From contig PKEB01000019.1 in NCBI GenBank assembly GCA_002863125.1, positions 1 to 64,000 of the forward strand: DNA of 64,000 nt, written 5' to 3'. The notes beneath the pieces are model-generated. The model did not search any database, had not been told where the DNA came from, and saw only the letters and a list, made by a program, of their open reading frames with translations. Of the stretch, positions 1 through 64,000 are shown in pieces (position 1 is the stretch's first letter; each line of letters begins with the position of its first letter). Made by a program: the position numbers and the translations under genes. Origin of the DNA: Flavobacteriales bacterium. Its GTDB lineage: Bacteria; Bacteroidota; Bacteroidia; Flavobacteriales_D; Sanyastnellaceae.

Positions 1-150
1 CTCACAAGACCCATCGTCTTGTGTAGCATCAGGATCGAAGTTCATCGCTGAAGGGTCCATGCAACCAAAGAAGAACTCACAAGACCCATCGTCTTGTGTA
101 GCATCCGGATCGTAGTTCATCGCAGAGGGGTCCATACATCCCATTTCAGG
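1..150 (-). repeat. 75-bp tandem repeat encoding 25-residue DGSC units
   Basis: Two head-to-tail 75-bp units lie at 1-75 and 76-150. About the first 60 bases of each match apart from a few scattered differences, and the last 12 diverge. The period is a multiple of three, so the reading frame is kept. Each unit encodes one Asp-rich, Cys-containing repeat of the secreted protein. The array touches the left edge, so more copies may lie beyond it. Confidence 0.9.
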
Positions 151-1908
151 ACATGCCTCGCAACTGCCAAAGCAAACAACATCCAACGTTTCGCCACCTG
201 CCGGTACCGTATACACTCGATTCGTATATTCCCCGGTTGTCAATGTACACGAGCTCCCCTCAGTCAACTCTTCAAAATTCGGCTCGTCACCTATGAAAAA
301 CACGTATTCTATGGTTGTCCCCGCATAGAAGTCAAGTATCACAGAGAACGTTCCATCCCCCTCCGGATCTTCGAGCAATACAGCATCTTCAATCGACCAC
401 ATCGGCTCCTGGAATGAACCAAACATGTAAACCAGGGCAGTATTGCTTTCGGAAGCATTTTGTCCTGAATTCAACTCATTAGAAACATCCACCTGGAAAA
501 CAACTGGCTCAAGAACACATTCACCAGTACCATACGTTGCCGTTGAGCCGTCGAGACCCTCACCAAGCAATGGGGCGCCATCCGCAGTCAAACTCCACGA
601 TATCTCTTGAGGATATGGATCCGCAACGAAAGATACCAGAACACAAGCATCCGGTGGAAGACAGAACACGTGATTAGCACTAGATCCGAAATCACAGCCT
701 GTAAAAAGTACGTCCCCGTCGGATAAAATGGTGTATCCTCCTCCTTCTTCACAGAAAATGCCGTCACCATAAGAATCCTCAATGTTGAACTCATAAAGGA
801 CTTCATCGCAGGACGAAGCGGCCGAGCACATCGGATATAGGCAATCGGAATCAAAAATAGTGGTCGTTCCGTCTGTGCAGTCGATATTTCCATAAGTCCA
901 CGACGTCCCATCGTGGTACGCCCACGAATCCGTGTATTCCCAGTCTTCACCTGTACCGTCGACGTTAATGTCACCAAAGGTTTCGATAACCGTCGTCGAC
1001 TCAAATAATTCTATGGCGTCGTCCCCATTCTGATTGACAAAACTTGCATCAAATACGTGTTCAAAGCCAACATAGCAGGCACCGAAATAAACCTCCAAGG
1101 CGGAGCTTGAGCGGGCGACCAAAATGTCATCGCCGGCACTGACAACCGCAGGAGGAAACGTGAATTCTATTCCGTCCGATCCTCCGCCGTTGTTGGCCAC
1201 ACCCAAACCGAACGCACTAAGGTTAGAAATATCTTCATTCGCTACCAAATGAATGGCCTTGCCGTCGTTGCCCCCAGACGGGACGGCAAAATCAATGATG
1301 CCTTTGAGGGACAATGCTCCTGTCAAGCAAGTGCCGTCAGCGCGAAGTCCTGAAGGACAAATCGTGAAGTTCGCCTTGTAATTGTTCCCATCGTTATTAT
1401 CGTATTTATCCTCCGCGCATCCACCACTGGTGCCGCCATCGGCCTCCCACCACACTTCAAGCACGTAGTCACCTGCTGTCAATCCGGCCGTAAGATCAAT
1501 GCCCAAGGCTGTCGCATTCCACATTTGATTGCCCCCCCCCAAATCTTGCGCCCAACTCAGGCCAGCAGAAGCCGAACCCACGCTGGCATTTCCTGCTTCA
1601 TAAACCCGATAATGCACTGACCCTGAGCATACATTGGAACTACCATTCTTCCATGTTTTCAATTCTCCTCCATTGAGCATCAGCGACGATCCTTCCCCAA
1701 AGACACCTAATTGGGCTCCATCAATTGAAGGATGGACGCCATCGGCGTTTTCCCCTCCTGCCCAAAATGAATTTCCAGATCCTGAATCCAGTATCACATA
1801 ACTTTGATAAATGCCCCAACCTGAAGGATCAGCTGAAGCATAAATCCAAGAAAACAATAGCATAGCAAGCATGGACAGTCGTCCAAGAATCAAAACGAAA
1901 GTGCGCAT
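1..1908 (-). CDS. Secreted multidomain protein with lamin-tail-like domain and DGSC repeats, cut by the window edge
   Basis: An open frame runs from ATG at 1908 to the left edge without a stop (636 codons), so the C-terminus is missing. Residues 1 to about 26 form a signal peptide with a hydrophobic core and an Ala-Ser-Ala end. Residues about 28-190 are Gly/Asn/Trp-rich and may be a cell-surface adhesion domain. Residues about 197-345 resemble a lamin-tail domain (motifs SLKGIIDFAVPSGG and FVNQNGDDAIELFE). Residues about 470-585 resemble a starch-binding or CBM-like beta domain (EDPEGDGTFSVILDFYAG). At least two 25-residue repeats follow, with the core MDPSAMNYDPDATQDDGSC, a repeat known from Flavobacteriales surface proteins. 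Such proteins usually end in a T9SS sorting domain, which would lie outside the window. The function is unknown; export to the cell surface is inferred. Confidence 0.85.
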   Translation of the reverse strand, partial: MRTFVLILGRLSMLAMLLFSWIYASADPSGWGIYQSYVILDSGSGNSFWAGGENADGVHPSIDGAQLGVFGEGSSLMLNGGELKTWKNGSSNVCSGSVHYRVYEAGNASVGSASAGLSWAQDLGGGNQMWNATALGIDLTAGLTAGDYVLEVWWEADGGTSGGCAEDKYDNNDGNNYKANFTICPSGLRADGTCLTGALSLKGIIDFAVPSGGNDGKAIHLVANEDISNLSAFGLGVANNGGGSDGIEFTFPPAVVSAGDDILVARSSSALEVYFGACYVGFEHVFDASFVNQNGDDAIELFESTTVIETFGDINVDGTGEDWEYTDSWAYHDGTSWTYGNIDCTDGTTTIFDSDCLYPMCSAASSCDEVLYEFNIEDSYGDGIFCEEGGGYTILSDGDVLFTGCDFGSSANHVFCLPPDACVLVSFVADPYPQEISWSLTADGAPLLGEGLDGSTATYGTGECVLEPVVFQVDVSNELNSGQNASESNTALVYMFGSFQEPMWSIEDAVLLEDPEGDGTFSVILDFYAGTTIEYVFFIGDEPNFEELTEGSSCTLTTGEYTNRVYTVPAGGETLDVVCFGSCEACPEMGCMDPSAMNYDPDATQDDGSCEFFFGCMDPSAMNFDPDATQDDGSCE

Positions 1909-2029
1909 AACAGTTCAAATTTGATAAGCGAGGACATTTAGTGATAATCCTCACAACTGTGAATATACGACCAATTTCTTTTTTAATTAAATCAAAGTCT
2001 AATTTTCTTCGTCTAAATCCTAATCTCAA

Positions 2030-3316
2030 TCAAGCCATCATAGCCTCAATGTCGTCGGCCTCGACCGGGATATGTGCCATGAGATCTACATTACCGTCGT
2101 CTGTGATTAGGACATCATTTTCTAATCGTATGCCCAAGTTTTCTTCCCTAACGTAGATGCCAGGTTCAACCGTGAACACATGCCCCGTTCGGATGGGTTC
2201 GTGCCAATGCCCAACATCGTGCACATCCAAGCCGATAAAGTGGGAGGTGCCATGCATAAAGTACTTCTTATAAGCAGGCCAAGCGGGATCTTGATTGGCT
2301 ACCTCCGCCGCCGTTATAAGTCCCAGGCTCAGCAATTCCTTGGTCATTAACTCCCCAACTTGCACATGATAATCGTGCAGGCTGACTCCGGGCTTCAGCA
2401 GGTTCATGGCACCGCGCATCACATTCAACACCGCGTTGTAAACGGCGCGCTGGCGGTCCGTAAACTTCCCGCTCACTGGGACGCAACGCGTCATGTCCGC
2501 GGCGTAGTTGCCGTATTCGGCGCCCACGTCCATCAAGATGACGTCGCCGGCTTTGCACTCGGCACTGTTCTCGATATAGTGCAACACGCACGCGTTGAAG
2601 CCGCTCCCGATGATGGGTGTGTAGGCGAACCCGCGCGAACCGCGACGCAAAAATTCATGCATGAACTCCGCTTCGATTTCGTATTCCATCACGCCCGGTT
2701 TTACGAATTGCAAAACGCGCTCAAACCCCGCTTTTGTGATATCACATGCGCGCTGCATTTGGTCAACCTCCTCCTGAGATTTGATGGCGCGCAAGCCGTA
2801 CAAAATGGGCGCTGAGCGCTCAAATTCGTAATTGGGGTATTTTGCGCGCAGGACCGCATTCTCCCGGTCGGTGCGGGTTTCAACGATGTTGCGAGCGCGG
2901 GTGTGCGGATTATCGTTCAGGTACAACGCATCGGCCTCTGCCATGAGACGATGGAAGGTACGTTCGAAAGCAGTGGTCCATTGGATGTTGGCGATGCCCG
3001 TTGCAGTGGTGGATTGGGCCTTATCCAATTTGGCCCCTTCCCAAATGGCCAACTCTTCGTTGGTCTCCAAAGTGAACAGGATTTCGCGATCATTCGCATT
3101 GTGGGCATCAGGGAACAAAACCAACACGGTATCTTCCTGATCCACGCCAGTCAACCACAAGATGTCGCTAGCCTGCTTGAATGGCAGCGTTCCGTCAGCG
3201 CTGGTCGGATAGATGTCGTTGGAAAAGAATACCGCAATGGAGCGCGGCTTCATCTGCGCCATAAAATTGGCGCGGTTGTTCTTGTACAGGTCGGCGGGAA
3301 GAGATTGGTATCGCAT
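2030..3316 (-). CDS. pepP: Xaa-Pro aminopeptidase (M24B metallopeptidase)
   Basis: A 428-residue dinuclear-metal peptidase that removes an N-terminal residue preceding proline. The N-terminal domain (about 1-170) is of the AMP_N type. The C-terminal pita-bread fold carries the expected metal ligands in order: Asp in VILMDVGAEYG, Asp in AADMTRC, His in HGTSHFIGLDVHDVG, Glu in FTVEPGIY and Glu in IRLENDVLIT. The frame stays open a further 212 codons upstream, but that part is antisense to the RidA and dioxygenase genes. ATG at 3316 gives the family length and sits 4 bases after a promoter-like box. It is divergent from the RidA-like gene, with 45 bp between them. The job is presumably cytoplasmic breakdown of proline-containing peptides. 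Confidence 0.95.
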   Translation of the reverse strand: MRYQSLPADLYKNNRANFMAQMKPRSIAVFFSNDIYPTSADGTLPFKQASDILWLTGVDQEDTVLVLFPDAHNANDREILFTLETNEELAIWEGAKLDKAQSTTATGIANIQWTTAFERTFHRLMAEADALYLNDNPHTRARNIVETRTDRENAVLRAKYPNYEFERSAPILYGLRAIKSQEEVDQMQRACDITKAGFERVLQFVKPGVMEYEIEAEFMHEFLRRGSRGFAYTPIIGSGFNACVLHYIENSAECKAGDVILMDVGAEYGNYAADMTRCVPVSGKFTDRQRAVYNAVLNVMRGAMNLLKPGVSLHDYHVQVGELMTKELLSLGLITAAEVANQDPAWPAYKKYFMHGTSHFIGLDVHDVGHWHEPIRTGHVFTVEPGIYVREENLGIRLENDVLITDDGNVDLMAHIPVEADDIEAMMA

Positions 3317-3320
3317 GAAG

Positions 3321-3357
3321 CGAAGATACCAAAGCCCTGCCCAACGCAGTATCTTCG
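3321..3357. promoter_or_regulatory. Symmetric divergent promoter for pepP and the RidA-like gene
   Basis: The 45-bp gap holds a perfect 9-bp inverted repeat, CGAAGATAC (3321-3329) and GTATCTTCG (3349-3357), spaced by 19 bases. Read outward, each arm contains TATCTTCG, one base off the Bacteroidota -7 consensus TAnnTTTG. Each box lies exactly 4 bases before an ATG (pepP at 3316, RidA-like at 3362). This would place both start sites at or near the start codons. The repeat could also be an operator. There is no clear -33 element. Confidence 0.45.
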
Positions 3358-3361
3358 TCAC

Positions 3362-3793
3362 ATGACGAATAACGCACACCAAGCTCCAAAGCCCGTTGGG
3401 GCCTACCCCTTTGCTCGTAAAGCCGGCAACCTGCTCTTTTTGAGCGGTGTCGGGCCTCGCGTCGCGGGAAGCGACGGCCACGACAGTGGGGTGCCCGGCC
3501 TCACACTCGATCACAATGGCAACTTTGTTGAATTCGATTTTGAAGTCCAAGTCCACAGTGTTTTTGCCAATGTCAAAGCCATTCTGGATGCAAACGGGAG
3601 CAGCTGGGAGGAATTGCTCGACATCACGGTATTTCTGGTCCACATGAACCGCGATTTCAAAACGTTCAATCGCATCTACGCGGAGTACTTTCCGGACCCA
3701 GCGACCCAACCTTGCCGAACCACCATCGAAATCAACCGCTTGCCGACGCCCATCGCCATTGAACTGAAGTGTGTGGCCTCTGTCACGTCCTGA
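3362..3793 (+). CDS. RidA/YjgF-family protein, possible 2-aminomuconate deaminase
   Basis: A 143-residue protein of the RidA (YjgF/UK114) imine/enamine deaminase fold. The family's Arg is seen in CRTTIEINRLP and its Glu in PIAIELKCVA. The start is ATG at 3362, just after the promoter-like box; the longer open frame to 2903 only overlaps pepP in antisense. Tryptophan 2,3-dioxygenase follows on the same strand 85 bp later. Known 2-aminomuconate deaminases of the kynurenine and nitrobenzoate pathways belong to this family and have about this length. The neighbour therefore suggests, but does not prove, a role in tryptophan breakdown rather than general RidA detoxification. Confidence 0.85.
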   Translation: MTNNAHQAPKPVGAYPFARKAGNLLFLSGVGPRVAGSDGHDSGVPGLTLDHNGNFVEFDFEVQVHSVFANVKAILDANGSSWEELLDITVFLVHMNRDFKTFNRIYAEYFPDPATQPCRTTIEINRLPTPIAIELKCVASVTS

Positions 3794-3821
3794 CCCGGGC
3801 GAATCGCCCACGCGCCCGGGT
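3793..3821 (+). terminator. Strong G+C hairpin after the RidA-like gene
   Basis: A perfect 9-bp stem, ACCCGGGCG (3793-3801) with CGCCCGGGT (3813-3821) and an 11-base loop, starts on the last base of the stop codon. No T-run follows. It may attenuate or protect the mRNA rather than terminate fully. Confidence 0.4.
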
Positions 3822-3878
3822 TGAGAAGTCTGCCATAAAAGGTGTGCTATTGACCGGAATTTTCCGAATTTGCCCCCT

Positions 3879-4853
3879 ATGGGAGAACGACAAGAATTTG
3901 GGGATGATATCCTGAAAAAACTCGAGGCGCTATCGGACAAATACGCCGCCATGGGGCAAGACCTCAGCGCGTACTTGGATGGCCTGCTGTACGCGGACTA
4001 CCTGACGTATTGGGATTATATCAACCTCGATACGTTGTTGAGCCTGCAGCACCCCATCACGCCGTTTCCCGATGAATCCATCTTCATCGTTTACCACCAG
4101 ATTACCGAGCTTTATTTCAAACTCGCCTTGCATGAATTGGAGCAGGTGAACACGGCTGCCCCTGCAGATGCCACTGCGATTTTGAAGCGCGTCAACCGGG
4201 TCAATCGCTACTTCGAAGCGCTCACCCACAGCTTTCAGATCATGGTCGACGGCATGGATCAAGACCAGTTTTTGAAGTTCCGAATGTCACTGCTCCCGGC
4301 GAGCGGTTTCCAGAGCGCGCAGTACCGCAAAATCGAGATCCGCTCCACGACGTTCAACCGCTTGCTGAACGAGGGCCACCGCGATCCGAATGAAGGCTAC
4401 CAGCCCGGCGACATCCGAAGCCTCTATCCCCACATTTATTGGAAGGCAGGAGCCGTCGAACTGGCATCCGGGAAGAAAACTCTAACCCTGCGCCAATTCG
4501 AGGTGAAATACGACCAAGACCTGTTGGAGCTGGCGGAAAACACCTTTGAGGTCAACCTCCGCTCCTTGTGGCAGGCGCTCCCTCCAGAGGAGCATACAGA
4601 CGAATTGAAACAGGCCCTGCGTTGGTTGGATGTAAACGTCAACATTAATTGGCCCCTCAGTCACTACAAAAGCGCCGTGCGCTACCTCCAGCGCAACCCC
4701 GAAGACATCGCCGCAACCGGCGGCACCAATTGGCAGAAGTACCTGCCACCGCGGTTCCAAAAACGCATCTTCTACCCGGAATTGTGGAATGCGGACGAAC
4801 TGAACGAATGGGGAAAGGGATGGGTCGAGAAAGAAATCTTCGGTCGCGGTTGA
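3879..4853 (+). CDS. kynA: Tryptophan 2,3-dioxygenase
   Basis: A 324-residue heme dioxygenase that opens L-tryptophan to N-formylkynurenine, the first step of the kynurenine pathway. Diagnostic segments are the substrate-binding YHQITELYFKLALHE (about residues 65-80), the acidic/aromatic DYINLDTLL near the N-terminus, a candidate heme-ligand His in WPLSHYKSAVRYL, and the C-terminal GGTNWQKYLPPRFQ. The sequence is of the divergent bacterial type. ATG at 3879 is chosen; an in-frame TTG lies three codons upstream. A box CGAATTTG, 6 bases before the ATG, matches only the TTTG part of the usual promoter. The stop overlaps the next ATG (TGATG), so the M23 lipoprotein is probably co-translated. Confidence 0.93.
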   Translation: MGERQEFGDDILKKLEALSDKYAAMGQDLSAYLDGLLYADYLTYWDYINLDTLLSLQHPITPFPDESIFIVYHQITELYFKLALHELEQVNTAAPADATAILKRVNRVNRYFEALTHSFQIMVDGMDQDQFLKFRMSLLPASGFQSAQYRKIEIRSTTFNRLLNEGHRDPNEGYQPGDIRSLYPHIYWKAGAVELASGKKTLTLRQFEVKYDQDLLELAENTFEVNLRSLWQALPPEEHTDELKQALRWLDVNVNINWPLSHYKSAVRYLQRNPEDIAATGGTNWQKYLPPRFQKRIFYPELWNADELNEWGKGWVEKEIFGRG

Positions 4854-6070
4854 TGCAACGTTGGTTCCCCCTCATCATATTGTGCTGCGGCCTTGTGGCC
4901 TGCGGCGGTTCAGGCGAAGGCTCTTTATTCGTTGAGCCCGAAGCGCGCGCGCAAGTCCCGATTGAGCGATTCGGTGTGGTCTGGGAAGGCCTTCAGGTGG
5001 ATTCCGGCACGGTGCAACCCGGTCATTCGCTTTCCCATATCCTCGGCCCCGCAGGCGTTTCGGCAGGAGCAATCACCAACATCGCTGACGAAACCAAATC
5101 AACCTACGACGTTCGCAACATCCGCGCTCAGCAGCCCTATTGGATCGCCTTTGATGAAGACAGTGTGCAACCTGCCCGGTACTTCATCTACCAGCGCAAC
5201 GCCACGCAATACGCCCGGTTCGACCTGCGTCCACCGTACGGCGTCACCCTCGAATCCTACCCGACCGACACCCTCATTGAGCGCGCCCAAGGTGTCATTG
5301 AGTCCAGCCTTTACGTCGACCTCGAGCGGGTCGGCGCACCCACCAACCTCGCCTTGTCCATGGCCGCGGTCTACGCCTGGACCGTGGACTTTTCGCGGCT
5401 GCAAGAAGGGGATGCGTTCGACGTATTGTACGAGCGCGTGTACGTCAACGACCAGCCCGTCGGCATGCCCCGCGTCATCGTGTGCCACTTCGAGCACCGC
5501 AACAGGATGCTGCCAGCGTACCGGTTTGACCAAGGCGCAGGCGACGACTACTTTGACGAGGAAGGCAACAGCCTCCGCAAGGCCTTTCTCAAGGCTCCGG
5601 TGGAATTCAGCCGCATCAGCAGCCGGTACAACCTCAAGCGTTTCCACCCCATCCTCAATCGGACCAAAGCCCATTACGGCACGGACTACGCCGCCCCCAC
5701 CGGGACCCCCATTTTGGCCGTCGGAGATGGCGTGGTGACCAAATCCAGCTACACGAAAGGGAACGGCAAATACGTCAAGATCCGCCACAATTCCACCTAC
5801 GAAACCCAGTACCTCCACATGTCCAAGCGCGCCGTCACCGTAGGCGAACGCGTGCGCCAAGGGCAGGTCATCGGTTACGTTGGATCAACGGGGCTTGCCA
5901 CGGGGCCGCACGTCTGCTTCCGCTTTTGGAAAAACGGGAAGCAGGTCGACCATTTAAAGGAGGATTTTCCACCTTCCGAGCCCATCGAGGACGGTCAGAT
6001 GGACGCCTTCCAGGCCGCCGTCACCGAATGGCGCGCGCGCATCCAAGACCGGGAATTTGCCGTTCGCTAA
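4853..6070 (+). CDS. M23-family peptidase lipoprotein (LytM-like)
   Basis: A 405-residue exported protein. A lipoprotein signal ends in the lipobox LVAC with Cys17. A long central region (about 30-260) contains beta-rich and LysM/OapA-like sequence. The C-terminal M23 domain holds HYGTD (His274, Asp278) and the conserved LAVGDGVV. The usual HxH motif reads H353-V-C355, so the second His, normally a zinc ligand, is Cys. Other Bacteroidota M23 proteins seem to show this, so the enzyme may still be active with a Cys ligand, or it may only bind peptidoglycan or activate amidases. It is translationally coupled to kynA by TGATG overlap, although no functional link is evident. Confidence 0.88.
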   Translation: MQRWFPLIILCCGLVACGGSGEGSLFVEPEARAQVPIERFGVVWEGLQVDSGTVQPGHSLSHILGPAGVSAGAITNIADETKSTYDVRNIRAQQPYWIAFDEDSVQPARYFIYQRNATQYARFDLRPPYGVTLESYPTDTLIERAQGVIESSLYVDLERVGAPTNLALSMAAVYAWTVDFSRLQEGDAFDVLYERVYVNDQPVGMPRVIVCHFEHRNRMLPAYRFDQGAGDDYFDEEGNSLRKAFLKAPVEFSRISSRYNLKRFHPILNRTKAHYGTDYAAPTGTPILAVGDGVVTKSSYTKGNGKYVKIRHNSTYETQYLHMSKRAVTVGERVRQGQVIGYVGSTGLATGPHVCFRFWKNGKQVDHLKEDFPPSEPIEDGQMDAFQAAVTEWRARIQDREFAVR

Positions 6071-6127
6071 ACGGCCGTGCAACCCTCTTCACTTCAGGAG
6101 CGTCTTAGAAATGGTTAGGTTAACCCG

Positions 6128-6199
6128 TGGCGCCCTTATCCCCTATTGTGAAACCTGCAAGATCTCGCAAATTTGAAAGGGAAGGGCGCCATGTTTTTT
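6128..6199 (+). terminator. Possible intrinsic terminator after the M23 gene
   Basis: A perfect 10-bp stem TGGCGCCCTT (6128-6137) with AAGGGCGCCA (6182-6191) is followed by TG and six T. The loop is long (44 bases). It lies between the convergent M23 and sufE genes. The T-run suits termination of the plus-strand transcript. Confidence 0.45.
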
Positions 6200-6203
6200 G
6201 GGC

Positions 6204-6632
6204 CTACCCTTGGACCTGAAAGGCAATCCCGTAATGCTTCATCTGCTGAACCATGGATCGCAAGCCGTTGGCTCGCGTCGGGCTCAGGTGAGCGTCAAGC
6301 CCAATTTTTTCAATGAACCAGAGGTCCGCTTGGGCAATCGCCACAGGCGGCAGTCCGTTCATCACGCGAACCATCAAAGCGGCCAATCCCTTGGTGATGA
6401 TGGCATCGCTGTCCGCTCGAAATTGCACATTGCCGTCCCCGTCCTTGGCGGCCAAAAGCCAGACGCGGGATTGGCACCCACGGATCAGGTGCTCGTCCAA
6501 TTTGTCTCCGTCCGCAATCGGGTCCAGCTCTTTGCCCAACTCGATGATGTGCTCGTACCGCTCCATCCAGTCTTCAAAGAACTCGAATTCCTCGGCGATG
6601 TCGTGTTGGCGCTGTTGAAGGAGGTCGCTCAT
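6204..6632 (-). CDS. sufE: SufE-family sulfur acceptor
   Basis: A 142-residue SufE protein, which takes the persulfide from SufS and passes sulfur to the SufBCD scaffold. The acceptor is Cys53 in RGCQSRVW, and the typical hydrophobic helix QSRVWLLAAKDGDG follows. Full length for the family. It is the last gene of the leftward suf operon, 21 bp after sufS. Confidence 0.95.
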   Translation of the reverse strand: MSDLLQQRQHDIAEEFEFFEDWMERYEHIIELGKELDPIADGDKLDEHLIRGCQSRVWLLAAKDGDGNVQFRADSDAIITKGLAALMVRVMNGLPPVAIAQADLWFIEKIGLDAHLSPTRANGLRSMVQQMKHYGIAFQVQG

Positions 6633-6653
6633 GATTCGGTGCGGTTGGGAAGG

Positions 6654-7886
6654 TCAGTCGCGCAGCATGCGCACCGAACGGACCGTTCCTACCACAAAGG
6701 TATCCACTTCCTGCAAGGTGTTGTACGCCCCAAACGAAGCGCGTACCGTGCCGGGGATGTCGTAGCGTTCCATGAGCGGCTGGGTGCAGTGGTGCCCGGT
6801 GCGAACCGCCACTCCTTGCGAGTCGAGCAGCGTACCGATGTCGTACGGGTGGGTCCCGTCCACAACGAAACTCACCACCCCGGCCGCCGAGGCCGCGCTG
6901 CCAATGAACCGAATGCCCTCGATGCTGCTCAATCCCTTCCGGGCGTGCGCAGCGAGCATAGTCTCATGGTCCATGATGGCCTCCGCACCAATGCCGTTAA
7001 TCCAGTTCAACGCGACGCCCAAGGCAATCGCACCGCTGATGTGCGGGGTACCCGCCTCGAACTTGTGGGGCAGGCCTGCGTAGGTCGTTCCGTTTTCGAA
7101 GCTGACCACGTCGATCATCTCCCCGCCACCGCGCCACGGGCGCATGGCCTCCAACAATGCGCGTTTTCCGTACAACACGCCAATTCCCGTCGGTCCGTAG
7201 GCCTTGTGACCTGAAAAAATGTAGAAGTCACAGTCCAATGCTTGCACGTCCACGTTCATGTGCGGAACGGCCTGGCACCCGTCGATCAATACCGCGGCCC
7301 CTGCGGCCTTGGCTTGTGCCGTCAATGACCGGGCGTCGTTGACGGTACCGAGCGTGTTGGACACGTGTGTGAAGGCAAAAAGCTTAGGGCCCTTGGCTAA
7401 CTTTTGCTGCAACTCCTTGGTATCCAGCGTGCCGTCATCCTGGATTTCCACCACTTCGATGGAGGCGCCCACCTCATCCGCGAGCATCTGCCACGGCACG
7501 ATGTTGGCGTGGTGTTCCATCCGCGTCAGCAAGATGGTGTCTCCTTGGCCGATGTGATCCCGGCCCCACGTTTGCGCCACCAAGTTGATGGCATCCGTCG
7601 CCCCGGCCGTCCAGATGACCTCGCAAGATTCTGCAGCACCGATGTGCTGCTGAACCACGGTACGTGCATTCTCAAACGCATCTGTGGCCTGTTGCGATAG
7701 CGCATGCACACCGCGGTGCACATTGGCGTGGTAATGCATCAGGTATTCCCGCTGCGCTTCGATGACCGCAATAGGTTTTTGGGAAGATGCCGCGTGGTCG
7801 AGGTAGACCAAGGGCTTTCCGTTCACCTCCCGGTTCAAGATCGGAAACTGAAGCCGAAGCGCTGCTGCATCCAAGGCCTTGCTCAT
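6654..7886 (-). CDS. sufS: Cysteine desulfurase SufS
   Basis: A 410-residue class V aminotransferase-fold enzyme that uses PLP to take sulfur from L-cysteine. The PLP lysine is Lys228 in FSGHKAYGPTG. The persulfide cysteine is Cys367 in RTGHHCTQPLM, the short-loop type II arrangement that needs SufE. The N-terminal YLDHAASSQKP is also typical. The start overlaps the end of sufD by 4 bases (ATGA), so translation is likely coupled. Confidence 0.97.
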   Translation of the reverse strand: MSKALDAAALRLQFPILNREVNGKPLVYLDHAASSQKPIAVIEAQREYLMHYHANVHRGVHALSQQATDAFENARTVVQQHIGAAESCEVIWTAGATDAINLVAQTWGRDHIGQGDTILLTRMEHHANIVPWQMLADEVGASIEVVEIQDDGTLDTKELQQKLAKGPKLFAFTHVSNTLGTVNDARSLTAQAKAAGAAVLIDGCQAVPHMNVDVQALDCDFYIFSGHKAYGPTGIGVLYGKRALLEAMRPWRGGGEMIDVVSFENGTTYAGLPHKFEAGTPHISGAIALGVALNWINGIGAEAIMDHETMLAAHARKGLSSIEGIRFIGSAASAAGVVSFVVDGTHPYDIGTLLDSQGVAVRTGHHCTQPLMERYDIPGTVRASFGAYNTLQEVDTFVVGTVRSVRMLRD

Positions 7887-9214
7887 GCGTCGTCGTTGGG
7901 GTGATGACTCCAGACGTCCCAGCCGTGCTTTTCCGCCAAGCGGTGTTCCACCTCCAAACGCACTTCCGACACCGCGAGCCCTTTCAGGACATCGCCGATG
8001 AAGGCGTGTACCAACATGGCTTTGGCGGCCTCGAGTCCAACACCGCGGGAGCGGGCATAAAACAGCGCGTCCGAGTCAAACTGCCCCACGGTGCACCCGT
8101 GGCTGCACTTGACGTCGTCCGCGTAAATCTCCAATTCGGGCTTGGCGTTCATGCTCGCCTTGTCGCTGGCGAGGATGTTGGCGTTTTGCTGGTAGGCATT
8201 GGTTTGCTGGGCATCCGGGCGCACGAACACCTTGCCGTTGAACACCCCGGTGCTCTTGCCGTACAAAATGCCTTTATAGTTCTCCGAGCTGGTGCAATGA
8301 GCCACGCGATGGTCCACCGTAGTGTGGTTATCCACGAATTCGCCCTCTCCCGGGAGGAAGGCGCCGTTCAATTCCGCATGGGCTCCTTGGCCGTTAATGC
8401 GGAAGGCCAAATCGTTTCGCACCCAAGCACCGCGCACAGTGATGGTGTGCACTTCCGCGTGAGAAGCGCGGCCTTGGCGAATGTCTTCATAAGCGATGTG
8501 ACGGACCGTTCCTTCTTCGTCCTGCACCTTGTCGATGTGCAAGCGCGCGCCTTGTCCAACGTCCGCACGGGTCAATACGTTCACCGATCCATCCGCGCCT
8601 GTAGCGGCAGTGGACCATTGGACGATTTTGACGGAAGCATTGAGAGCCACAGCGATGTCGTGCCGCAACACGTTAAAGGCGCCTGCACCACAGGTGTGGT
8701 GGTGAATCAAAATAGGATGGTCCAGCTCAACGCCTTGCGCCACCCGCAGGTACAATCCCTCTTGGCTGTAGCGGCCATTGAGGCCTGCAAACCAGTCTGA
8801 ACCTTCGGGCGAAAAGGCATCCACATCCTGCCGTTTCGCATCGCCACGTTGAGAAAGCGGCATGCATGTCACACCTGTATGCACCGGCAAATCACTGGCT
8901 GCTGCGTCGAACGTTCCATTGACGAAAACGAGGCGGTAGGCGTCCAATCCCGGCACGGGGTTGGCTTCGCATCCCGCATCAGCGACCGTATTCACTTCAG
9001 GAGCCAACACGTCCTTCCACCAGGTCGCCACCGGCGTATACTTCCACCGCTCCACGCGGCGGTGCGGAACCGGTACGGCATCCAAGGCAACATCGGCTTG
9101 TACGCCCAGCACTGCATCCAATGCTGAAACGAGCGCGGCTCCCGATGCCTCGGAGGCGGCGTGCTTCGCTTCGGCCTTTGGCCGGTCCATCAATTGCGGT
9201 TTGGCCGTGTCCAT
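7883..9214 (-). CDS. sufD: Fe-S cluster assembly protein SufD
   Basis: A 443-residue SufB/SufD-family beta-helix protein that partners SufB and SufC in the scaffold. The C-terminal segment with YADDVKCSHGCTVGQFD and LFYARSRGVG is the family hallmark, including the His/Cys pair used at the SufB-SufD interface. The N-terminal 100 residues are poorly conserved, as usual. It begins at ATG 9214, which shares one base with the sufC stop, and ends in a 4-base overlap with sufS. Confidence 0.95.
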   Translation of the reverse strand: MDTAKPQLMDRPKAEAKHAASEASGAALVSALDAVLGVQADVALDAVPVPHRRVERWKYTPVATWWKDVLAPEVNTVADAGCEANPVPGLDAYRLVFVNGTFDAAASDLPVHTGVTCMPLSQRGDAKRQDVDAFSPEGSDWFAGLNGRYSQEGLYLRVAQGVELDHPILIHHHTCGAGAFNVLRHDIAVALNASVKIVQWSTAATGADGSVNVLTRADVGQGARLHIDKVQDEEGTVRHIAYEDIRQGRASHAEVHTITVRGAWVRNDLAFRINGQGAHAELNGAFLPGEGEFVDNHTTVDHRVAHCTSSENYKGILYGKSTGVFNGKVFVRPDAQQTNAYQQNANILASDKASMNAKPELEIYADDVKCSHGCTVGQFDSDALFYARSRGVGLEAAKAMLVHAFIGDVLKGLAVSEVRLEVEHRLAEKHGWDVWSHHPNDDA

Positions 9215-9966
9215 TAGGCGACGATATCTTCTTTGATCCAGTCGTAACCCTTTTCCTCGAGTTCGAACGCCAAATCCTTACCGCCGGAACGCACAATGCG
9301 CCCATCGACGAGCACGTGCACAAAGTCCGGTACGATGTAATCCAGCAGGCGCTGGTAGTGGGTAATCACGAGGAAGCTGCGTTCGGGTGAGCGCATGGCG
9401 TTCACCCCTTCCGATACAATGCGCAAGGCATCGATGTCCAAGCCCGAATCGGTCTCGTCCAAGATGGCAAATTTGGGCTCGAGCATAGCCATTTGGAAAA
9501 TCTCGTTGCGCTTCTTCTCACCACCAGAAAATCCTTCGTTAACCGAGCGGTTGCGCAGGCGTCCGTCCAGCTCCACGAGTTGAGCCTTTTCCTTGACCAT
9601 ATCGAGGAAGGCCTTGCCTTTGATGGGCTCCCGTCCTTCGTGCTCGCGCTTGCCGTTCACCGCAGCGCGCATGAAATTGATATTGGAGACACCGGGGATT
9701 TCTACGGGGTATTGAAACGCCAAAAACAACCCTGCGCGGGCGCGTTCTGTCGCGTCCATTTCCAACAGGTCTGCGCCATCAAAATCAACGGACCCGCCTT
9801 CGATTTCATACTCCTCACGACCGGCCAAAACCGATGCCAACGTGGATTTACCAGAACCGTTGGGACCCATGATGGCGTGCACCTCACCGGGATTGATGGT
9901 GAGGCTGAGGCCTTTCAAAATGGATGCTTCTTCCACCGAAGCTTTGAGTTCATTGATTTTCAACAT
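9214..9966 (-). CDS. sufC: Fe-S cluster assembly ATPase SufC
   Basis: A 250-residue ABC-type ATPase that powers the SufBCD scaffold in the cytosol. It shows Walker [10 protein letters not shown] (34-42), the SufC-type signature [11 protein letters not shown], Walker B with [11 protein letters not shown] and the switch His in [14 protein letters not shown] at 9966 shares one base with the sufB stop, so the two are coupled. Confidence 0.97.
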
Positions 9967-11414
9967 TATCCTACGCTTCCTTCGAGTGAAATGGACAACA
10001 GTTTTTGCGCCTCAACAGCAAATTCCATGGGCAGCTGATTCAGCACTTCCTTCGCATACCCATTCACAATCAAACTGATGGCTTGCTCGGCATCGATGCC
10101 GCGTTGCAAGCAATAAAAAATCTGGTCTTCCCCGATTTTGGAGGTCGTGGCCTCGTGCTCCACCTGCGCTGTGGGGTTTTTGACTTCCACATACGGGAAA
10201 GTGTGCGCTCCGCTCGTGTTCGTCATAAGCAGCGAATCGCATTGGGAGAAATTCCGCGCGTTGGCTGCAGAGGACATGATCTGGACCAAACCGCGGTAGC
10301 TGTTGTGGCTGTTGCCCGCGCTAATGCCTTTGGAGATGATGGTCGAGTGCGTGTTTTTGCCCAAGTGAATCATCTTGGTGCCCGTGTCCGCTTGCTGCGC
10401 GTTGTTGGTTACCGCAACGCTGTAGAATTCGCCCACGCTGTGGTCGCCTTTCAGGATGCAGCTGGGGTATTTCCATGTCACCGCGCTTCCGGTCTCCACC
10501 TGGGTCCAGCTGATCTTGGAGCGGCGGTGGCAAATACCGCGCTTCGTCACAAAGTTGTAGACTCCGCCCTTGCCGTTCTCATCGCCAGGGTACCAATTCT
10601 GCACCGTGGAGTACTTGATCTCCGCTTCGTCCAGCGCCACCAATTCGACCACGGCCGCGTGCAGCTGGTTCTCGTCGCGCTGAGGCGCCGTGCACCCTTC
10701 GAGGTAGCTGACGTAGCTGCCTTCGTCCGCCACGACCAGCGTGCGCTCGAACTGGCCCGTGCCAGATTCGTTGATGCGGAAGTAGGTGCTCAACTCCATG
10801 GGGCAACGCACGCCCTTGGGGATGTAGCAGAATGAACCGTCCGTGAACACCGCCGAGTTCAAGGCGCTGAAGAAGTTGTCGCGGGTGGGAACCACAGTCC
10901 CAAGGTGCTTGCGCACCAATTCCGGGTGCTCCTTTACCGCCTCGCTCATCGAACAAAAAATGATGCCCAACTCCGCTAATTTGTCTTTGAAGCTGGTTGC
11001 CACAGAAACCGAATCCATGACAAAATCCACTGCCACACCGGAGAGGCGCTTTTGCTCCTCGAGGCTGATACCTAGCTTGTCCATGGTTCGGCGCAATTCG
11101 GGATCCACCTCGTCCATGCTGTTAAGCTGCTTCTTCTGCTTCGGCGCTGCGTAGTAGCTGATGGCTTGGTAGTTGGGCTTCTCATAGTTGAGGTGGGGCC
11201 AATTCGGCTCCTCCATGGTTTGCCACACCGCGAACGCCTCAAGGCGCCACTGCAGCAGCCATTCCGGCTCCTCCTTCTTGGCGGAAATAAACCGAATGAT
11301 GTCCTCCGACAAGCCCGCAGGCGCCTTCTCCGACTCGATTTCCGTCGTGAAACCGAATTCGTAGGATTTACCCGTTACCTCTTCGAGGACCTTGTCTTTC
11401 CCGTCATATGCCAT
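9966..11414 (-). CDS. sufB: Fe-S cluster assembly scaffold SufB
   Basis: A 482-residue scaffold subunit on which clusters form in the SufBC2D complex. Conserved stretches include [19 protein letters not shown], the region [15 protein letters not shown], and the C-terminal [20 protein letters not shown] with the Glu/His residues of the active core. ATG at 11414 is supported by a real Shine-Dalgarno sequence 6 bases upstream, which is uncommon in this window. The gene is the second in the suf operon, 27 bp after sufA. Confidence 0.97.
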
Positions 11415-11420
11415 AACAAT

Positions 11421-11426
11421 CTCCTT
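11421..11426 (-). promoter_or_regulatory. Shine-Dalgarno site of sufB
   Basis: AAGGAG on the minus strand, 6 bases before the sufB ATG. Most genes here lack a recognisable Shine-Dalgarno, so this site may let sufB be initiated independently of sufA. Confidence 0.6.
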
Positions 11427-11441
11427 CTAACTGTGCATTGG

Positions 11442-11768
11442 TTATAGAGAGAAACTCTCTCCGCAGCCGCATGTTCTATTGGCATTGGGATTGTAGAACT
11501 GAAAGCCCTTCCCGTTCAGGCCGCCGCTGAACTGCAATTCAGTGCCTACCAGGTACAGGTAACTTTTGCGGTCAACCACAATTTTGACGCCCTTGTCTTC
11601 GAACGTTTGGTCGCCTTCCTGCATCTCGTGATCAAAGGTCATTTCATACATCAGGCCGGAGCACCCACCTCCTTTGACACCAACCCGTACAAAACTCCCT
11701 TCAGGATGGCCCTCAGCGTTCAGCAATTTGAGCACTTCGTCGCGGGCGCTTTCATTGACTGTAATCAT
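11442..11768 (-). CDS. sufA: A-type Fe-S carrier SufA/IscA
   Basis: A 108-residue HesB/IscA-family carrier that receives and delivers Fe-S clusters. The three ligand cysteines are Cys36 (GGGCSG), Cys100 and Cys102 (RTCGCGESF). ATG at 11768 gives the standard length and is preceded by AAGGAA; an in-frame TTG eight codons upstream would add an unusual tail. It is the first gene of the suf operon, with a perfect TATATTTG promoter box just upstream. Confidence 0.95.
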   Translation of the reverse strand: MITVNESARDEVLKLLNAEGHPEGSFVRVGVKGGGCSGLMYEMTFDHEMQEGDQTFEDKGVKIVVDRKSYLYLVGTELQFSGGLNGKGFQFYNPNANRTCGCGESFSL

Positions 11769-11789
11769 CGCTATTCCTTGGTTTTGCTG

Positions 11790-11797
11790 CAAATATA
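11790..11797 (-). promoter_or_regulatory. Promoter -7 box of the suf operon
   Basis: TATATTTG on the minus strand matches TAnnTTTG exactly. A TTTA about 18 bases upstream may serve as the -33 element. It would give a leader of roughly 15 bases before sufA. I see no recognisable site for a known iron-sulfur regulator. Confidence 0.55.
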
Positions 11798-11882
11798 CGC
11801 TTTTTCAAAACGCTCTAAACTACGAACGCAGCGCCGTGGGCAACGAATAACAATCCTTTGCAAACCCTTGCGCGATTCGGTG

Positions 11883-11890
11883 CATATTTG
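11883..11890 (+). promoter_or_regulatory. Possible -7 box of ftsX
   Basis: CATATTTG, one base off TAnnTTTG, lies 16 bases before the ftsX ATG. A TTTG lies about 22 bases upstream at 11857-11860. The site is divergent from the suf promoter. Confidence 0.35.
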
Positions 11891-11906
11891 AACCCTACGA
11901 ACGCCT

Positions 11907-12779
11907 ATGCCCTCCTCCTCCAACAAATCCTCCGGCGCACACGTCACCACTGCAGTCACCACCATCGTCGGGATGAGCCTCACCCTGCTGCTCATCGGCC
12001 TGCTCTTGGCCATTGGGTACCTCGGGTACGAATGGGAGCAAGAACTGAGGCAGGAAGCGCGCGTGCAAGTCTTCTTTCAACGCGACGTGGACACCGATGT
12101 CCTCGCCACCGCTCGTGAGGTCTTGCGCACAGACCCGAGCGTTGAGTCCACACAGTTCTTGGACGCCGAAACAGCGAGCCAAGACTTGGAATCGGCTTTG
12201 GGCGAATCGTTCGTTGACTTCCTCGGGTACGTGCCACTCGCCGATGTGATGGACCTGAGAATGACACCGGAATCCAGCACCACCGAGGCACTCACCGAAG
12301 CAGCTGCCCGCATAGAAAATGTACCTGGCGTCAGCGAGGTAGTGTGGCAAGCCGAATTGCTCGGTCAAATCGAATCCACCATTCAACGGCTCGTATGGCC
12401 CTTGGTCGGATTGGCCCTGGTATTCCTGCTTGCGGCAATTGCCTTGATGAACAACACCATCCGCCTGACCGTATTCGCTCGGCGCATGATCATCAAAACC
12501 ATGCAGCTCGTCGGCGCACACCCACAGGCAATTCGCGCGCCCTTCCTGAAACAAGGACTCTATTTCGGATTGATTTCAGGAGGCATCGCCTTCGCTTCAG
12601 TCAATGGCATCCTGGCCCTGCTGCATGTTCAGAACGCTTCCATCCTCCTTCCGTTTACACCCTCGGTACTCGGGGCATTGCTCGCGGCACTGCTCGGGCT
12701 GGGCGCCTTATTCGGAGTGGCATCCACCACTGTCGCCGTAAACCGATTCCTGAAAAAACGCTTGGATACCTTGCATTAA
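11907..12779 (+). CDS. ftsX: Cell division protein FtsX
   Basis: A 290-residue permease-like membrane protein. With the ATPase FtsE it controls septal peptidoglycan hydrolases. It has an N-terminal membrane helix (about 17-40), a periplasmic domain (about 45-150) and three C-terminal helices around the FtsX core with LMNNTIRLTVFARRMIIKT. The length is normal. No ftsE is present in the window, which is common in this phylum where the two are often apart. The nearby uppP makes this a small envelope-biogenesis cluster. Confidence 0.9.
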   Translation: MPSSSNKSSGAHVTTAVTTIVGMSLTLLLIGLLLAIGYLGYEWEQELRQEARVQVFFQRDVDTDVLATAREVLRTDPSVESTQFLDAETASQDLESALGESFVDFLGYVPLADVMDLRMTPESSTTEALTEAAARIENVPGVSEVVWQAELLGQIESTIQRLVWPLVGLALVFLLAAIALMNNTIRLTVFARRMIIKTMQLVGAHPQAIRAPFLKQGLYFGLISGGIAFASVNGILALLHVQNASILLPFTPSVLGALLAALLGLGALFGVASTTVAVNRFLKKRLDTLH

Positions 12780-12784
12780 CTTTG
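12777..12784 (+). promoter_or_regulatory. -7 box before the DUF3098 gene, over the ftsX stop
   Basis: TAACTTTG matches TAnnTTTG exactly, and its first three bases are the ftsX stop codon. It ends 4 bases before the ATG at 12789, a spacing that predicts a leaderless transcript. Confidence 0.45.
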
Positions 12785-12788
12785 CTCC

Positions 12789-13022
12789 ATGAGTGCACCG
12801 CAAACGTCCCCTGACGGATTCGCCTTGAAACGAACCAATTACCAATGGATGACCATTGGCATCCTGATTTTAATCGTGGGATACCTGCTCATGTCAGGCG
12901 GTGCGGCAGAGGATCCAACCGCGTTCAGTGAGGAGATTTTCAGCACCCGCCGCATCACCATTGCACCCATCGTCGTCCTCTTGGGGTACGGAACCATCTT
13001 CTACGCCATACTGAAGCGCTGA
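12789..13022 (+). CDS. DUF3098 membrane protein
   Basis: A 77-residue protein with two membrane helices (about 21-38 and 55-73) joined by a short acidic loop. The N-terminal FALKRTNYQWMTIGI and the overall plan match DUF3098, a family that sits between ftsX and uppP in many Bacteroidota. The function is not known. The stop overlaps the uppP start (TGATG). The conserved neighbours suggest a role in envelope or division, by inference only. Confidence 0.85.
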   Translation: MSAPQTSPDGFALKRTNYQWMTIGILILIVGYLLMSGGAAEDPTAFSEEIFSTRRITIAPIVVLLGYGTIFYAILKR

Positions 13023-13819
13023 TGTCCCTTTGGGAGGCCATTGTTCTGGGAATTGTACAGGGGCTCACGGAGTTTTTGCCGGTGAGCAGTTCGGGGCACC
13101 TCGAGTTGGGCAAGGCCTTGTTTGGCCTCAAGGACGTTGACCTCACCTTCAGCATCTTGGTGCACGGAGCGACGTCGTGCAGCACCTTGGTGGTTTTTCG
13201 GAAGGACATCGTGAAGTTGTTTACCGGCGCATTCGCATCCGATGTGGCCCAGCGCACATCATCCCACACCTACATCCTCTGGCTCGCGCTTTCGACCCTA
13301 CCAGCAGTAGCCGTGGCCTTTACCCTGCGGGGTTTCTTGGAAGAGTCCTTCTTGGAACACCCTCACCGCGTAGGTTGGTCGCTGTGCGCCACTGCGCTCA
13401 TTTTGTACGCATCAGAACGCATAGCCCGCAACGCCTCGCGCGAGCTCACGTGGAGCCGTGTGCTCGGAATTGGCCTGGCCCAAGCGCTGGCCATTGTGCC
13501 GGGAATCAGCCGCTCTGGCTCAACCATTGGCGCTGCGGTGGCACTGGGCATTTCACGGGAAGAAGCAGCTCGTTTCAGCTTTCTCATGGCGTTGCCCGTC
13601 ATCTTCGGTGCGACCGCCTTGGAGTTGAACGATGTGATGGAAGCAGGTGTCGGTGAACAAGCCTTCAACGGCGTCGCCTACGCTGCGGGAACCGTGGCCG
13701 CCTTTGTCAGCGGTTGGGCAGCCTGCCAATGGATGATCCGATTGGTCAAGCGTACGAACCTCAACGTTTTTGCCGTTTACTGCTTGGTGGCGGGCATCGC
13801 CGCCATCCTCTTTATTTGA
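13022..13819 (+). CDS. uppP: Undecaprenyl-diphosphate phosphatase (BacA type)
   Basis: A 265-residue multi-pass membrane enzyme that recycles undecaprenyl diphosphate to the monophosphate carrier for peptidoglycan and polysaccharide synthesis. The catalytic segments GLTEFLPVSSSGHLELG near the N-terminus and PGISRSGSTIGAAVALG are intact. About eight helices are seen. It starts within the stop of the DUF3098 gene, and the lipoprotein gene follows after 14 bp, so the cluster is probably one transcript. Confidence 0.95.
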   Translation: MSLWEAIVLGIVQGLTEFLPVSSSGHLELGKALFGLKDVDLTFSILVHGATSCSTLVVFRKDIVKLFTGAFASDVAQRTSSHTYILWLALSTLPAVAVAFTLRGFLEESFLEHPHRVGWSLCATALILYASERIARNASRELTWSRVLGIGLAQALAIVPGISRSGSTIGAAVALGISREEAARFSFLMALPVIFGATALELNDVMEAGVGEQAFNGVAYAAGTVAAFVSGWAACQWMIRLVKRTNLNVFAVYCLVAGIAAILFI

Positions 13820-13833
13820 TCCGCCTCTTGACC

Positions 13834-14367
13834 ATGACTCCTTCCCGCTTCGTCATTTTGTTTTTGCTCAGCGCCTTCGTGTGGAGCGGCTGCTCCAATG
13901 TCACCTTCACGGAGCCCATGCCGTTGAATCGTCGAGACCTCCCGAAGTTCCCCTCCAAATGGCGCGGAACGTGGTCCGATGGCAAGGACATGACCGTCAC
14001 TATTGGTGAGTCTTACTTCGAGGGGGACGATTTGGAAAAGGTGGCCCTCGGCGAAGACGTCCTGCTGCGACGCTTCCACGGCCACTTGGTGCTCAACCAG
14101 CCGGAAGAAAACGGCAAATGGAGCGTCCTGCTTGGACGGCGTTGGAAAGACGAGTTGAAGCTCTGGACATTCGATGGGGCTGAGGAAGCCAAAGTAGCGG
14201 TGTGGAGCACCATTCTGAACGACAGCTCCATTACGGAATTCACGCGCGACGAAGAACTCGGAGTAAAAGCTTACACCTTGGCTCCGCAAAACAACGCCGC
14301 CTTTCGAAAATTAATCACCGAAGGGGGGACCACTGAGTCCTACACCCTGCGGCGGATCGACCCCTGA
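13834..14367 (+). CDS. Putative lipoprotein, unknown function
   Basis: A 177-residue protein with a signal peptide ending in WSGC (Cys20), a slightly atypical lipobox. The mature part begins with NVTFTEPMPLNRRDLPKFP and then predicts mostly beta strands (RGTWSDGKDMTVTIGE). I do not recognise a domain. ATG at 13834 is chosen because the longer frame to 13714 only overlaps uppP. It is the last gene before the convergent superoxide dismutase, with an 11-bp gap. The gene order suggests an envelope role. Confidence 0.7.
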   Translation: MTPSRFVILFLLSAFVWSGCSNVTFTEPMPLNRRDLPKFPSKWRGTWSDGKDMTVTIGESYFEGDDLEKVALGEDVLLRRFHGHLVLNQPEENGKWSVLLGRRWKDELKLWTFDGAEEAKVAVWSTILNDSSITEFTRDEELGVKAYTLAPQNNAAFRKLITEGGTTESYTLRRIDP

Positions 14368-14378
14368 GGCTTTGCGCC

Positions 14379-15110
14379 TTAGCCTTTCGCATTCAACGCC
14401 ACCTCATCCCAATTCACGAGGCTCAAAAAGCCCTGGATGTAGTCCTTGCGTCGGTTCTGGTAATTGAGGTAATACGCGTGTTCCCAAACGTCCATTCCGA
14501 GCAATGGGGTTCCTGGACGCTCGACAATGTTGGTCATCAACGGGTTGTCCTGGTTGGCCGTGCTGGTCACTTCCAATTGACCCTCGGCATTGCGAATGAG
14601 CCACGCCCATCCGCTGCCAAATTGTGATGCCCCTGCTGCTGCGAACTGCTCGGCGAAGGCCTCCACAGAACCGAAGGTGGCTTCCAGCTCCTCCTTGAGC
14701 AGTCCTTCCGGTGCCGGCGCACCGCCCGGCGTCAAAACCCGCCAGTACAGGGTATGATTGTAGTGCCCGCCTCCGTTGTTGCGCAGCGCTGTCTGGTCCG
14801 GTGTCAGCCCGGCGAGAAGCTCAATCAGTCCTTGGCCATCATGGGCGCCTTCCTCGGCGCGCAGCGCGTTGTTGAGTTTGCGCACATATCCGGCATGGTG
14901 CTTGCTGTAGTGGACCTCCATGGTGACCGCATCAATCTTTGGCGCCAATGCCGCAACATCGTATCCCAATGGCTCCTGGTCAAACCCAAAAGGCCGGGGC
15001 GCCACCGATTTGGCGCTGCTGTCTCCACTGCTTCCGCAGCCTACAAAAGGCGCTACCAGCATGCCCGCGCTTACGGTTCCAGCCAATTTGATGAACGTTC
15101 GTTTCTTCAT
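14379..15110 (-). CDS. sodA: Exported superoxide dismutase (Mn/Fe type), predicted lipoprotein
   Basis: A 243-residue enzyme that converts superoxide to peroxide and oxygen. Metal ligands are His67 (MEVHYSKHH), His119 (GGGHYNHTLYW), Asp207 and His211 (DVWEH). The GGxHxNH pattern and Gln187 in TANQD point to the Mn-type active site, though cambialistic use is possible. Unusually, it carries an N-terminal export signal: MKKRTFIK resembles a Tat motif, and VGC places a lipobox Cys at residue 25, followed by a Ser/Gly linker. The mature enzyme is therefore probably anchored in the periplasm or outer membrane. ATG at 15110 lies 4 bases after a promoter-like CATCTTTG; the longer frame to 15185 has no signal peptide. 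Confidence 0.93.
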   Translation of the reverse strand: MKKRTFIKLAGTVSAGMLVAPFVGCGSSGDSSAKSVAPRPFGFDQEPLGYDVAALAPKIDAVTMEVHYSKHHAGYVRKLNNALRAEEGAHDGQGLIELLAGLTPDQTALRNNGGGHYNHTLYWRVLTPGGAPAPEGLLKEELEATFGSVEAFAEQFAAAGASQFGSGWAWLIRNAEGQLEVTSTANQDNPLMTNIVERPGTPLLGMDVWEHAYYLNYQNRRKDYIQGFLSLVNWDEVALNAKG

Positions 15111-15114
15111 GAAA

Positions 15115-15122
15115 CAAAGATG
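15115..15122 (-). promoter_or_regulatory. -7 box of the superoxide dismutase gene
   Basis: CATCTTTG on the minus strand, one base off TAnnTTTG, ends 4 bases before the ATG. A TTTG lies 21 bases upstream as a -33 element, the best pair in the window. Confidence 0.5.
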
Positions 15123-15208
15123 CGTGTTCCACTTCAAAGTGTGCAAACTCCGCGCAATGCTTCTGCACGAGCCGCCGTTGAACACTGTAGATTCGAGGGA
15201 CTGATACT

Positions 15209-17524
15209 ATGGCCAAAACACGCGCACTCGTATGGGGAATACTTGCCGCCGTCCTGCTCTTGACAGGTGCGGGCGCGGTATGGGTTGCGCTCAACCAAGA
15301 CCGGCTCGCACGTGCGTTAATTGAACGCCTGGAGGCTCACCTCCTGACCGATGCCCACATCAATCACATCGACGTGGACCTCCTGTCGCATTTCCCCAAC
15401 GTTTCGCTCGTTTTGCACGACGCATGGCTGCTGGGATCGCATTCGCCCACCGACACCCTCCTCAAAGCGCGCGAACTCTCCGTCGCGTGCAACGCCCTTC
15501 AACTCATTGGCGGCAACTACGAACTCACTGCGCTGGACGTGAGCAACGCCTCCCTTTCAGTGGCATCCAATGCAAACGGATGGAATACCCAGGTGTGGGA
15601 TGCGGGCAACGGGGACGCCGATAACGAGAATTTTGCCATCGACCAGTTGGCGCTCACCAACGTTCAGCTGGCCATCGACGGACAGATCATCGGGGTGGAT
15701 CAGGCCGCACTGCAATTGAACTGGACAGAGACCGGGCTCCGTGCCACGGGAGCTGGGCAATTCGCTTCAGTGAATGCCAAGGCCTTCGCAACGTCGGAAC
15801 CGTTGAAGTGGTCAGCGCAGGTCAATTGGAATGCCACTGAAGACACTGCACACGTATCCATCTCTTCCTTGCAGTGGTTGGGGCTAGATGCGTCCATTGA
15901 GGCCACTCGAACTGCTAAATGGACGGTGCGAGGGGCGGTAGAATCGGCCAACATGAAGGCGTTGCGCGAGGTGGTGGCGTTGCCCTCCACTTACGATGCC
16001 CTCACCTCCGATGCCACGGCCAACGGGACGTTCACGTGGGATAGCCGGACCTTCAAGTCCAACTGGGCCTTGGCACCTGCCCGGTGGGGCGTACCGTGCG
16101 GCGATCAGACGCTCCAGCTTCAAGGCGATGCGCGCCTGTGGGTGAAATACGAAGGAGGGGCGTGGCGTGCTGACGCTCCACACGTGGCGTTGCGCATGAA
16201 CGGCATCGATTGGTCGGGCAAAGTGGAGCGCATCCTCTTTGATACAGGAAGCTTCGAAGCCACAGGGCAAGGCAGCGTGGAGTGGCCGGATGCTGATTTG
16301 AAGGCGCTGTTCCCGGGCGACTGGCCCACTAGCGGGCAGTTGCAGTGGGATGGGATGGTCAAACGGAAACGGTCAGGCGCAATGGACTGGAACGGACAGT
16401 GGTCGTTGGCGGAAGGATCGGGGTCCCTACAGGCGACCCCTTGGACCGCATCAGGCAACGGGTCCCTGGACGGTGCCGACCTCGTCGTTGACGCCTTCGA
16501 CGGCACATGGGGCGGAATCGCTGTAACTGGCAATGTGCAAGGACAGCTTCCGCTGCAGGATGCACCGCGCTCGCAATGGACCGGTTCCCTTGCGCTTCCA
16601 GAATTGGCCTTTCACTCCACAGACACCGGCTCTGTCTCCCTCGCATCGCTGCAACTTCCTGCCGGCATGCAGGTGCAATGCGACGTAGCAATCGGCACCA
16701 TCCAATACGACGGTTGGCAATTAACGGCTGCAGCACTGGCTTTAGAAGGCGATGGAAACGGATGGGTTGTCCCGCGCTTTCGCGCGGAAACGCTCAATGG
16801 GCTCCTCAGCGGAGACGGGTCGTTGACATTCCATTCAGAAGGGCAACGTGCCAAGATCATGCTGCATCCAACCGCCGCTTCATGCGACCTGCCCGGCCTC
16901 TTTGAGGCTTTTGACAATTTCGACCAAGCCACGCTGCGCGCGGAGCATTTGACCGGAGCCTTCGACGCCTCCGGTTCGGTGCAATTGGACATCGATGACG
17001 CGTTCAATTGGCAGCCCGAAGACCTCGATGTGCTGGGCTCTGCCACCATTCGCTCCGGTGAAATCAGCAACCTCGAAGCCTTCCAGGAAATCGCCAATTA
17101 CCTCCGCAGCAACCGGCTCATGGCACCCCTGGTCGACCCAGATGACCTGGCTTCACGGCTCGAACACGTGGAATTCGAGCAGGTCGAATCGCCAATCTAC
17201 ATCTCCAACGGCACCGTGCAATTGCCGCACACGAACATCCGATCATCGGCCATGAACATCACGCTTGAAGGGGAGTACCGGTTTGATTCGTCAATTGACT
17301 ACACATTGGGGTTCGCCTTGCGAGATTTGCGTGCAACCAGCGAAAGCGCATTTGGCGCCATCACCGACGACGGGCTGGGCCACCAATTTTTCGTGTCCAT
17401 GACAGGAACCATGGAAGACCCCACTTACGGCTGGGATCGTGAAGCCCAGAAAAACCACCGAAAAGAGAATTTTCAACGAGAAAAAGACCTGCTGAAGGAA
17501 CTGTTCCGAAAATCAAACCCATGA
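15209..17524 (+). CDS. AsmA-like outer-membrane biogenesis protein
   Basis: A 771-residue protein with one N-terminal membrane helix (about 7-27) and a long periplasmic region of beta repeats. The AsmA/TamB-like features are the N-terminal RALIERLEAHLLTDAHINHIDV, repeated strand-rich segments, and a C-terminal AsmA_2 region about 590-740 with SGEISNLEAFQEIANYL and EGEYRFDSSIDYTLGFAL. Members are thought to help lipid or protein transport to the outer membrane; the exact role here is inferred. ATG at 15209 is 13 bases after a weak promoter-like TAGATTCG. The stop overlaps the next gene by 4 bases. Confidence 0.85.
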   Translation: MAKTRALVWGILAAVLLLTGAGAVWVALNQDRLARALIERLEAHLLTDAHINHIDVDLLSHFPNVSLVLHDAWLLGSHSPTDTLLKARELSVACNALQLIGGNYELTALDVSNASLSVASNANGWNTQVWDAGNGDADNENFAIDQLALTNVQLAIDGQIIGVDQAALQLNWTETGLRATGAGQFASVNAKAFATSEPLKWSAQVNWNATEDTAHVSISSLQWLGLDASIEATRTAKWTVRGAVESANMKALREVVALPSTYDALTSDATANGTFTWDSRTFKSNWALAPARWGVPCGDQTLQLQGDARLWVKYEGGAWRADAPHVALRMNGIDWSGKVERILFDTGSFEATGQGSVEWPDADLKALFPGDWPTSGQLQWDGMVKRKRSGAMDWNGQWSLAEGSGSLQATPWTASGNGSLDGADLVVDAFDGTWGGIAVTGNVQGQLPLQDAPRSQWTGSLALPELAFHSTDTGSVSLASLQLPAGMQVQCDVAIGTIQYDGWQLTAAALALEGDGNGWVVPRFRAETLNGLLSGDGSLTFHSEGQRAKIMLHPTAASCDLPGLFEAFDNFDQATLRAEHLTGAFDASGSVQLDIDDAFNWQPEDLDVLGSATIRSGEISNLEAFQEIANYLRSNRLMAPLVDPDDLASRLEHVEFEQVESPIYISNGTVQLPHTNIRSSAMNITLEGEYRFDSSIDYTLGFALRDLRATSESAFGAITDDGLGHQFFVSMTGTMEDPTYGWDREAQKNHRKENFQREKDLLKELFRKSNP

Positions 17525-18078
17525 GCGACACCACCACTTCCCACTTGCAAACCGCCCGCGATGCGCTAGATCGATGCCAAGATTTGCTCGCAGATGAATC
17601 GCCAGAATGGGCCGAACTCAACGCCGCGCTGCACAGCGCACAACGGGCCATTGCCATCGCCGAATACACCCGTGAATTGGCGGTGAATGCGCCTCCCGTC
17701 GAAGAAGCGGAAGTCGGAGTCGCTCCAGCGCCCGTGGAACCCACGCCCCTCGAGGTAGCAGTGGCCGAGGTGACCATCGAGGAGCCAGCGCCCCTGCCGG
17801 CAGCCGGGGCCTCGTTGGCCGAGCGCCTCAGCGAACAACGCCTCGAAAGCCTAAAAAACAGCCTGAGCATCAACAACCGCGTTCGCTTCGCATCGCTTTT
17901 GACCGACGGCGACGTACCGGCTTTACTGAAGTTGTGCGACGCGCTGGAGGCGAGTGACAACTTTGAAGCGGCACAGGTTTTGATCCTCGAAACCGCTGGA
18001 GATGTGGACTGGGACGACGAGGAAAACGGCGGGGTAGAGTTCCTTTCGTTGGTGCGGCGTTTATTTATAACTGTATGA
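17521..18078 (+). CDS. Conserved hypothetical protein between the AsmA-like gene and rsmI
   Basis: A 185-residue soluble protein. The N-terminal 55 residues predict a helical hairpin. Residues about 58-105 form a low-complexity Pro/Val/Glu-rich linker (EEAEVGVAPAPVEPTPLEVA). The C-terminal 75 residues (LKNSLSINNRVRFASLLTDG then LKLCDALEASDNFEAAQVLI) resemble a helical segment seen in unnamed Bacteroidota proteins. No enzyme motif is visible. It overlaps its neighbours by 4 bases on both sides, so it is translated together with the AsmA-like protein and RsmI. The function is unknown. Confidence 0.75.
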   Translation: MSDTTTSHLQTARDALDRCQDLLADESPEWAELNAALHSAQRAIAIAEYTRELAVNAPPVEEAEVGVAPAPVEPTPLEVAVAEVTIEEPAPLPAAGASLAERLSEQRLESLKNSLSINNRVRFASLLTDGDVPALLKLCDALEASDNFEAAQVLILETAGDVDWDDEENGGVEFLSLVRRLFITV

Positions 18079-18767
18079 GTACCGCCAACCGCGCCCTCGG
18101 CACCCTTTATTTGGTTCCTACGCCCATCGGAAACCTCTCCGACTTCACGCCACGGGCCGTTGACGTGTTGAAGGAAGTGGCCTACGTTTTAGCCGAAGAC
18201 ACGCGGACTACAGGGAAATTGACCCGGCATTTCGGCGTCGAAACACCGCTCAAAGCGTTCCATCAACACAACGAACACAAATCCACTCCTGGTTGGGTAC
18301 AGGCCCTGCAAAATGGGCAGTCCCTCGCTGTTTGCTCCGATGCCGGTACGCCTGGGATTTCGGACCCGGCCTTCCTGCTGGTTCGCGCCTGTGTGGAAGC
18401 CGACATTCCTGTGGTGTGCCTGCCGGGGCCCACGGCCTTCGTGCCCGCTTTGGTCACCTCGGGAATCCCGTGCGACCGGTTTGTCTTTGAAGGATTCCTC
18501 CCCCACAAGAAGGGCCGACAAAAGCGCCTGGGCCTGCTCGCTGAAGAGCAACGAACCGTCGTTTTCTACGAATCCCCGCACCGCATTGTCAAGCTACTCC
18601 AAGAATTGGAAACGCACTGCGGCCCAGAGCGGTGGGTAGCGTGCGCTCGAGAGATCAGCAAGCTCCACGAACAAACCGTTCGCGGAACGGTGGCGGACGT
18701 ATTGGAGCACTTCAGCCAGCACGAACCCAAGGGCGAGTTCGTGGTCGTCGTTGCCGGTAAAGCGTAA
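18075..18767 (+). CDS. rsmI: 16S rRNA 2'-O-ribose methyltransferase RsmI (C1402)
   Basis: A 230-residue SAM-dependent methyltransferase of the tetrapyrrole-methylase fold that modifies C1402 in the decoding centre. Signature blocks are LVPTPIGNLSDFTPRA, LAEDTRTTGKL, VCSDAGTPGISDPAFLL and FEGFLPHKKGRQKRL. It is slightly shorter than many homologues but complete. ATG at 18075 overlaps the preceding stop. It ends 2 bp before the convergent radA stop. Confidence 0.96.
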   Translation: MSTANRALGTLYLVPTPIGNLSDFTPRAVDVLKEVAYVLAEDTRTTGKLTRHFGVETPLKAFHQHNEHKSTPGWVQALQNGQSLAVCSDAGTPGISDPAFLLVRACVEADIPVVCLPGPTAFVPALVTSGIPCDRFVFEGFLPHKKGRQKRLGLLAEEQRTVVFYESPHRIVKLLQELETHCGPERWVACAREISKLHEQTVRGTVADVLEHFSQHEPKGEFVVVVAGKA

Positions 18768-18769
18768 AC

Positions 18770-20143
18770 TCAGAATAAGCGGCCGTGCAAGTCGCTGACC
18801 TGCTGGATGCCCACCAACTGCATCGCTGTGCCTTTCGGCACCTCGATGTTGCGCGCGTGACCGCTGTAAAACATCCGTTTCATCCCCAATCGACTCGCCT
18901 CCGCAATGCGCTGGTTCATGCGCGGCACAGGCCGAATCTCGCCCGTGAGTCCCACCTCTCCGGCAAACACGGTCCCCCACGGCAGCGGAACATCCAACAC
19001 GCTGCTTAGAATGGCAGCAACGACCGCCAAATCGATGGCGGGGTCTTGAATTTTCAAGCCGCCCGCCAAATTGAGGAACACGTCCTTCGACCCAAGCTTG
19101 AATCCACAGCGCTTTTCCAAGACCGCCAACAGCATGTTCAAACGGCGCAGATCAAATCCCGTACCCGAGCGTTGGGGTGTGCCGTACACAGCCGTTGACA
19201 CCAGCGCCTGCACTTCCACCAGCATCGGACGCGCGCCTTCCAGGGCTGCCGATACCGCTGTTCCGCTCAGCGCATCCGCTTCCGACCGCTGGCCCAACAA
19301 GGCATCGGAAGGATGATCCACCGCCTTCAGGCCCGATCCGCGCATCTCGTACAGGCCGAGTTCAGCGGTGGTTCCAAATCGGTTTTTAGCGGCCCTCAGC
19401 ATGCGGTAGGCGTGGTGGCGTTCCCCTTCAAATTGAAGGACGACATCCACCATGTGCTCGAGCACCTTCGGTCCGGCCAACGAGCCTTCCTTCGTGATGT
19501 GGCCGATAAAAAACACCGGAACGTGGTGCTGCTTTGCAAACCGGGTGAACGCCGCCGCCGTCTCTCGAATCTGCGCCACCGAACCCGGAGCCGACTCCAC
19601 TTCAGGGAGGAACATGGTTTGAATGGAATCGATGATGACTGCATCCGGCTTGTTCGCCTCCAATTCGCGCAGCACCGCTTGGGCGTCTGTCTCAGCAAAC
19701 ACAAAAAGCGACGGCGAAACCGTCCCCAAGCGCTCGGCCCGCATGCGGACCTGTTCCGGGCTTTCTTCCCCCGCTACATAGAGGATGCGCTGGGAGTGTG
19801 CAGCCATGTGCAGCACGGACTGAAGCATGAGGGTGGATTTGCCGATGCCCGGTTCACCACCGAGCAACACCACGGCGCCAGGAACGACGCCCTGTCCCAA
19901 CACACGGTCCAATTCTGCGTCACCTGTGGGAGTCCGGCCCAATTCGAGGACTTCGACATCCGCGAGCGGTTTGGCCTCAACAGGCTTCAGCGAGGCGCGC
20001 TGCCGGCGTTCGCTGGGCGTATTGGGGCGAACCGTAAAGGCCTCCAGTGTATTCCACGCTTTGCACGAGGGGCACTGGCCTACCCATTGCACCGATTCCT
20101 GGCCACAAGCCGTGCAGACGTAATGGGTCTTCGCTTTGGCCAA
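18770..20143 (-). CDS. radA: DNA repair protein RadA
   Basis: A 457-residue RecA-like ATPase that drives branch migration in recombinational repair. An N-terminal zinc finger has Cys10, Cys13, Cys24 and Cys27. Walker A is GEPGIGKST, the RadA motif KNRFG is present, and the C-terminal Lon-like domain follows with the region QDPAIDLAVVAAILSS. The start must be TTG at 20143 (MAKAKTHYVC), since no ATG gives the zinc finger. It lies 7 bp after the large T9SS gene, but a functional link is unlikely. Confidence 0.95.
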   Translation of the reverse strand: MAKAKTHYVCTACGQESVQWVGQCPSCKAWNTLEAFTVRPNTPSERRQRASLKPVEAKPLADVEVLELGRTPTGDAELDRVLGQGVVPGAVVLLGGEPGIGKSTLMLQSVLHMAAHSQRILYVAGEESPEQVRMRAERLGTVSPSLFVFAETDAQAVLRELEANKPDAVIIDSIQTMFLPEVESAPGSVAQIRETAAAFTRFAKQHHVPVFFIGHITKEGSLAGPKVLEHMVDVVLQFEGERHHAYRMLRAAKNRFGTTAELGLYEMRGSGLKAVDHPSDALLGQRSEADALSGTAVSAALEGARPMLVEVQALVSTAVYGTPQRSGTGFDLRRLNMLLAVLEKRCGFKLGSKDVFLNLAGGLKIQDPAIDLAVVAAILSSVLDVPLPWGTVFAGEVGLTGEIRPVPRMNQRIAEASRLGMKRMFYSGHARNIEVPKGTAMQLVGIQQVSDLHGRLF

Positions 20144-20150
20144 TGCTGGA

Positions 20151-23100
20151 TCAGTTGTCGCGCAAAATGGTCACGTGCCCATTGTAGTCAAACCCATTGG
20201 GCAGGCTCATGGTGTACCAGTAAGTGCCGGTCTCGCCGTTGTTCGGACGCCAAGCGCTTTCGTTGCGGTAATTGTCGTCTGAGTATACCAACTGGCCCCA
20301 ACGGTTGTAGATGCGCATGCGTACGTTGTCGTATACCTCCAATCCTTGAATGTGGAAATCCTCGTTCAACGGATCACCGTAGTCCGGTGTAAAGACGTTG
20401 GGCACGACGAGCTCGCAGTAGTCAACAATGACGTCCCACTCCTCACGTACTCCACCCACTGCACACGGGTTGATGGCCGAGCCCACCAATGCAATGCCGT
20501 ATTCCCAGCAATTCTGGTTAAGCATCGAGCTGATCACGGTCATCGCATCTTCCGGATCCCCGAAGTAAATCGTTGTGTCTGGGCACTCGACCCACCATTC
20601 GTACTCGCCCGCGCCGTCGACCCAGTCTGTGCCGTTCCATGTTTGGGCGTTCAAGTCAAACTCGTATTCCACCTCCGGGCACAGGGTCAAGTGAGGTCCG
20701 TCATTGTTACCGGCCTGCGTTGCTTCAATCAGGCGGAACGGATTCGACCACTGCCAATAATCAACGCCATTATCATCCACCAAAATCGGCTCCGGCTCAA
20801 TGGTCGGAGGCAATCCAATGTACAAGTAGCTGCACACCGTATTGGTCTCGCATTCAAACGGATCCGTGTAGTCGAGGCAAATTTCCGTCCCATCGTAAAT
20901 GCTCGCGTCATCCACTTGCCACGTCAGGTCGGTCGAGCCGTCCGGCCAAACCACGGTGTACCCTTCCGGCAAATCCGGAATGACCGAAGCAAACCCGTCG
21001 CCCAAGCAGTCGATGGTCATGCTTTCGAGCGGGGGCGGAATGTCGCCTACAATCGTGATGTTGGCACACGCCTCACCTGAGCCGCATTGGTTGGTCACCT
21101 CCACGCAGTACTCCCCCGTACTCACGGCGGTGTACTCTTCGGCAATTTCTCCGGGAAGCAAGTCACCGTTGAGGTACCACTCAAAGTTCAAGTCGTCCGT
21201 ATCCGGGCTAGTCGGGTCGAGGTACACCTCGCCTCCGTCGCAAAGGCTTGCGTCCTCCAGACTTGGGTCCGGCGTATACTGGGAATAAAGTGGAACAGAC
21301 GCGGAAGCCGAACCGCAGCCGTTGGTGACCACAATCGACGCGTTGTACGTTGTCGTCGTGGAGAACGAGTAGTCATTCGAAGCTACCCCATCTTCCCCTG
21401 GGGCGGACCAGTTCAATTCGGCTGTCCCGCCGATGTCTTCCACTTCCGCAAATACTGTTTCACTTTCGCCGTTGCATAGCAAGTCGTCAAGAACAGAGAG
21501 GGAAACAGACGGTTCTTCGGTGATTTCGATGTCGTAACAGTAGTCTGTTTCGCAGGTCTCCTCGGTGAAGCAAATCTCGTACAAGCCGTAGCTCGAAGGC
21601 GAGAATTCCGTGTCGTATTCGTTGACGTTCGAGAAGGACCACGGCACAGGACCGGACAGGCATTGCCACGTTCCCGTCGCTGGCGACGCTTCGCATTCGG
21701 AGGCAGACGAGAAAATGGTCCCCGCCGACAAATCGCTGATGGTCGTAGCGTTCAAGAACCCACAGTTGTATACAGATACCGAGAGCACATCACTGTCGAT
21801 GCTTGCATCCTCGTAGAAAATGATTTCAATCTCGTCGCCAGCAACTATGTCGAAGTCGAACTGCTCAAACGCATCGAATGAAGTTAAGATATAGCTGTCT
21901 TCGCCATTGATGATGAGTTCCAGGTAGCTACCTCCCCAGCCCGAGTCCTCATTGGAGCTCATGTAAATCAGCAGCGCACCTTCTTGCGGGCTAGAATACC
22001 CCCCTTCGAAGACCACATTTTCCGGAATGCCATCGCAGAAGGGGTCGACCGTGACTTCAGGGATGTACGAACCAACGGTTTCGATGATGAAAACGCGTTG
22101 TCCTTGGCAGCCGTCCTCATCCGTCACCAAAAGCCGGTACGTTCCCGCCGTCAATTCAGCACCCGCGTCGCCTACATAGGACACCACTTCACCTCCTAAT
22201 CCGTTCCAATCGGCATCCCATTGGTACGAGGCATATTCCAATTGCTCCAGCGAATCCACCACGGCTATGGCCGTTTGTCCTGGGCATACCGCCGGTGGGT
22301 CAACAACCACATCCGGCAAGAAATAGGGGCTTTGATCTACGTAAAACTCCTCTTGAACCTGACACTGGTCGATGTAACCCGTGACAAAGAACGTTCCGCC
22401 GAAGGTGTAGGTATTGGTATTGCCAACGGTGCCGTTCGACCAAATGATCTCGTCAAAATCGCCCGTCGCCGTCAACTCCAATTCGCCTCCGGCGCAGATG
22501 GCCGTGTTGCCATCTACCGTTAACGTCGGGAGTTCGATGTCAAGCACCTCAATGTAAATCGTGTTAACCGTCTCGCCAACGGGAGAACCATTATCCGTAG
22601 CCGTGATGATGATTTCTTGGAAGCCAACGTTGGAAGCCTGCGCCGTAAATATGCCCGTAATCGTAGTAACATCGTCGCCTTCAGTAATGGTGTAATCCCA
22701 CCCTGGCAAATCCGTCGACGTAACCGTGATTGTCTGACCAGGTTCTGGCCCCAAGAAGCCCAAATCCAGCTCGTACGTATTGCCGAGGCACATAATCAGC
22801 GTATCACAACCCACGTTGGCCGTTGGGAACGGCGCCAGGTTCTCTGTATCCCCTTCTGAATTCATGATGAAGCTTCTGTAGTCCAGCCAGTTCACTCCGT
22901 CATCATATCCATCACCGGAGCCGGCGGGGCCGTTGTATACATCATCCAAGGTGTTGAATCTTCCGAACTGCAGGTAAGGGCCGGTATCACCCGGAGTATC
23001 CATGCCAACTGTCGCAGGAGTGTTTCCGCAACACCCATTACTTCCACCTATGTCCCCGTGTGCCCAGTCCATATTCAAGTAACACATTTGGGTGTTGGCG

Positions 23101-23855
23101 TCCCCTGGAAGGTAGTCGGAGTCATCACTGGTGATGATGATTTGGTAGGAATTGAACAGGTCCTCGCCTTGGTTGTAGTAACCTACATCCACAAAATTGA
23201 TGAACACTTCGTTCTGGGTGATCTTGTAATAGACCTCTCCTGACACACGGTAGTCTGAGTCTCCCCAAAAACCGGCGATTTGGTACACCTCATCCGTCGT
23301 GAATGGAAATTCCTCTGGCGTCCAATCGATAGTGTAGTCGTCAAAAGAAATCGAGCCTTTCGAATTCAGGTAAAACTCAGAGAAAGTCTGACCGTACATC
23401 TCGAAATCAAATCCCATTGGGATGGGTTCGGTGGAGTAATCCACGTTGATGCCAGCACCCGAAAGGTAAAATTGATCGTCCTCAGTAATCTGAGTGTACG
23501 ATTCGTCCGGCTCCACCCAGCAATCGCAACCGCTGGTCGTGATCAGCATTCGGCTTGCCTTGCGCTCCGCAATCTCGTCCGCATGCTCCGCTTGCCACTT
23601 GTCCTTGTGTTCTTTCAAAATGCGCTTGGCTTCGCTGTGATCATACGCTTCCCAAGCACGGAAGATTTCCCATTCTTCTCGGGTCATGTTCAATACGGCT
23701 CCTTTGAATGAGCCATACCGATCAAGGATGCCGTCGACTGTCGTTTCAGACGGTTGGACATACGGAGCAGAACCATCATGGGTTGAATAATCGAGCTGAG
23801 CAACTGCCATGCTTGTGGCAGTACTCAAAACCAAAGTCAAAATGAATCGCGTCAT
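20151..23855 (-). CDS. Giant secreted protein with nidogen-like domain and T9SS type B sorting domain
   Basis: A 1234-residue protein. The signal peptide is residues 1-20 (ending SMAVAQ). A charged helical segment (about 55-105) follows, then a nidogen-like (NIDO) domain at about 145-300 with QIAGFWGDSDYRVSGEVYYK and MCYLNMDWAHGDIGG. Several Ig/PKD-like beta domains span about 370-1100, some with paired Cys. The C-terminal about 95 residues are the gliding-motility/CHU_C sorting domain (VVPNVFTPDYGDPLNEDFHI, MRIYNRWGQLVY, ending HVTILRDN). The protein is strongly acidic. It should pass the outer membrane by T9SS and act at the surface or outside, perhaps in adhesion; no catalytic motif is seen. 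ATG at 23855 is chosen for the signal peptide. Confidence 0.9.
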   Translation of the reverse strand: MTRFILTLVLSTATSMAVAQLDYSTHDGSAPYVQPSETTVDGILDRYGSFKGAVLNMTREEWEIFRAWEAYDHSEAKRILKEHKDKWQAEHADEIAERKASRMLITTSGCDCWVEPDESYTQITEDDQFYLSGAGINVDYSTEPIPMGFDFEMYGQTFSEFYLNSKGSISFDDYTIDWTPEEFPFTTDEVYQIAGFWGDSDYRVSGEVYYKITQNEVFINFVDVGYYNQGEDLFNSYQIIITSDDSDYLPGDANTQMCYLNMDWAHGDIGGSNGCCGNTPATVGMDTPGDTGPYLQFGRFNTLDDVYNGPAGSGDGYDDGVNWLDYRSFIMNSEGDTENLAPFPTANVGCDTLIMCLGNTYELDLGFLGPEPGQTITVTSTDLPGWDYTITEGDDVTTITGIFTAQASNVGFQEIIITATDNGSPVGETVNTIYIEVLDIELPTLTVDGNTAICAGGELELTATGDFDEIIWSNGTVGNTNTYTFGGTFFVTGYIDQCQVQEEFYVDQSPYFLPDVVVDPPAVCPGQTAIAVVDSLEQLEYASYQWDADWNGLGGEVVSYVGDAGAELTAGTYRLLVTDEDGCQGQRVFIIETVGSYIPEVTVDPFCDGIPENVVFEGGYSSPQEGALLIYMSSNEDSGWGGSYLELIINGEDSYILTSFDAFEQFDFDIVAGDEIEIIFYEDASIDSDVLSVSVYNCGFLNATTISDLSAGTIFSSASECEASPATGTWQCLSGPVPWSFSNVNEYDTEFSPSSYGLYEICFTEETCETDYCYDIEITEEPSVSLSVLDDLLCNGESETVFAEVEDIGGTAELNWSAPGEDGVASNDYSFSTTTTYNASIVVTNGCGSASASVPLYSQYTPDPSLEDASLCDGGEVYLDPTSPDTDDLNFEWYLNGDLLPGEIAEEYTAVSTGEYCVEVTNQCGSGEACANITIVGDIPPPLESMTIDCLGDGFASVIPDLPEGYTVVWPDGSTDLTWQVDDASIYDGTEICLDYTDPFECETNTVCSYLYIGLPPTIEPEPILVDDNGVDYWQWSNPFRLIEATQAGNNDGPHLTLCPEVEYEFDLNAQTWNGTDWVDGAGEYEWWVECPDTTIYFGDPEDAMTVISSMLNQNCWEYGIALVGSAINPCAVGGVREEWDVIVDYCELVVPNVFTPDYGDPLNEDFHIQGLEVYDNVRMRIYNRWGQLVYSDDNYRNESAWRPNNGETGTYWYTMSLPNGFDYNGHVTILRDN

Positions 23856-23997
23856 GAGCAGGTTTTCTTTTGTCACGCCTTCGGCGTTTCCGTAGTTTTC
23901 CACAGCAGAAACGTCCAAAGAGTTCGTAAATATAAGGCATCAGGCGACCCAAATAAATAACCCGCTCCCAATCTCAAAGACACTGGGCATTCCGCGC

Positions 23998-24005
23998 TAA
24001 TTTTG
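23998..24005 (+). promoter_or_regulatory. -7 box of lepA
   Basis: TAATTTTG matches TAnnTTTG exactly and ends 17 bases before the lepA ATG. No clear -33 element is visible. The 167-bp gap also carries a 5-bp hairpin (23875-23887) in the leader of the divergent T9SS gene. Confidence 0.5.
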
Positions 24006-24022
24006 TGCCCTAATCGCGAGCG

Positions 24023-25813
24023 ATGAAAAACATTCGAAACTTCTGCATCATTGCCCACATCGACCACGGGAAAAGTACCTTGGCCGACCGCCTGCTCCAG
24101 ACCACTGGAACCATTACAGAGCGGGAGATGCAGGACCAAGCGCTCGACGATATGGACCTCGAACGCGAGCGGGGAATTACCATCAAAAGCCACGCCATTC
24201 AGATGGCTTACAAAGCCGAAAATGGAGAGGAATATGTGTTCAATTTGATTGACACTCCCGGGCACGTTGACTTCAGCTACGAAGTGTCCCGTTCCATCGC
24301 GGCGTGCGAAGGAGCATTGCTCATCGTAGATGCCACACAAGGCATTGAGGCTCAGACGATTTCGAATTTGTACTTGGCGCTTGAGCACGACTTAGAAATC
24401 ATTCCAATCCTCAATAAGATGGATTTGGACTCCGCCGACCCCGAAGTAGTTGGCGATCAAATTGTGGACCTCATCGGCTGTTCCATGGACGACATCGTAC
24501 CCGCCAGTGGCAAGACGGGATTGGGCGTCGAAAACATCCTCGAAGCCATCGTAGCGCGCGTACCTGCACCGAAGGGCGATCCGGAAGCCCCGCTGCAAGC
24601 CATGATTTTCGACAGCGTCTACAATCCTTTCCGAGGCATCATCGCGTACTACCGCATCCTCAACGGCCGACTGAAAAAAGGGGATCAGGTGAAGTTCTTC
24701 GCAACCAACCGCGAATACGAAGCCGACGAAATTGGGGTGCTCGGGATGGATCTGCAGCCCCGCAAAGAGATGACAGCAGGCAACGTAGGCTACATTATTT
24801 CCGGCATCAAGAACGCCCGCGAAGTCAAGGTGGGTGACACCATCACGCTCAAAGAAAACCCTTGCCAGGACCGGGTGAAAGGGTTTGAAGACGTCAAGCC
24901 GATGGTTTTTGCCGGCATCTACCCCGTCGACACCGAAGACTATGAGGAGCTGCGTGCCTCCATGGAGAAGCTCCAACTCAACGATGCATCGCTGGTATTT
25001 GAACCAGAATCTTCGGCCGCCCTCGGTTTCGGATTCCGCTGCGGATTCTTGGGGATGCTCCACATGGAAATTATCCAAGAGCGCCTGGAGCGGGAATTTG
25101 ATATGACGGTCATCACCACCGTTCCCAACGTGAGCTACCACGCCTTCACCAAAGACGGCGAGAAGCACATCGTCAACAACCCGTCCGACCTGCCTGAACC
25201 GAACCACCTCGATCACGTGGAGGAGCCGTTCATCAAGGCGCAGGTCATCACCAAAAGCGAGTACATCGGCCAGGTGATGAACCTCTGCATCGAGAAGCGC
25301 GGGGTGTTGAGTAACCAGGTGTATTTGACATCAGACCGGGTCGAACTGAGCTTCAGCATGCCCCTTGGCGAAATTGTCTTTGACTTCTACGACAAACTGA
25401 AGTCCGTCTCCCGTGGCTATGCATCGTTCGATTACTTCCCGGACGAATACAAACCATCCAACCTCGTCAAATTGGACATCATGCTGAACGGCGACGGAGT
25501 CGATGCATTGAGCGCTCTGATTCACCGGGACAACGCCTTCAACCTGGGCAAGAAAATCTGCCTCAAGCTGAAAGAGCTCATCCCGCGTCAGCAATTCATG
25601 ATTGCGCTCCAAGCAGCCATCGGCGCCAAGATCATCGCGCGTGAAACCATCAAGCCCGTTCGAAAGGACGTTACCGCGAAATGCTACGGCGGGGACATCA
25701 CCCGGAAGCGGAAGCTGCTCGAAAAGCAGAAAAAGGGAAAGAAGCGGATGCGTCAGGTGGGCAACATCGAAGTGCCCCAATCCGCCTTCCTCGCGGTGCT
25801 CAAATTGGATTGA
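24023..25813 (+). CDS. lepA: Elongation factor 4 (LepA)
   Basis: A 596-residue translational GTPase that acts on stalled or maturing ribosomes. G1 is [10 protein letters not shown]3 DTPGHVDF, and G4 lies in [10 protein letters not shown]. The LepA-specific C-terminal end is intact ([20 protein letters not shown] then [17 protein letters not shown]). The length is normal. It is convergent with rlmN, with only 9 bp between stops. Confidence 0.98.
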
Positions 25814-25822
25814 ACCCGCGGC

Positions 25823-26887
25823 TCAACCTTCTTTCAACTGCGGCGTGGCCGCTGCATTTTTGTTGGCCAACTGGCCACAGGCCGCATCGATGTCTTTTCC
25901 GCGTGATCGGCGGACATTCACGATGATGTTGCGGCTTTCGAGCAGCCCTACAAAGGCGTCCACCCGCTCCGGTGCGGCTTGCTGAAATTCGCCGCCATCG
26001 ATGGGATTGTATTCAATCACATTGACCTTGCACGGAACGCAGGCGCAAAAATTCGCCAGCTCCTGCGCATCCTCCAACTGGTCATTGAAGTCGCGGAAGA
26101 TGATGTATTCAAACGTCACCCGCGTTCCGGTCTTCTCGTGGAAATATTGCAGCGCTTCGGCCAGCGCCTCCAGGTTATTGGATTCGTTGATGGCCATGAT
26201 GCGGTTCCGTTTTTCGTCATTCGCCGCATGCAATGAGAGGGCCAGATTGAACCGGACCTGATCATCCCCCAGTCGCTTGATGGCCTTGGCAATCCCCGCC
26301 GTGCTCACCGTGATTCGCTTCGGCGACATGCCCAGCCCCGGATCGCCACAAATGCGCTCCACCGATTCCAGCACGGCGCGGTAATTCAACAGCGGTTCGC
26401 CCATGCCCATGTAGACGATGTTCGTCAGCCCTTGGTTGTACTGCTCTTGCGCCATGCCCCGGATCATTTCAACCTGGTCGTAGATCTCGCCAGCGCTCAG
26501 GTTTTTGAGCAACTTGAGCCGACCCGTTGCGCAAAACTTGCACGCCAAGCTGCATCCGGCCTGGGAAGAAATGCACGCTGTCATGCGCTTGGACGTAGGA
26601 ATCAACACCCCCTCAACAACCTGGCCTGCGCGCACATCAAACGCGCATTTGATGGTGCCGTCGCTGCTGAACTGCTGGTCCGCCACTTCGATGCGGTTCA
26701 ATTCAAACGCCGCATCCAATCGCTCGCGGAGCCCCTTCGAGAGGTTGCTCATTTCCTCGAACGAAGCCGCCCCTTTGGTCCAGAGCCATTCCTCAATTTG
26801 CTTAGCTCGAAACGCCTTTTCACCCAATCCCACAACGGCTTCCTTGAGCTCGCTCGAAGTGAGGGTTCGGATGTCTTGCTTCGCCAT
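25823..26887 (-). CDS. rlmN: Dual-specificity 23S rRNA/tRNA adenine-C2 methyltransferase RlmN
   Basis: A 354-residue radical-SAM enzyme that methylates A2503 of 23S rRNA and A37 of some tRNAs. The cluster cysteines are Cys112, Cys116 and Cys119 (GCSLACKFCATG). Cys105 and Cys337 (IDAACGQL) correspond to the two catalytic cysteines of the family. It follows a perfect TATCTTTG box 7 bases before the ATG. Confidence 0.97.
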   Translation of the reverse strand: MAKQDIRTLTSSELKEAVVGLGEKAFRAKQIEEWLWTKGAASFEEMSNLSKGLRERLDAAFELNRIEVADQQFSSDGTIKCAFDVRAGQVVEGVLIPTSKRMTACISSQAGCSLACKFCATGRLKLLKNLSAGEIYDQVEMIRGMAQEQYNQGLTNIVYMGMGEPLLNYRAVLESVERICGDPGLGMSPKRITVSTAGIAKAIKRLGDDQVRFNLALSLHAANDEKRNRIMAINESNNLEALAEALQYFHEKTGTRVTFEYIIFRDFNDQLEDAQELANFCACVPCKVNVIEYNPIDGGEFQQAAPERVDAFVGLLESRNIIVNVRRSRGKDIDAACGQLANKNAAATPQLKEG

Positions 26888-26894
26888 GGGACAG

Positions 26895-26902
26895 CAAAGA
26901 TA
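26895..26902 (-). promoter_or_regulatory. -7 box of rlmN
   Basis: TATCTTTG on the minus strand matches TAnnTTTG exactly and ends 7 bases before the ATG, so the leader would be a few bases at most. Confidence 0.5.
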
Positions 26903-26930
26903 CGCCGTCGCCGTGCAGGTGCCGAGGCAC

Positions 26931-27731
26931 TCAGCCCATGGATGGGGCGTCCTCTGCGGCCATCGGCAGTTCTGGGCCTTCCCGCACCTCGATCATCAAT
27001 TCCACCAAACGCTGGCGAACGGCGTCCCGCTTGCGAACAGCGATGGGGACTTCTTTTCCGTTTTGCAAATGCAGCGTACCGTTGCGGTGATTGTACGATT
27101 GCACAGCAGCCAAGCGAACCAAAAACGAGTTGTGCGCGCGATGGAAGACCGGGTCTTGCAGCATTTGCTCAATGCGTTTGAGGTTTTTCGACACTGTGAT
27201 GCGCTTGCCCGATTCGAGGTAGAAGGTGGAATAACTCCCCGAAGCCTCAACGTAGAGGATTTCCGAATGGCGGATGAAATAACGCTGGCCCGAGGTCACC
27301 AATTCAATGCGACGTCCACCTGGTCGCTCGGCGGTGTTTTCGCCTCGTGCGATCAGCAGTTTTTCCGTAATGCGCTTGGCACACGCCACGAGATCGCGCT
27401 CGTCCACGGGTTTGAGCAGGTAGTCAAATGCCCGCTTCCGCAGCGCTTCCACGGCGTATTCATGGTAGGTGGTGCAAAAGACCACGAAGAACTTTCGGCC
27501 CTCGAACCGGTCCAGGAATTCCAAGCCCGTCTCGTTGGGCATCTGGATGTCCAGAAAAACCAAGTCAGGGGCGCACTCTTTGATTACTTGGTACGCCTCG
27601 GCAGCACTCGAAGCCGTCTGGATGACCTCAAAATTGGGGCAGTTTTTCTCAATTTGTCGGCAAATCGATTGCCGTGCGTGCAATTCATCATCCACAACCA
27701 CACACCGAATCTTCGTTTCAGAATTGTCCAT
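26931..27731 (-). CDS. LytTR-family response regulator
   Basis: A 266-residue two-component regulator. The receiver domain (about 8-125) has the acidic pair in VVVDDE, phospho-acceptor Asp61 in FLDIQMP and Lys107 in LLKPVD. The C-terminal LytTR DNA-binding domain (about 165-262) has FIRHSEILYVEASGSYSTFY and HRAHNSFLVRLAAV. No histidine kinase adjoins it; in Bacteroidota the partner is often a LytS/YehU-like kinase elsewhere. ATG at 27731 is preferred over an in-frame TTG at 27776. Its targets cannot be told from here. Confidence 0.93.
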   Translation of the reverse strand: MDNSETKIRCVVVDDELHARQSICRQIEKNCPNFEVIQTASSAAEAYQVIKECAPDLVFLDIQMPNETGLEFLDRFEGRKFFVVFCTTYHEYAVEALRKRAFDYLLKPVDERDLVACAKRITEKLLIARGENTAERPGGRRIELVTSGQRYFIRHSEILYVEASGSYSTFYLESGKRITVSKNLKRIEQMLQDPVFHRAHNSFLVRLAAVQSYNHRNGTLHLQNGKEVPIAVRKRDAVRQRLVELMIEVREGPELPMAAEDAPSMG

Positions 27732-27824
27732 ATCATTTTTTGATTTATGGCTCAAATCAAGCGATATCAAAAACAACCCTCAACGGGAGATTTATACGCG
27801 TAAGCGTTTGATTCACAAGCGTTT

Positions 27825-28985
27825 TCAGCCCTGTGCCAACAGCCCACGCCCCATGTCAATCATGCGATAGACACACGAAGGCAGCGCATCCGTTTTGCGC
27901 ATGTCCTTGTCGAAGCCCGTTCGCACCACAACCAGATCCAACGCGGGAACGGATACAACGAACTGGCCGCGCAGGCCCTCCATGCAACTGAACGCCAACC
28001 CATCTTCGGTCTCGCCCAGCCAGATTTGATACCCGTAATGCTCAGCGCCACACGCATCTGTTCGGACGGGGATGGGCTGCACCATAGCCGCGACAAAATT
28101 CGAATCCAGCAACTGGGTACCACTCCAATCTCCATAGTGATTGATCAGTTTTCCAAACCGGGCAAAGTCCCGCGCCGTCGCATAGTACATGGCAAAACAC
28201 CGCTCGATGCCTCCGGCCTCATCAGGCGCGTCCAACCCCCAAAACGCGTCATCTTGAGCGCCCATGGGCTGCCACAGATCCCGCTCCACCCATTCGCTCA
28301 GCGTGCCACGGCCCAAGTTGGCCACCAATTCGCCCAACAGCATCGTGTTACCGCCCTGGTAATGCCACTCACTTCCGTGTTCATCGGGAACCTCATACTG
28401 CTCGAGCAAGGCCTGCATGTTGTCGCGGTAGTATGCCTTGGCCATGAAACCGAACGGGTTGTTGTAATCCTCACCAAAGGGTATGTGGGTGCGCATTTGC
28501 AGGACTTCCTCCACGGTCAATCCTTTTCCAGCTTCACCGGCGAGGCGAGGGATGTATTCGCCAATCTCATCCTCTACGTCCACCAACCCCTCTTGAACAG
28601 CCAATCCAACGACCATGGCCACGATGCTTTTGCACGCTGAAAAAGAATTGGAAACAGTGTGCTCGTCGAAGCCTTGCCAGTAGCGCTCAAACCGCAATGT
28701 ATCGGCTTGCAAAACGAGAAAGGCAGCCGACATGTACTCCTCATGCCATGCCGCATCTTCGGCACTGAATGCTGCGTTCCAAACGGGTTGGTAAATCCAA
28801 GGCGACGGGTTCTCTGCCGCAGCAATCGTCCGCAAATCCCGGAATTCGATGTCATCGATGTTCGAGTTCTTCCACCCGCGGAAATAAGTCTCTTGCATCC
28901 CGGCAACAATGTACCCGTGGCCCGAGACGTACAGGCCAATCACCAGCAACGCCAGCGTCGACACTAGCACCTTAATCGCTTTCAT
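27825..28985 (-). CDS. Serine hydrolase of the beta-lactamase/class C fold
   Basis: A 386-residue protein with an N-terminal membrane anchor or signal (about 5-22). The active-site SxxK is Ser116-Ala-Cys-Lys119 in VSNSFSACKS. A Tyr/Asn motif is likely at YQGGN (WHYQGGNTMLLGELVA), and the third motif is not clear. Such proteins include esterases, D-aminopeptidases and penicillin-binding-like enzymes. Nothing here shows antibiotic resistance. The mature domain should lie in the periplasm. It stands between the response regulator and lipB on the same strand, with gaps of 93 and 41 bp. Confidence 0.88.
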   Translation of the reverse strand: MKAIKVLVSTLALLVIGLYVSGHGYIVAGMQETYFRGWKNSNIDDIEFRDLRTIAAAENPSPWIYQPVWNAAFSAEDAAWHEEYMSAAFLVLQADTLRFERYWQGFDEHTVSNSFSACKSIVAMVVGLAVQEGLVDVEDEIGEYIPRLAGEAGKGLTVEEVLQMRTHIPFGEDYNNPFGFMAKAYYRDNMQALLEQYEVPDEHGSEWHYQGGNTMLLGELVANLGRGTLSEWVERDLWQPMGAQDDAFWGLDAPDEAGGIERCFAMYYATARDFARFGKLINHYGDWSGTQLLDSNFVAAMVQPIPVRTDACGAEHYGYQIWLGETEDGLAFSCMEGLRGQFVVSVPALDLVVVRTGFDKDMRKTDALPSCVYRMIDMGRGLLAQG

Positions 28986-29026
28986 GAGGCATTCATTTGC
29001 ACGAAGTTCTGCAATTCACGGCCATT

Positions 29027-29764
29027 TCAATCCACACAGACCAACTTCCACCCGAAAATATCCGTCAAGTGGCGAAGCATGTGCGCCTGCACCTCCGCTT
29101 CATCAATGGATCGGCCGCATTCCCGGGCGAGGGAGGTGACCCCTCGGTCGCCAATGCCGCAGGGCACAATCAAGTCGAAGAAATCCAAGTCCGTATTGAG
29201 GTTGAAAGCGAAGCCGTGCATGGTCACCCACCGCGAGCATTTGACGCCGAGGGCGGCGATTTTGCGCGCACCCAGGCCCTTGTCCGCATCCACCCATACG
29301 CCCGTCAGTCCCTCAATGCGTTCAGCCTCAACCCCGTACTCCCCGCAGGTTCGGATGATGGCCTCTTCCAGGCAGCGCATGTACTTACTGATGTCCGTGA
29401 AAAACTGTTCCAAATCGAGGATGGGGTAGCCCACCAATTGGCCCGGACCGTGGTACGTGATGTCACCGCCGCGGTTGATGGGGTAGTACGACACCCCCAG
29501 TTCGTTGAGCCGTTCGGGCGAAGCGACCACATGTTCCTCGTGGCCCGATTTCCCCAAGGTGAGGACGTGGGGGTGTTCTACGAAAAAGAGGTGGTTCTCT
29601 GGAAGATCCAAGGCCGGGTCGGCGCTGCGATCGGTGCCTTCGAGCCCCGCTTTTCGCCGCGCAATTTTCAAATCCACCGCTGCCTTCAACAGCGCTTCCT
29701 GCTGCCGCCACACAGGCTCGTAGGCTTGGTGACCGAGTTTGTGAAAATGAACCTGCGGCTGCAC
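29027..29764 (-). CDS. lipB: Octanoyltransferase LipB
   Basis: A 245-residue enzyme that moves octanoate from acyl-carrier protein to lipoyl domains of 2-oxoacid dehydrogenases, the first step of lipoate synthesis. Conserved blocks are [19 protein letters not shown], Lys168 in [11 protein letters not shown] and the catalytic Cys202 in [13 protein letters not shown]. It begins with GTG at 29764, 2 bp after the stop of the isomerase gene, so the two are probably coupled. The position beside a sugar isomerase is not functionally obvious. Confidence 0.96.
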
Positions 29765-29766
29765 GG

Positions 29767-30762
29767 TCAGGGAATTTGCGCCAGCGCGTTTTTCAGGTGA
29801 TCGATGTTCTTGATATCCACCGGATCCACCCCTGCACGCTCAGCGAGAAGCAGGCTTAGCCAATCGCCCACGTGCACCAGGTCAAAAAACCGCAATACGG
29901 CATCTCCACCATCTCCTTCCACAACCACAACATCGGCTCCTTGCTGCTGGAAAATTTCCATGCACACCTCCATACGGATGCGGGTGCGTTTGTGGTCCTC
30001 CGGCGTTTGAATCATCAGCACCACGTGGCCTTCATCGGCTGTTTCCCACCCCACCAATTCGTTGTGATTCATCTCGGGAAAAACGTGATGAGAACACAGC
30101 AACTTCGCGTTTTCGTTGAGCTGCTGCCGCCAGCGTATAGCCAGTCCTTCTTGCGCCGCATCGCTGTACAGCAACACCTGTTTGCCTTCCACCAAATCAG
30201 CAAGCGCTTCCGCCCGTTCAATGCAATTGGCTTGGTTCGCTGTGAGGTGATCCGCCGCGGATCCGAAAGCTCCGTAGATGGCCTCCGGCGCCAAGCCCGC
30301 TGCGTGCAAAACGTGCATAACCGAGGTAAAGGCAAAACCAAACTGGGAACGCGGTGGCTCCCCTCCGGGGATGCGAACCGATGGCCATCCGTGTGCGTCG
30401 CACAGCACGCCCAATTTTCCGCCGGATGTGATGGCCACGACCCGCGCGCCCGCTTTCACAGCAGCGTCCAGCGCCGCCAAGGTCTCCTCGGTATTGCCAG
30501 AATAACTGCAGGCCACCACCAATGTCGCGTTGCCAGTCCACGCCGGAACGGTGTAATCGTTGTTGGCAATGATGGGCACAGGGCTTGTGTCCGACAGCAT
30601 TTTAGAGGCGATCGCTCCGCTGATTCCGCTTCCCCCCATGCCTAAAATCAATGCATTTGCAGGCGTCCAGCCATTGAAATCAATGGGGCTGCTCTGGGCG
30701 ATTCCCCACGCATGCTTGAGTTGTGCGGGAAAGGCCTGAATCAGGCTGCGCATCTTCTCCAT
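29767..30762 (-). CDS. Bifunctional phosphoglucose/phosphomannose isomerase-like SIS protein
   Basis: A 331-residue sugar-isomerase (SIS) protein. The first SIS half has GMGGSGISG (41-49) and SYSGNTEET (86-94). The second half contains [17 protein letters not shown], the active-site Glu/His region of the PGI/PMI family. Related enzymes interconvert fructose-6-P with glucose-6-P or mannose-6-P. The start is ATG at 30762, 7 bases after the TonB receptor stop; the longer frame runs into that gene. It is followed by lipB after 4 bases. A supply of mannose-type sugars for surface glycans is possible. Confidence 0.88.
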
Positions 30763-30769
30763 GTTGTTG

Positions 30770-32800
30770 TTATTCTTTCCACTCAAAGGTAAGGCCAAAG
30801 CGCACCATGCGTCCGGGTTGCAGGACGCCGCCGCGGTCGGCATACTGCACGTCGAAGGCGTTGTCCAAACGCACGCTTCCGCGCCAAGCCAAGCGGGCAC
30901 CATCGTTGCCATTGAAAGACACCTCGGCGCCCCACAGCTGGAGCAATTTCGCGTCTTCCCACTGCATGGCTACGCCGTTGCGCTCTTGCATGCTGCCTCG
31001 AATGGTGAACGCCAATGGACTGCCCCCTTCAAGGCGAACCACCGCATCGTACTTCGTTCGGACAAAGTCCAAGACGTAATTCGACGTGAAGCCTGCCGAA
31101 GCGCGGTCCGCATCCATCCACGTGGCTGACACCCGCGCCATGGTAACCCGGGGCGCATCAGACGTGGCTGCCGTGTACTGCACCGTGAGGTCACCACCTT
31201 GGAATTCAATTTCAGAAAGGTTGGCCGCTTCAAACACCGCGCTGCCGTCGTAGCGCACCCAATCAATCAGGTTGGTGCCCTGGCGGTAAAAACGCGTGGC
31301 CTCGACGATCAAGTTTGAGGCTTCTGTCGGCTGCATCACCATGCGGAAACCGGCCTCGGCTTGGTTGGCATACTCGGATTGCAGCGAATCACTTCCAATC
31401 GCCCCGCCAATGTTGTAGTAAAGGTCCGTGAAGGACGGATGGCGGACCGATCGTCCGGCAGAAGCGAACAGGCGCGCATGCGTTCCCAATTTGCGCACCA
31501 CCTGCGCAGCGGGAAGAAAGGAGTTGCCAAAACGTGAGTGGGCGTTGAGACCGGCCGTGGCCGTGGCCAGCCACTTGTCCGTTGACCACTTGGCGGAAGC
31601 GTAGGCATCGAGGTTTTGGCGCGCTTCGCCCAGGGTATAAGGACTGTCTTCTGTGATGCCCTCCAGCGGTTGACCCAACCGGTTGGACTCGATGGATTCC
31701 GTGCGAACGTCTGCTGCTGCTGAAAGGGTCCAGTCTCCGGATTTCCATTGTGCGAGGCCGTTTGCGGCACTCACCAACGACCGGTGCTGATTGGCTCCCG
31801 CATACCAGGACAGCCCCGGCGCGTAGAGGCCTGCCGTATCCGGCGAACTCATGATGGGCAACAACGCCACATAAAACCCGTCATCCGTCAATTCGTACCA
31901 ACCCGTCCCTTCCCGGTAAAGCTCGAACCGGTCTTGGTGGAACCGACCGTGCACCCCGCCGCTGAAACGCCAGTTGTTACGTTCCGTGTTCCAGGTGATT
32001 TGCGCCACCGCGGCACCCGTCTCCTCGTACTGATTCGGGTAAACGGAGGTGTAGAAATTCTGTGCGCCAAAGGCCTTGGTTTCACCGGCCAACAAACCCT
32101 TGAACCGGTGTGCACCCGCGGACCACGACCATCCGTACATCAAGCGTTGGATGGTGGCATCGGCATTGGAAATGTGGCCCGAAGTGGTGGCGCGGCTGAT
32201 GCTCAATCCGTGGCTCACGTTGCCGGTGTTCCAATCCACGTGTGCGCGAACGCGCTGCCAATCGAAGCTGCCCAGTTCAGCGGTAAAGCTCGCGCGGTTG
32301 GCGCTCGAACCGGTATTGGTTTCCAAGTTGATGGCGCCTGAAAATGCCCCAACTCCTGCCCACGGTCCAGCACCCGACTTCACGACTTCTACGTGGCCTA
32401 GGTCTTCAGGGTCAATGGGTATGTTCATGAGGTGGTGGCCTGTATGCGGCGCACTCCAGCGCATGCCGTCTACGCGCAACGCCACTTGCTCGTACGAACC
32501 GCCGCGGATGCTGATGTCGGTTTGAATACCCCAGGCGCCGCGGGTCTGGACATCGACTCCAGGAATGAACTCCAGCGCTTCAGTAATCGAAGCGGAGGAC
32601 TGCCATTCGGCCGGCTGGAGCACCGTCAAAGACTTCGGCGCGTCCGTCAAGTTTTCGGTTTCAAAATCCACCCCAATGACAGCGGCCTCATCCAAGGCTA
32701 CAACCACATTCGTGGTGTCTGAGTACCCCCCAGCGTAGACCGCCCATGTCAGGGCAAGTGCCGGAACGAGCAGTGCCCGTTTTGCATTGTTCAATCTCAT
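30770..32800 (-). CDS. TonB-dependent outer-membrane receptor
   Basis: A 676-residue receptor. A signal peptide (about 1-23) is followed by a short segment and a plug domain (about 52-165) with SITEALEFIPGVDVQTRGAW and SIRGGSYEQVALRVDG, then a 22-strand-type barrel to the C-terminus (GLTFEWKE). The substrate is unknown; cobalamin, heme, siderophore or glycan are all possible. No cobalamin riboswitch is recognisable in the 68-bp upstream gap. No SusD-like partner is adjacent, which argues against a polysaccharide-use locus. ATG at 32800 is chosen for the signal peptide. The isomerase and lipB genes follow closely and may share its promoter. Confidence 0.9.
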   Translation of the reverse strand: MRLNNAKRALLVPALALTWAVYAGGYSDTTNVVVALDEAAVIGVDFETENLTDAPKSLTVLQPAEWQSSASITEALEFIPGVDVQTRGAWGIQTDISIRGGSYEQVALRVDGMRWSAPHTGHHLMNIPIDPEDLGHVEVVKSGAGPWAGVGAFSGAINLETNTGSSANRASFTAELGSFDWQRVRAHVDWNTGNVSHGLSISRATTSGHISNADATIQRLMYGWSWSAGAHRFKGLLAGETKAFGAQNFYTSVYPNQYEETGAAVAQITWNTERNNWRFSGGVHGRFHQDRFELYREGTGWYELTDDGFYVALLPIMSSPDTAGLYAPGLSWYAGANQHRSLVSAANGLAQWKSGDWTLSAAADVRTESIESNRLGQPLEGITEDSPYTLGEARQNLDAYASAKWSTDKWLATATAGLNAHSRFGNSFLPAAQVVRKLGTHARLFASAGRSVRHPSFTDLYYNIGGAIGSDSLQSEYANQAEAGFRMVMQPTEASNLIVEATRFYRQGTNLIDWVRYDGSAVFEAANLSEIEFQGGDLTVQYTAATSDAPRVTMARVSATWMDADRASAGFTSNYVLDFVRTKYDAVVRLEGGSPLAFTIRGSMQERNGVAMQWEDAKLLQLWGAEVSFNGNDGARLAWRGSVRLDNAFDVQYADRGGVLQPGRMVRFGLTFEWKE

Positions 32801-32826
32801 TGCAGTTGTCAATCGTTTATTCCGCG

Positions 32827-32834
32827 CAAAGCTA
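32827..32834 (-). promoter_or_regulatory. -7 box of the TonB receptor operon
   Basis: TAGCTTTG on the minus strand matches TAnnTTTG exactly and lies 26 bases before the ATG at 32800. Confidence 0.5.
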
Positions 32835-32856
32835 CAGCGCCTAGACGACATCGAAT

Positions 32857-32864
32857 TACCTTTG
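32857..32864 (+). promoter_or_regulatory. -7 box of lysS, leaderless spacing
   Basis: TACCTTTG matches TAnnTTTG exactly and ends 4 bases before the lysS ATG, predicting a start site at or next to the A of ATG. The divergent TonB-receptor box lies 22 bases away. Confidence 0.5.
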
Positions 32865-32868
32865 CGCC

Positions 32869-34581
<1,713 letters not shown>

Positions 34582-34586
34582 TTCCC

Positions 34587-34898
34587 ATGCCAGCGTCCTT
34601 CACCAAATCCACAGTCGTCTCCGTCCTCAAAACGGTCCACGACCCTGAAATCCCAGTTGACATCTACGAACTGGGATTGATCTACGAGGTGGTCATCAAG
34701 GACGACGGATTCGTTCACATCGAGATGACGTTGACATCCCCCAATTGCCCCGTGGCGGAAAGCCTCCCGGCCGAAGTGGAAGAAAAAGTCGCCGGCATTG
34801 AAGGCGCCTCGGGCGCCAAGGTCAACATCGTGTTTGATCCACCGTGGACGCAGGACATGATGAGCGAAGAAGCGAAACTCGAACTTGGATTCCTGTGA
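34587..34898 (+). CDS. DUF59/MIP18-family iron-sulfur assembly protein (SufT/YitW-like)
   Basis: A 103-residue protein of the DUF59 family, with VLKTVHDPEIPVDIYELGLI at the N-terminus, one Cys in LTSPNCPVAESLP and the C-terminal VFDPPWTQDMMSEEAK. Homologues help mature Fe-S proteins and in many Bacteroidota sit inside the suf operon. Here the gene is 23 kb from suf, between lysS and dxr. ATG at 34587 is preferred; the upstream frame overlaps lysS. The stop overlaps the dxr GTG by 4 bases (GTGA). Later isoprenoid enzymes IspG and IspH are Fe-S proteins, so the dxr pairing may make sense, but that is inference. Confidence 0.9.
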   Translation: MPASFTKSTVVSVLKTVHDPEIPVDIYELGLIYEVVIKDDGFVHIEMTLTSPNCPVAESLPAEVEEKVAGIEGASGAKVNIVFDPPWTQDMMSEEAKLELGFL

Positions 34899-36064
34899 GC
34901 AGCGAAGCAGCCCCCACCCGCGGCGTTGCCATACTGGGCAGCACCGGTTCCATCGGCACGCAAGCGCTCGACGTCATCCGGGAGCAACGCGACCGATTGC
35001 ACGTGGAAGTGCTCACCGCGCACCGCAATGCGGACCTGCTCATCAAACATGCATTGGAATTTGAGCCCAACACCGTTGTCATCGGTGACACCGACCGATT
35101 GGGAGAAGTGAAAGACGCGTTGTGGGACCACGGCATCAAGGTCTACGGCGGTGCCGAGGCCCTCGAACAAGTCGTCGAGATGGAAGGAATTTCGGTCGTC
35201 CTGACCGCCCTCGTCGGTGCGGCTGGATTGCGACCCACTTTACGCGCGATCCGCGCCGAAAAGACCATCGCACTGGCCAATAAGGAGACGCTCGTCGTCG
35301 CCGGCGCCTTAGTGATGAAAGAAGCTTTGGCCGCTGGGGTCGATATCCATCCCGTGGATTCCGAACACAGCGCCATCTACCAATGCCTCGCCGGTGAAGT
35401 CCTCAACCCCATCGAGAAAGTCATTCTCACAGCCTCAGGAGGGCCATTCCGCGGGAAGAGCCGAGAAGAGCTCCTGAGCGTCACGAAGGCACAAGCGCTG
35501 AAGCATCCCAACTGGGACATGGGTGCCAAAATCACCATCGACAGCGCGTCCATGATGAACAAAGGCCTTGAGGTCATCGAAGCCAAGTGGCTGTTCGATG
35601 TGCGCATGGACCAAATCGAGGTCGTGGTGCACCCGCAGAGCATCGTACACAGCTGCGTGCAATTCGAAGATGGGTCCATCAAAGCGCAGCTGGGGTTGCC
35701 CGATATGAAGTTGCCCCTCCAGTACGCATTGGGCTACCCGCAACGCCTCAAAAACACCTTCGAGCGGTTCAGCTTCTTCGACTACCCGCAATTCACGTTC
35801 GAAAAGCCCGATCTCGATGCCTTCCGCAACTTGCAGCTCGCATTTGACGCTGGCAACAAGGGGGGCAACGCACCGGCCGTCCTGAACGCCGCCAATGAAG
35901 TGGCTGTAGAGCGCTTCCTAAAGGATGAATTGACCTTTACGGGGATGACCGAGGCCATCGAGCATGCGCTGGGTCATGTGAGCTGGGAAGGGCAACCGGG
36001 GCTGGAAGCCCTCATCGCTGCCGACGCAGAAGCCCGGGCCAAAGCCCGAGAATTCAACGCTTAA
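34895..36064 (+). CDS. dxr: 1-deoxy-D-xylulose-5-phosphate reductoisomerase
   Basis: A 389-residue NADPH enzyme of the MEP isoprenoid pathway. The nucleotide-binding ILGSTGSIGTQALDVI lies at the N-terminus, and the metal/substrate residues fall in HPVDSEHSAIYQCL and the later TIDSASMMNKGLEVIEA. It starts with GTG at 34895 inside the DUF59 stop; the open frame upstream is shadow. Its TAA stop interlocks with the convergent frr stop in a shared TTAA. Confidence 0.97.
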   Translation: MSSEAAPTRGVAILGSTGSIGTQALDVIREQRDRLHVEVLTAHRNADLLIKHALEFEPNTVVIGDTDRLGEVKDALWDHGIKVYGGAEALEQVVEMEGISVVLTALVGAAGLRPTLRAIRAEKTIALANKETLVVAGALVMKEALAAGVDIHPVDSEHSAIYQCLAGEVLNPIEKVILTASGGPFRGKSREELLSVTKAQALKHPNWDMGAKITIDSASMMNKGLEVIEAKWLFDVRMDQIEVVVHPQSIVHSCVQFEDGSIKAQLGLPDMKLPLQYALGYPQRLKNTFERFSFFDYPQFTFEKPDLDAFRNLQLAFDAGNKGGNAPAVLNAANEVAVERFLKDELTFTGMTEAIEHALGHVSWEGQPGLEALIAADAEARAKAREFNA

Positions 36065-36624
36065 ACAGTCATGATGTCCGACTCCTTCTTCGCGAGGATG
36101 TCGTCGATTCGCTTGACGTAGCTGTCCGTCAATTTTTGCACTTCGGCTTCGCCGTCTTTGGCGAGGTCTTCGCTCAGGCCGTCGGCCTTAGCCGCCTTGA
36201 TGAAGTCGTTGGCGTCTTTGCGGGCGTTGCGCACCGATATACGGGCGTGCTCGCCTTCTGCACGGGCGCGCTTGGTGAGATCCTTGCGGCGCTCCTCGGT
36301 GAGCGGGGGAATGTTGATCAAAATCGACTCCCCGTTGTTCATCGGGTTCAATCCGAGGTTGGCGTTAATGATGGCCGTGGCGATGGGGTCGAGCATGGCC
36401 TTCTCCCAGGCTTGAACGGTCAGGGTACGGGCGTCGGACGTGTTGATGTTGGAAACCTGGGTCAGCGGGGTCATGGATCCGTAGTACTCCACCATTACGC
36501 TGTCCAGCATGGCCGGGTGCGCCTTGCCTGCGCGAATCTTGGTCAGCTCTGTTTCCATGTGGCCAATGGCCTTGTCCATGGCTCCGCGCGCCGACTCCAG
36601 CGCCATTTGAATTTCCTCCGTCAT
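36061..36624 (-). CDS. frr: Ribosome-recycling factor
   Basis: A 187-residue factor that splits the post-termination ribosome with EF-G. Typical segments are ELTKIRAGKAHPAMLDSVMV near the N-terminus and IPPLTEERRKDLTKRARAEG in the middle. ATG at 36624 gives the standard length and follows pyrH by 7 bases. The order pyrH-frr is widely conserved. Confidence 0.97.
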   Translation of the reverse strand: MTEEIQMALESARGAMDKAIGHMETELTKIRAGKAHPAMLDSVMVEYYGSMTPLTQVSNINTSDARTLTVQAWEKAMLDPIATAIINANLGLNPMNNGESILINIPPLTEERRKDLTKRARAEGEHARISVRNARKDANDFIKAAKADGLSEDLAKDGEAEVQKLTDSYVKRIDDILAKKESDIMTV

Positions 36625-36631
36625 ATCCGTG

Positions 36632-38255
<1,624 letters not shown>

Positions 38256-38287
38256 CTCTATCTGTGTTTGTCAGCTAATGTTCCGAC

Positions 38288-39172
38288 TTATTTCTCCTCA
38301 GCGGCAGGTGCTTCTCCTTCTTCGCTGGCTGGAGCTTCTGGCGCTGGCGCCGCTTCTTCAGCTGGTGCTTCCGCTGCAGGAGCTTCTGCTGCAGGAGCCT
38401 CCTCGGCGGGGGCTGCTGCTTCTGCAGGAGCTTTCTCCTTGCTCTTCTTGGCAGCCGCCTGAGCTTCCGCCTGGTCCTTATCGGCCTTGCGCTCCTGCAA
38501 TCCTTCGGCTACTGCTTGCGCCAACACGTCCATGACGAGGGCGATGGAACGTCCCGCATCGTCGTTCGATGGGATGGGGAAGTCCACTGGGCGTGGATCG
38601 GAATTGGTGTCCACCATAGCGAACACGGGGATGCCCAACTTCTTGGCTTCGGCCAAGGCGATGTGCTCCTTCATCACGTCCACGATGAAAATAGCCGCTG
38701 GGATACGGGTCAAGTCGGAGATTGAACCGAGGTTCTTTTCGAGCTTGGCGCGCTGACGGCTGACCTGCAAACGCTCACGCTTTGACAGGGTGTTCAACGT
38801 ACCGTCCTGCTCCATCTTATCGATTTGGGACATCTTGCGGACCGCTTTACGGATGGTCGCGAAGTTGGTCAACATCCCTCCAGACCAACGCTCCGTTACG
38901 TATGGCATGCCGATGGCAGCCACGCGCTCAGCGACGATGGACTTGGCTTGTTTCTTGGTCGCCACGAAGAGGATTTTCTTTCCGCTCTTGGCGATTTGCT
39001 TCATCGCTGACGCCGCTTCGTCCAGCTTGACGCCGGTCTTGTGAAGGTCGATGATGTGGATGCCTTTCTTCTCGGTGAAGATGTAGGGCGCCATGTGGGG
39101 GTTCCACTTGCGCTTGAGGTGGCCGAAGTGAACTCCGGCTTGGAGCATTTGCTCGAAGGTTACTTTTTCCAT
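38288..39172 (-). CDS. rpsB: 30S ribosomal protein S2 with a long Ala/Glu/Pro tail
   Basis: A 294-residue S2. The core (about 1-225) is ordinary, with MLQAGVHFGHLKRKWNPHMA, HIIDLHKTGVKL and the region AIFIVDVMKEHIALAEAKKL. Residues about 226-294 form a low-complexity tail rich in Ala, Glu and Pro after a Lys-rich stretch (KKSKEKAPAEAA). The DNA under the tail is made of imperfect 15-18 bp repeats, so its length may vary between strains. Tails of this kind are seen in some Bacteroidota S2 proteins. It is in the rplM-rpsI-rpsB-tsf operon. Confidence 0.97.
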   Translation of the reverse strand: MEKVTFEQMLQAGVHFGHLKRKWNPHMAPYIFTEKKGIHIIDLHKTGVKLDEAASAMKQIAKSGKKILFVATKKQAKSIVAERVAAIGMPYVTERWSGGMLTNFATIRKAVRKMSQIDKMEQDGTLNTLSKRERLQVSRQRAKLEKNLGSISDLTRIPAAIFIVDVMKEHIALAEAKKLGIPVFAMVDTNSDPRPVDFPIPSNDDAGRSIALVMDVLAQAVAEGLQERKADKDQAEAQAAAKKSKEKAPAEAAAPAEEAPAAEAPAAEAPAEEAAPAPEAPASEEGEAPAAEEK

Positions 39173-39195
39173 GTGTTTACGTTCCTGGTTTAAGC

Positions 39196-39237
39196 AACTC
39201 GCGGGTAGCCATTCGAAGTGAACGAGTCCAGCGAGTT
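39196..39237 (-). promoter_or_regulatory. Possible structured leader between rpsI and rpsB
   Basis: In the 116-bp gap before rpsB, arms AACTCGC (39231-39237) and GCGAGTT (39196-39202) enclose about 28 bases. S2 leaders that autoregulate are known in other bacteria; no match to a known model can be judged by eye. Confidence 0.3.
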
Positions 39238-39288
39238 TGGATGCTAAACAGTATGTTGATTAAATAAATTCTGAAGGGAATCCAGCCA

Positions 39289-39675
39289 TTAACGCTTAGA
39301 GAACTGAGTCTTCTTACGCGCTTTCTTCTGACCGTACTTCTTGCGCTCCACCATACGAGGATCGCGGGTGGTCAAACCGACCTGCTTCAACGTGGGCTTC
39401 CACTCGGGGTTGACCTCGATGAGTGCTTTGGAGATGGCCAATCGCACCGCCTCCGCTTGACCGGTGATGCCGCCGCCGTCAACGTTCACTTGAACGTCGT
39501 ACTGGCCAGCAGTCTCTGTCAACATAAAGGGCTGGTTGATTTTGTATTGCAACACAGATGTGGTGAAATAGTCGCTAGCGTCCTTCTTGTTGATGGTGAC
39601 GCTGCCCTTTCCAGGCTTCATATAGAGACGCGCTACTGCGGTCTTACGTCGGCCAGATGTATTGATTACTTCCAT
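39289..39675 (-). CDS. rpsI: 30S ribosomal protein S9
   Basis: A 128-residue protein of the small-subunit head whose C-terminal tail reaches the P-site tRNA. It starts with SGRRKTAVARLYMKPGKGSV and ends in the basic tail KKARKKTQFSKR with the usual final Lys-Arg. It follows rplM after 23 bp, the conserved L13-S9 pair. Confidence 0.98.
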   Translation of the reverse strand: MEVINTSGRRKTAVARLYMKPGKGSVTINKKDASDYFTTSVLQYKINQPFMLTETAGQYDVQVNVDGGGITGQAEAVRLAISKALIEVNPEWKPTLKQVGLTTRDPRMVERKKYGQKKARKKTQFSKR

Positions 39676-39698
39676 GCGGTGTGATGATCAAGCTTGAA

Positions 39699-40145
39699 TC
39701 AAGCGAATTTGATTTGCTCAGGCTGCTGAGCTTCGTGTTTGTGGTCAGGACCTACATATACATGCAGGTTGCGGAACATTTCGCGTCCCAGTGAATTCTT
39801 GGGGAGCATGCCGCGTACTGCATCTTCCACCAAGGCAAATGGCTTGCGCTTTAACTGCTCCTTGGCAGTGCGTGTGCGCTGACCTCCGGGGTAGCCCGTG
39901 TAACGGATGTACTCCTTCTGGTCCCACTTGTTTCCAGTCAAAACCACCTTCTCTGCATTGACAACGATTACGTAGTCACCGCAGTCTGCGTGTGGGGTGA
40001 AACTTGGCTTGTGCTTGCCGCGTAGGCGCTTGGCAACTTCAGACGCCAAACGGCCCAAGGTTTGGCCCTCAGCATCGACGAGCAACCACTTCTTATCAGC
40101 GTTCTCCTTGTTGATGGAGACGGTTTTGTAGCTCAAAGTATCCAC
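39699..40145 (-). CDS. rplM: 50S ribosomal protein L13
   Basis: A 148-residue large-subunit protein with the conserved [40 protein letters not shown] and [20 protein letters not shown]. The start is GTG at 40145 (MDTLSYKT). It heads the operon rplM-rpsI-rpsB-tsf and has a perfect promoter box and a small hairpin in its leader. Confidence 0.98.
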
Positions 40146-40173
40146 AGCTCAGTGTTTTGAATGTTCAAATTCT

Positions 40174-40198
40174 CCCCAAAATTGGGGGTGCAAAGATA
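40174..40198 (-). promoter_or_regulatory. Promoter and leader hairpin of the rplM operon
   Basis: TATCTTTG (40191-40198, minus strand) matches TAnnTTTG exactly; a TTG about 20 bases upstream may be the -33 element. Right after it lies CCCCAATTTTGGGG (40174-40187), able to form a 6-bp stem at the very 5' end of the mRNA. The hairpin may stabilise the transcript or bind L13. Confidence 0.5.
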
Positions 40199-40252
40199 GC
40201 AAACGGATGTTTACAACCCAAGCCATCTTGTGGACAAAAATTCGGGAATCGG

Positions 40253-41398
40253 TTAATTGTCCGATTTCACCTTGCCTGGGGAAGGCTCCACAAACGACCA
40301 ATTGCCCGAATTTCCGGGCCCTTGGGCTTGATTCTCCACGGTCGGCAACACCTGAATTTGCCGGTTCACATCGCCCGCTGAATCCAGGAGAAACAGCACT
40401 TCACCGGAAGCGGACAGGCCAAAAGGAAATCCACCTCGGCCTTTTTCGTACCCCAAGACAACCGCGCCCGGTTCCAAACACCCCGCTGGCAACTCCCAGC
40501 CCACTTCATTCAAATCATCCGTGATGCGCCATCCGGACAGCGAACATGCCGCGTCAGAGGCATTCTGCACCTCAATGTAATCCGCCGGGTCGCCCTTGGC
40601 ATGGACTTCGGTGATGCGAATCTGCTCAGCCGTGCACACCGAACACGTTCCGCTGAGCTTGGTGCGTAGGCCCGATGCGTAGGCCCGGGTCGGCGGGAGC
40701 CGCTTGAACGGCTGGTCCGGCTTGCGCAGGGTGTAGGACGTCTGGATGCGCAGTACGTGGAATCGCCACGGGTCCGGATCCATCCATTCGTTGCCCCACA
40801 AATAGGCCAATTCCGCCTCCCATTGCCTCGACAACTCGGCGCCCAAACTCGCTTGCCAACGCTCACTCCACTTGCCGCCCTGCCGATAGAAGACCTCCCA
40901 GCTCAGTTCCGCGTCGAGCCGTTTTGTGAGTCGGCGGCCGTATGCCGCGCGTGAACGAACCGTCGGCATCAACGGGTCAGCCTGCCCTTCTGGGCGCGGG
41001 CCGCTGAACCACGGGCGCGCCGCCCAGTTCTCGGTGGTCATAATGCGGGCGGTCCACTTGCCTTGCTCCGTTTTCCAGCGACCTATGGCGCGCAGCGCAA
41101 CCCGGCGGCGAGCGGCGTAGCCTCCGTCCAGCTGCTGGCGCTCGGAAAATCGCCACTGCACATTGAGGTCCCAGTGCTTGTTGAGCCGGTACTCCAATGC
41201 CGCGTCCACCAACCCCTGCTCATGCCATGAAGCTCCCTGCGTCCAGCGATTTTCCCACTGCAACGACCACGACCAGGTTTTGTTGAGGGATTGGCCCACG
41301 CCGGTGCCCACCCAGCACTCCGTGTCGGTGTATTGGCCGCTTGCCGAAAGGGCAAATGCGGCGCACGCAAGAAGTACGATGCCGCGCACAGTGCTCAA
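40253..41398 (-). CDS. DUF2490-like outer-membrane barrel fused to a lamin-tail domain
   Basis: A protein of up to 381 residues. A signal peptide (about 1-22, ending SASGQ) is followed by a beta-rich region (about 25-235) of the DUF2490 kind, with alternating Trp/aromatic strands such as NKTWSWSLQWENRW and NKHWDLNVQWRFSE. Residues about 250-381 form a lamin-tail domain (IRITEVHAKGDPADYIEVQN, LSGWRITDDLNEVGWELP, PSPGKVKSDN) with paired Cys. Lamin-tail domains are usually on free secreted proteins, so a fusion to a putative barrel is unusual. The start is either TTG at 41398, sharing bases with the stop of the upstream lipoprotein gene, or GTG at 41389; both keep the signal peptide. The function is unknown. 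Confidence 0.78.
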   Translation of the reverse strand: MSTVRGIVLLACAAFALSASGQYTDTECWVGTGVGQSLNKTWSWSLQWENRWTQGASWHEQGLVDAALEYRLNKHWDLNVQWRFSERQQLDGGYAARRRVALRAIGRWKTEQGKWTARIMTTENWAARPWFSGPRPEGQADPLMPTVRSRAAYGRRLTKRLDAELSWEVFYRQGGKWSERWQASLGAELSRQWEAELAYLWGNEWMDPDPWRFHVLRIQTSYTLRKPDQPFKRLPPTRAYASGLRTKLSGTCSVCTAEQIRITEVHAKGDPADYIEVQNASDAACSLSGWRITDDLNEVGWELPAGCLEPGAVVLGYEKGRGGFPFGLSASGEVLFLLDSAGDVNRQIQVLPTVENQAQGPGNSGNWSFVEPSPGKVKSDN

Positions 41399-41799
41399 AT
41401 GTCCTTATAAATGCGCAAGGCCCCTATGTCCACAGCTTCTTCGCCCGCCTCAATTTCAAACTCCCGAACGATGGCGATGTCCGGAGCGTTGTTGAACGGC
41501 GGCAGCGTATCCTCGCTGTAGACATACACCGTGTACGCCCCCGGCCGCAACCCATAAAAAGCGAATTCCCCGTCAAAGTTGGTCTGCACCCGGTCGTCCG
41601 GCCCCACCCGATTGCCGTACGTGATGAACACGTCTTCATCCGCAGCCGGCACGACCACGGCATTGGCTGGATTCGTGATGACAATGCGTTGCTCGAGTTC
41701 CACGTTACCCGTTACGGTCGTGATGCCGCCCTCGCCGGGAGTGCGCGTGCATCCAACCAAGGCGATGATCACAGCAAGGGACAAATAGATTATTCGCAT
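41395..41799 (-). CDS. Small lipoprotein with carboxypeptidase-regulatory-like fold
   Basis: A 134-residue lipoprotein with lipobox LVGC (Cys17). The mature part has a transthyretin or SdrD-B-like pattern: DVFITYGNRVG, FDGEFAFYGLRPGAYTVYVY and a C-terminal strand IGALRIYKDI. Such folds bind partners or act as stalk modules at the surface. ATG at 41799 is chosen for the signal peptide. It overlaps the start of the DUF2490/lamin-tail gene, so the two products probably work together at the outer membrane. Confidence 0.8.
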   Translation of the reverse strand: MRIIYLSLAVIIALVGCTRTPGEGGITTVTGNVELEQRIVITNPANAVVVPAADEDVFITYGNRVGPDDRVQTNFDGEFAFYGLRPGAYTVYVYSEDTLPPFNNAPDIAIVREFEIEAGEEAVDIGALRIYKDI

Positions 41800-41886
41800 G
41801 CTCTGTGGTTTTTCAAAAATGAATCCAATTCTTACGTCTGCAAAGTAGGGACTCCCTAATTTCGAACACAATATATTTCTCGCCGC

Positions 41887-42516
41887 ATGGTTCCCCACGA
41901 AGAACATTCTCCCCTGCAACACACCGGCCTCGGCGAAGGCCGCATTGAGGTCGTGTGCGGGCCGATGTTCTCGGGCAAAACCGAAGAGCTGCTCCGCCGG
42001 GTGCGCCGCGCTCAAATTGCCGCCCAGCCCACGGTGATTTTCAAGCCGGCGACTGACACGCGTTACCAGAAAAACCACGTGACCTCCCACGATTCAAATG
42101 CCTTGCCGTCGGTCACCGTCAGTTCAAGCCAAGGCATCCTCGATTATTTGCGTGCTCAGCCGCGCCCAGTAACCGTAGTTGCCATCGACGAGGCGCAATT
42201 CTTTGATGCCGAACTGCCCGCCACGTGCGTCACCCTCGCCAACAACGGCATCCGGGTCATCGCTGCCGGGCTGGACCTGGATTTCAAGGGCATCCCATTC
42301 GGTGTCATGCCCGAGCTGCTGGCCTTGGCGGAGGAAGTGACCAAACTCCACGCCGTGTGCATGGAAACGGGGCGACCGGCGCATTTTTCGCACCGAATCG
42401 CAGGCGGCGACAGCACCGTGGAAATCGGTGAGAAAGACCGCTACATCCCGTTGACCCGTCAGGCCTTCGTCGAAGCGCGGAAGCAAGCAGATCGCCGCGA
42501 ATCCTCGGCCGAATGA
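41887..42516 (+). CDS. tdk: Thymidine kinase
   Basis: A 209-residue salvage enzyme making dTMP. It has the P-loop CGPMFSGKTEELLRR (residues 24-38), FKPATDTRY and the DEAQFF motif. The zinc-binding cysteines of the usual type II enzyme are largely gone: only Cys158 (HAVCMETG) remains of the first pair, and the C-terminal CxxC is absent. Other Bacteroidota kinases seem similar, so activity is likely. A TATATTTC box, one base off consensus, lies 7 bases before the ATG. The stop overlaps murF-alr by 4 bases (ATGA). Confidence 0.93.
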   Translation: MVPHEEHSPLQHTGLGEGRIEVVCGPMFSGKTEELLRRVRRAQIAAQPTVIFKPATDTRYQKNHVTSHDSNALPSVTVSSSQGILDYLRAQPRPVTVVAIDEAQFFDAELPATCVTLANNGIRVIAAGLDLDFKGIPFGVMPELLALAEEVTKLHAVCMETGRPAHFSHRIAGGDSTVEIGEKDRYIPLTRQAFVEARKQADRRESSAE

Positions 42517-44975
42517 CCGTCGGAGCGTGGAAGGCGTGGCTTGAGTCCGCCTCAACTGTACACGCCGTGACCGCGGCCAGTGTGCCCATGCCATCGGGCA
42601 CCCCCTTATTCATCACCCAAGATTCCCGGGCGCTTGAAGCTGCCAAACCCGGAGCCCGAGCATTTGTGGCCCTCCCGGGCAATTGGCACGACGGCCACGC
42701 ATTCCTCGAAGAAGCCCATGCCAACGGCGCACGTTACTTCCTGGTCAGCGCCTCCGTGCAACCACCCGACCTTCCGGAATCCGATGTCGTCCGGTGCGCC
42801 GATCCGATCGCCGCTTGGCAATCGCTCACCCGGCAGTGGCGCGACGCATGCGGAACGTCCATCATCGCCATCACCGGAAGCAACGGCAAAACCACGGTCA
42901 AAGAATGGCTGCTGCAACTCATCGCTCCACGCACCCTCGCGTTTGGTAGCCCGCGCAGTTACAACAGCCAAGTCGGCGTGCCATTAGCCCTCGCGGAAAT
43001 GACGCCTCACCATGCTTGGGGGGTTGTCGAAGCCGGCATCAGCCACCCCGGTGAAATGGCACGACTCGCCGACTGCATCGGCCCAAACGTCGGTGTCCTC
43101 ACCCACCTCGGTGAAGCCCACCTCGAAAATTTCGCAGATGCTGATGCCTTGCGCGATGAGAAACTTACCCTGTTCAATGGCTGCGACTGGGTGGCCATGC
43201 CGGGCTACCTCGATGCCGCCGCGCAAGAGCTCCGTGCTCAGGGCATCACCGTCCACACGTGGGGGGAATCCGAGCACGATGCGCTACGCGTGTCGAGCAC
43301 ACTGCAAGGTGACGGAAGGGCCGTAGCGGCAGAATACAAAGGCCAACGGTTGAGCTGGTCGTTGCCTTTTTCAGATGAAATGGGCTACCGCAATGCCATG
43401 ACCGCCGCGTTGGTGGGATTGGTATGGGGCGTTCCGGCCGAGGAAATCGGCGGCGCACTCGACCGGTTCAGAGACCTGGAACACCGCATGCAGCGCATCC
43501 GGAAAGGCGACGGCATGTGGGTGCTCTCCGATGCCTACACCAACGATTGGGACGCCTTGAGCCTTGCGCTCAGCGATTTAAAACGCATCCCCGGCCATGC
43601 CAAAAAAGGCGCGATCATCGGTCCGGTGCCCGGCATGAATGCCGACGGCATTTCGCGGCTGAATGCTTTGATTGCCGGCAGCGGCATCGACACCGTGTGG
43701 GCCATTGGTCCTGCATGGGGAACTGAGGGAGCACAGCCCTGGCGGCAATTGGCTTCAGCTGAACAGGCGCTGAATGCGTTGCAGGGAGAAGACGACCCCT
43801 TTTATCGACACCACGTGCTGGTCAAGGGTCCGCGCGCCGGGCGATTCGAGCGGATCACAGATGCCTTGGTGCAACGCGGGCACACCACCCGGTTGGTGCT
43901 CGATTTGGAAGCCTTAACCCACAACCTGCAACAGCTGCGTCGGTACATCCGCAACCAATGCCCGAGCGGCACCGACCTCATCGGCGTCATCAAGGCGAGC
44001 GGGTACGGAACACACGCAGCAGCGATCGCGCGGGTGCTGGAGTTTCACCGCGTGCCCTTGGTCGCGGTCGCCTGTACAGAAGAAGGGGTGGAATTGCGTG
44101 CGCACGGCATCACCAGCCGCATCCTTGTTTTGAACCCCACACCCGACACCTTTGCGGCCTTGCTTCAGCACCGATTGGAGCCCACTGTTCACTCCGAAGA
44201 ACAGTTCGAAGCGTTGGTCCGTGAACTCGAGCAACCCGAAGCCCCTTGGCCCATCCACCTCAAAGTCGATACGGGCATGCACCGGTTGGGGTTTGCCCCC
44301 GATGACCCGGCATTGCTCCGCGTCGCAGGGCATGCGCAAGTCGATGTGCAAAGCGTGTTCAGCCACCTCGCGAGCGCCGACCGACCCGACCAAGACGACG
44401 CCACTCGCCGTCAAGTCGAAGCGTTCGACCGAGCGGCGGCGGCCCTTCGAACGGTGTGCCCTCGCATCAAAACCCACCTGCTCAACTCGTCTGGATTGAT
44501 GCGCTTCCCCGATGCGGCTGGGGATTATGTGCGGGTCGGAATTGCTTTGCTCGGCGTGGTGCCGGCCAGCGACATGGACCTCAAGCCCGTTGTGCATTTC
44601 GAAACCGCGATTGCATCCCTGCACCGCATCCCGCCCAACGAAGGGGTCGGTTACGGGCTGGAGGATGCCGCCAACCATGAACGCATCCTCGCCACCCTGC
44701 CCGTTGGCTATGCGGACGGATACCCGCGAAGCCTCTCCAATGGACGCGGGCACGTGGTGGTTCGAGGCGAACGTGTGCCCGTTGTCGGCAAGGTGTGCAT
44801 GGACATGACCATGGTTGATGTCACGTCCGTTCCCGGCGCCCGGGTCGGAGACAGCGTGGAACTGTTCGGCCGCCAACTGCCCATCGAGGATGTCGCAGCG
44901 GCGGCCGGAACGATTGCCTATGAAATTCTGTCGCGCATCCCCACGCGGGTGCTTCGGGAACAGCGCGGCGGCTGA
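42513..44975 (+). CDS. murF-alr: Bifunctional MurF ligase/alanine racemase
   Basis: An 820-residue fusion. The N-terminal half (about 1-450) is UDP-MurNAc-tripeptide:D-Ala-D-Ala ligase, with ATP-binding GSNGKTTVKEWLL and VVEAGISHPGEMARL. The C-terminal half (about 455-820) is PLP-dependent alanine racemase, with the PLP lysine in VIKASGYGTHAAAI and the region LPVGYADGYPRSLSNGRG. The fusion is characteristic of Bacteroidota and links supply of D-Ala with its use in the peptidoglycan precursor. It is co-translated with tdk and convergent with the efflux operon, with 2 bp between. Confidence 0.97.
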   Translation: MTVGAWKAWLESASTVHAVTAASVPMPSGTPLFITQDSRALEAAKPGARAFVALPGNWHDGHAFLEEAHANGARYFLVSASVQPPDLPESDVVRCADPIAAWQSLTRQWRDACGTSIIAITGSNGKTTVKEWLLQLIAPRTLAFGSPRSYNSQVGVPLALAEMTPHHAWGVVEAGISHPGEMARLADCIGPNVGVLTHLGEAHLENFADADALRDEKLTLFNGCDWVAMPGYLDAAAQELRAQGITVHTWGESEHDALRVSSTLQGDGRAVAAEYKGQRLSWSLPFSDEMGYRNAMTAALVGLVWGVPAEEIGGALDRFRDLEHRMQRIRKGDGMWVLSDAYTNDWDALSLALSDLKRIPGHAKKGAIIGPVPGMNADGISRLNALIAGSGIDTVWAIGPAWGTEGAQPWRQLASAEQALNALQGEDDPFYRHHVLVKGPRAGRFERITDALVQRGHTTRLVLDLEALTHNLQQLRRYIRNQCPSGTDLIGVIKASGYGTHAAAIARVLEFHRVPLVAVACTEEGVELRAHGITSRILVLNPTPDTFAALLQHRLEPTVHSEEQFEALVRELEQPEAPWPIHLKVDTGMHRLGFAPDDPALLRVAGHAQVDVQSVFSHLASADRPDQDDATRRQVEAFDRAAAALRTVCPRIKTHLLNSSGLMRFPDAAGDYVRVGIALLGVVPASDMDLKPVVHFETAIASLHRIPPNEGVGYGLEDAANHERILATLPVGYADGYPRSLSNGRGHVVVRGERVPVVGKVCMDMTMVDVTSVPGARVGDSVELFGRQLPIEDVAAAAGTIAYEILSRIPTRVLREQRGG

Positions 44976-44977
44976 CT

Positions 44978-47900
44978 TCAGACCGCCTCCTTCAGGAAGT
45001 ACTTGTACTGCATCCGCGTGATCCACCAGTACATGACCGGCACAATGATCAGCGTCAAGAAGGTGGCAAACGTCAAGCCGTAGATGATGGCCCAGCTCAT
45101 CGGTTTCCAGAACACGTTGTTGTCCCCACCGATGTAAATCCGCGGGTCGTACTCCGTGACCAAGGTGACGAAATCAATGTTCAAGCCGATCGCCAACGGC
45201 ATCAAGCCGAGGACGGTCGTAATGGCGGTGAGCAATACAGGCCGCAAACGGGTGCGCCCCCCCGAGACAATGGATTCCACCACTTCACTGAAGGGCAAGT
45301 GGCTGTCCACGTTCTGGTCCCGCCGTTTGCGTTCACGTATCAAGTCCGTGTAATCGATCAGGACGATGGCATTGTTCACCACGACGCCGGCCAGCGAGAT
45401 GATGCCAATCATGGTCATGATGATGACAAAATCCATCTGGAAAATGACCAACCCGAGGAGCACCCCAATCAAGCTGAAGAACACGCTGAATCCGATGATG
45501 AACGGGGTGGTGATGGAGTTGAACTGGGCCACAATGATCAAAACAATCAAAAACAGCGCAAGCAGCAGAGCGCGCGACAAAAACGCCAACTCCTTGGCCT
45601 GCTCTTCCTGCTGACCGGTAAACGCAAACCGCACGCCGTTGGGGACCTCAAATCCGTCCAAGGCCGTTTCCATCTGCGCAACAATCTCATTGGCGTTGGC
45701 ACCCTCGAGCACGTTCGAGCTAAGGGTGATGATGCGGTCGAGGTCTTTCCGCTTGACGCTGCTGAACGTTGTGCTGCGCTCGGCTGTTGCCACAGCGCTG
45801 ATCGGCACTTCTTTGATCTGGCCATCGGACGCACTGCGGAAAATCACCTTCTGGTTCATCAAGGCGTCGACGTTGTTGCGGGCCGACTCCTCAAAACGCA
45901 CATTGATGGGGTAGTCGTCCTCGCCGTCCTTGTAGGAACTGACCTCGCGCCCGAAGAGGGCTGTTCGGATGGTGAATCCGATGTTCTGCGTGGAAAGTCC
46001 GTAGCGGCGGGCCTTCTCGCGGTCGATGGTGATCGGGAGTTCGGGCTTGCGCTTGTCGACATCGATTTTCAATTCTTCAACTCCGGCGAAATCCAGGCCG
46101 CGCAGGTACTGGCGCATGGAAGTGGCTGCGGCCAACACATCGTCGTAGTCTTCACCGCGGATTTCAATGTTGATCGGCGGGCCTTGGGGCGGCCCGTCGG
46201 AGTTTTTGGTCACCACGATTTCCGCTTCTGGGTAGCCGCTCAACCGCTCGCGCACGGCGCGCAGCATGTCGCGGGTGGATTGCCCCTGACGCTCCTGGAA
46301 CTTCACGAAGTTCACTACGATGCGGGCCTTGTGCGGGGTGTTCCCCAACGACGGACCCTCTTGTGGGTCACTGGTGCCGTTGCCCACCTGACCAATGACC
46401 GAATTGGCCATGTACGACTCGAGTTCACCCGTCTCTGGGTTCAGCCGCTTAAAGCGGTCCTCGTTGAGTACTTCGAGCACCATACCTTCGATCTCGCGCG
46501 TGACGCGGTTGGTCTCCTCGATGTCCGTGCCAATGGGCTTGGTGATGAAAATATTCAGGTACTGCGGCTCGTTGCTGGGAAAGAACTCAACCTTGGGCGG
46601 GAATGCGCCGAGAAGCGCAAACGCCACCACCATCAAACTCGCCGTTCCGAAGAAGAAAAACCAGGGTCGGCGTTTGGCCAAAGCAAACCGCAAGAACCGC
46701 TCGTAGCCTCGTTCTAAGCGCGGCAAGAACCGGTCCTGGAAGACCCGGGTAGCCGGGCTTAACACATACGCATTCAACGCCGTCATCAAACCCGCGATGA
46801 TGAGCACATTGCCAAAGGCTGTCGCGCCCAGTACCAAGAACACCACACCAAAACCGGCCAGCGACAGGCTCACCCGGTTGGAACGGCGCTTGTTAACGGC
46901 TTCCTCGCCCACACGCATGAATACCGAAGTCAAAACGGGGTTGATGACCAGCGCCACAAACAACGACGAGCTCAAAACCACAATGAGCGTGATGGGCAAA
47001 TACTTCATGAACTCCCCGATCAAACCCGGCCAAATGGCCAGCGGCATGAACGCAGCCAGCGTGGTTGCCGTCGAGGCGATGATGGGCCAAGCCACCTCAC
47101 CCACACCGAGTTTGGCGGCGGCGATGGCGGATTTGCCTTCATCCATCAAACGGTAGACATTCTCCACGACCACAATCCCATTGTCCACCAGCATGCCGAG
47201 CGCCAGTACCAGTGAGAACAGCACCATCACATTGAAGGTGATGCCCAGCGCGCTGAGGATCATGAATGACATGAACATGGACAGCGGAATGGCGACCCCG
47301 ACGAACAGGGCGTTGCGCAGCCCGAGGAAGAACAACAAGACCCCGACCACGAGCAAGACCCCGAAGATGATCGAGTTCTGCAGCTCCTCTACCTGCGTCC
47401 GGGTTTGGTCGGATTGGTCGTTGGTGATACTCACATTCAGGTTGGAAGGGAGGTAGGACGCCTCAGCCTCGGCGATGATGCGGTCGATTCCATCGGAAGC
47501 CGCGATGAGGTTTTCACCGGCGCGTTTGATGATGTCGAGTGACACCACCGGCTGGAGGTATTCCCGGGCGTAGCTCGTCTTTTCTTGTTCCACAAACCGA
47601 ACCGTGGCGACATCGCGGAGGTAGATGGGGGCGTCCTTCTCGCTTTTGATGATGACATTCTCGATGTCTTCCATGGTTTTGAAATCCCCAACCACCTGCA
47701 CGGTGCGGCGGTAGTTGTCAACCAGCAAGTCGCCGCCGGAGACCGTCACGTTCTCCTGAGCAATCGCATTCGCGATGTCGTTAAAACTGGCCTGCATGGC
47801 TTCGGCCCGGAGGTGATCGACAACAATCTCAACCTCCTTGTCCATGACCCCGCGGATGTCCACCTTGGAAATCTCCGGGAGCTCTTCGATGTCCTCTTCG

Positions 47901-48424
47901 AGTTGTTCCGCGTACCGCTTCAACTCGTCCAGGCTGTAATCGCCTGAGAGGTTGACGTTCATGACGGGCAATAATTCCGTGAAATTCAGCTCGAAAACGT
48001 TCGGGTCAGCGGGTAAGTCGTCCGGGAATTCCGGATCAGCTTTGGCCTTGTCCACCGCGTCCTTCACCTTGCGCAGCGCCTCGGCTGGGGTCACATCGAA
48101 ATCAAACTTGACGTCAATGGCGCTGTAGCCTTGGATGGACGTCGAAGAAATTTCGTCCACGCCCGTAATCGTGTTGATCTCCTTCTCGAGGGGGCGTGTG
48201 ATGAGCTTCTCGATGTTGGTCGGGCTGTTGCCCGGGTACGGGGTGCCGATGTAAATCTCGGGGATCACCACCTCGGGGAAACTCTCCTTCGGAACGGTGA
48301 TGTAACTGTACAGGCCGCTGATGATGATAATCGCCATCAGCACAAAGACCGTGGTGCGGTTGGTGACGCTCCACGAACTCAGCCCGAATTCCCGGGCGCC
48401 TTCTTGGGGTTGGATGTCTTCCAT
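44978..48424 (-). CDS. RND efflux transporter permease
   Basis: A 1148-residue inner-membrane proton antiporter of the AcrB/HAE type. Membrane helices frame two large periplasmic loops. TM4 has the proton-relay Asp in LGMLVDNGIVVVENVYRLMD, and TM10-11 show IGIISLAGVVVNNAIVLIDY. It is about 100 residues longer than AcrB, partly a mid-protein membrane segment around 560-600. The substrate cannot be told; drugs, bile salts or envelope lipids are possible. It is the last gene of the tetR-tolC-adaptor-permease operon, 7 bp after the adaptor. Confidence 0.95.
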   Translation of the reverse strand: MEDIQPQEGAREFGLSSWSVTNRTTVFVLMAIIIISGLYSYITVPKESFPEVVIPEIYIGTPYPGNSPTNIEKLITRPLEKEINTITGVDEISSTSIQGYSAIDVKFDFDVTPAEALRKVKDAVDKAKADPEFPDDLPADPNVFELNFTELLPVMNVNLSGDYSLDELKRYAEQLEEDIEELPEISKVDIRGVMDKEVEIVVDHLRAEAMQASFNDIANAIAQENVTVSGGDLLVDNYRRTVQVVGDFKTMEDIENVIIKSEKDAPIYLRDVATVRFVEQEKTSYAREYLQPVVSLDIIKRAGENLIAASDGIDRIIAEAEASYLPSNLNVSITNDQSDQTRTQVEELQNSIIFGVLLVVGVLLFFLGLRNALFVGVAIPLSMFMSFMILSALGITFNVMVLFSLVLALGMLVDNGIVVVENVYRLMDEGKSAIAAAKLGVGEVAWPIIASTATTLAAFMPLAIWPGLIGEFMKYLPITLIVVLSSSLFVALVINPVLTSVFMRVGEEAVNKRRSNRVSLSLAGFGVVFLVLGATAFGNVLIIAGLMTALNAYVLSPATRVFQDRFLPRLERGYERFLRFALAKRRPWFFFFGTASLMVVAFALLGAFPPKVEFFPSNEPQYLNIFITKPIGTDIEETNRVTREIEGMVLEVLNEDRFKRLNPETGELESYMANSVIGQVGNGTSDPQEGPSLGNTPHKARIVVNFVKFQERQGQSTRDMLRAVRERLSGYPEAEIVVTKNSDGPPQGPPINIEIRGEDYDDVLAAATSMRQYLRGLDFAGVEELKIDVDKRKPELPITIDREKARRYGLSTQNIGFTIRTALFGREVSSYKDGEDDYPINVRFEESARNNVDALMNQKVIFRSASDGQIKEVPISAVATAERSTTFSSVKRKDLDRIITLSSNVLEGANANEIVAQMETALDGFEVPNGVRFAFTGQQEEQAKELAFLSRALLLALFLIVLIIVAQFNSITTPFIIGFSVFFSLIGVLLGLVIFQMDFVIIMTMIGIISLAGVVVNNAIVLIDYTDLIRERKRRDQNVDSHLPFSEVVESIVSGGRTRLRPVLLTAITTVLGLMPLAIGLNIDFVTLVTEYDPRIYIGGDNNVFWKPMSWAIIYGLTFATFLTLIIVPVMYWWITRMQYKYFLKEAV

Positions 48425-48431
48425 GGGGGGC

Positions 48432-49514
48432 TTACTCCTGGATGATGCTTACAGCTTGTCCGGCAACCACGCGGGTGGCGCCCTTCGAAATGACGTCTTG
48501 GCCAAATGAAAGGCCGCGCTCCACGAGCATGACATCGCCAGAACCCATGCCCATCTCGAGCACGCGCTTCTCGACTGTGCGCTCGGTGCCTTCGCCCGCG
48601 GCTACAAAGACGAAATCATCGCCGTTGATGTCCTGCTGAATGAGGGAACTCGGAAGCACAAGGGCGCTGTCGAGGTTGACGTCTTCAAGCCACACACTGG
48701 CGAACATGTTGGGCAAAAACGCCGTGCCCTCCGGGAGCGGCAAGGTGATTTCCAACGTGCGGTTCGCCGGGTTGATGAATTGGCCCACGCGGCCAACGGT
48801 GGTCTCAATGGTATCCACACCGCTCACGATGACCATGGCTGGCATGCCCTTGTTGATTTGGCCCGCGTAGTGGTCGCTCACCATCGCCCGGACCTTCATA
48901 TCGCTCAGGTTTACAATGCGAACGAGCGGTGCGCCGGGAGCGGCGAATTCCCCAGTCTTGGCGAGGCAGCGGTCCACCACCCCAGGGAATGGGGCACGCA
49001 TCACGGCCATGTCCTTCTGCTCGGTCAGGGTTTCCATCGAGCGCTGGAGCGACTCGAGTTGCGTCTTGGCTTGGAGGTATTCGATCTCCGATCCAATCTC
49101 TTGGTCCCAAAGCCGCTGCTGGCGCTCGAACACAACCTCGGCCAATTCTAACTGGGTCTCGAGCTCAGCCATTGACCGCTCAATGACATCGGTGTCCACT
49201 TTGACCAGCGGATCTCCCGTAGCGACATGCGCACCTTCGCGCACGTACACGTCCTCAATGCGGCCGCCGAACTCAGACGTCAGCAGGGCGTTGCGGTCGG
49301 TTTCCACATTGCCCTGAACCGAAAACCTGTGCGTAAAAGGCTGCGGGGTGAGCGGCATGACGCCGACTTGAACGGATTTGGATGCCACCGGGGTAGCGGA
49401 GGCTTCAGCGGGGGCTTCGGCTTCACCGCAGCCGGTCCACAGCAGGGCCACCACCGCCATCAGGGGAAGCGTTCGGAAGGAAATATTCATGGTAGGATTC
49501 ATCGTTTTTTTCAT
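48432..49514 (-). CDS. RND efflux periplasmic adaptor (membrane-fusion) lipoprotein
   Basis: A 360-residue adaptor that links the RND pump to the outer-membrane channel. A lipobox LLWTGC near residue 29 suggests anchoring in the inner membrane. The order is barrel-sandwich (about 85-200, with VYVREGAHVATGDPLVKVDT), a short coiled-coil hairpin (about 110-160), beta-barrel and a membrane-proximal domain. ATG at 49514 overlaps the tolC stop by 4 bases; ATGs five and nine codons in are alternatives. Confidence 0.93.
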   Translation of the reverse strand: MKKTMNPTMNISFRTLPLMAVVALLWTGCGEAEAPAEASATPVASKSVQVGVMPLTPQPFTHRFSVQGNVETDRNALLTSEFGGRIEDVYVREGAHVATGDPLVKVDTDVIERSMAELETQLELAEVVFERQQRLWDQEIGSEIEYLQAKTQLESLQRSMETLTEQKDMAVMRAPFPGVVDRCLAKTGEFAAPGAPLVRIVNLSDMKVRAMVSDHYAGQINKGMPAMVIVSGVDTIETTVGRVGQFINPANRTLEITLPLPEGTAFLPNMFASVWLEDVNLDSALVLPSSLIQQDINGDDFVFVAAGEGTERTVEKRVLEMGMGSGDVMLVERGLSFGQDVISKGATRVVAGQAVSIIQE

Positions 49515-50944
49515 TTTTCAAAAGCAGACAACGCCGCTTGCAAAGCCACGCGGGCATTCAACCAGTCGAGTTCAGCACCGAGGCGTTTGCCTTTGGCTTC
49601 AAGCAGCCCGTTTCGGGATTCGTTCCATTCGAACGACGACACCACGCCTTCGTTGAATCCGATCTCCGTTTGGGTGTAAATCTCTTGGGCGATGTCCTGT
49701 GCCTGGCGCGCATTGTTCATCACCGCAGTGGCATTGGAAAATGCGGCTTTCGCGTTGGCAAACTCCATCTCCGCCGCTTGCATCAACTGAGCCAATCCAA
49801 TGCGGGCGCGCTCCTCGTCAATCTTCTTCTTTTCCACGGCTTGTCGCCCGCCAAAACTGGTCCACAGCGGCATAGAAAAATTGAGGCCCCAAAGCTGAAT
49901 GGGATACCACTTCTCGTCCGCATCTAAGAAGTTGAACGCGTCCCGTTGGGCGTTGGATTGGTTGGTGTAAAACGCGGCAATCTGTGGCCAACCCTGTGCC
50001 TGTTGGTTCTTGATATTCAAGCGTGCCAAGTCGAGGTACACCTGCTGTTCTTGCACCGCCGGCAAGGCCGAGGCGTTCAACGGGCGACTGGCCCACTCCA
50101 GTTCCTGGCCGTTTTGGAGCAAGTCGCTCATCTCATCGGTAACCGTCAGTGCGTCCGACAACCCGATGCCCATTTGGAAGGCGAGCAGCCCTTTGGCCAA
50201 CACCACTTGCTGTTGAGCGTTCAGCACCTGGGCCTCCAACTCCGTTTGGGCCAATTCAAGTCGATCCACGCTCAGCGCATCCGCAAAACCCGCCTGCTGC
50301 AAGGCCTCCACTTCGGTTTTGCTTTCTGCCAGCAAGGCCACCGCCTCTTCCGCCATCTCCAATCCCGCCTGCGCTCCCAGCACCAAGTGGTACGCTTCGG
50401 CCACCTGCTGCATCACCTCATCGGCTGTCCGGTCAATGGCACGGTCGCGCGCCTCAACGAAAGACTGGGAAGCACGAAGAGCGACAAAATACGAGCCGCT
50501 GAACACCAGCTGGCTCGCCTGGACGCCGACGTTGGCCGTATGTGCCTGACCGAACTGGAATTCAGAAAGGGCATTCGGATCCACGGGAGGGGCGTTCAAC
50601 GGCACCCCCGTTTCTTGCGCTACCCCGCCGAGGAACGCATTCAGGTAGTCTGGAAAGCCGAACACGTCTCCGGCGGCCACTTGGGTCGGGATGTCGATGT
50701 ACTGGCTGTAGTCCGCAACCAAGTTGACCTGGGGCAAACCCAACGCGAGCGTCTCCTTGACGTCCCGGTCCGCTTGAGAGCGGTCCAACATGGCGTACTG
50801 CATCGCAAAGGCGTTTTCCAGGGCAATGGCTTGCGCCTCTTCCAAGGACACCGCGTAGGTGGTTTGGGCCGTGGCCCGCGGTAGGGACAACGCGGCCAAA
50901 AAGACCAGCGCCCAACCCGGGGTTTTCGTTAAAAGGGTGCTCAT
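49511..50944 (-). CDS. TolC-family outer-membrane efflux channel
   Basis: A 477-residue protein with a signal peptide (about 1-26, ending ATAQ). Two repeated OEP domains of long helices and barrel strands follow, e.g. SLEEAQAIALENAFAMQYA and EYTQTEIGF-like late helices. It forms the trimeric exit duct for the adjacent RND pump. It overlaps its neighbours by 4 bases on both sides (ATGA). Confidence 0.94.
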   Translation of the reverse strand: MSTLLTKTPGWALVFLAALSLPRATAQTTYAVSLEEAQAIALENAFAMQYAMLDRSQADRDVKETLALGLPQVNLVADYSQYIDIPTQVAAGDVFGFPDYLNAFLGGVAQETGVPLNAPPVDPNALSEFQFGQAHTANVGVQASQLVFSGSYFVALRASQSFVEARDRAIDRTADEVMQQVAEAYHLVLGAQAGLEMAEEAVALLAESKTEVEALQQAGFADALSVDRLELAQTELEAQVLNAQQQVVLAKGLLAFQMGIGLSDALTVTDEMSDLLQNGQELEWASRPLNASALPAVQEQQVYLDLARLNIKNQQAQGWPQIAAFYTNQSNAQRDAFNFLDADEKWYPIQLWGLNFSMPLWTSFGGRQAVEKKKIDEERARIGLAQLMQAAEMEFANAKAAFSNATAVMNNARQAQDIAQEIYTQTEIGFNEGVVSSFEWNESRNGLLEAKGKRLGAELDWLNARVALQAALSAFEK

Positions 50945-51588
50945 GTAAAGAGGTTTTCTTCTTTGATTTTTTCTTCGAGGAACGCAATGCCCTTAGCGGT
51001 GGCGATGGCGCGAATGTGGTAGAGGGCCGACTCGAGGTACAATTGCGAAAGCGGAATGGAAACGGCGGCATCCTCTGCCATGGCGCGCACTTCGTGGCTC
51101 AGGCCGATGAGAAGGCGCGACGCCACTTCAGGATTTATATCATCCCGGTATACACCTTCCGCTTGTCCGCGCCGGATGTTCTCTTCCATGGTGCCCCGGA
51201 GGATCTCGTCGCGCCGATCGTTCACAAAACGGAACGCCTTCGGATGGTACTTGTTCAAGTCGAACAGCACACTGGGGTGCATATCAGAAGTAATCTGGTG
51301 GATGAACCGGATCAGCTTCAGTTCTGCCTCGATGGTGTTTTCGCTGGTGGACTTGGCCTCTTCAATGACGTGCTCCATCTGGGAACAATGCCAAGCCATG
51401 CACTGCAAAATGAGGTCGCGTTTGTCGCTGACGTACTTGTACAGGGTCTTTTTGGAAATGCCTAGTTCGCTCGACAGGTCCGCCATGTTCACCGCCCTCA
51501 CCCCCAAGCGCATGAACACCGAGGTCGCCCGTTGAATCAGGGATTCCTTAGGTTCAATTGCGGTTGTATCTACCGGGAGCGGTTCCAT
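50941..51588 (-). CDS. TetR-family regulator of the efflux operon
   Basis: A 215-residue regulator. The N-terminal HTH (about 22-66) has the TetR pattern MADLSSELGISKKTLYKYVS. The ligand-binding domain follows and is not assignable to a ligand. As first gene of the tetR-tolC-adaptor-permease operon it very likely represses its own promoter, where an inverted repeat is visible. ATG at 51588 is preferred over an in-frame TTG at 51600. Confidence 0.93.
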   Translation of the reverse strand: MEPLPVDTTAIEPKESLIQRATSVFMRLGVRAVNMADLSSELGISKKTLYKYVSDKRDLILQCMAWHCSQMEHVIEEAKSTSENTIEAELKLIRFIHQITSDMHPSVLFDLNKYHPKAFRFVNDRRDEILRGTMEENIRRGQAEGVYRDDINPEVASRLLIGLSHEVRAMAEDAAVSIPLSQLYLESALYHIRAIATAKGIAFLEEKIKEENLFT

Positions 51589-51597
51589 TTGCGGTGG

Positions 51598-51605
51598 CAA
51601 AAGTA
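51598..51605 (-). promoter_or_regulatory. -7 box of the tetR efflux operon
   Basis: TACTTTTG on the minus strand matches TAnnTTTG exactly and ends 9 bases before the ATG at 51588. Confidence 0.5.
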
Positions 51606-51623
51606 CGCTACAAGATGCCTTTA

Positions 51624-51652
51624 GGAAACGAAAACAACGTTAAAACGTTTCC
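51624..51652. promoter_or_regulatory. Putative TetR operator
   Basis: GGAAACG (51624-51630) and CGTTTCC (51646-51652) are a perfect 7-bp inverted repeat with a 15-base spacer containing the palindrome AACGTT. The site lies just upstream of the operon's -7 box, where a -33 element would be, so binding would block transcription. It also sits 5 bp past the stop of the pentapeptide-repeat gene. Confidence 0.6.
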
Positions 51653-51656
51653 AAAA

Positions 51657-52218
51657 TCAGTCGTCCCGAAGGTCCAACCCCCACTGCTGAAGGAGCCCTT
51701 TGAGCTCCTCCTTCTGAAAGCGAGCACCCTTGACCTGGTTCACAGCCGGGTCAATCGTCCATTGCTCGGCCGTGCGGAAATCCGCCTTCTTCAAATTCGT
51801 GCGTTCGAACACGGTTTGCAGCAAATCGCATGTGGCGAATTTCACCCCCTCGCAGTTCGCTGCCGTAAAGTCCGTGTACTGAAGCTTGCACTCCTGAAAT
51901 TGGAATCCACAGACGTCCATTTCTTGCCAAGTTAAAGCTTCCAAATTGCACCGCTCAAAACAAACATTCAGGCCCAATGGATTGCACACCTCAAAGGCGA
52001 TGCCCAGCAGTTTGCATACCTCAAAACGCACGTCTTGGAAACTGGCTCCAAGGGCCTTGATGTTAGACAAATCACAGTCGATGAAGGTGCAGTCCTCAAA
52101 CCGGCTTTGGCGCAGATCCGCGCCCGCCCAATTGACGTTGCGGAACGAGCAGGCCTCGAACCGCGCACCCTTCAACTCCCCCCACGCGCTGGACGAATCG
52201 TAGATTTCTTCGTAGGCA

Positions 52219-52226
<8 letters not shown>
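51657..52226 (-). CDS. Pentapeptide-repeat protein
   Basis: A 189-residue protein made of about 25 imperfect A(D/N)LXX-type pentapeptides, e.g. NWAGADLRQSRFEDCTFIDC and FTAANCEGVKFATCDLLQTV, with many Cys at the i+1 or i+2 positions. They fold as a right-handed quadrilateral beta helix. Some relatives (Qnr, McbG) protect DNA gyrase by mimicking DNA, but most have no known role. The start overlaps the end of hutU by 8 bases, so translation is coupled to urocanase. There is no signal peptide, so it should be cytoplasmic. Confidence 0.92.
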
Positions 52227-54428
<2,202 letters not shown>

Positions 54429-54434
54429 CCACGT

Positions 54435-55352
54435 ATGAAACCGATGCCCGATTTCACGACCGAACGCGTCACGTGGTCCGCTGCCGAGGAGGCCGGCGTC
54501 GAGCTCTGGGTGCGGCGGTTGGATGCGGTTGATTCGCCGGCGCCGGGCAACAAGGCCTGGAAGCTGATGTACCATGTGGAGCGCGCACTGCTGCAACCGC
54601 AGCCCGCCTTGCTCACGTTCGGCGGCGCGTGGTCGAGCCACCTGCACGCCACAGCGGCCCTGGGAGCATCAATCGGGTTGCGAACCATCGGTGTGGTGCG
54701 CGCGACCGAAGCCGAACTGGCCCATCCCACACCGACCTTGCAAGACTGCATCGATTGGGGCATGGAGCTCTTTCCGGTTTCCCGTTCCGAATACAAGGAA
54801 AAAGACGCGCCGTTTTTTAAGGCGTGGTTGCGCGACCGTTTCGGCAATCCCTACATCGTACCGGAGGGCGGCAGTGGAGCGCTGGGCGTCATGGGGTGCA
54901 AGCACCTCATCGAACACGCCGACTTGGAGCGCCCATGGGACGCTGTGGTGGTGGCCGCAGGCACCGGGGCCACGGCCGCGGGGCTCCTGTTGGGGCTCAA
55001 AGGAACCGCCAACCTGTATGTGGCCAACGCACTGAAGGGGTTCGACATGGGACCGGCCATCGAGCACCAATTGAACCTCGCGCTGAACGACTCCACGTGG
55101 TCAAAGGAACTCGCCGACCGTTGCACCGTTTGGAACGACGCCCACCTCGGTGGGTTTGGTCAAATTCCTGAACCCCTCCAATCGTTCATCGGTTCATGGG
55201 AGGGTGAAACGGGCATTCCATTGGACGGCGTCTACACGGGAAAAGCACTGCATCGCTTGGAGGAGGCATGGCGCGAAGGTTCCGATTGGAGCGGGCGACG
55301 CGTCCTGTTCATCCACACGGGCGGGCTGCAGGGAAACCGCTCCTGGCGGTGA
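54435..55352 (+). CDS. PLP-dependent ACC deaminase/D-cysteine desulfhydrase-like enzyme
   Basis: A 305-residue fold-type II PLP enzyme. The PLP lysine is in the N-terminal DSPAPGNKAWKLMYHVE, and the phosphate-binding Gly cluster is VVAAGTGATAAGLLLG. The group includes D-cysteine desulfhydrase and 1-aminocyclopropane-1-carboxylate deaminase; the true substrate cannot be read from the sequence. It is shorter than the plant-associated ACC deaminase, so desulfhydrase or another role is likelier. The long upstream frame to 54243 only covers the DUF5522 gene in antisense. Confidence 0.88.
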   Translation: MKPMPDFTTERVTWSAAEEAGVELWVRRLDAVDSPAPGNKAWKLMYHVERALLQPQPALLTFGGAWSSHLHATAALGASIGLRTIGVVRATEAELAHPTPTLQDCIDWGMELFPVSRSEYKEKDAPFFKAWLRDRFGNPYIVPEGGSGALGVMGCKHLIEHADLERPWDAVVVAAGTGATAAGLLLGLKGTANLYVANALKGFDMGPAIEHQLNLALNDSTWSKELADRCTVWNDAHLGGFGQIPEPLQSFIGSWEGETGIPLDGVYTGKALHRLEEAWREGSDWSGRRVLFIHTGGLQGNRSWR

Positions 55353-55398
55353 CGATTGAAAAATATTTCCGCGCTGTTCAAGAAGCCGGTTGGCGGAG

Positions 55399-55406
55399 TA
55401 AATTTG
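55399..55406 (+). promoter_or_regulatory. -7 box of purF
   Basis: TAAATTTG matches TAnnTTTG exactly and lies 30 bases before the ATG. No purine riboswitch is visible in the 84-bp gap. Confidence 0.45.
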
Positions 55407-55436
55407 CCCCTCAACCAACGCCCAGAACCGGCCGGC

Positions 55437-57329
55437 ATGAGCGACCTCCTCCAACACGAATGCGGCATTGCAATGCTTCGATTGAAGCAACCGTTGCAGT
55501 ACTACATCGACAAATACGGCAGTGCATTTTATGGACTCAATAAGATGTACCTGCTCATGGAGAAGCAGCACAACCGCGGCCAAGACGGAGCCGGACTCGC
55601 CAACATCAAGCTGGACGTTCCTCCGGGCAAGCGGTACATCTCCCGGATTCGTTCCGTGGAATCTCGGCCCATCCAAGACGTCTTCAGCCGCATCATGCCT
55701 CGTTTTGAAGGGCTCTCCTCTGAGCAATTGAAAGACAGCCAGTTTCTGCAAGAGGAAATGGCGTTTACCGGGGAATTGTTTTTGGCCCACCTGCGGTACG
55801 GCACCTACGGCAAAAACCAGGTTGAGAATTGCCATCCGTTTTTGCGCCAAAACAACTGGCGCACACGCAACCTCGTCGTTGCGGGCAACTTCAACATGAC
55901 CAACACCGACGAGCTGTTTGACAAGTTGGTCGGACTCGGGCAGCACCCCAAGGAGAAAGCCGACACGGTGACCATCCTCGAGCGCATTGGTCATTTTGTC
56001 GACGTCGAAAACCAGCGGCTCTTCGATCAATACAAGCAAGAAGGCCTCGCCAATGAGGACATTTCTGAGCGAATCGCCGAAGAAATCGACTTGCCCACCG
56101 TGCTGAAGCACGCAGCCAATTCGCTCGACGGCGGGTACGTCATGTGCGGCATGATCGGCCACGGCGACGCGTTCGTCATGCGGGATCCGAACGGCATTCG
56201 CCCTGCGTTTTTCTACGAAGATGACGAAGTGGTGGTCATCACGAGCGAGCGGCCGGTCATCCAAACCGCCTTCAACGTCAGCACCGAGGACGTGCACGAA
56301 ATCCAACCGGGACACGCGCTCATCATCAAACGCGACGGCACGGTTTCCATGCCACAAGTCAAGCAACCCGGTGAACGGAAGGCCTGCAGTTTCGAGCGCA
56401 TCTACTTCAGCCGCGGCAACGACCAGGACATCTACACCGAACGCAAAGAGCTCGGTCGTCAACTCGTCCCCCAGATCATGGAGGCCGTCGAACACGACCT
56501 CGACAACACGGTCACGAGTTTCATTCCCAATACGGCGGAAACCTGCTTCTACGGTTTGGTCAAAGGCCTTGAAGACCACCTGAGCCAGGCAAAAATCTCA
56601 CGCATCATCGGCTTGGGCGCCAACCCCGACCCGGATGAGGTCAAGCGCATCCTGGACGAACGCGCCCGCGTCGAGAAGATCGCCATCAAAGACGCGAAGC
56701 TGCGGACCTTCATCACCGAAGACGCCAACCGTGACGACCTCGTAGCCCATGTCTACGACATCGCCTACGGCACCGTCAACCCCGGCCAAGACAACCTGGT
56801 GGTCATCGACGACAGCATCGTCCGGGGCACCACGCTCAAGCGATCCATCCTGCGCATCCTCGATCGCCTCAACCCCAAACGCATTGTGGTCGCATCCAGC
56901 GCACCGCAGATCCGTTACCCCGATTGCTACGGCATTGACATGGCGCGTCTGGGGGATTTTATCGCCTTCCAAGCGGCCATCAGCCTCATCAAAGAGCGCG
57001 GCATGGAGCACCTCATCGACGAGGTGTATGCGAAGTGCAGGGCTCAAATCGAACTGCCCAAGGAGGAAAACACCAACCAGGTGAAAGCCATCTACGAACC
57101 GTTTACGACGGAGGAGCTCAACGACCGCATTTCACAGCTACTCACGCCGAAAGGCATGAAGGCGGAAGTGAAAATTGTGTTCCAAAGCATTGAGGGGCTG
57201 CACGCCGCATGCCCGAATCACCAAGGCGATTGGTACTTCACCGGCGACTTCCCAACGCCCGGTGGGCACAAGGTGGTCAACCGAGCGTTCGTCTACTACG
57301 TTGAAGGCCGAAACGACCGGGCCTACTAA
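55437..57329 (+). CDS. purF: Amidophosphoribosyltransferase
   Basis: A 630-residue enzyme for the first step of purine synthesis. The N-terminal Ntn glutaminase has the catalytic Cys9 in QHECGIAML, so a short propeptide must be removed. The phosphoribosyltransferase domain has VVIDDSIVRGTTLKRS. It is longer than the E. coli enzyme because of extra segments in the glutaminase half, as in the long form found in Bacteroidota. ATG at 55437 is used because the earlier TTG at 55356 would add 27 unrelated residues. Its stop overlaps that of the convergent T9SS gene. Confidence 0.94.
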   Translation: MSDLLQHECGIAMLRLKQPLQYYIDKYGSAFYGLNKMYLLMEKQHNRGQDGAGLANIKLDVPPGKRYISRIRSVESRPIQDVFSRIMPRFEGLSSEQLKDSQFLQEEMAFTGELFLAHLRYGTYGKNQVENCHPFLRQNNWRTRNLVVAGNFNMTNTDELFDKLVGLGQHPKEKADTVTILERIGHFVDVENQRLFDQYKQEGLANEDISERIAEEIDLPTVLKHAANSLDGGYVMCGMIGHGDAFVMRDPNGIRPAFFYEDDEVVVITSERPVIQTAFNVSTEDVHEIQPGHALIIKRDGTVSMPQVKQPGERKACSFERIYFSRGNDQDIYTERKELGRQLVPQIMEAVEHDLDNTVTSFIPNTAETCFYGLVKGLEDHLSQAKISRIIGLGANPDPDEVKRILDERARVEKIAIKDAKLRTFITEDANRDDLVAHVYDIAYGTVNPGQDNLVVIDDSIVRGTTLKRSILRILDRLNPKRIVVASSAPQIRYPDCYGIDMARLGDFIAFQAAISLIKERGMEHLIDEVYAKCRAQIELPKEENTNQVKAIYEPFTTEELNDRISQLLTPKGMKAEVKIVFQSIEGLHAACPNHQGDWYFTGDFPTPGGHKVVNRAFVYYVEGRNDRAY

Positions 57330-58318
57330 CGCTGAATTACCAGCTGCTGTGCCGCACCTTCGCCGCAGCGAACCAAGTACGTCCCCGCGGGTAAGTCACT
57401 TACGTTCATCAGTTCTGCACGCAATCCCGGCCGCACCAACTGACGCTTCCATTCGCGGCCGTCCATGCCGTACACCGCCACCTCAGATCCAGGTTGAAGT
57501 CCGACCAAAGTGACGTAATCGCGAGCGGGGTTCGGCAACATGGCAAACTTCGACGCCTCCATCTCGGGCGTGTCCACCACATATTCATCCAGCCAAATTC
57601 CCGCTGCTGATTCCGTAATGACCGGGTCCCCTGCAATAGGTGTGTCCACTGTGGAAATGTTCAGCAAGGCCGCCAGCGCGACCGCGTAATCAGCGGAAAA
57701 GAAATAATCGCCCGTCACCACCACCTCGTACGTACCCAAGAACGTCGAGTCCACAATCACCTCGGTCATCTGCACGCGGTAAACGTCCTCGTAGTAGACC
57801 ATCCCGGGCAGGCCGAGCGTTCCAGAAGAAACACACTCCGCAGTCACCGTGCCTGTACGGTAAACGGTGATGCCAGCAGTGCCGTATTCGCAGGCAAAGG
57901 TGTCTTCGGAGGTGGCGCCGATTTCAAACGGGTAAGGAAAATACTCTTCGGTATCACTGTACGCCACGATGAGGTTGTTTTGGACACCACCGTGGTATTC
58001 GTAGGAGTCCCCGTAGGAATAATAGGTATACATGCCGTCGTCTTGCCTAGCGATGTCAGATCCGGCAAACACCTTGCCGTTGGGAGTTGAGGCCACGCTC
58101 ACGAACGAGCCATTTGACGAGATCAAATCCCAATCGGGGTTGTCCAGGTAAGTCAAATCGTATGATTGACCCGAGCCACCTGTGTCATTCGTTATGTCCG
58201 CAAATCCCGGGGCTACCTTTTGGACGAAGGTTTCACCAGCTTCAGGCGCAGGCGATTGCAACTGAGCTGTGGCAATGAAGGGAGCGAGGAAAGCGAGGAG
58301 GCCAAAAACACGTTTCAT
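57326..58318 (-). CDS. Secreted protein with T9SS type A sorting domain
   Basis: A 330-residue exported protein. The signal peptide is about 1-19 (ending FIATAQ). The middle part (about 25-245) is acidic, Tyr-rich and beta-like, with no domain I recognise. The C-terminal about 80 residues form the type A sorting domain (AMLPNPARDYVTLVGLQPGS, LPAGTYLVRCGEG), cut off by T9SS during secretion. The function is unknown. Its stop overlaps purF's by a few bases, and a tRNA-Leu terminator lies upstream. Confidence 0.9.
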   Translation of the reverse strand: MKRVFGLLAFLAPFIATAQLQSPAPEAGETFVQKVAPGFADITNDTGGSGQSYDLTYLDNPDWDLISSNGSFVSVASTPNGKVFAGSDIARQDDGMYTYYSYGDSYEYHGGVQNNLIVAYSDTEEYFPYPFEIGATSEDTFACEYGTAGITVYRTGTVTAECVSSGTLGLPGMVYYEDVYRVQMTEVIVDSTFLGTYEVVVTGDYFFSADYAVALAALLNISTVDTPIAGDPVITESAAGIWLDEYVVDTPEMEASKFAMLPNPARDYVTLVGLQPGSEVAVYGMDGREWKRQLVRPGLRAELMNVSDLPAGTYLVRCGEGAAQQLVIQR

Positions 58319-58360
58319 GGAATCGGAATTGTAGGGTGTTTGATGGCTTAAAACTAAACC

Positions 58361-58388
58361 AAAAACGCCTCCACGAAGGAGGCGTTCT
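58361..58388 (-). terminator. Intrinsic terminator of tRNA-Leu
   Basis: A 9-bp stem (58364-58372 with 58378-58386, 5-base loop) runs into a T-run on the minus strand. It starts about 10 bases after the tRNA 3' end. Confidence 0.85.
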
Positions 58389-58397
58389 TACAGTCTG

Positions 58398-58479
58398 TAC
58401 CCGGAGTGGGAATCGAACCCACACTCCGTTAGGAACACGAGTTTGAGTCGTGCGCGTCTACCAGTTCCGCCATCCGGGC
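58398..58479 (-). tRNA. tRNA-Leu (anticodon CAA)
   Basis: An 82-base class II tRNA. The acceptor GCCCGGA pairs with TCCGGGT (first pair G-U, as in E. coli tRNA-Leu). The anticodon arm is CACGA-CTCAAAC-TCGTG, so the anticodon is CAA, reading UUG. A variable arm of about 12 bases follows, and the T arm is GTGGG-TTCGATT-CCCAC. The 3' CCA is not encoded (A then CAG). It has its own terminator; upstream TATTTTCG, one base off consensus, may be its promoter. Confidence 0.96.
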
Positions 58480-58544
58480 AAAGCGGACCTCGAAAATAGC
58501 AAAGGATTTGTAGTATTCTGCAAAAGTCTGCACGTTCTTCGCGC

Positions 58545-58568
58545 CGCGAAAGCTATTTCTCTTTCGCG
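58545..58568 (+). promoter_or_regulatory. Hairpin in the typA leader
   Basis: CGCGAAAG (58545-58552) and CTTTCGCG (58561-58568) form a perfect 8-bp stem with an 8-base loop, ending 7 bases before the typA ATG. It could hinder ribosome binding or act in cold-dependent control. Confidence 0.4.
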
Positions 58569-58575
58569 CTACCCT

Positions 58576-60336
<1,761 letters not shown>

Positions 60337-60344
60337 CTCGATTC

Positions 60345-61058
60345 ATGAGGCCTCTGTTTTTCGTTCACATCCCCAAAACAGGGGGTACCTCCTTAATGAT
60401 CCAAGCCAACCAGCAAGGGTTGAGCTGGGGAGAGAAAAATCCATTTTACTTTAACCAGCCATTCAAGCATCATCAACCGCTCCAGTGGTTCATACCTGAC
60501 CGGGAAAATTGCCCGCGAGCGCTCATTAAGTCCCATAATCTGATTACCGTGCTACGAGATCCTGTCGAGCGCTTCATCTCTGACTTGAAATGGCACATAG
60601 AAAAACGCCCCAGTACACTTGAAGCGTTTGGATATTCACGGAAGAAAGTCCGTGAAGATATCAGGCCATTGGTTCATGATATCTTAGACCTCGTTGAGTC
60701 ATTCGATCCCGCAGCTATGAAGCCAGTGGCAAATGAGCTCATACCCTTTCGGGTCCGGCGAAGATTCCAAAAAAGCGAAATCCGAAAGGCCGGTTTATGG
60801 AAGTTAGGATACGCACATTTCTTGCCGCAACACTTGTTTTGTGAATTCGAAGGTGAGGACGTGATTTCACACTACTTCAGTATCGACAATCTCGCTGAGC
60901 TAGAGTCCTTTTTGCGGGATTATGGCATCTCGTTCAGCTCCACGGGTAGGAGCAATCGTTCTCAAACACCAATCCTGCTTAAAAAAGCCGAGCTTGACCG
61001 AATTAACTCGGTCTATGCAACAGACTTGCTGTTCTATAAAAGCAAGGTGTTTACCTAG
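60345..61058 (+). CDS. Sulfotransferase-like protein
   Basis: A 237-residue protein with the two PAPS-binding motifs of sulfotransferases: FFVHIPKTGGTSL at the N-terminus (5'-phosphosulfate loop) and ITVLRDPVERFISDLKW (3'-phosphate loop). It probably moves sulfate to a glycan or another surface molecule. ATG at 60345 is chosen; GTG at 60333, overlapping the typA stop, is the alternative. Base composition falls to more A+T-rich from here rightward, and the gene opens the glycan block. Confidence 0.82.
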   Translation: MRPLFFVHIPKTGGTSLMIQANQQGLSWGEKNPFYFNQPFKHHQPLQWFIPDRENCPRALIKSHNLITVLRDPVERFISDLKWHIEKRPSTLEAFGYSRKKVREDIRPLVHDILDLVESFDPAAMKPVANELIPFRVRRRFQKSEIRKAGLWKLGYAHFLPQHLFCEFEGEDVISHYFSIDNLAELESFLRDYGISFSSTGRSNRSQTPILLKKAELDRINSVYATDLLFYKSKVFT

Positions 61059-61059
61059 T

Positions 61060-62250
61060 TCATAACCCAAAACTTCCAAGCTTAAAATCGGCTATTCCGT
61101 TCAAAATGAGCGAATTAATACGGGAGCTTCTTGATCCTAAGGGAATGCGTTCGGCGACTGATTCCCGGGCTAATACACCCATTTCCTTTCGGAGCTTTCC
61201 GTCCTCTAACAGTAATGTCATCTGCTCAGCAAAGGATTCAAAATCATGCTCCTGAGCTAAAAATCCGTTTTTTCCATGTGTGATTAGCTCCGGTATACCG
61301 CTGTGAATGGTACTGATTACTGGCTTTCCATGTCTCATCGCCTCGACAATGGAGTTTGGTAAGCCTTCTTGGTCTCCTAATCCGCTCGTAACGCTATGTT
61401 GGACAAAAATCTTTGATGCTTGCAACAATCCCAGGGCCCGCTCATGGTCTACCGCGCCTGTGAAAATGAGGTTGCCAGAGTCAACAAGGTGACTAAACCG
61501 TTGTTTCATTTCTTCCTCCAATTCGCCGAAACCAACCCAAATCAGCCGAGCGTCGGGGTGTCCGTCCAAGACCTTCTCGAAGGCCATTAATGTCGCTTGT
61601 GGACATTTTTTTTCAGTGAGTCTGCCCAGTGCGATAAAGTCATACTCGATTGATTTGATGGTCTCTGCTGCCTGCGCACTATCATAAGGCACAACGTGAA
61701 TTGGCCTTTCGACACCGATCAACTGAAGGCGACGTTTGAGGTGATTCGATGGCGACACGAAAAACCTTGCATCTAATGAGCGAGCTGCGCATTGAAGAGG
61801 TTTACTTGCCAGGGCTTGGCTAGCGTCAAAACCGTGCACAGCCACAGCAAAAGGCACGTTGAATTTGTGCAAAGCTTGCTCGGCGTAGCAAGCGTAGTTT
61901 AAATAGTCGAACCAAATGAAGTCTGCCTCAATCCGTGTGAACCTATTCAACCTTCTACTAGCGGTCCTTTGACGAATACTGAACCCCCATTTTTGGTATG
62001 CCTCATTCACCTTTGTTTGACTCAAAAATGCAAAGAGCTTCCAAAGTTTAAGCGACCAAGTTGTTGACGAAAATCCAGAATAGATAACATTCTGAGCACG
62101 ACCGCTTCTCCTGCCGCTTACAACTGTTACACTCATCCCCGCTAGCCTCAAATCCGCAATGGACTTGCGAATAAAGGTCTCGGATGGCGACGTAGTATCA
62201 GAGCCAAGGAAATATAGAATGTGCATAATGTTCTTGCTTGTGGCGCTCAT
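61060..62250 (-). CDS. Glycosyltransferase, GT4 family
   Basis: A 396-residue GT-B enzyme. The nucleotide-sugar site is seen in EGLPNSIVEAMRHGKPVIST (E-x7-E type), with LGRLTEKKCPQATLMAFEKV before it. The acceptor and donor are unknown. It is opposite in strand to both neighbours and ends 1 bp from the sulfotransferase stop. The start may be ATG 62250 or ATG 62226. It is A+T-rich relative to the housekeeping genes. Confidence 0.9.
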   Translation of the reverse strand: MSATSKNIMHILYFLGSDTTSPSETFIRKSIADLRLAGMSVTVVSGRRSGRAQNVIYSGFSSTTWSLKLWKLFAFLSQTKVNEAYQKWGFSIRQRTASRRLNRFTRIEADFIWFDYLNYACYAEQALHKFNVPFAVAVHGFDASQALASKPLQCAARSLDARFFVSPSNHLKRRLQLIGVERPIHVVPYDSAQAAETIKSIEYDFIALGRLTEKKCPQATLMAFEKVLDGHPDARLIWVGFGELEEEMKQRFSHLVDSGNLIFTGAVDHERALGLLQASKIFVQHSVTSGLGDQEGLPNSIVEAMRHGKPVISTIHSGIPELITHGKNGFLAQEHDFESFAEQMTLLLEDGKLRKEMGVLARESVAERIPLGSRSSRINSLILNGIADFKLGSFGL

Positions 62251-62272
62251 TAATCTGGTATTTTAAAATAAG

Positions 62273-62298
62273 GTGAAAACATCGTAGTGTGAAAACAT
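62273..62298. repeat. Short direct repeat in the glycan-cluster intergenic region
   Basis: GTGAAAACAT occurs at 62273-62282 and 62289-62298, a 16-base period in the 96-bp gap between the divergent glycosyltransferase genes. It could be a regulator-binding site. Confidence 0.35.
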
Positions 62299-62346
62299 TT
62301 CTTGCCTTTTGAAACCAGTTTTCTAGCCGGCTCGTATTTTGTTGGT

Positions 62347-63576
62347 ATGCGTAAGCTATCCATCCTCATGTTGCTTGACGGCGACTTCCCCCCAGACATC
62401 CGGGTACAAAAAGAAGCCGCTTCCCTTGTGGCGAGTGGTGTGAATGTTACGGTTTTTTCATCAAGGCGGCTGGACGCTTCCCCAGAGGAGGAGATCGATG
62501 GGATAAGGGTTGTAAGAATGAATATTCCCTCTATTTCAGACCAGTTCAATAAAAAGGGCTGGCATGATGTCTTTGGGGCAGTAAACTTCTTTTACCGCGA
62601 CATCTACAACGAAGTAATCAGGCTCGTGGATGGGAATTACGATGCTATCCATGTGCATGATCTTCCGCTCGCCCGAACAGGCATTGCGCTGGGAAAAAAA
62701 TTAAACTGCCCGTGTGTTTTGGACCTTCACGAGAACTATGCCGATGGACTGGACGTGTGGTCAGGATGGCAAAAAAATGTCCTGAAAAAAATCAAGAATG
62801 CATTGCTGTTCAACCCAGCACGTTGGTTGAGGTACGAGAAGAGGATGGTTCATCAGGTGGGTTTTGTCATCGCATCGGTACAGGAAATGCAAGATCGACT
62901 TATCAAAGAGCACGATTTGAGCCCGGCGAAAACCTTATTGGTTTCAAATACAGAGTATCGAGCTTTTCACCACGATCAACCTACGGTAGATTTTATAACG
63001 GAAGCTGATGATAACTACAACATCACCTATGTAGGAGGAATAGGGCCTCACAGGGGGGTTGACACCGCCATTCATGCCATGGAAGAAGTTGTCAAACACA
63101 TCCCAGAAGCACGCTTAAACATCATAGGAAGTGGAAGCGCGGGAACGATGGCGCAGCTCAAGCGAATCGTTATTGACAAAGAACTGGGTGAGGCCGTTGT
63201 TTTTCACGGGAAAGTTCCATTCAAAAGCGTGTCTGCGTGTATGACCCAATCAGACATCAACATTATTCCCCACAATTCAAATCGTCAGACAAACGCCGCA
63301 ATTCCCCATAAATTATTTCAGTCCATGTTGAGCCAAAAGCCCACGCTCGTTAGCGACTGTTCCCCCTTAAAAAGAACCATCGAATCCTGTGGAGGGGGTT
63401 GGATTTTTGAGGCTGATAGCCCTCTTTCTTGCGCTCAAAAGATTATAGAAATTCACCAATCAGGCTCAGAAATGAACACACGTATTCGTCGCGCTTATGA
63501 GGCGGCATCTGGCCCTTTGAGCTGGGAATCAACTGCAGAATCATTGGTCGCCTTTTACCAAAATCTCGCTAAATGA
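62347..63576 (+). CDS. Glycosyltransferase, GT4 family
   Basis: A 409-residue GT-B enzyme. The N-terminal acceptor domain begins SILMLLDGDFPPDIRVQKEA and has IHVHDLPLARTGIALGKKL. The C-terminal donor half has YVGGIGPHRGVDTAIHAMEE and NAAIPHKLFQSMLSQKPTLV. It resembles polysaccharide-assembly transferases; the linkage is not known. ATG at 62347 is chosen over a TTG at 62302. The stop overlaps the epimerase start by 4 bases (ATGA). Confidence 0.92.
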   Translation: MRKLSILMLLDGDFPPDIRVQKEAASLVASGVNVTVFSSRRLDASPEEEIDGIRVVRMNIPSISDQFNKKGWHDVFGAVNFFYRDIYNEVIRLVDGNYDAIHVHDLPLARTGIALGKKLNCPCVLDLHENYADGLDVWSGWQKNVLKKIKNALLFNPARWLRYEKRMVHQVGFVIASVQEMQDRLIKEHDLSPAKTLLVSNTEYRAFHHDQPTVDFITEADDNYNITYVGGIGPHRGVDTAIHAMEEVVKHIPEARLNIIGSGSAGTMAQLKRIVIDKELGEAVVFHGKVPFKSVSACMTQSDINIIPHNSNRQTNAAIPHKLFQSMLSQKPTLVSDCSPLKRTIESCGGGWIFEADSPLSCAQKIIEIHQSGSEMNTRIRRAYEAASGPLSWESTAESLVAFYQNLAK

Positions 63577-64000
63577 AAATTCTCATTTCCGTTGGCACCC
63601 GGCCCAACTTCATCAAAATAACCCGCTTCAAGGACGTGGCCAAAACCCTCGGTTTAAACGTTGAAATTGTGCACACCGGTCAGCACTATGACCAAAATAT
63701 GGCCAATGTGTTCTTTGACCAGTTTGACCTTCGACCAGACCATGTGATTCAGCTTAAAGAACAAGGCCCTGCAGGTCAAATTGGAGAGATGGTTGTAGAG
63801 CTGTCAAAATTGGCTGCTTCATCAAAGCCTGATGTTCTTTTGTCTCCTGGCGATGTTAATTCTACATTGGCCGCGGGTATCGCAGCGAACAAACTGGGGA
63901 TTCCCCTCGCACATTTGGAGAGCGGCCTCCGATCAAACGATCGGACCATGCCAGAGGAAATCAATCGAATCCTAGTCGACGAAATTTCTGATTACCTCTT
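63573..64000 (+). CDS. wecB: UDP-N-acetylglucosamine 2-epimerase (non-hydrolysing), cut by the window edge
   Basis: The first 142 codons of a WecB-type epimerase that makes UDP-ManNAc, a precursor of surface glycans. Seen motifs are SVGTRPNFIK at the start, HTGQHYDQNM, SPGDVNSTLA and LESGLRSNDRTMPEEINR. The rest lies beyond the right edge. It is co-translated with the preceding glycosyltransferase, which supports a polysaccharide locus continuing rightward. Confidence 0.93.
   Translation, partial: MKILISVGTRPNFIKITRFKDVAKTLGLNVEIVHTGQHYDQNMANVFFDQFDLRPDHVIQLKEQGPAGQIGEMVVELSKLAASSKPDVLLSPGDVNSTLAAGIAANKLGIPLAHLESGLRSNDRTMPEEINRILVDEISDYL

Follow-up and report, generated by a model that had tools for sequence, protein, structure and literature searches.

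Comparative analysis of the window, the 64,000-nucleotide stretch of Flavobacteriales DNA studied here, identified a conserved pair of adjacent genes encoding a small lipoprotein and an outer-membrane barrel of the DUF2490 family, and the genomic link of this module to genes encoding VTC, DUF4956 and CotH proteins is well supported. The pair may be the route by which an anionic polymer produced by VTC and DUF4956 leaves across the outer membrane, a reading to which we assign a probability of about 0.4. In the window the barrel also carries a C-terminal lamin-tail domain (LTD), and the locus comprises the following features.

41395-41799, minus strand: lipoprotein gene, 134 aa, Cys17, directly upstream of the barrel-LTD ORF
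40253-41398, minus strand: barrel-LTD ORF, 381 aa, with signal peptide, DUF2490 barrel and LTD
41339..41398, minus strand: predicted signal peptide, residues 1-20 counted from TTG, with a helix at 2-19 in the AlphaFold2 model
40715..41338, minus strand: predicted outer-membrane barrel, DUF2490, KdgM/NanC-like, residues 21-228 (Pfam, model, VIA-align and hhalign)
40778..41317, minus strand: Pfam DUF2490 match, holding R51, R83, R99, R118, R148, R150, E168 and R180
40667..40714, minus strand: linker, residues 229-244
40256..40666, minus strand: LTD, residues 245-381, with the Pfam match at 257-344

The conserved unit is the lipoprotein-barrel pair more than the barrel-LTD fusion. Among 60 related genomes, the fusion protein had matches in 49 and the lipoprotein in 47 at E ≤ 0.001, and outside the genus only one genome (G029) had a match extending over both halves of the fusion. 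Public genomes were scanned using an alignment of the lipoprotein and the best 80 of 111 relatives were taken, leaving 77 evaluable loci after the exclusion of three with at most 50 nt past the lipoprotein match. The barrel match began within 100 nt downstream of the lipoprotein in 69 of these 77 loci, so that the pairing seen in the window by the sequence-only reading recurs widely, and pairing by chance was ruled out by these counts. In five further loci the barrel lay 1.5-2.0 kb downstream, with operon genes between, and in one 1.7 kb upstream; no barrel match was found at the remaining two (L155 and L179). At L155, a 518-residue ORF of another cluster (L155:8408-9964), itself without a barrel match, follows the lipoprotein relative. 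All 59 barrels of an alignment termed A3 matched DUF2490 at E ≤ 0.01. A3 consists of the window and 58 of the 80 loci, and the residue counts and the tree given below cover these rows only; the 22 loci omitted have incomplete, odd or distant downstream ORFs, are near-copies (L158, L159 and L165), or carry a different C-terminal extension (L148, L153, L172 and L173, and L171, which is cut).

Compared with five close relatives, the barrel had dN/dS ratios of 0.05-0.17, the LTD of 0.08-0.13 and the lipoprotein of 0.03-0.16, indicating that all three are maintained under purifying selection; in two of these relatives (L103 and L106) synonymous sites were close to saturated. The two genes had been described from the sequence as translationally coupled. 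Their adjacency stands, while the overlap of the TTG start of the barrel ORF with the lipoprotein stop codon in the window probably does not reflect the true start. Codon 4 of the barrel is GTG in all six sequences compared, the window included, and other barrel-LTD fusions begin at the matching Met-Arg, which points to the GTG at 41389, 5 nt past the lipoprotein stop, as the likelier start. With this start, coupling in the window would be by proximity. True overlap of the lipoprotein and barrel genes, often of 14 nt, occurs in many relatives.

Clustering of neighboring genes in more distant Bacteroidota revealed a recurrent gene order of CotH, lipoprotein, c23, VTC, DUF4956 and DUF2490, found for example at loci L074, L079, L081, L176 and L181, and without c23 at L072, L177 and L178. 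Pfam named CotH, VTC, DUF4956 and DUF2490 at L079. At L079, L176 and L181 the CotH protein carries both an LTD and a type IX secretion system (T9SS) tail, and at L080 the tail only. The c23 proteins, encoded between the lipoprotein and VTC (L079:7156-7728, L176:8420-8905 and L181:5797-6357), have approximately 160-200 residues with repeated short motifs, and the L079 copy had no Pfam match above cut-off.

Among the 60 relatives, DUF4956 was found in 55, VTC in 53, CotH in 59 and DUF2490 in 59. In 11 of the 55 genomes with DUF4956, DUF2490 lay no more than 2 kb from it (G027, G028, G030, G038, G039, G045, G046, G050, G054, G055 and G057; places cross-read by eye), and the lipoprotein was also within 2 kb in eight of these 11, the exceptions being G030, G038 and G055. 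VTC, DUF4956 and DUF2490 are close together at L185 in G030, and a single-sequence search found no lipoprotein in that genome. Presence or absence of the lipoprotein agreed with that of VTC in 52 of the 60 genomes (46 with both, six with neither; Fisher p 2e-4, kinship ignored); VTC without a lipoprotein detected by single-sequence search, in seven of the 60, counts against an export function.

In a phylum-wide sample of 148 genomes, 13 had DUF4956 at E ≤ 1e-45, and a barrel matching the profile of a distant barrel set (A5) lay within 2 kb in eight of the 13, compared with a chance expectation of about 0.03, estimated for two barrels in 4 Mb. None of 35 weaker DUF4956 matches in this sample had an A5 match within 2 kb, and A5 may miss other DUF2490 subfamilies. 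The lipoprotein profile matched 29 of the 148 genomes, with more than 50 bits in five. A clear lipoprotein match was present in only two of the eight genomes with a barrel beside DUF4956 (G082 and G166), which was counted against export and indicates that the lipoprotein is narrower in distribution than the barrel-DUF4956 link. In favor of export, 15 of the 80 loci have VTC and DUF4956 no more than 2 kb from the lipoprotein; against it, the other 65 lack them nearby. The VTC, DUF4956, c23 and CotH HMMs used for the 80-locus count were built partly from the same loci and the count is partly circular; Pfam-based searches served as independent checks.

In the window's own genome the searches for the lipoprotein, DUF2490, VTC and DUF4956 each returned a single match, and that for CotH returned four. 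The lipoprotein and barrel genes are in the window and VTC and DUF4956 are adjacent on contig C16 (L182:6500-7892). CotH is not contiguous with them, as the listed matches (two of the four) are on C3, about 119 kb away, and on C10. The VTC protein retains the Arg, Lys and Glu positions that are shared across 32 VTC sequences, and DUF4956 retains its RYRT motif; a search of PDB sequences with the VTC protein returned nothing below E 0.22. Genes near the VTC-DUF4956 pair look like what we take to be porU, porV and porP/sprF of the type IX secretion system, and similar neighbors are found at L188, L189, L191, L193, L194 and L195; the gene names murF-alr and tdk, like those of the por genes, are presumptive assignments of ours.

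Both the Pfam search and the structural model agreed with the N-terminal outer-membrane barrel proposed by the sequence-only reading. Residues 28-207 matched DUF2490 (PF10677) with 39.8 bits against a cut-off of 29.8, and NCBIfam gave no match for either the barrel-LTD protein or the lipoprotein. The AlphaFold2 model of the barrel-LTD protein, built with an alignment of 59 sequences (mean pLDDT 89.4, pTM 0.64), contained eleven long strands at residues 24-224 by DSSP and a short-stranded domain from residue 238 on. VIA-align placed KdgM first (4pr7, Z 16.8, rmsd 2.3, 157 residues aligned; 4fqe, Z 16.7), followed by NanC (2wjq, Z 16.3) and VhGalP (Z 15.9), a small lead over the NalP autotransporter barrel at Z 15.8. 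KdgM was likewise first, weakly (E 0.029), when PDB sequences were searched with the A5 profile. With hhalign, A5 scored 88.6% against E. coli NanC and OmpL together, 81.3% against NanC alone and 62.9% against OmpL alone, compared with 0.3% and 1.9% for Tsx and OmpW, two control barrels likewise used as single sequences; the value fell to 43.3% with A3 in place of A5. The KdgM family is characterized by a 12-stranded barrel, whereas eleven long strands were listed for the predicted model. Pfam contains a KdgM model, which did not match the window protein at E ≤ 10 and was absent among the seven families that the 59 A3 barrels matched. The barrel is therefore not filed as a member of the KdgM family (TC 1.B.35), though a remote sequence relation is detectable.

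Six positions were invariant in all 59 rows of A3 (R51, R83, R99, R148, E168 and R180), and the corresponding positions in A5 were invariant or conserved in at least 90%; R118 and R150 were basic in at least 70%. All eleven strands were two-faced, with a hydrophobic fraction of 0.53-0.80 on one face and 0.07-0.28 on the other. By alternation, the five invariant arginines, Glu168, R118 and R150 fall on the polar face, a placement that is only partly independent because this face was defined by the same counts and also holds the near-invariant W29 and F170. The second trait of the KdgM family, two basic strings across the lumen, may have a counterpart in R51, R83, R99, R118, R148, R150 and R180 on the predicted polar face. 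Summed per protein, the polar face holds approximately 16.9 basic and 12.6 acidic residues, so that its net charge is only moderately positive. The barrel is probably an anion channel, a conclusion held with some reserve since, in view of the acidic residues, it could also be a closed, salt-bridged barrel.

The lipoprotein model (pLDDT 85.8) matched the fold of transthyretin, hydroxyisourate hydrolase and CnaB domains, with Z scores between 9.4 and 8.2, in agreement with the transthyretin-like fold earlier predicted for this protein. Foldseek gave three matches at E ≤ 0.001 for the model, and no Pfam family matched above its cut-off. A motif C-x4-G-x-G-G follows the lipobox, and C17, G22, G24, G25 and G31 were invariant in 59 rows. 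In Bacteroidota the signal for surface export of lipoproteins is an acidic stretch after the cysteine, which varies between species. At least two acidic residues at positions +2 to +6 were found in five of the 59 lipoprotein rows, the window protein having TRTPG, and a surface-export signal is not evident from these residues.

These results can be combined in a model in which VTC would polymerize phosphate, or build another polyanion, in the cytoplasm and DUF4956 would pass it across the inner membrane, a step proposed by analogy with yeast VTC. The transthyretin-fold lipoprotein, in the periplasm, would dock on the barrel, and the two, the barrel acting as a KdgM/NanC-like anion channel with an arginine-lined lumen, would let the polymer through the outer membrane, while secreted CotH kinases with the T9SS tail would act outside the cell. 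In the window's lineage the barrel would have gained a periplasmic LTD at its C-terminus, and the module would serve VTC and DUF4956 encoded elsewhere. The analysis shows the pair with its conservation, the operon of relatives, the predicted fold and the conserved arginines and VTC residues; channel activity, substrate, direction of transport, docking of the lipoprotein, and the role and periplasmic side of the LTD are here inferred. Export in this form is supported by the operon order shared by relatives, the proximity of the barrel to DUF4956, the co-occurrence of the lipoprotein with VTC, KdgM as the top fold and PDB match, hhalign values above the controls, arginines and Glu168 on the polar face, the retained VTC residues and the single matches, with VTC and DUF4956 adjacent, in the window's genome. 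It is weakened by VTC, DUF4956 and CotH not being adjacent at the window locus, the acidic residues of the polar face, the eleven strands, the small fold lead, the 43.3% with A3 and the lack of a KdgM Pfam match. A more specific version, which we consider rather unlikely, is that many Bacteroidota possess a pathway specialized in secreting polyphosphate through both membranes, consisting of VTC, a DUF4956 pore, the lipoprotein and an arginine-lined porin and feeding the CotH kinases, with the porin of the window having its own LTD docking domain. Without such a pathway, no donor of phosphate is evident for the CotH kinases in the extracellular space.

The C-terminal lamin-tail domain reported from the sequence was corroborated by a PF00932 match at residues 257-344 (41.7 bits, cut-off 34.3), the second, short-stranded domain of the AlphaFold2 model corresponding to it. 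A search of PDB sequences with the LTD alone returned nothing below E 0.57. C255 and C285 were invariant in all 22 fusions and possibly form a disulfide, which would fit either the periplasm or the outside. The LTD was present in 22 of the 59 A3 barrels and absent from 37, and in a maximum-likelihood tree of the barrel part the LTD label required one change (support 99/96), a result that held in 98% of 200 bootstrap trees. The LTD was thus probably gained once and late, the lipoprotein-barrel pair being older. The same fusion was found in other genomes of the family, 22 of 114 having it in full at E ≤ 1e-12. These fall into two genera: two belong to genus g9 and 20 to the window's own genus, which has 22 genomes, those lacking the fusion being 80% and 64% complete. 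In two of the 22 fusion genomes (G009 and G020) the matched stretch contains one stop codon.

Acquisition of the LTD from a CotH protein of the same genome was unsupported, as the only other matches to the fused LTD at E ≤ 1e-3 came from a choice-of-anchor I protein on C24. That protein (L093:6968-10318) has a choice-of-anchor I domain and three LTDs 31-33% identical to the fused one; one CotH protein of the genome (L184) also carries an LTD. A tie between the fusion and break-up of the operon was likewise unsupported, since many LTD-free loci are also without VTC nearby. At loci L148:4251-5501, L153:8398-9645, L172:8398-9678 and L173:8407-9678, the barrel has a second type of C-terminal extension, approximately 190 residues long with hydrophobic segments; in the L148 and L153 proteins, which were scanned, Pfam named no family but DUF2490.

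In outer-membrane barrels, short turns are as a rule inside and long loops outside. The loops between strands 7-8 (sd 0.00) and 9-10 (sd 0.13) were nearly constant in length and those between 6-7 (sd 3.68) and 8-9 (sd 2.29) variable, which would place the end of the last strand in the periplasm and suggests that the LTD is located there. The pattern is less clean in the N-terminal half of the barrel, where loop 1-2 is also variable (sd 3.01) and misfits eleven strands in one register.

The sequence-only reading had suggested that the locus could be a two-part surface device, a barrel carrying or displaying its LTD with a lipoprotein partner. The barrel, the LTD and the lipoprotein are all real, and a two-part outer-membrane device with a conserved lipoprotein partner remains a reasonable description. 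Surface display of the LTD, together with a surface lipoprotein, is not supported: the loop pattern suggests that the C-terminus is inside, the lipoprotein has no clear surface-export signal, and the barrels of 37 of 59 relatives lack the LTD, which makes this arrangement very improbable. A periplasmic C-terminal domain would instead suit an anchor, in which a closed barrel, the lipoprotein and the LTD tie the outer membrane to peptidoglycan or a periplasmic partner in the manner of OmpA. The different C-terminal extension in another lineage and the acidic residues on the polar face are also in keeping with an anchor. We nevertheless regard it as unlikely, because the same 37 A3 rows have no LTD (rows with the other extension being outside A3) and the proteins that match best, by fold and by profile, form open channels.

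It is also conceivable, though rather unlikely, that a module of the same architecture carries an acidic polysaccharide or some other polymer bearing phosphate, which VTC and CotH modify or regulate, as proposed for CotH beside Gram-positive pel. In its favor, genes for CotH, a polyphosphate polymerase and DUF4956 adjoin pel in streptococci and clostridia (PMC7112168). KdgM has been termed a channel specific for acidic sugars (PMC4849052), and for NanC the basic strings are considered likely to aid diffusion of acidic oligosaccharides (PMC3706956). No glycosyltransferase was found among the proteins scanned with Pfam, a small part of the neighbors, and this speaks against a polysaccharide.

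In the TC classification DUF2490 is family 1.B.81, described as putative porins with functions not yet established (PMC4827864). The window barrel belongs to this family by its match above cut-off, and differs in the C-terminal LTD of its lineage, the regular lipoprotein partner and the link to VTC and DUF4956, of which no discussion was found in open-licence literature. Bacteroides thetaiotaomicron BT3498-99 are listed, without comment, as DUF4956 and DUF2490 genes (PMC10434189); adjacency of the two is thus itself already present in annotation. The KdgM/NanC family (TC 1.B.35) is alike in fold, in PDB sequence and in a profile score above two control barrels, whereas the window barrel has no KdgM Pfam match, eleven long strands in the model and only a remote sequence relation. 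A length of approximately 200 residues speaks against membership in the OprP/OprO phosphate and polyphosphate porins, OprP being a 16-stranded trimer (PMC4849052).

In Gram-positive bacteria, a regulatory role has been suggested for the CotH encoded with polyphosphate polymerase and DUF4956 beside pel, (PMC7112168), and genes for VTC-domain and CotH proteins are present in NELoc-2 of Clostridium perfringens (PMC11677781 and PMC2879425). The same three families occur together in some Bacteroidota relatives; the Bacteroidota version differs in adding an outer-membrane barrel and often the lipoprotein, and in having CotH proteins with a T9SS tail and, in several, an LTD. No description of an outer-membrane part of this system was found in open-licence papers, among the matches listed, nor were biochemical data for DUF2490 or DUF4956 found in open-licence literature. 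Yeast VTC links synthesis of the polymer to its passage through a channel that contains basic residues (PMC9911596). A VTC polymerase domain is combined with a membrane part in both systems, but DUF4956 is a different membrane domain and in Bacteroidota there is a second membrane to cross. The LTD (PF00932), mentioned in passing for corynebacteria (PMC12021427), is also part of CotH proteins and choice-of-anchor I proteins in the Bacteroidota studied here, whereas here it is on an outer-membrane barrel.

The unassigned DUF2490 porins would thereby gain a partner, a likely class of cargo and a pathway, and the CotH-VTC-DUF4956 group, reported but unexplained in Gram-positives, would gain a double-membrane version with an outer-membrane exit. 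If the proposed function is correct, the route of long anionic polymers to the cell surface and the phosphate source of the secreted CotH kinases could be tested in culturable Bacteroidota. This Flavobacteriales-type locus was also present in public metagenome-assembled records titled Chryseobacterium gleum or Euryarchaeota archaeon (L123, L126, L160, L166, L172 and L135), and these titles look wrong.
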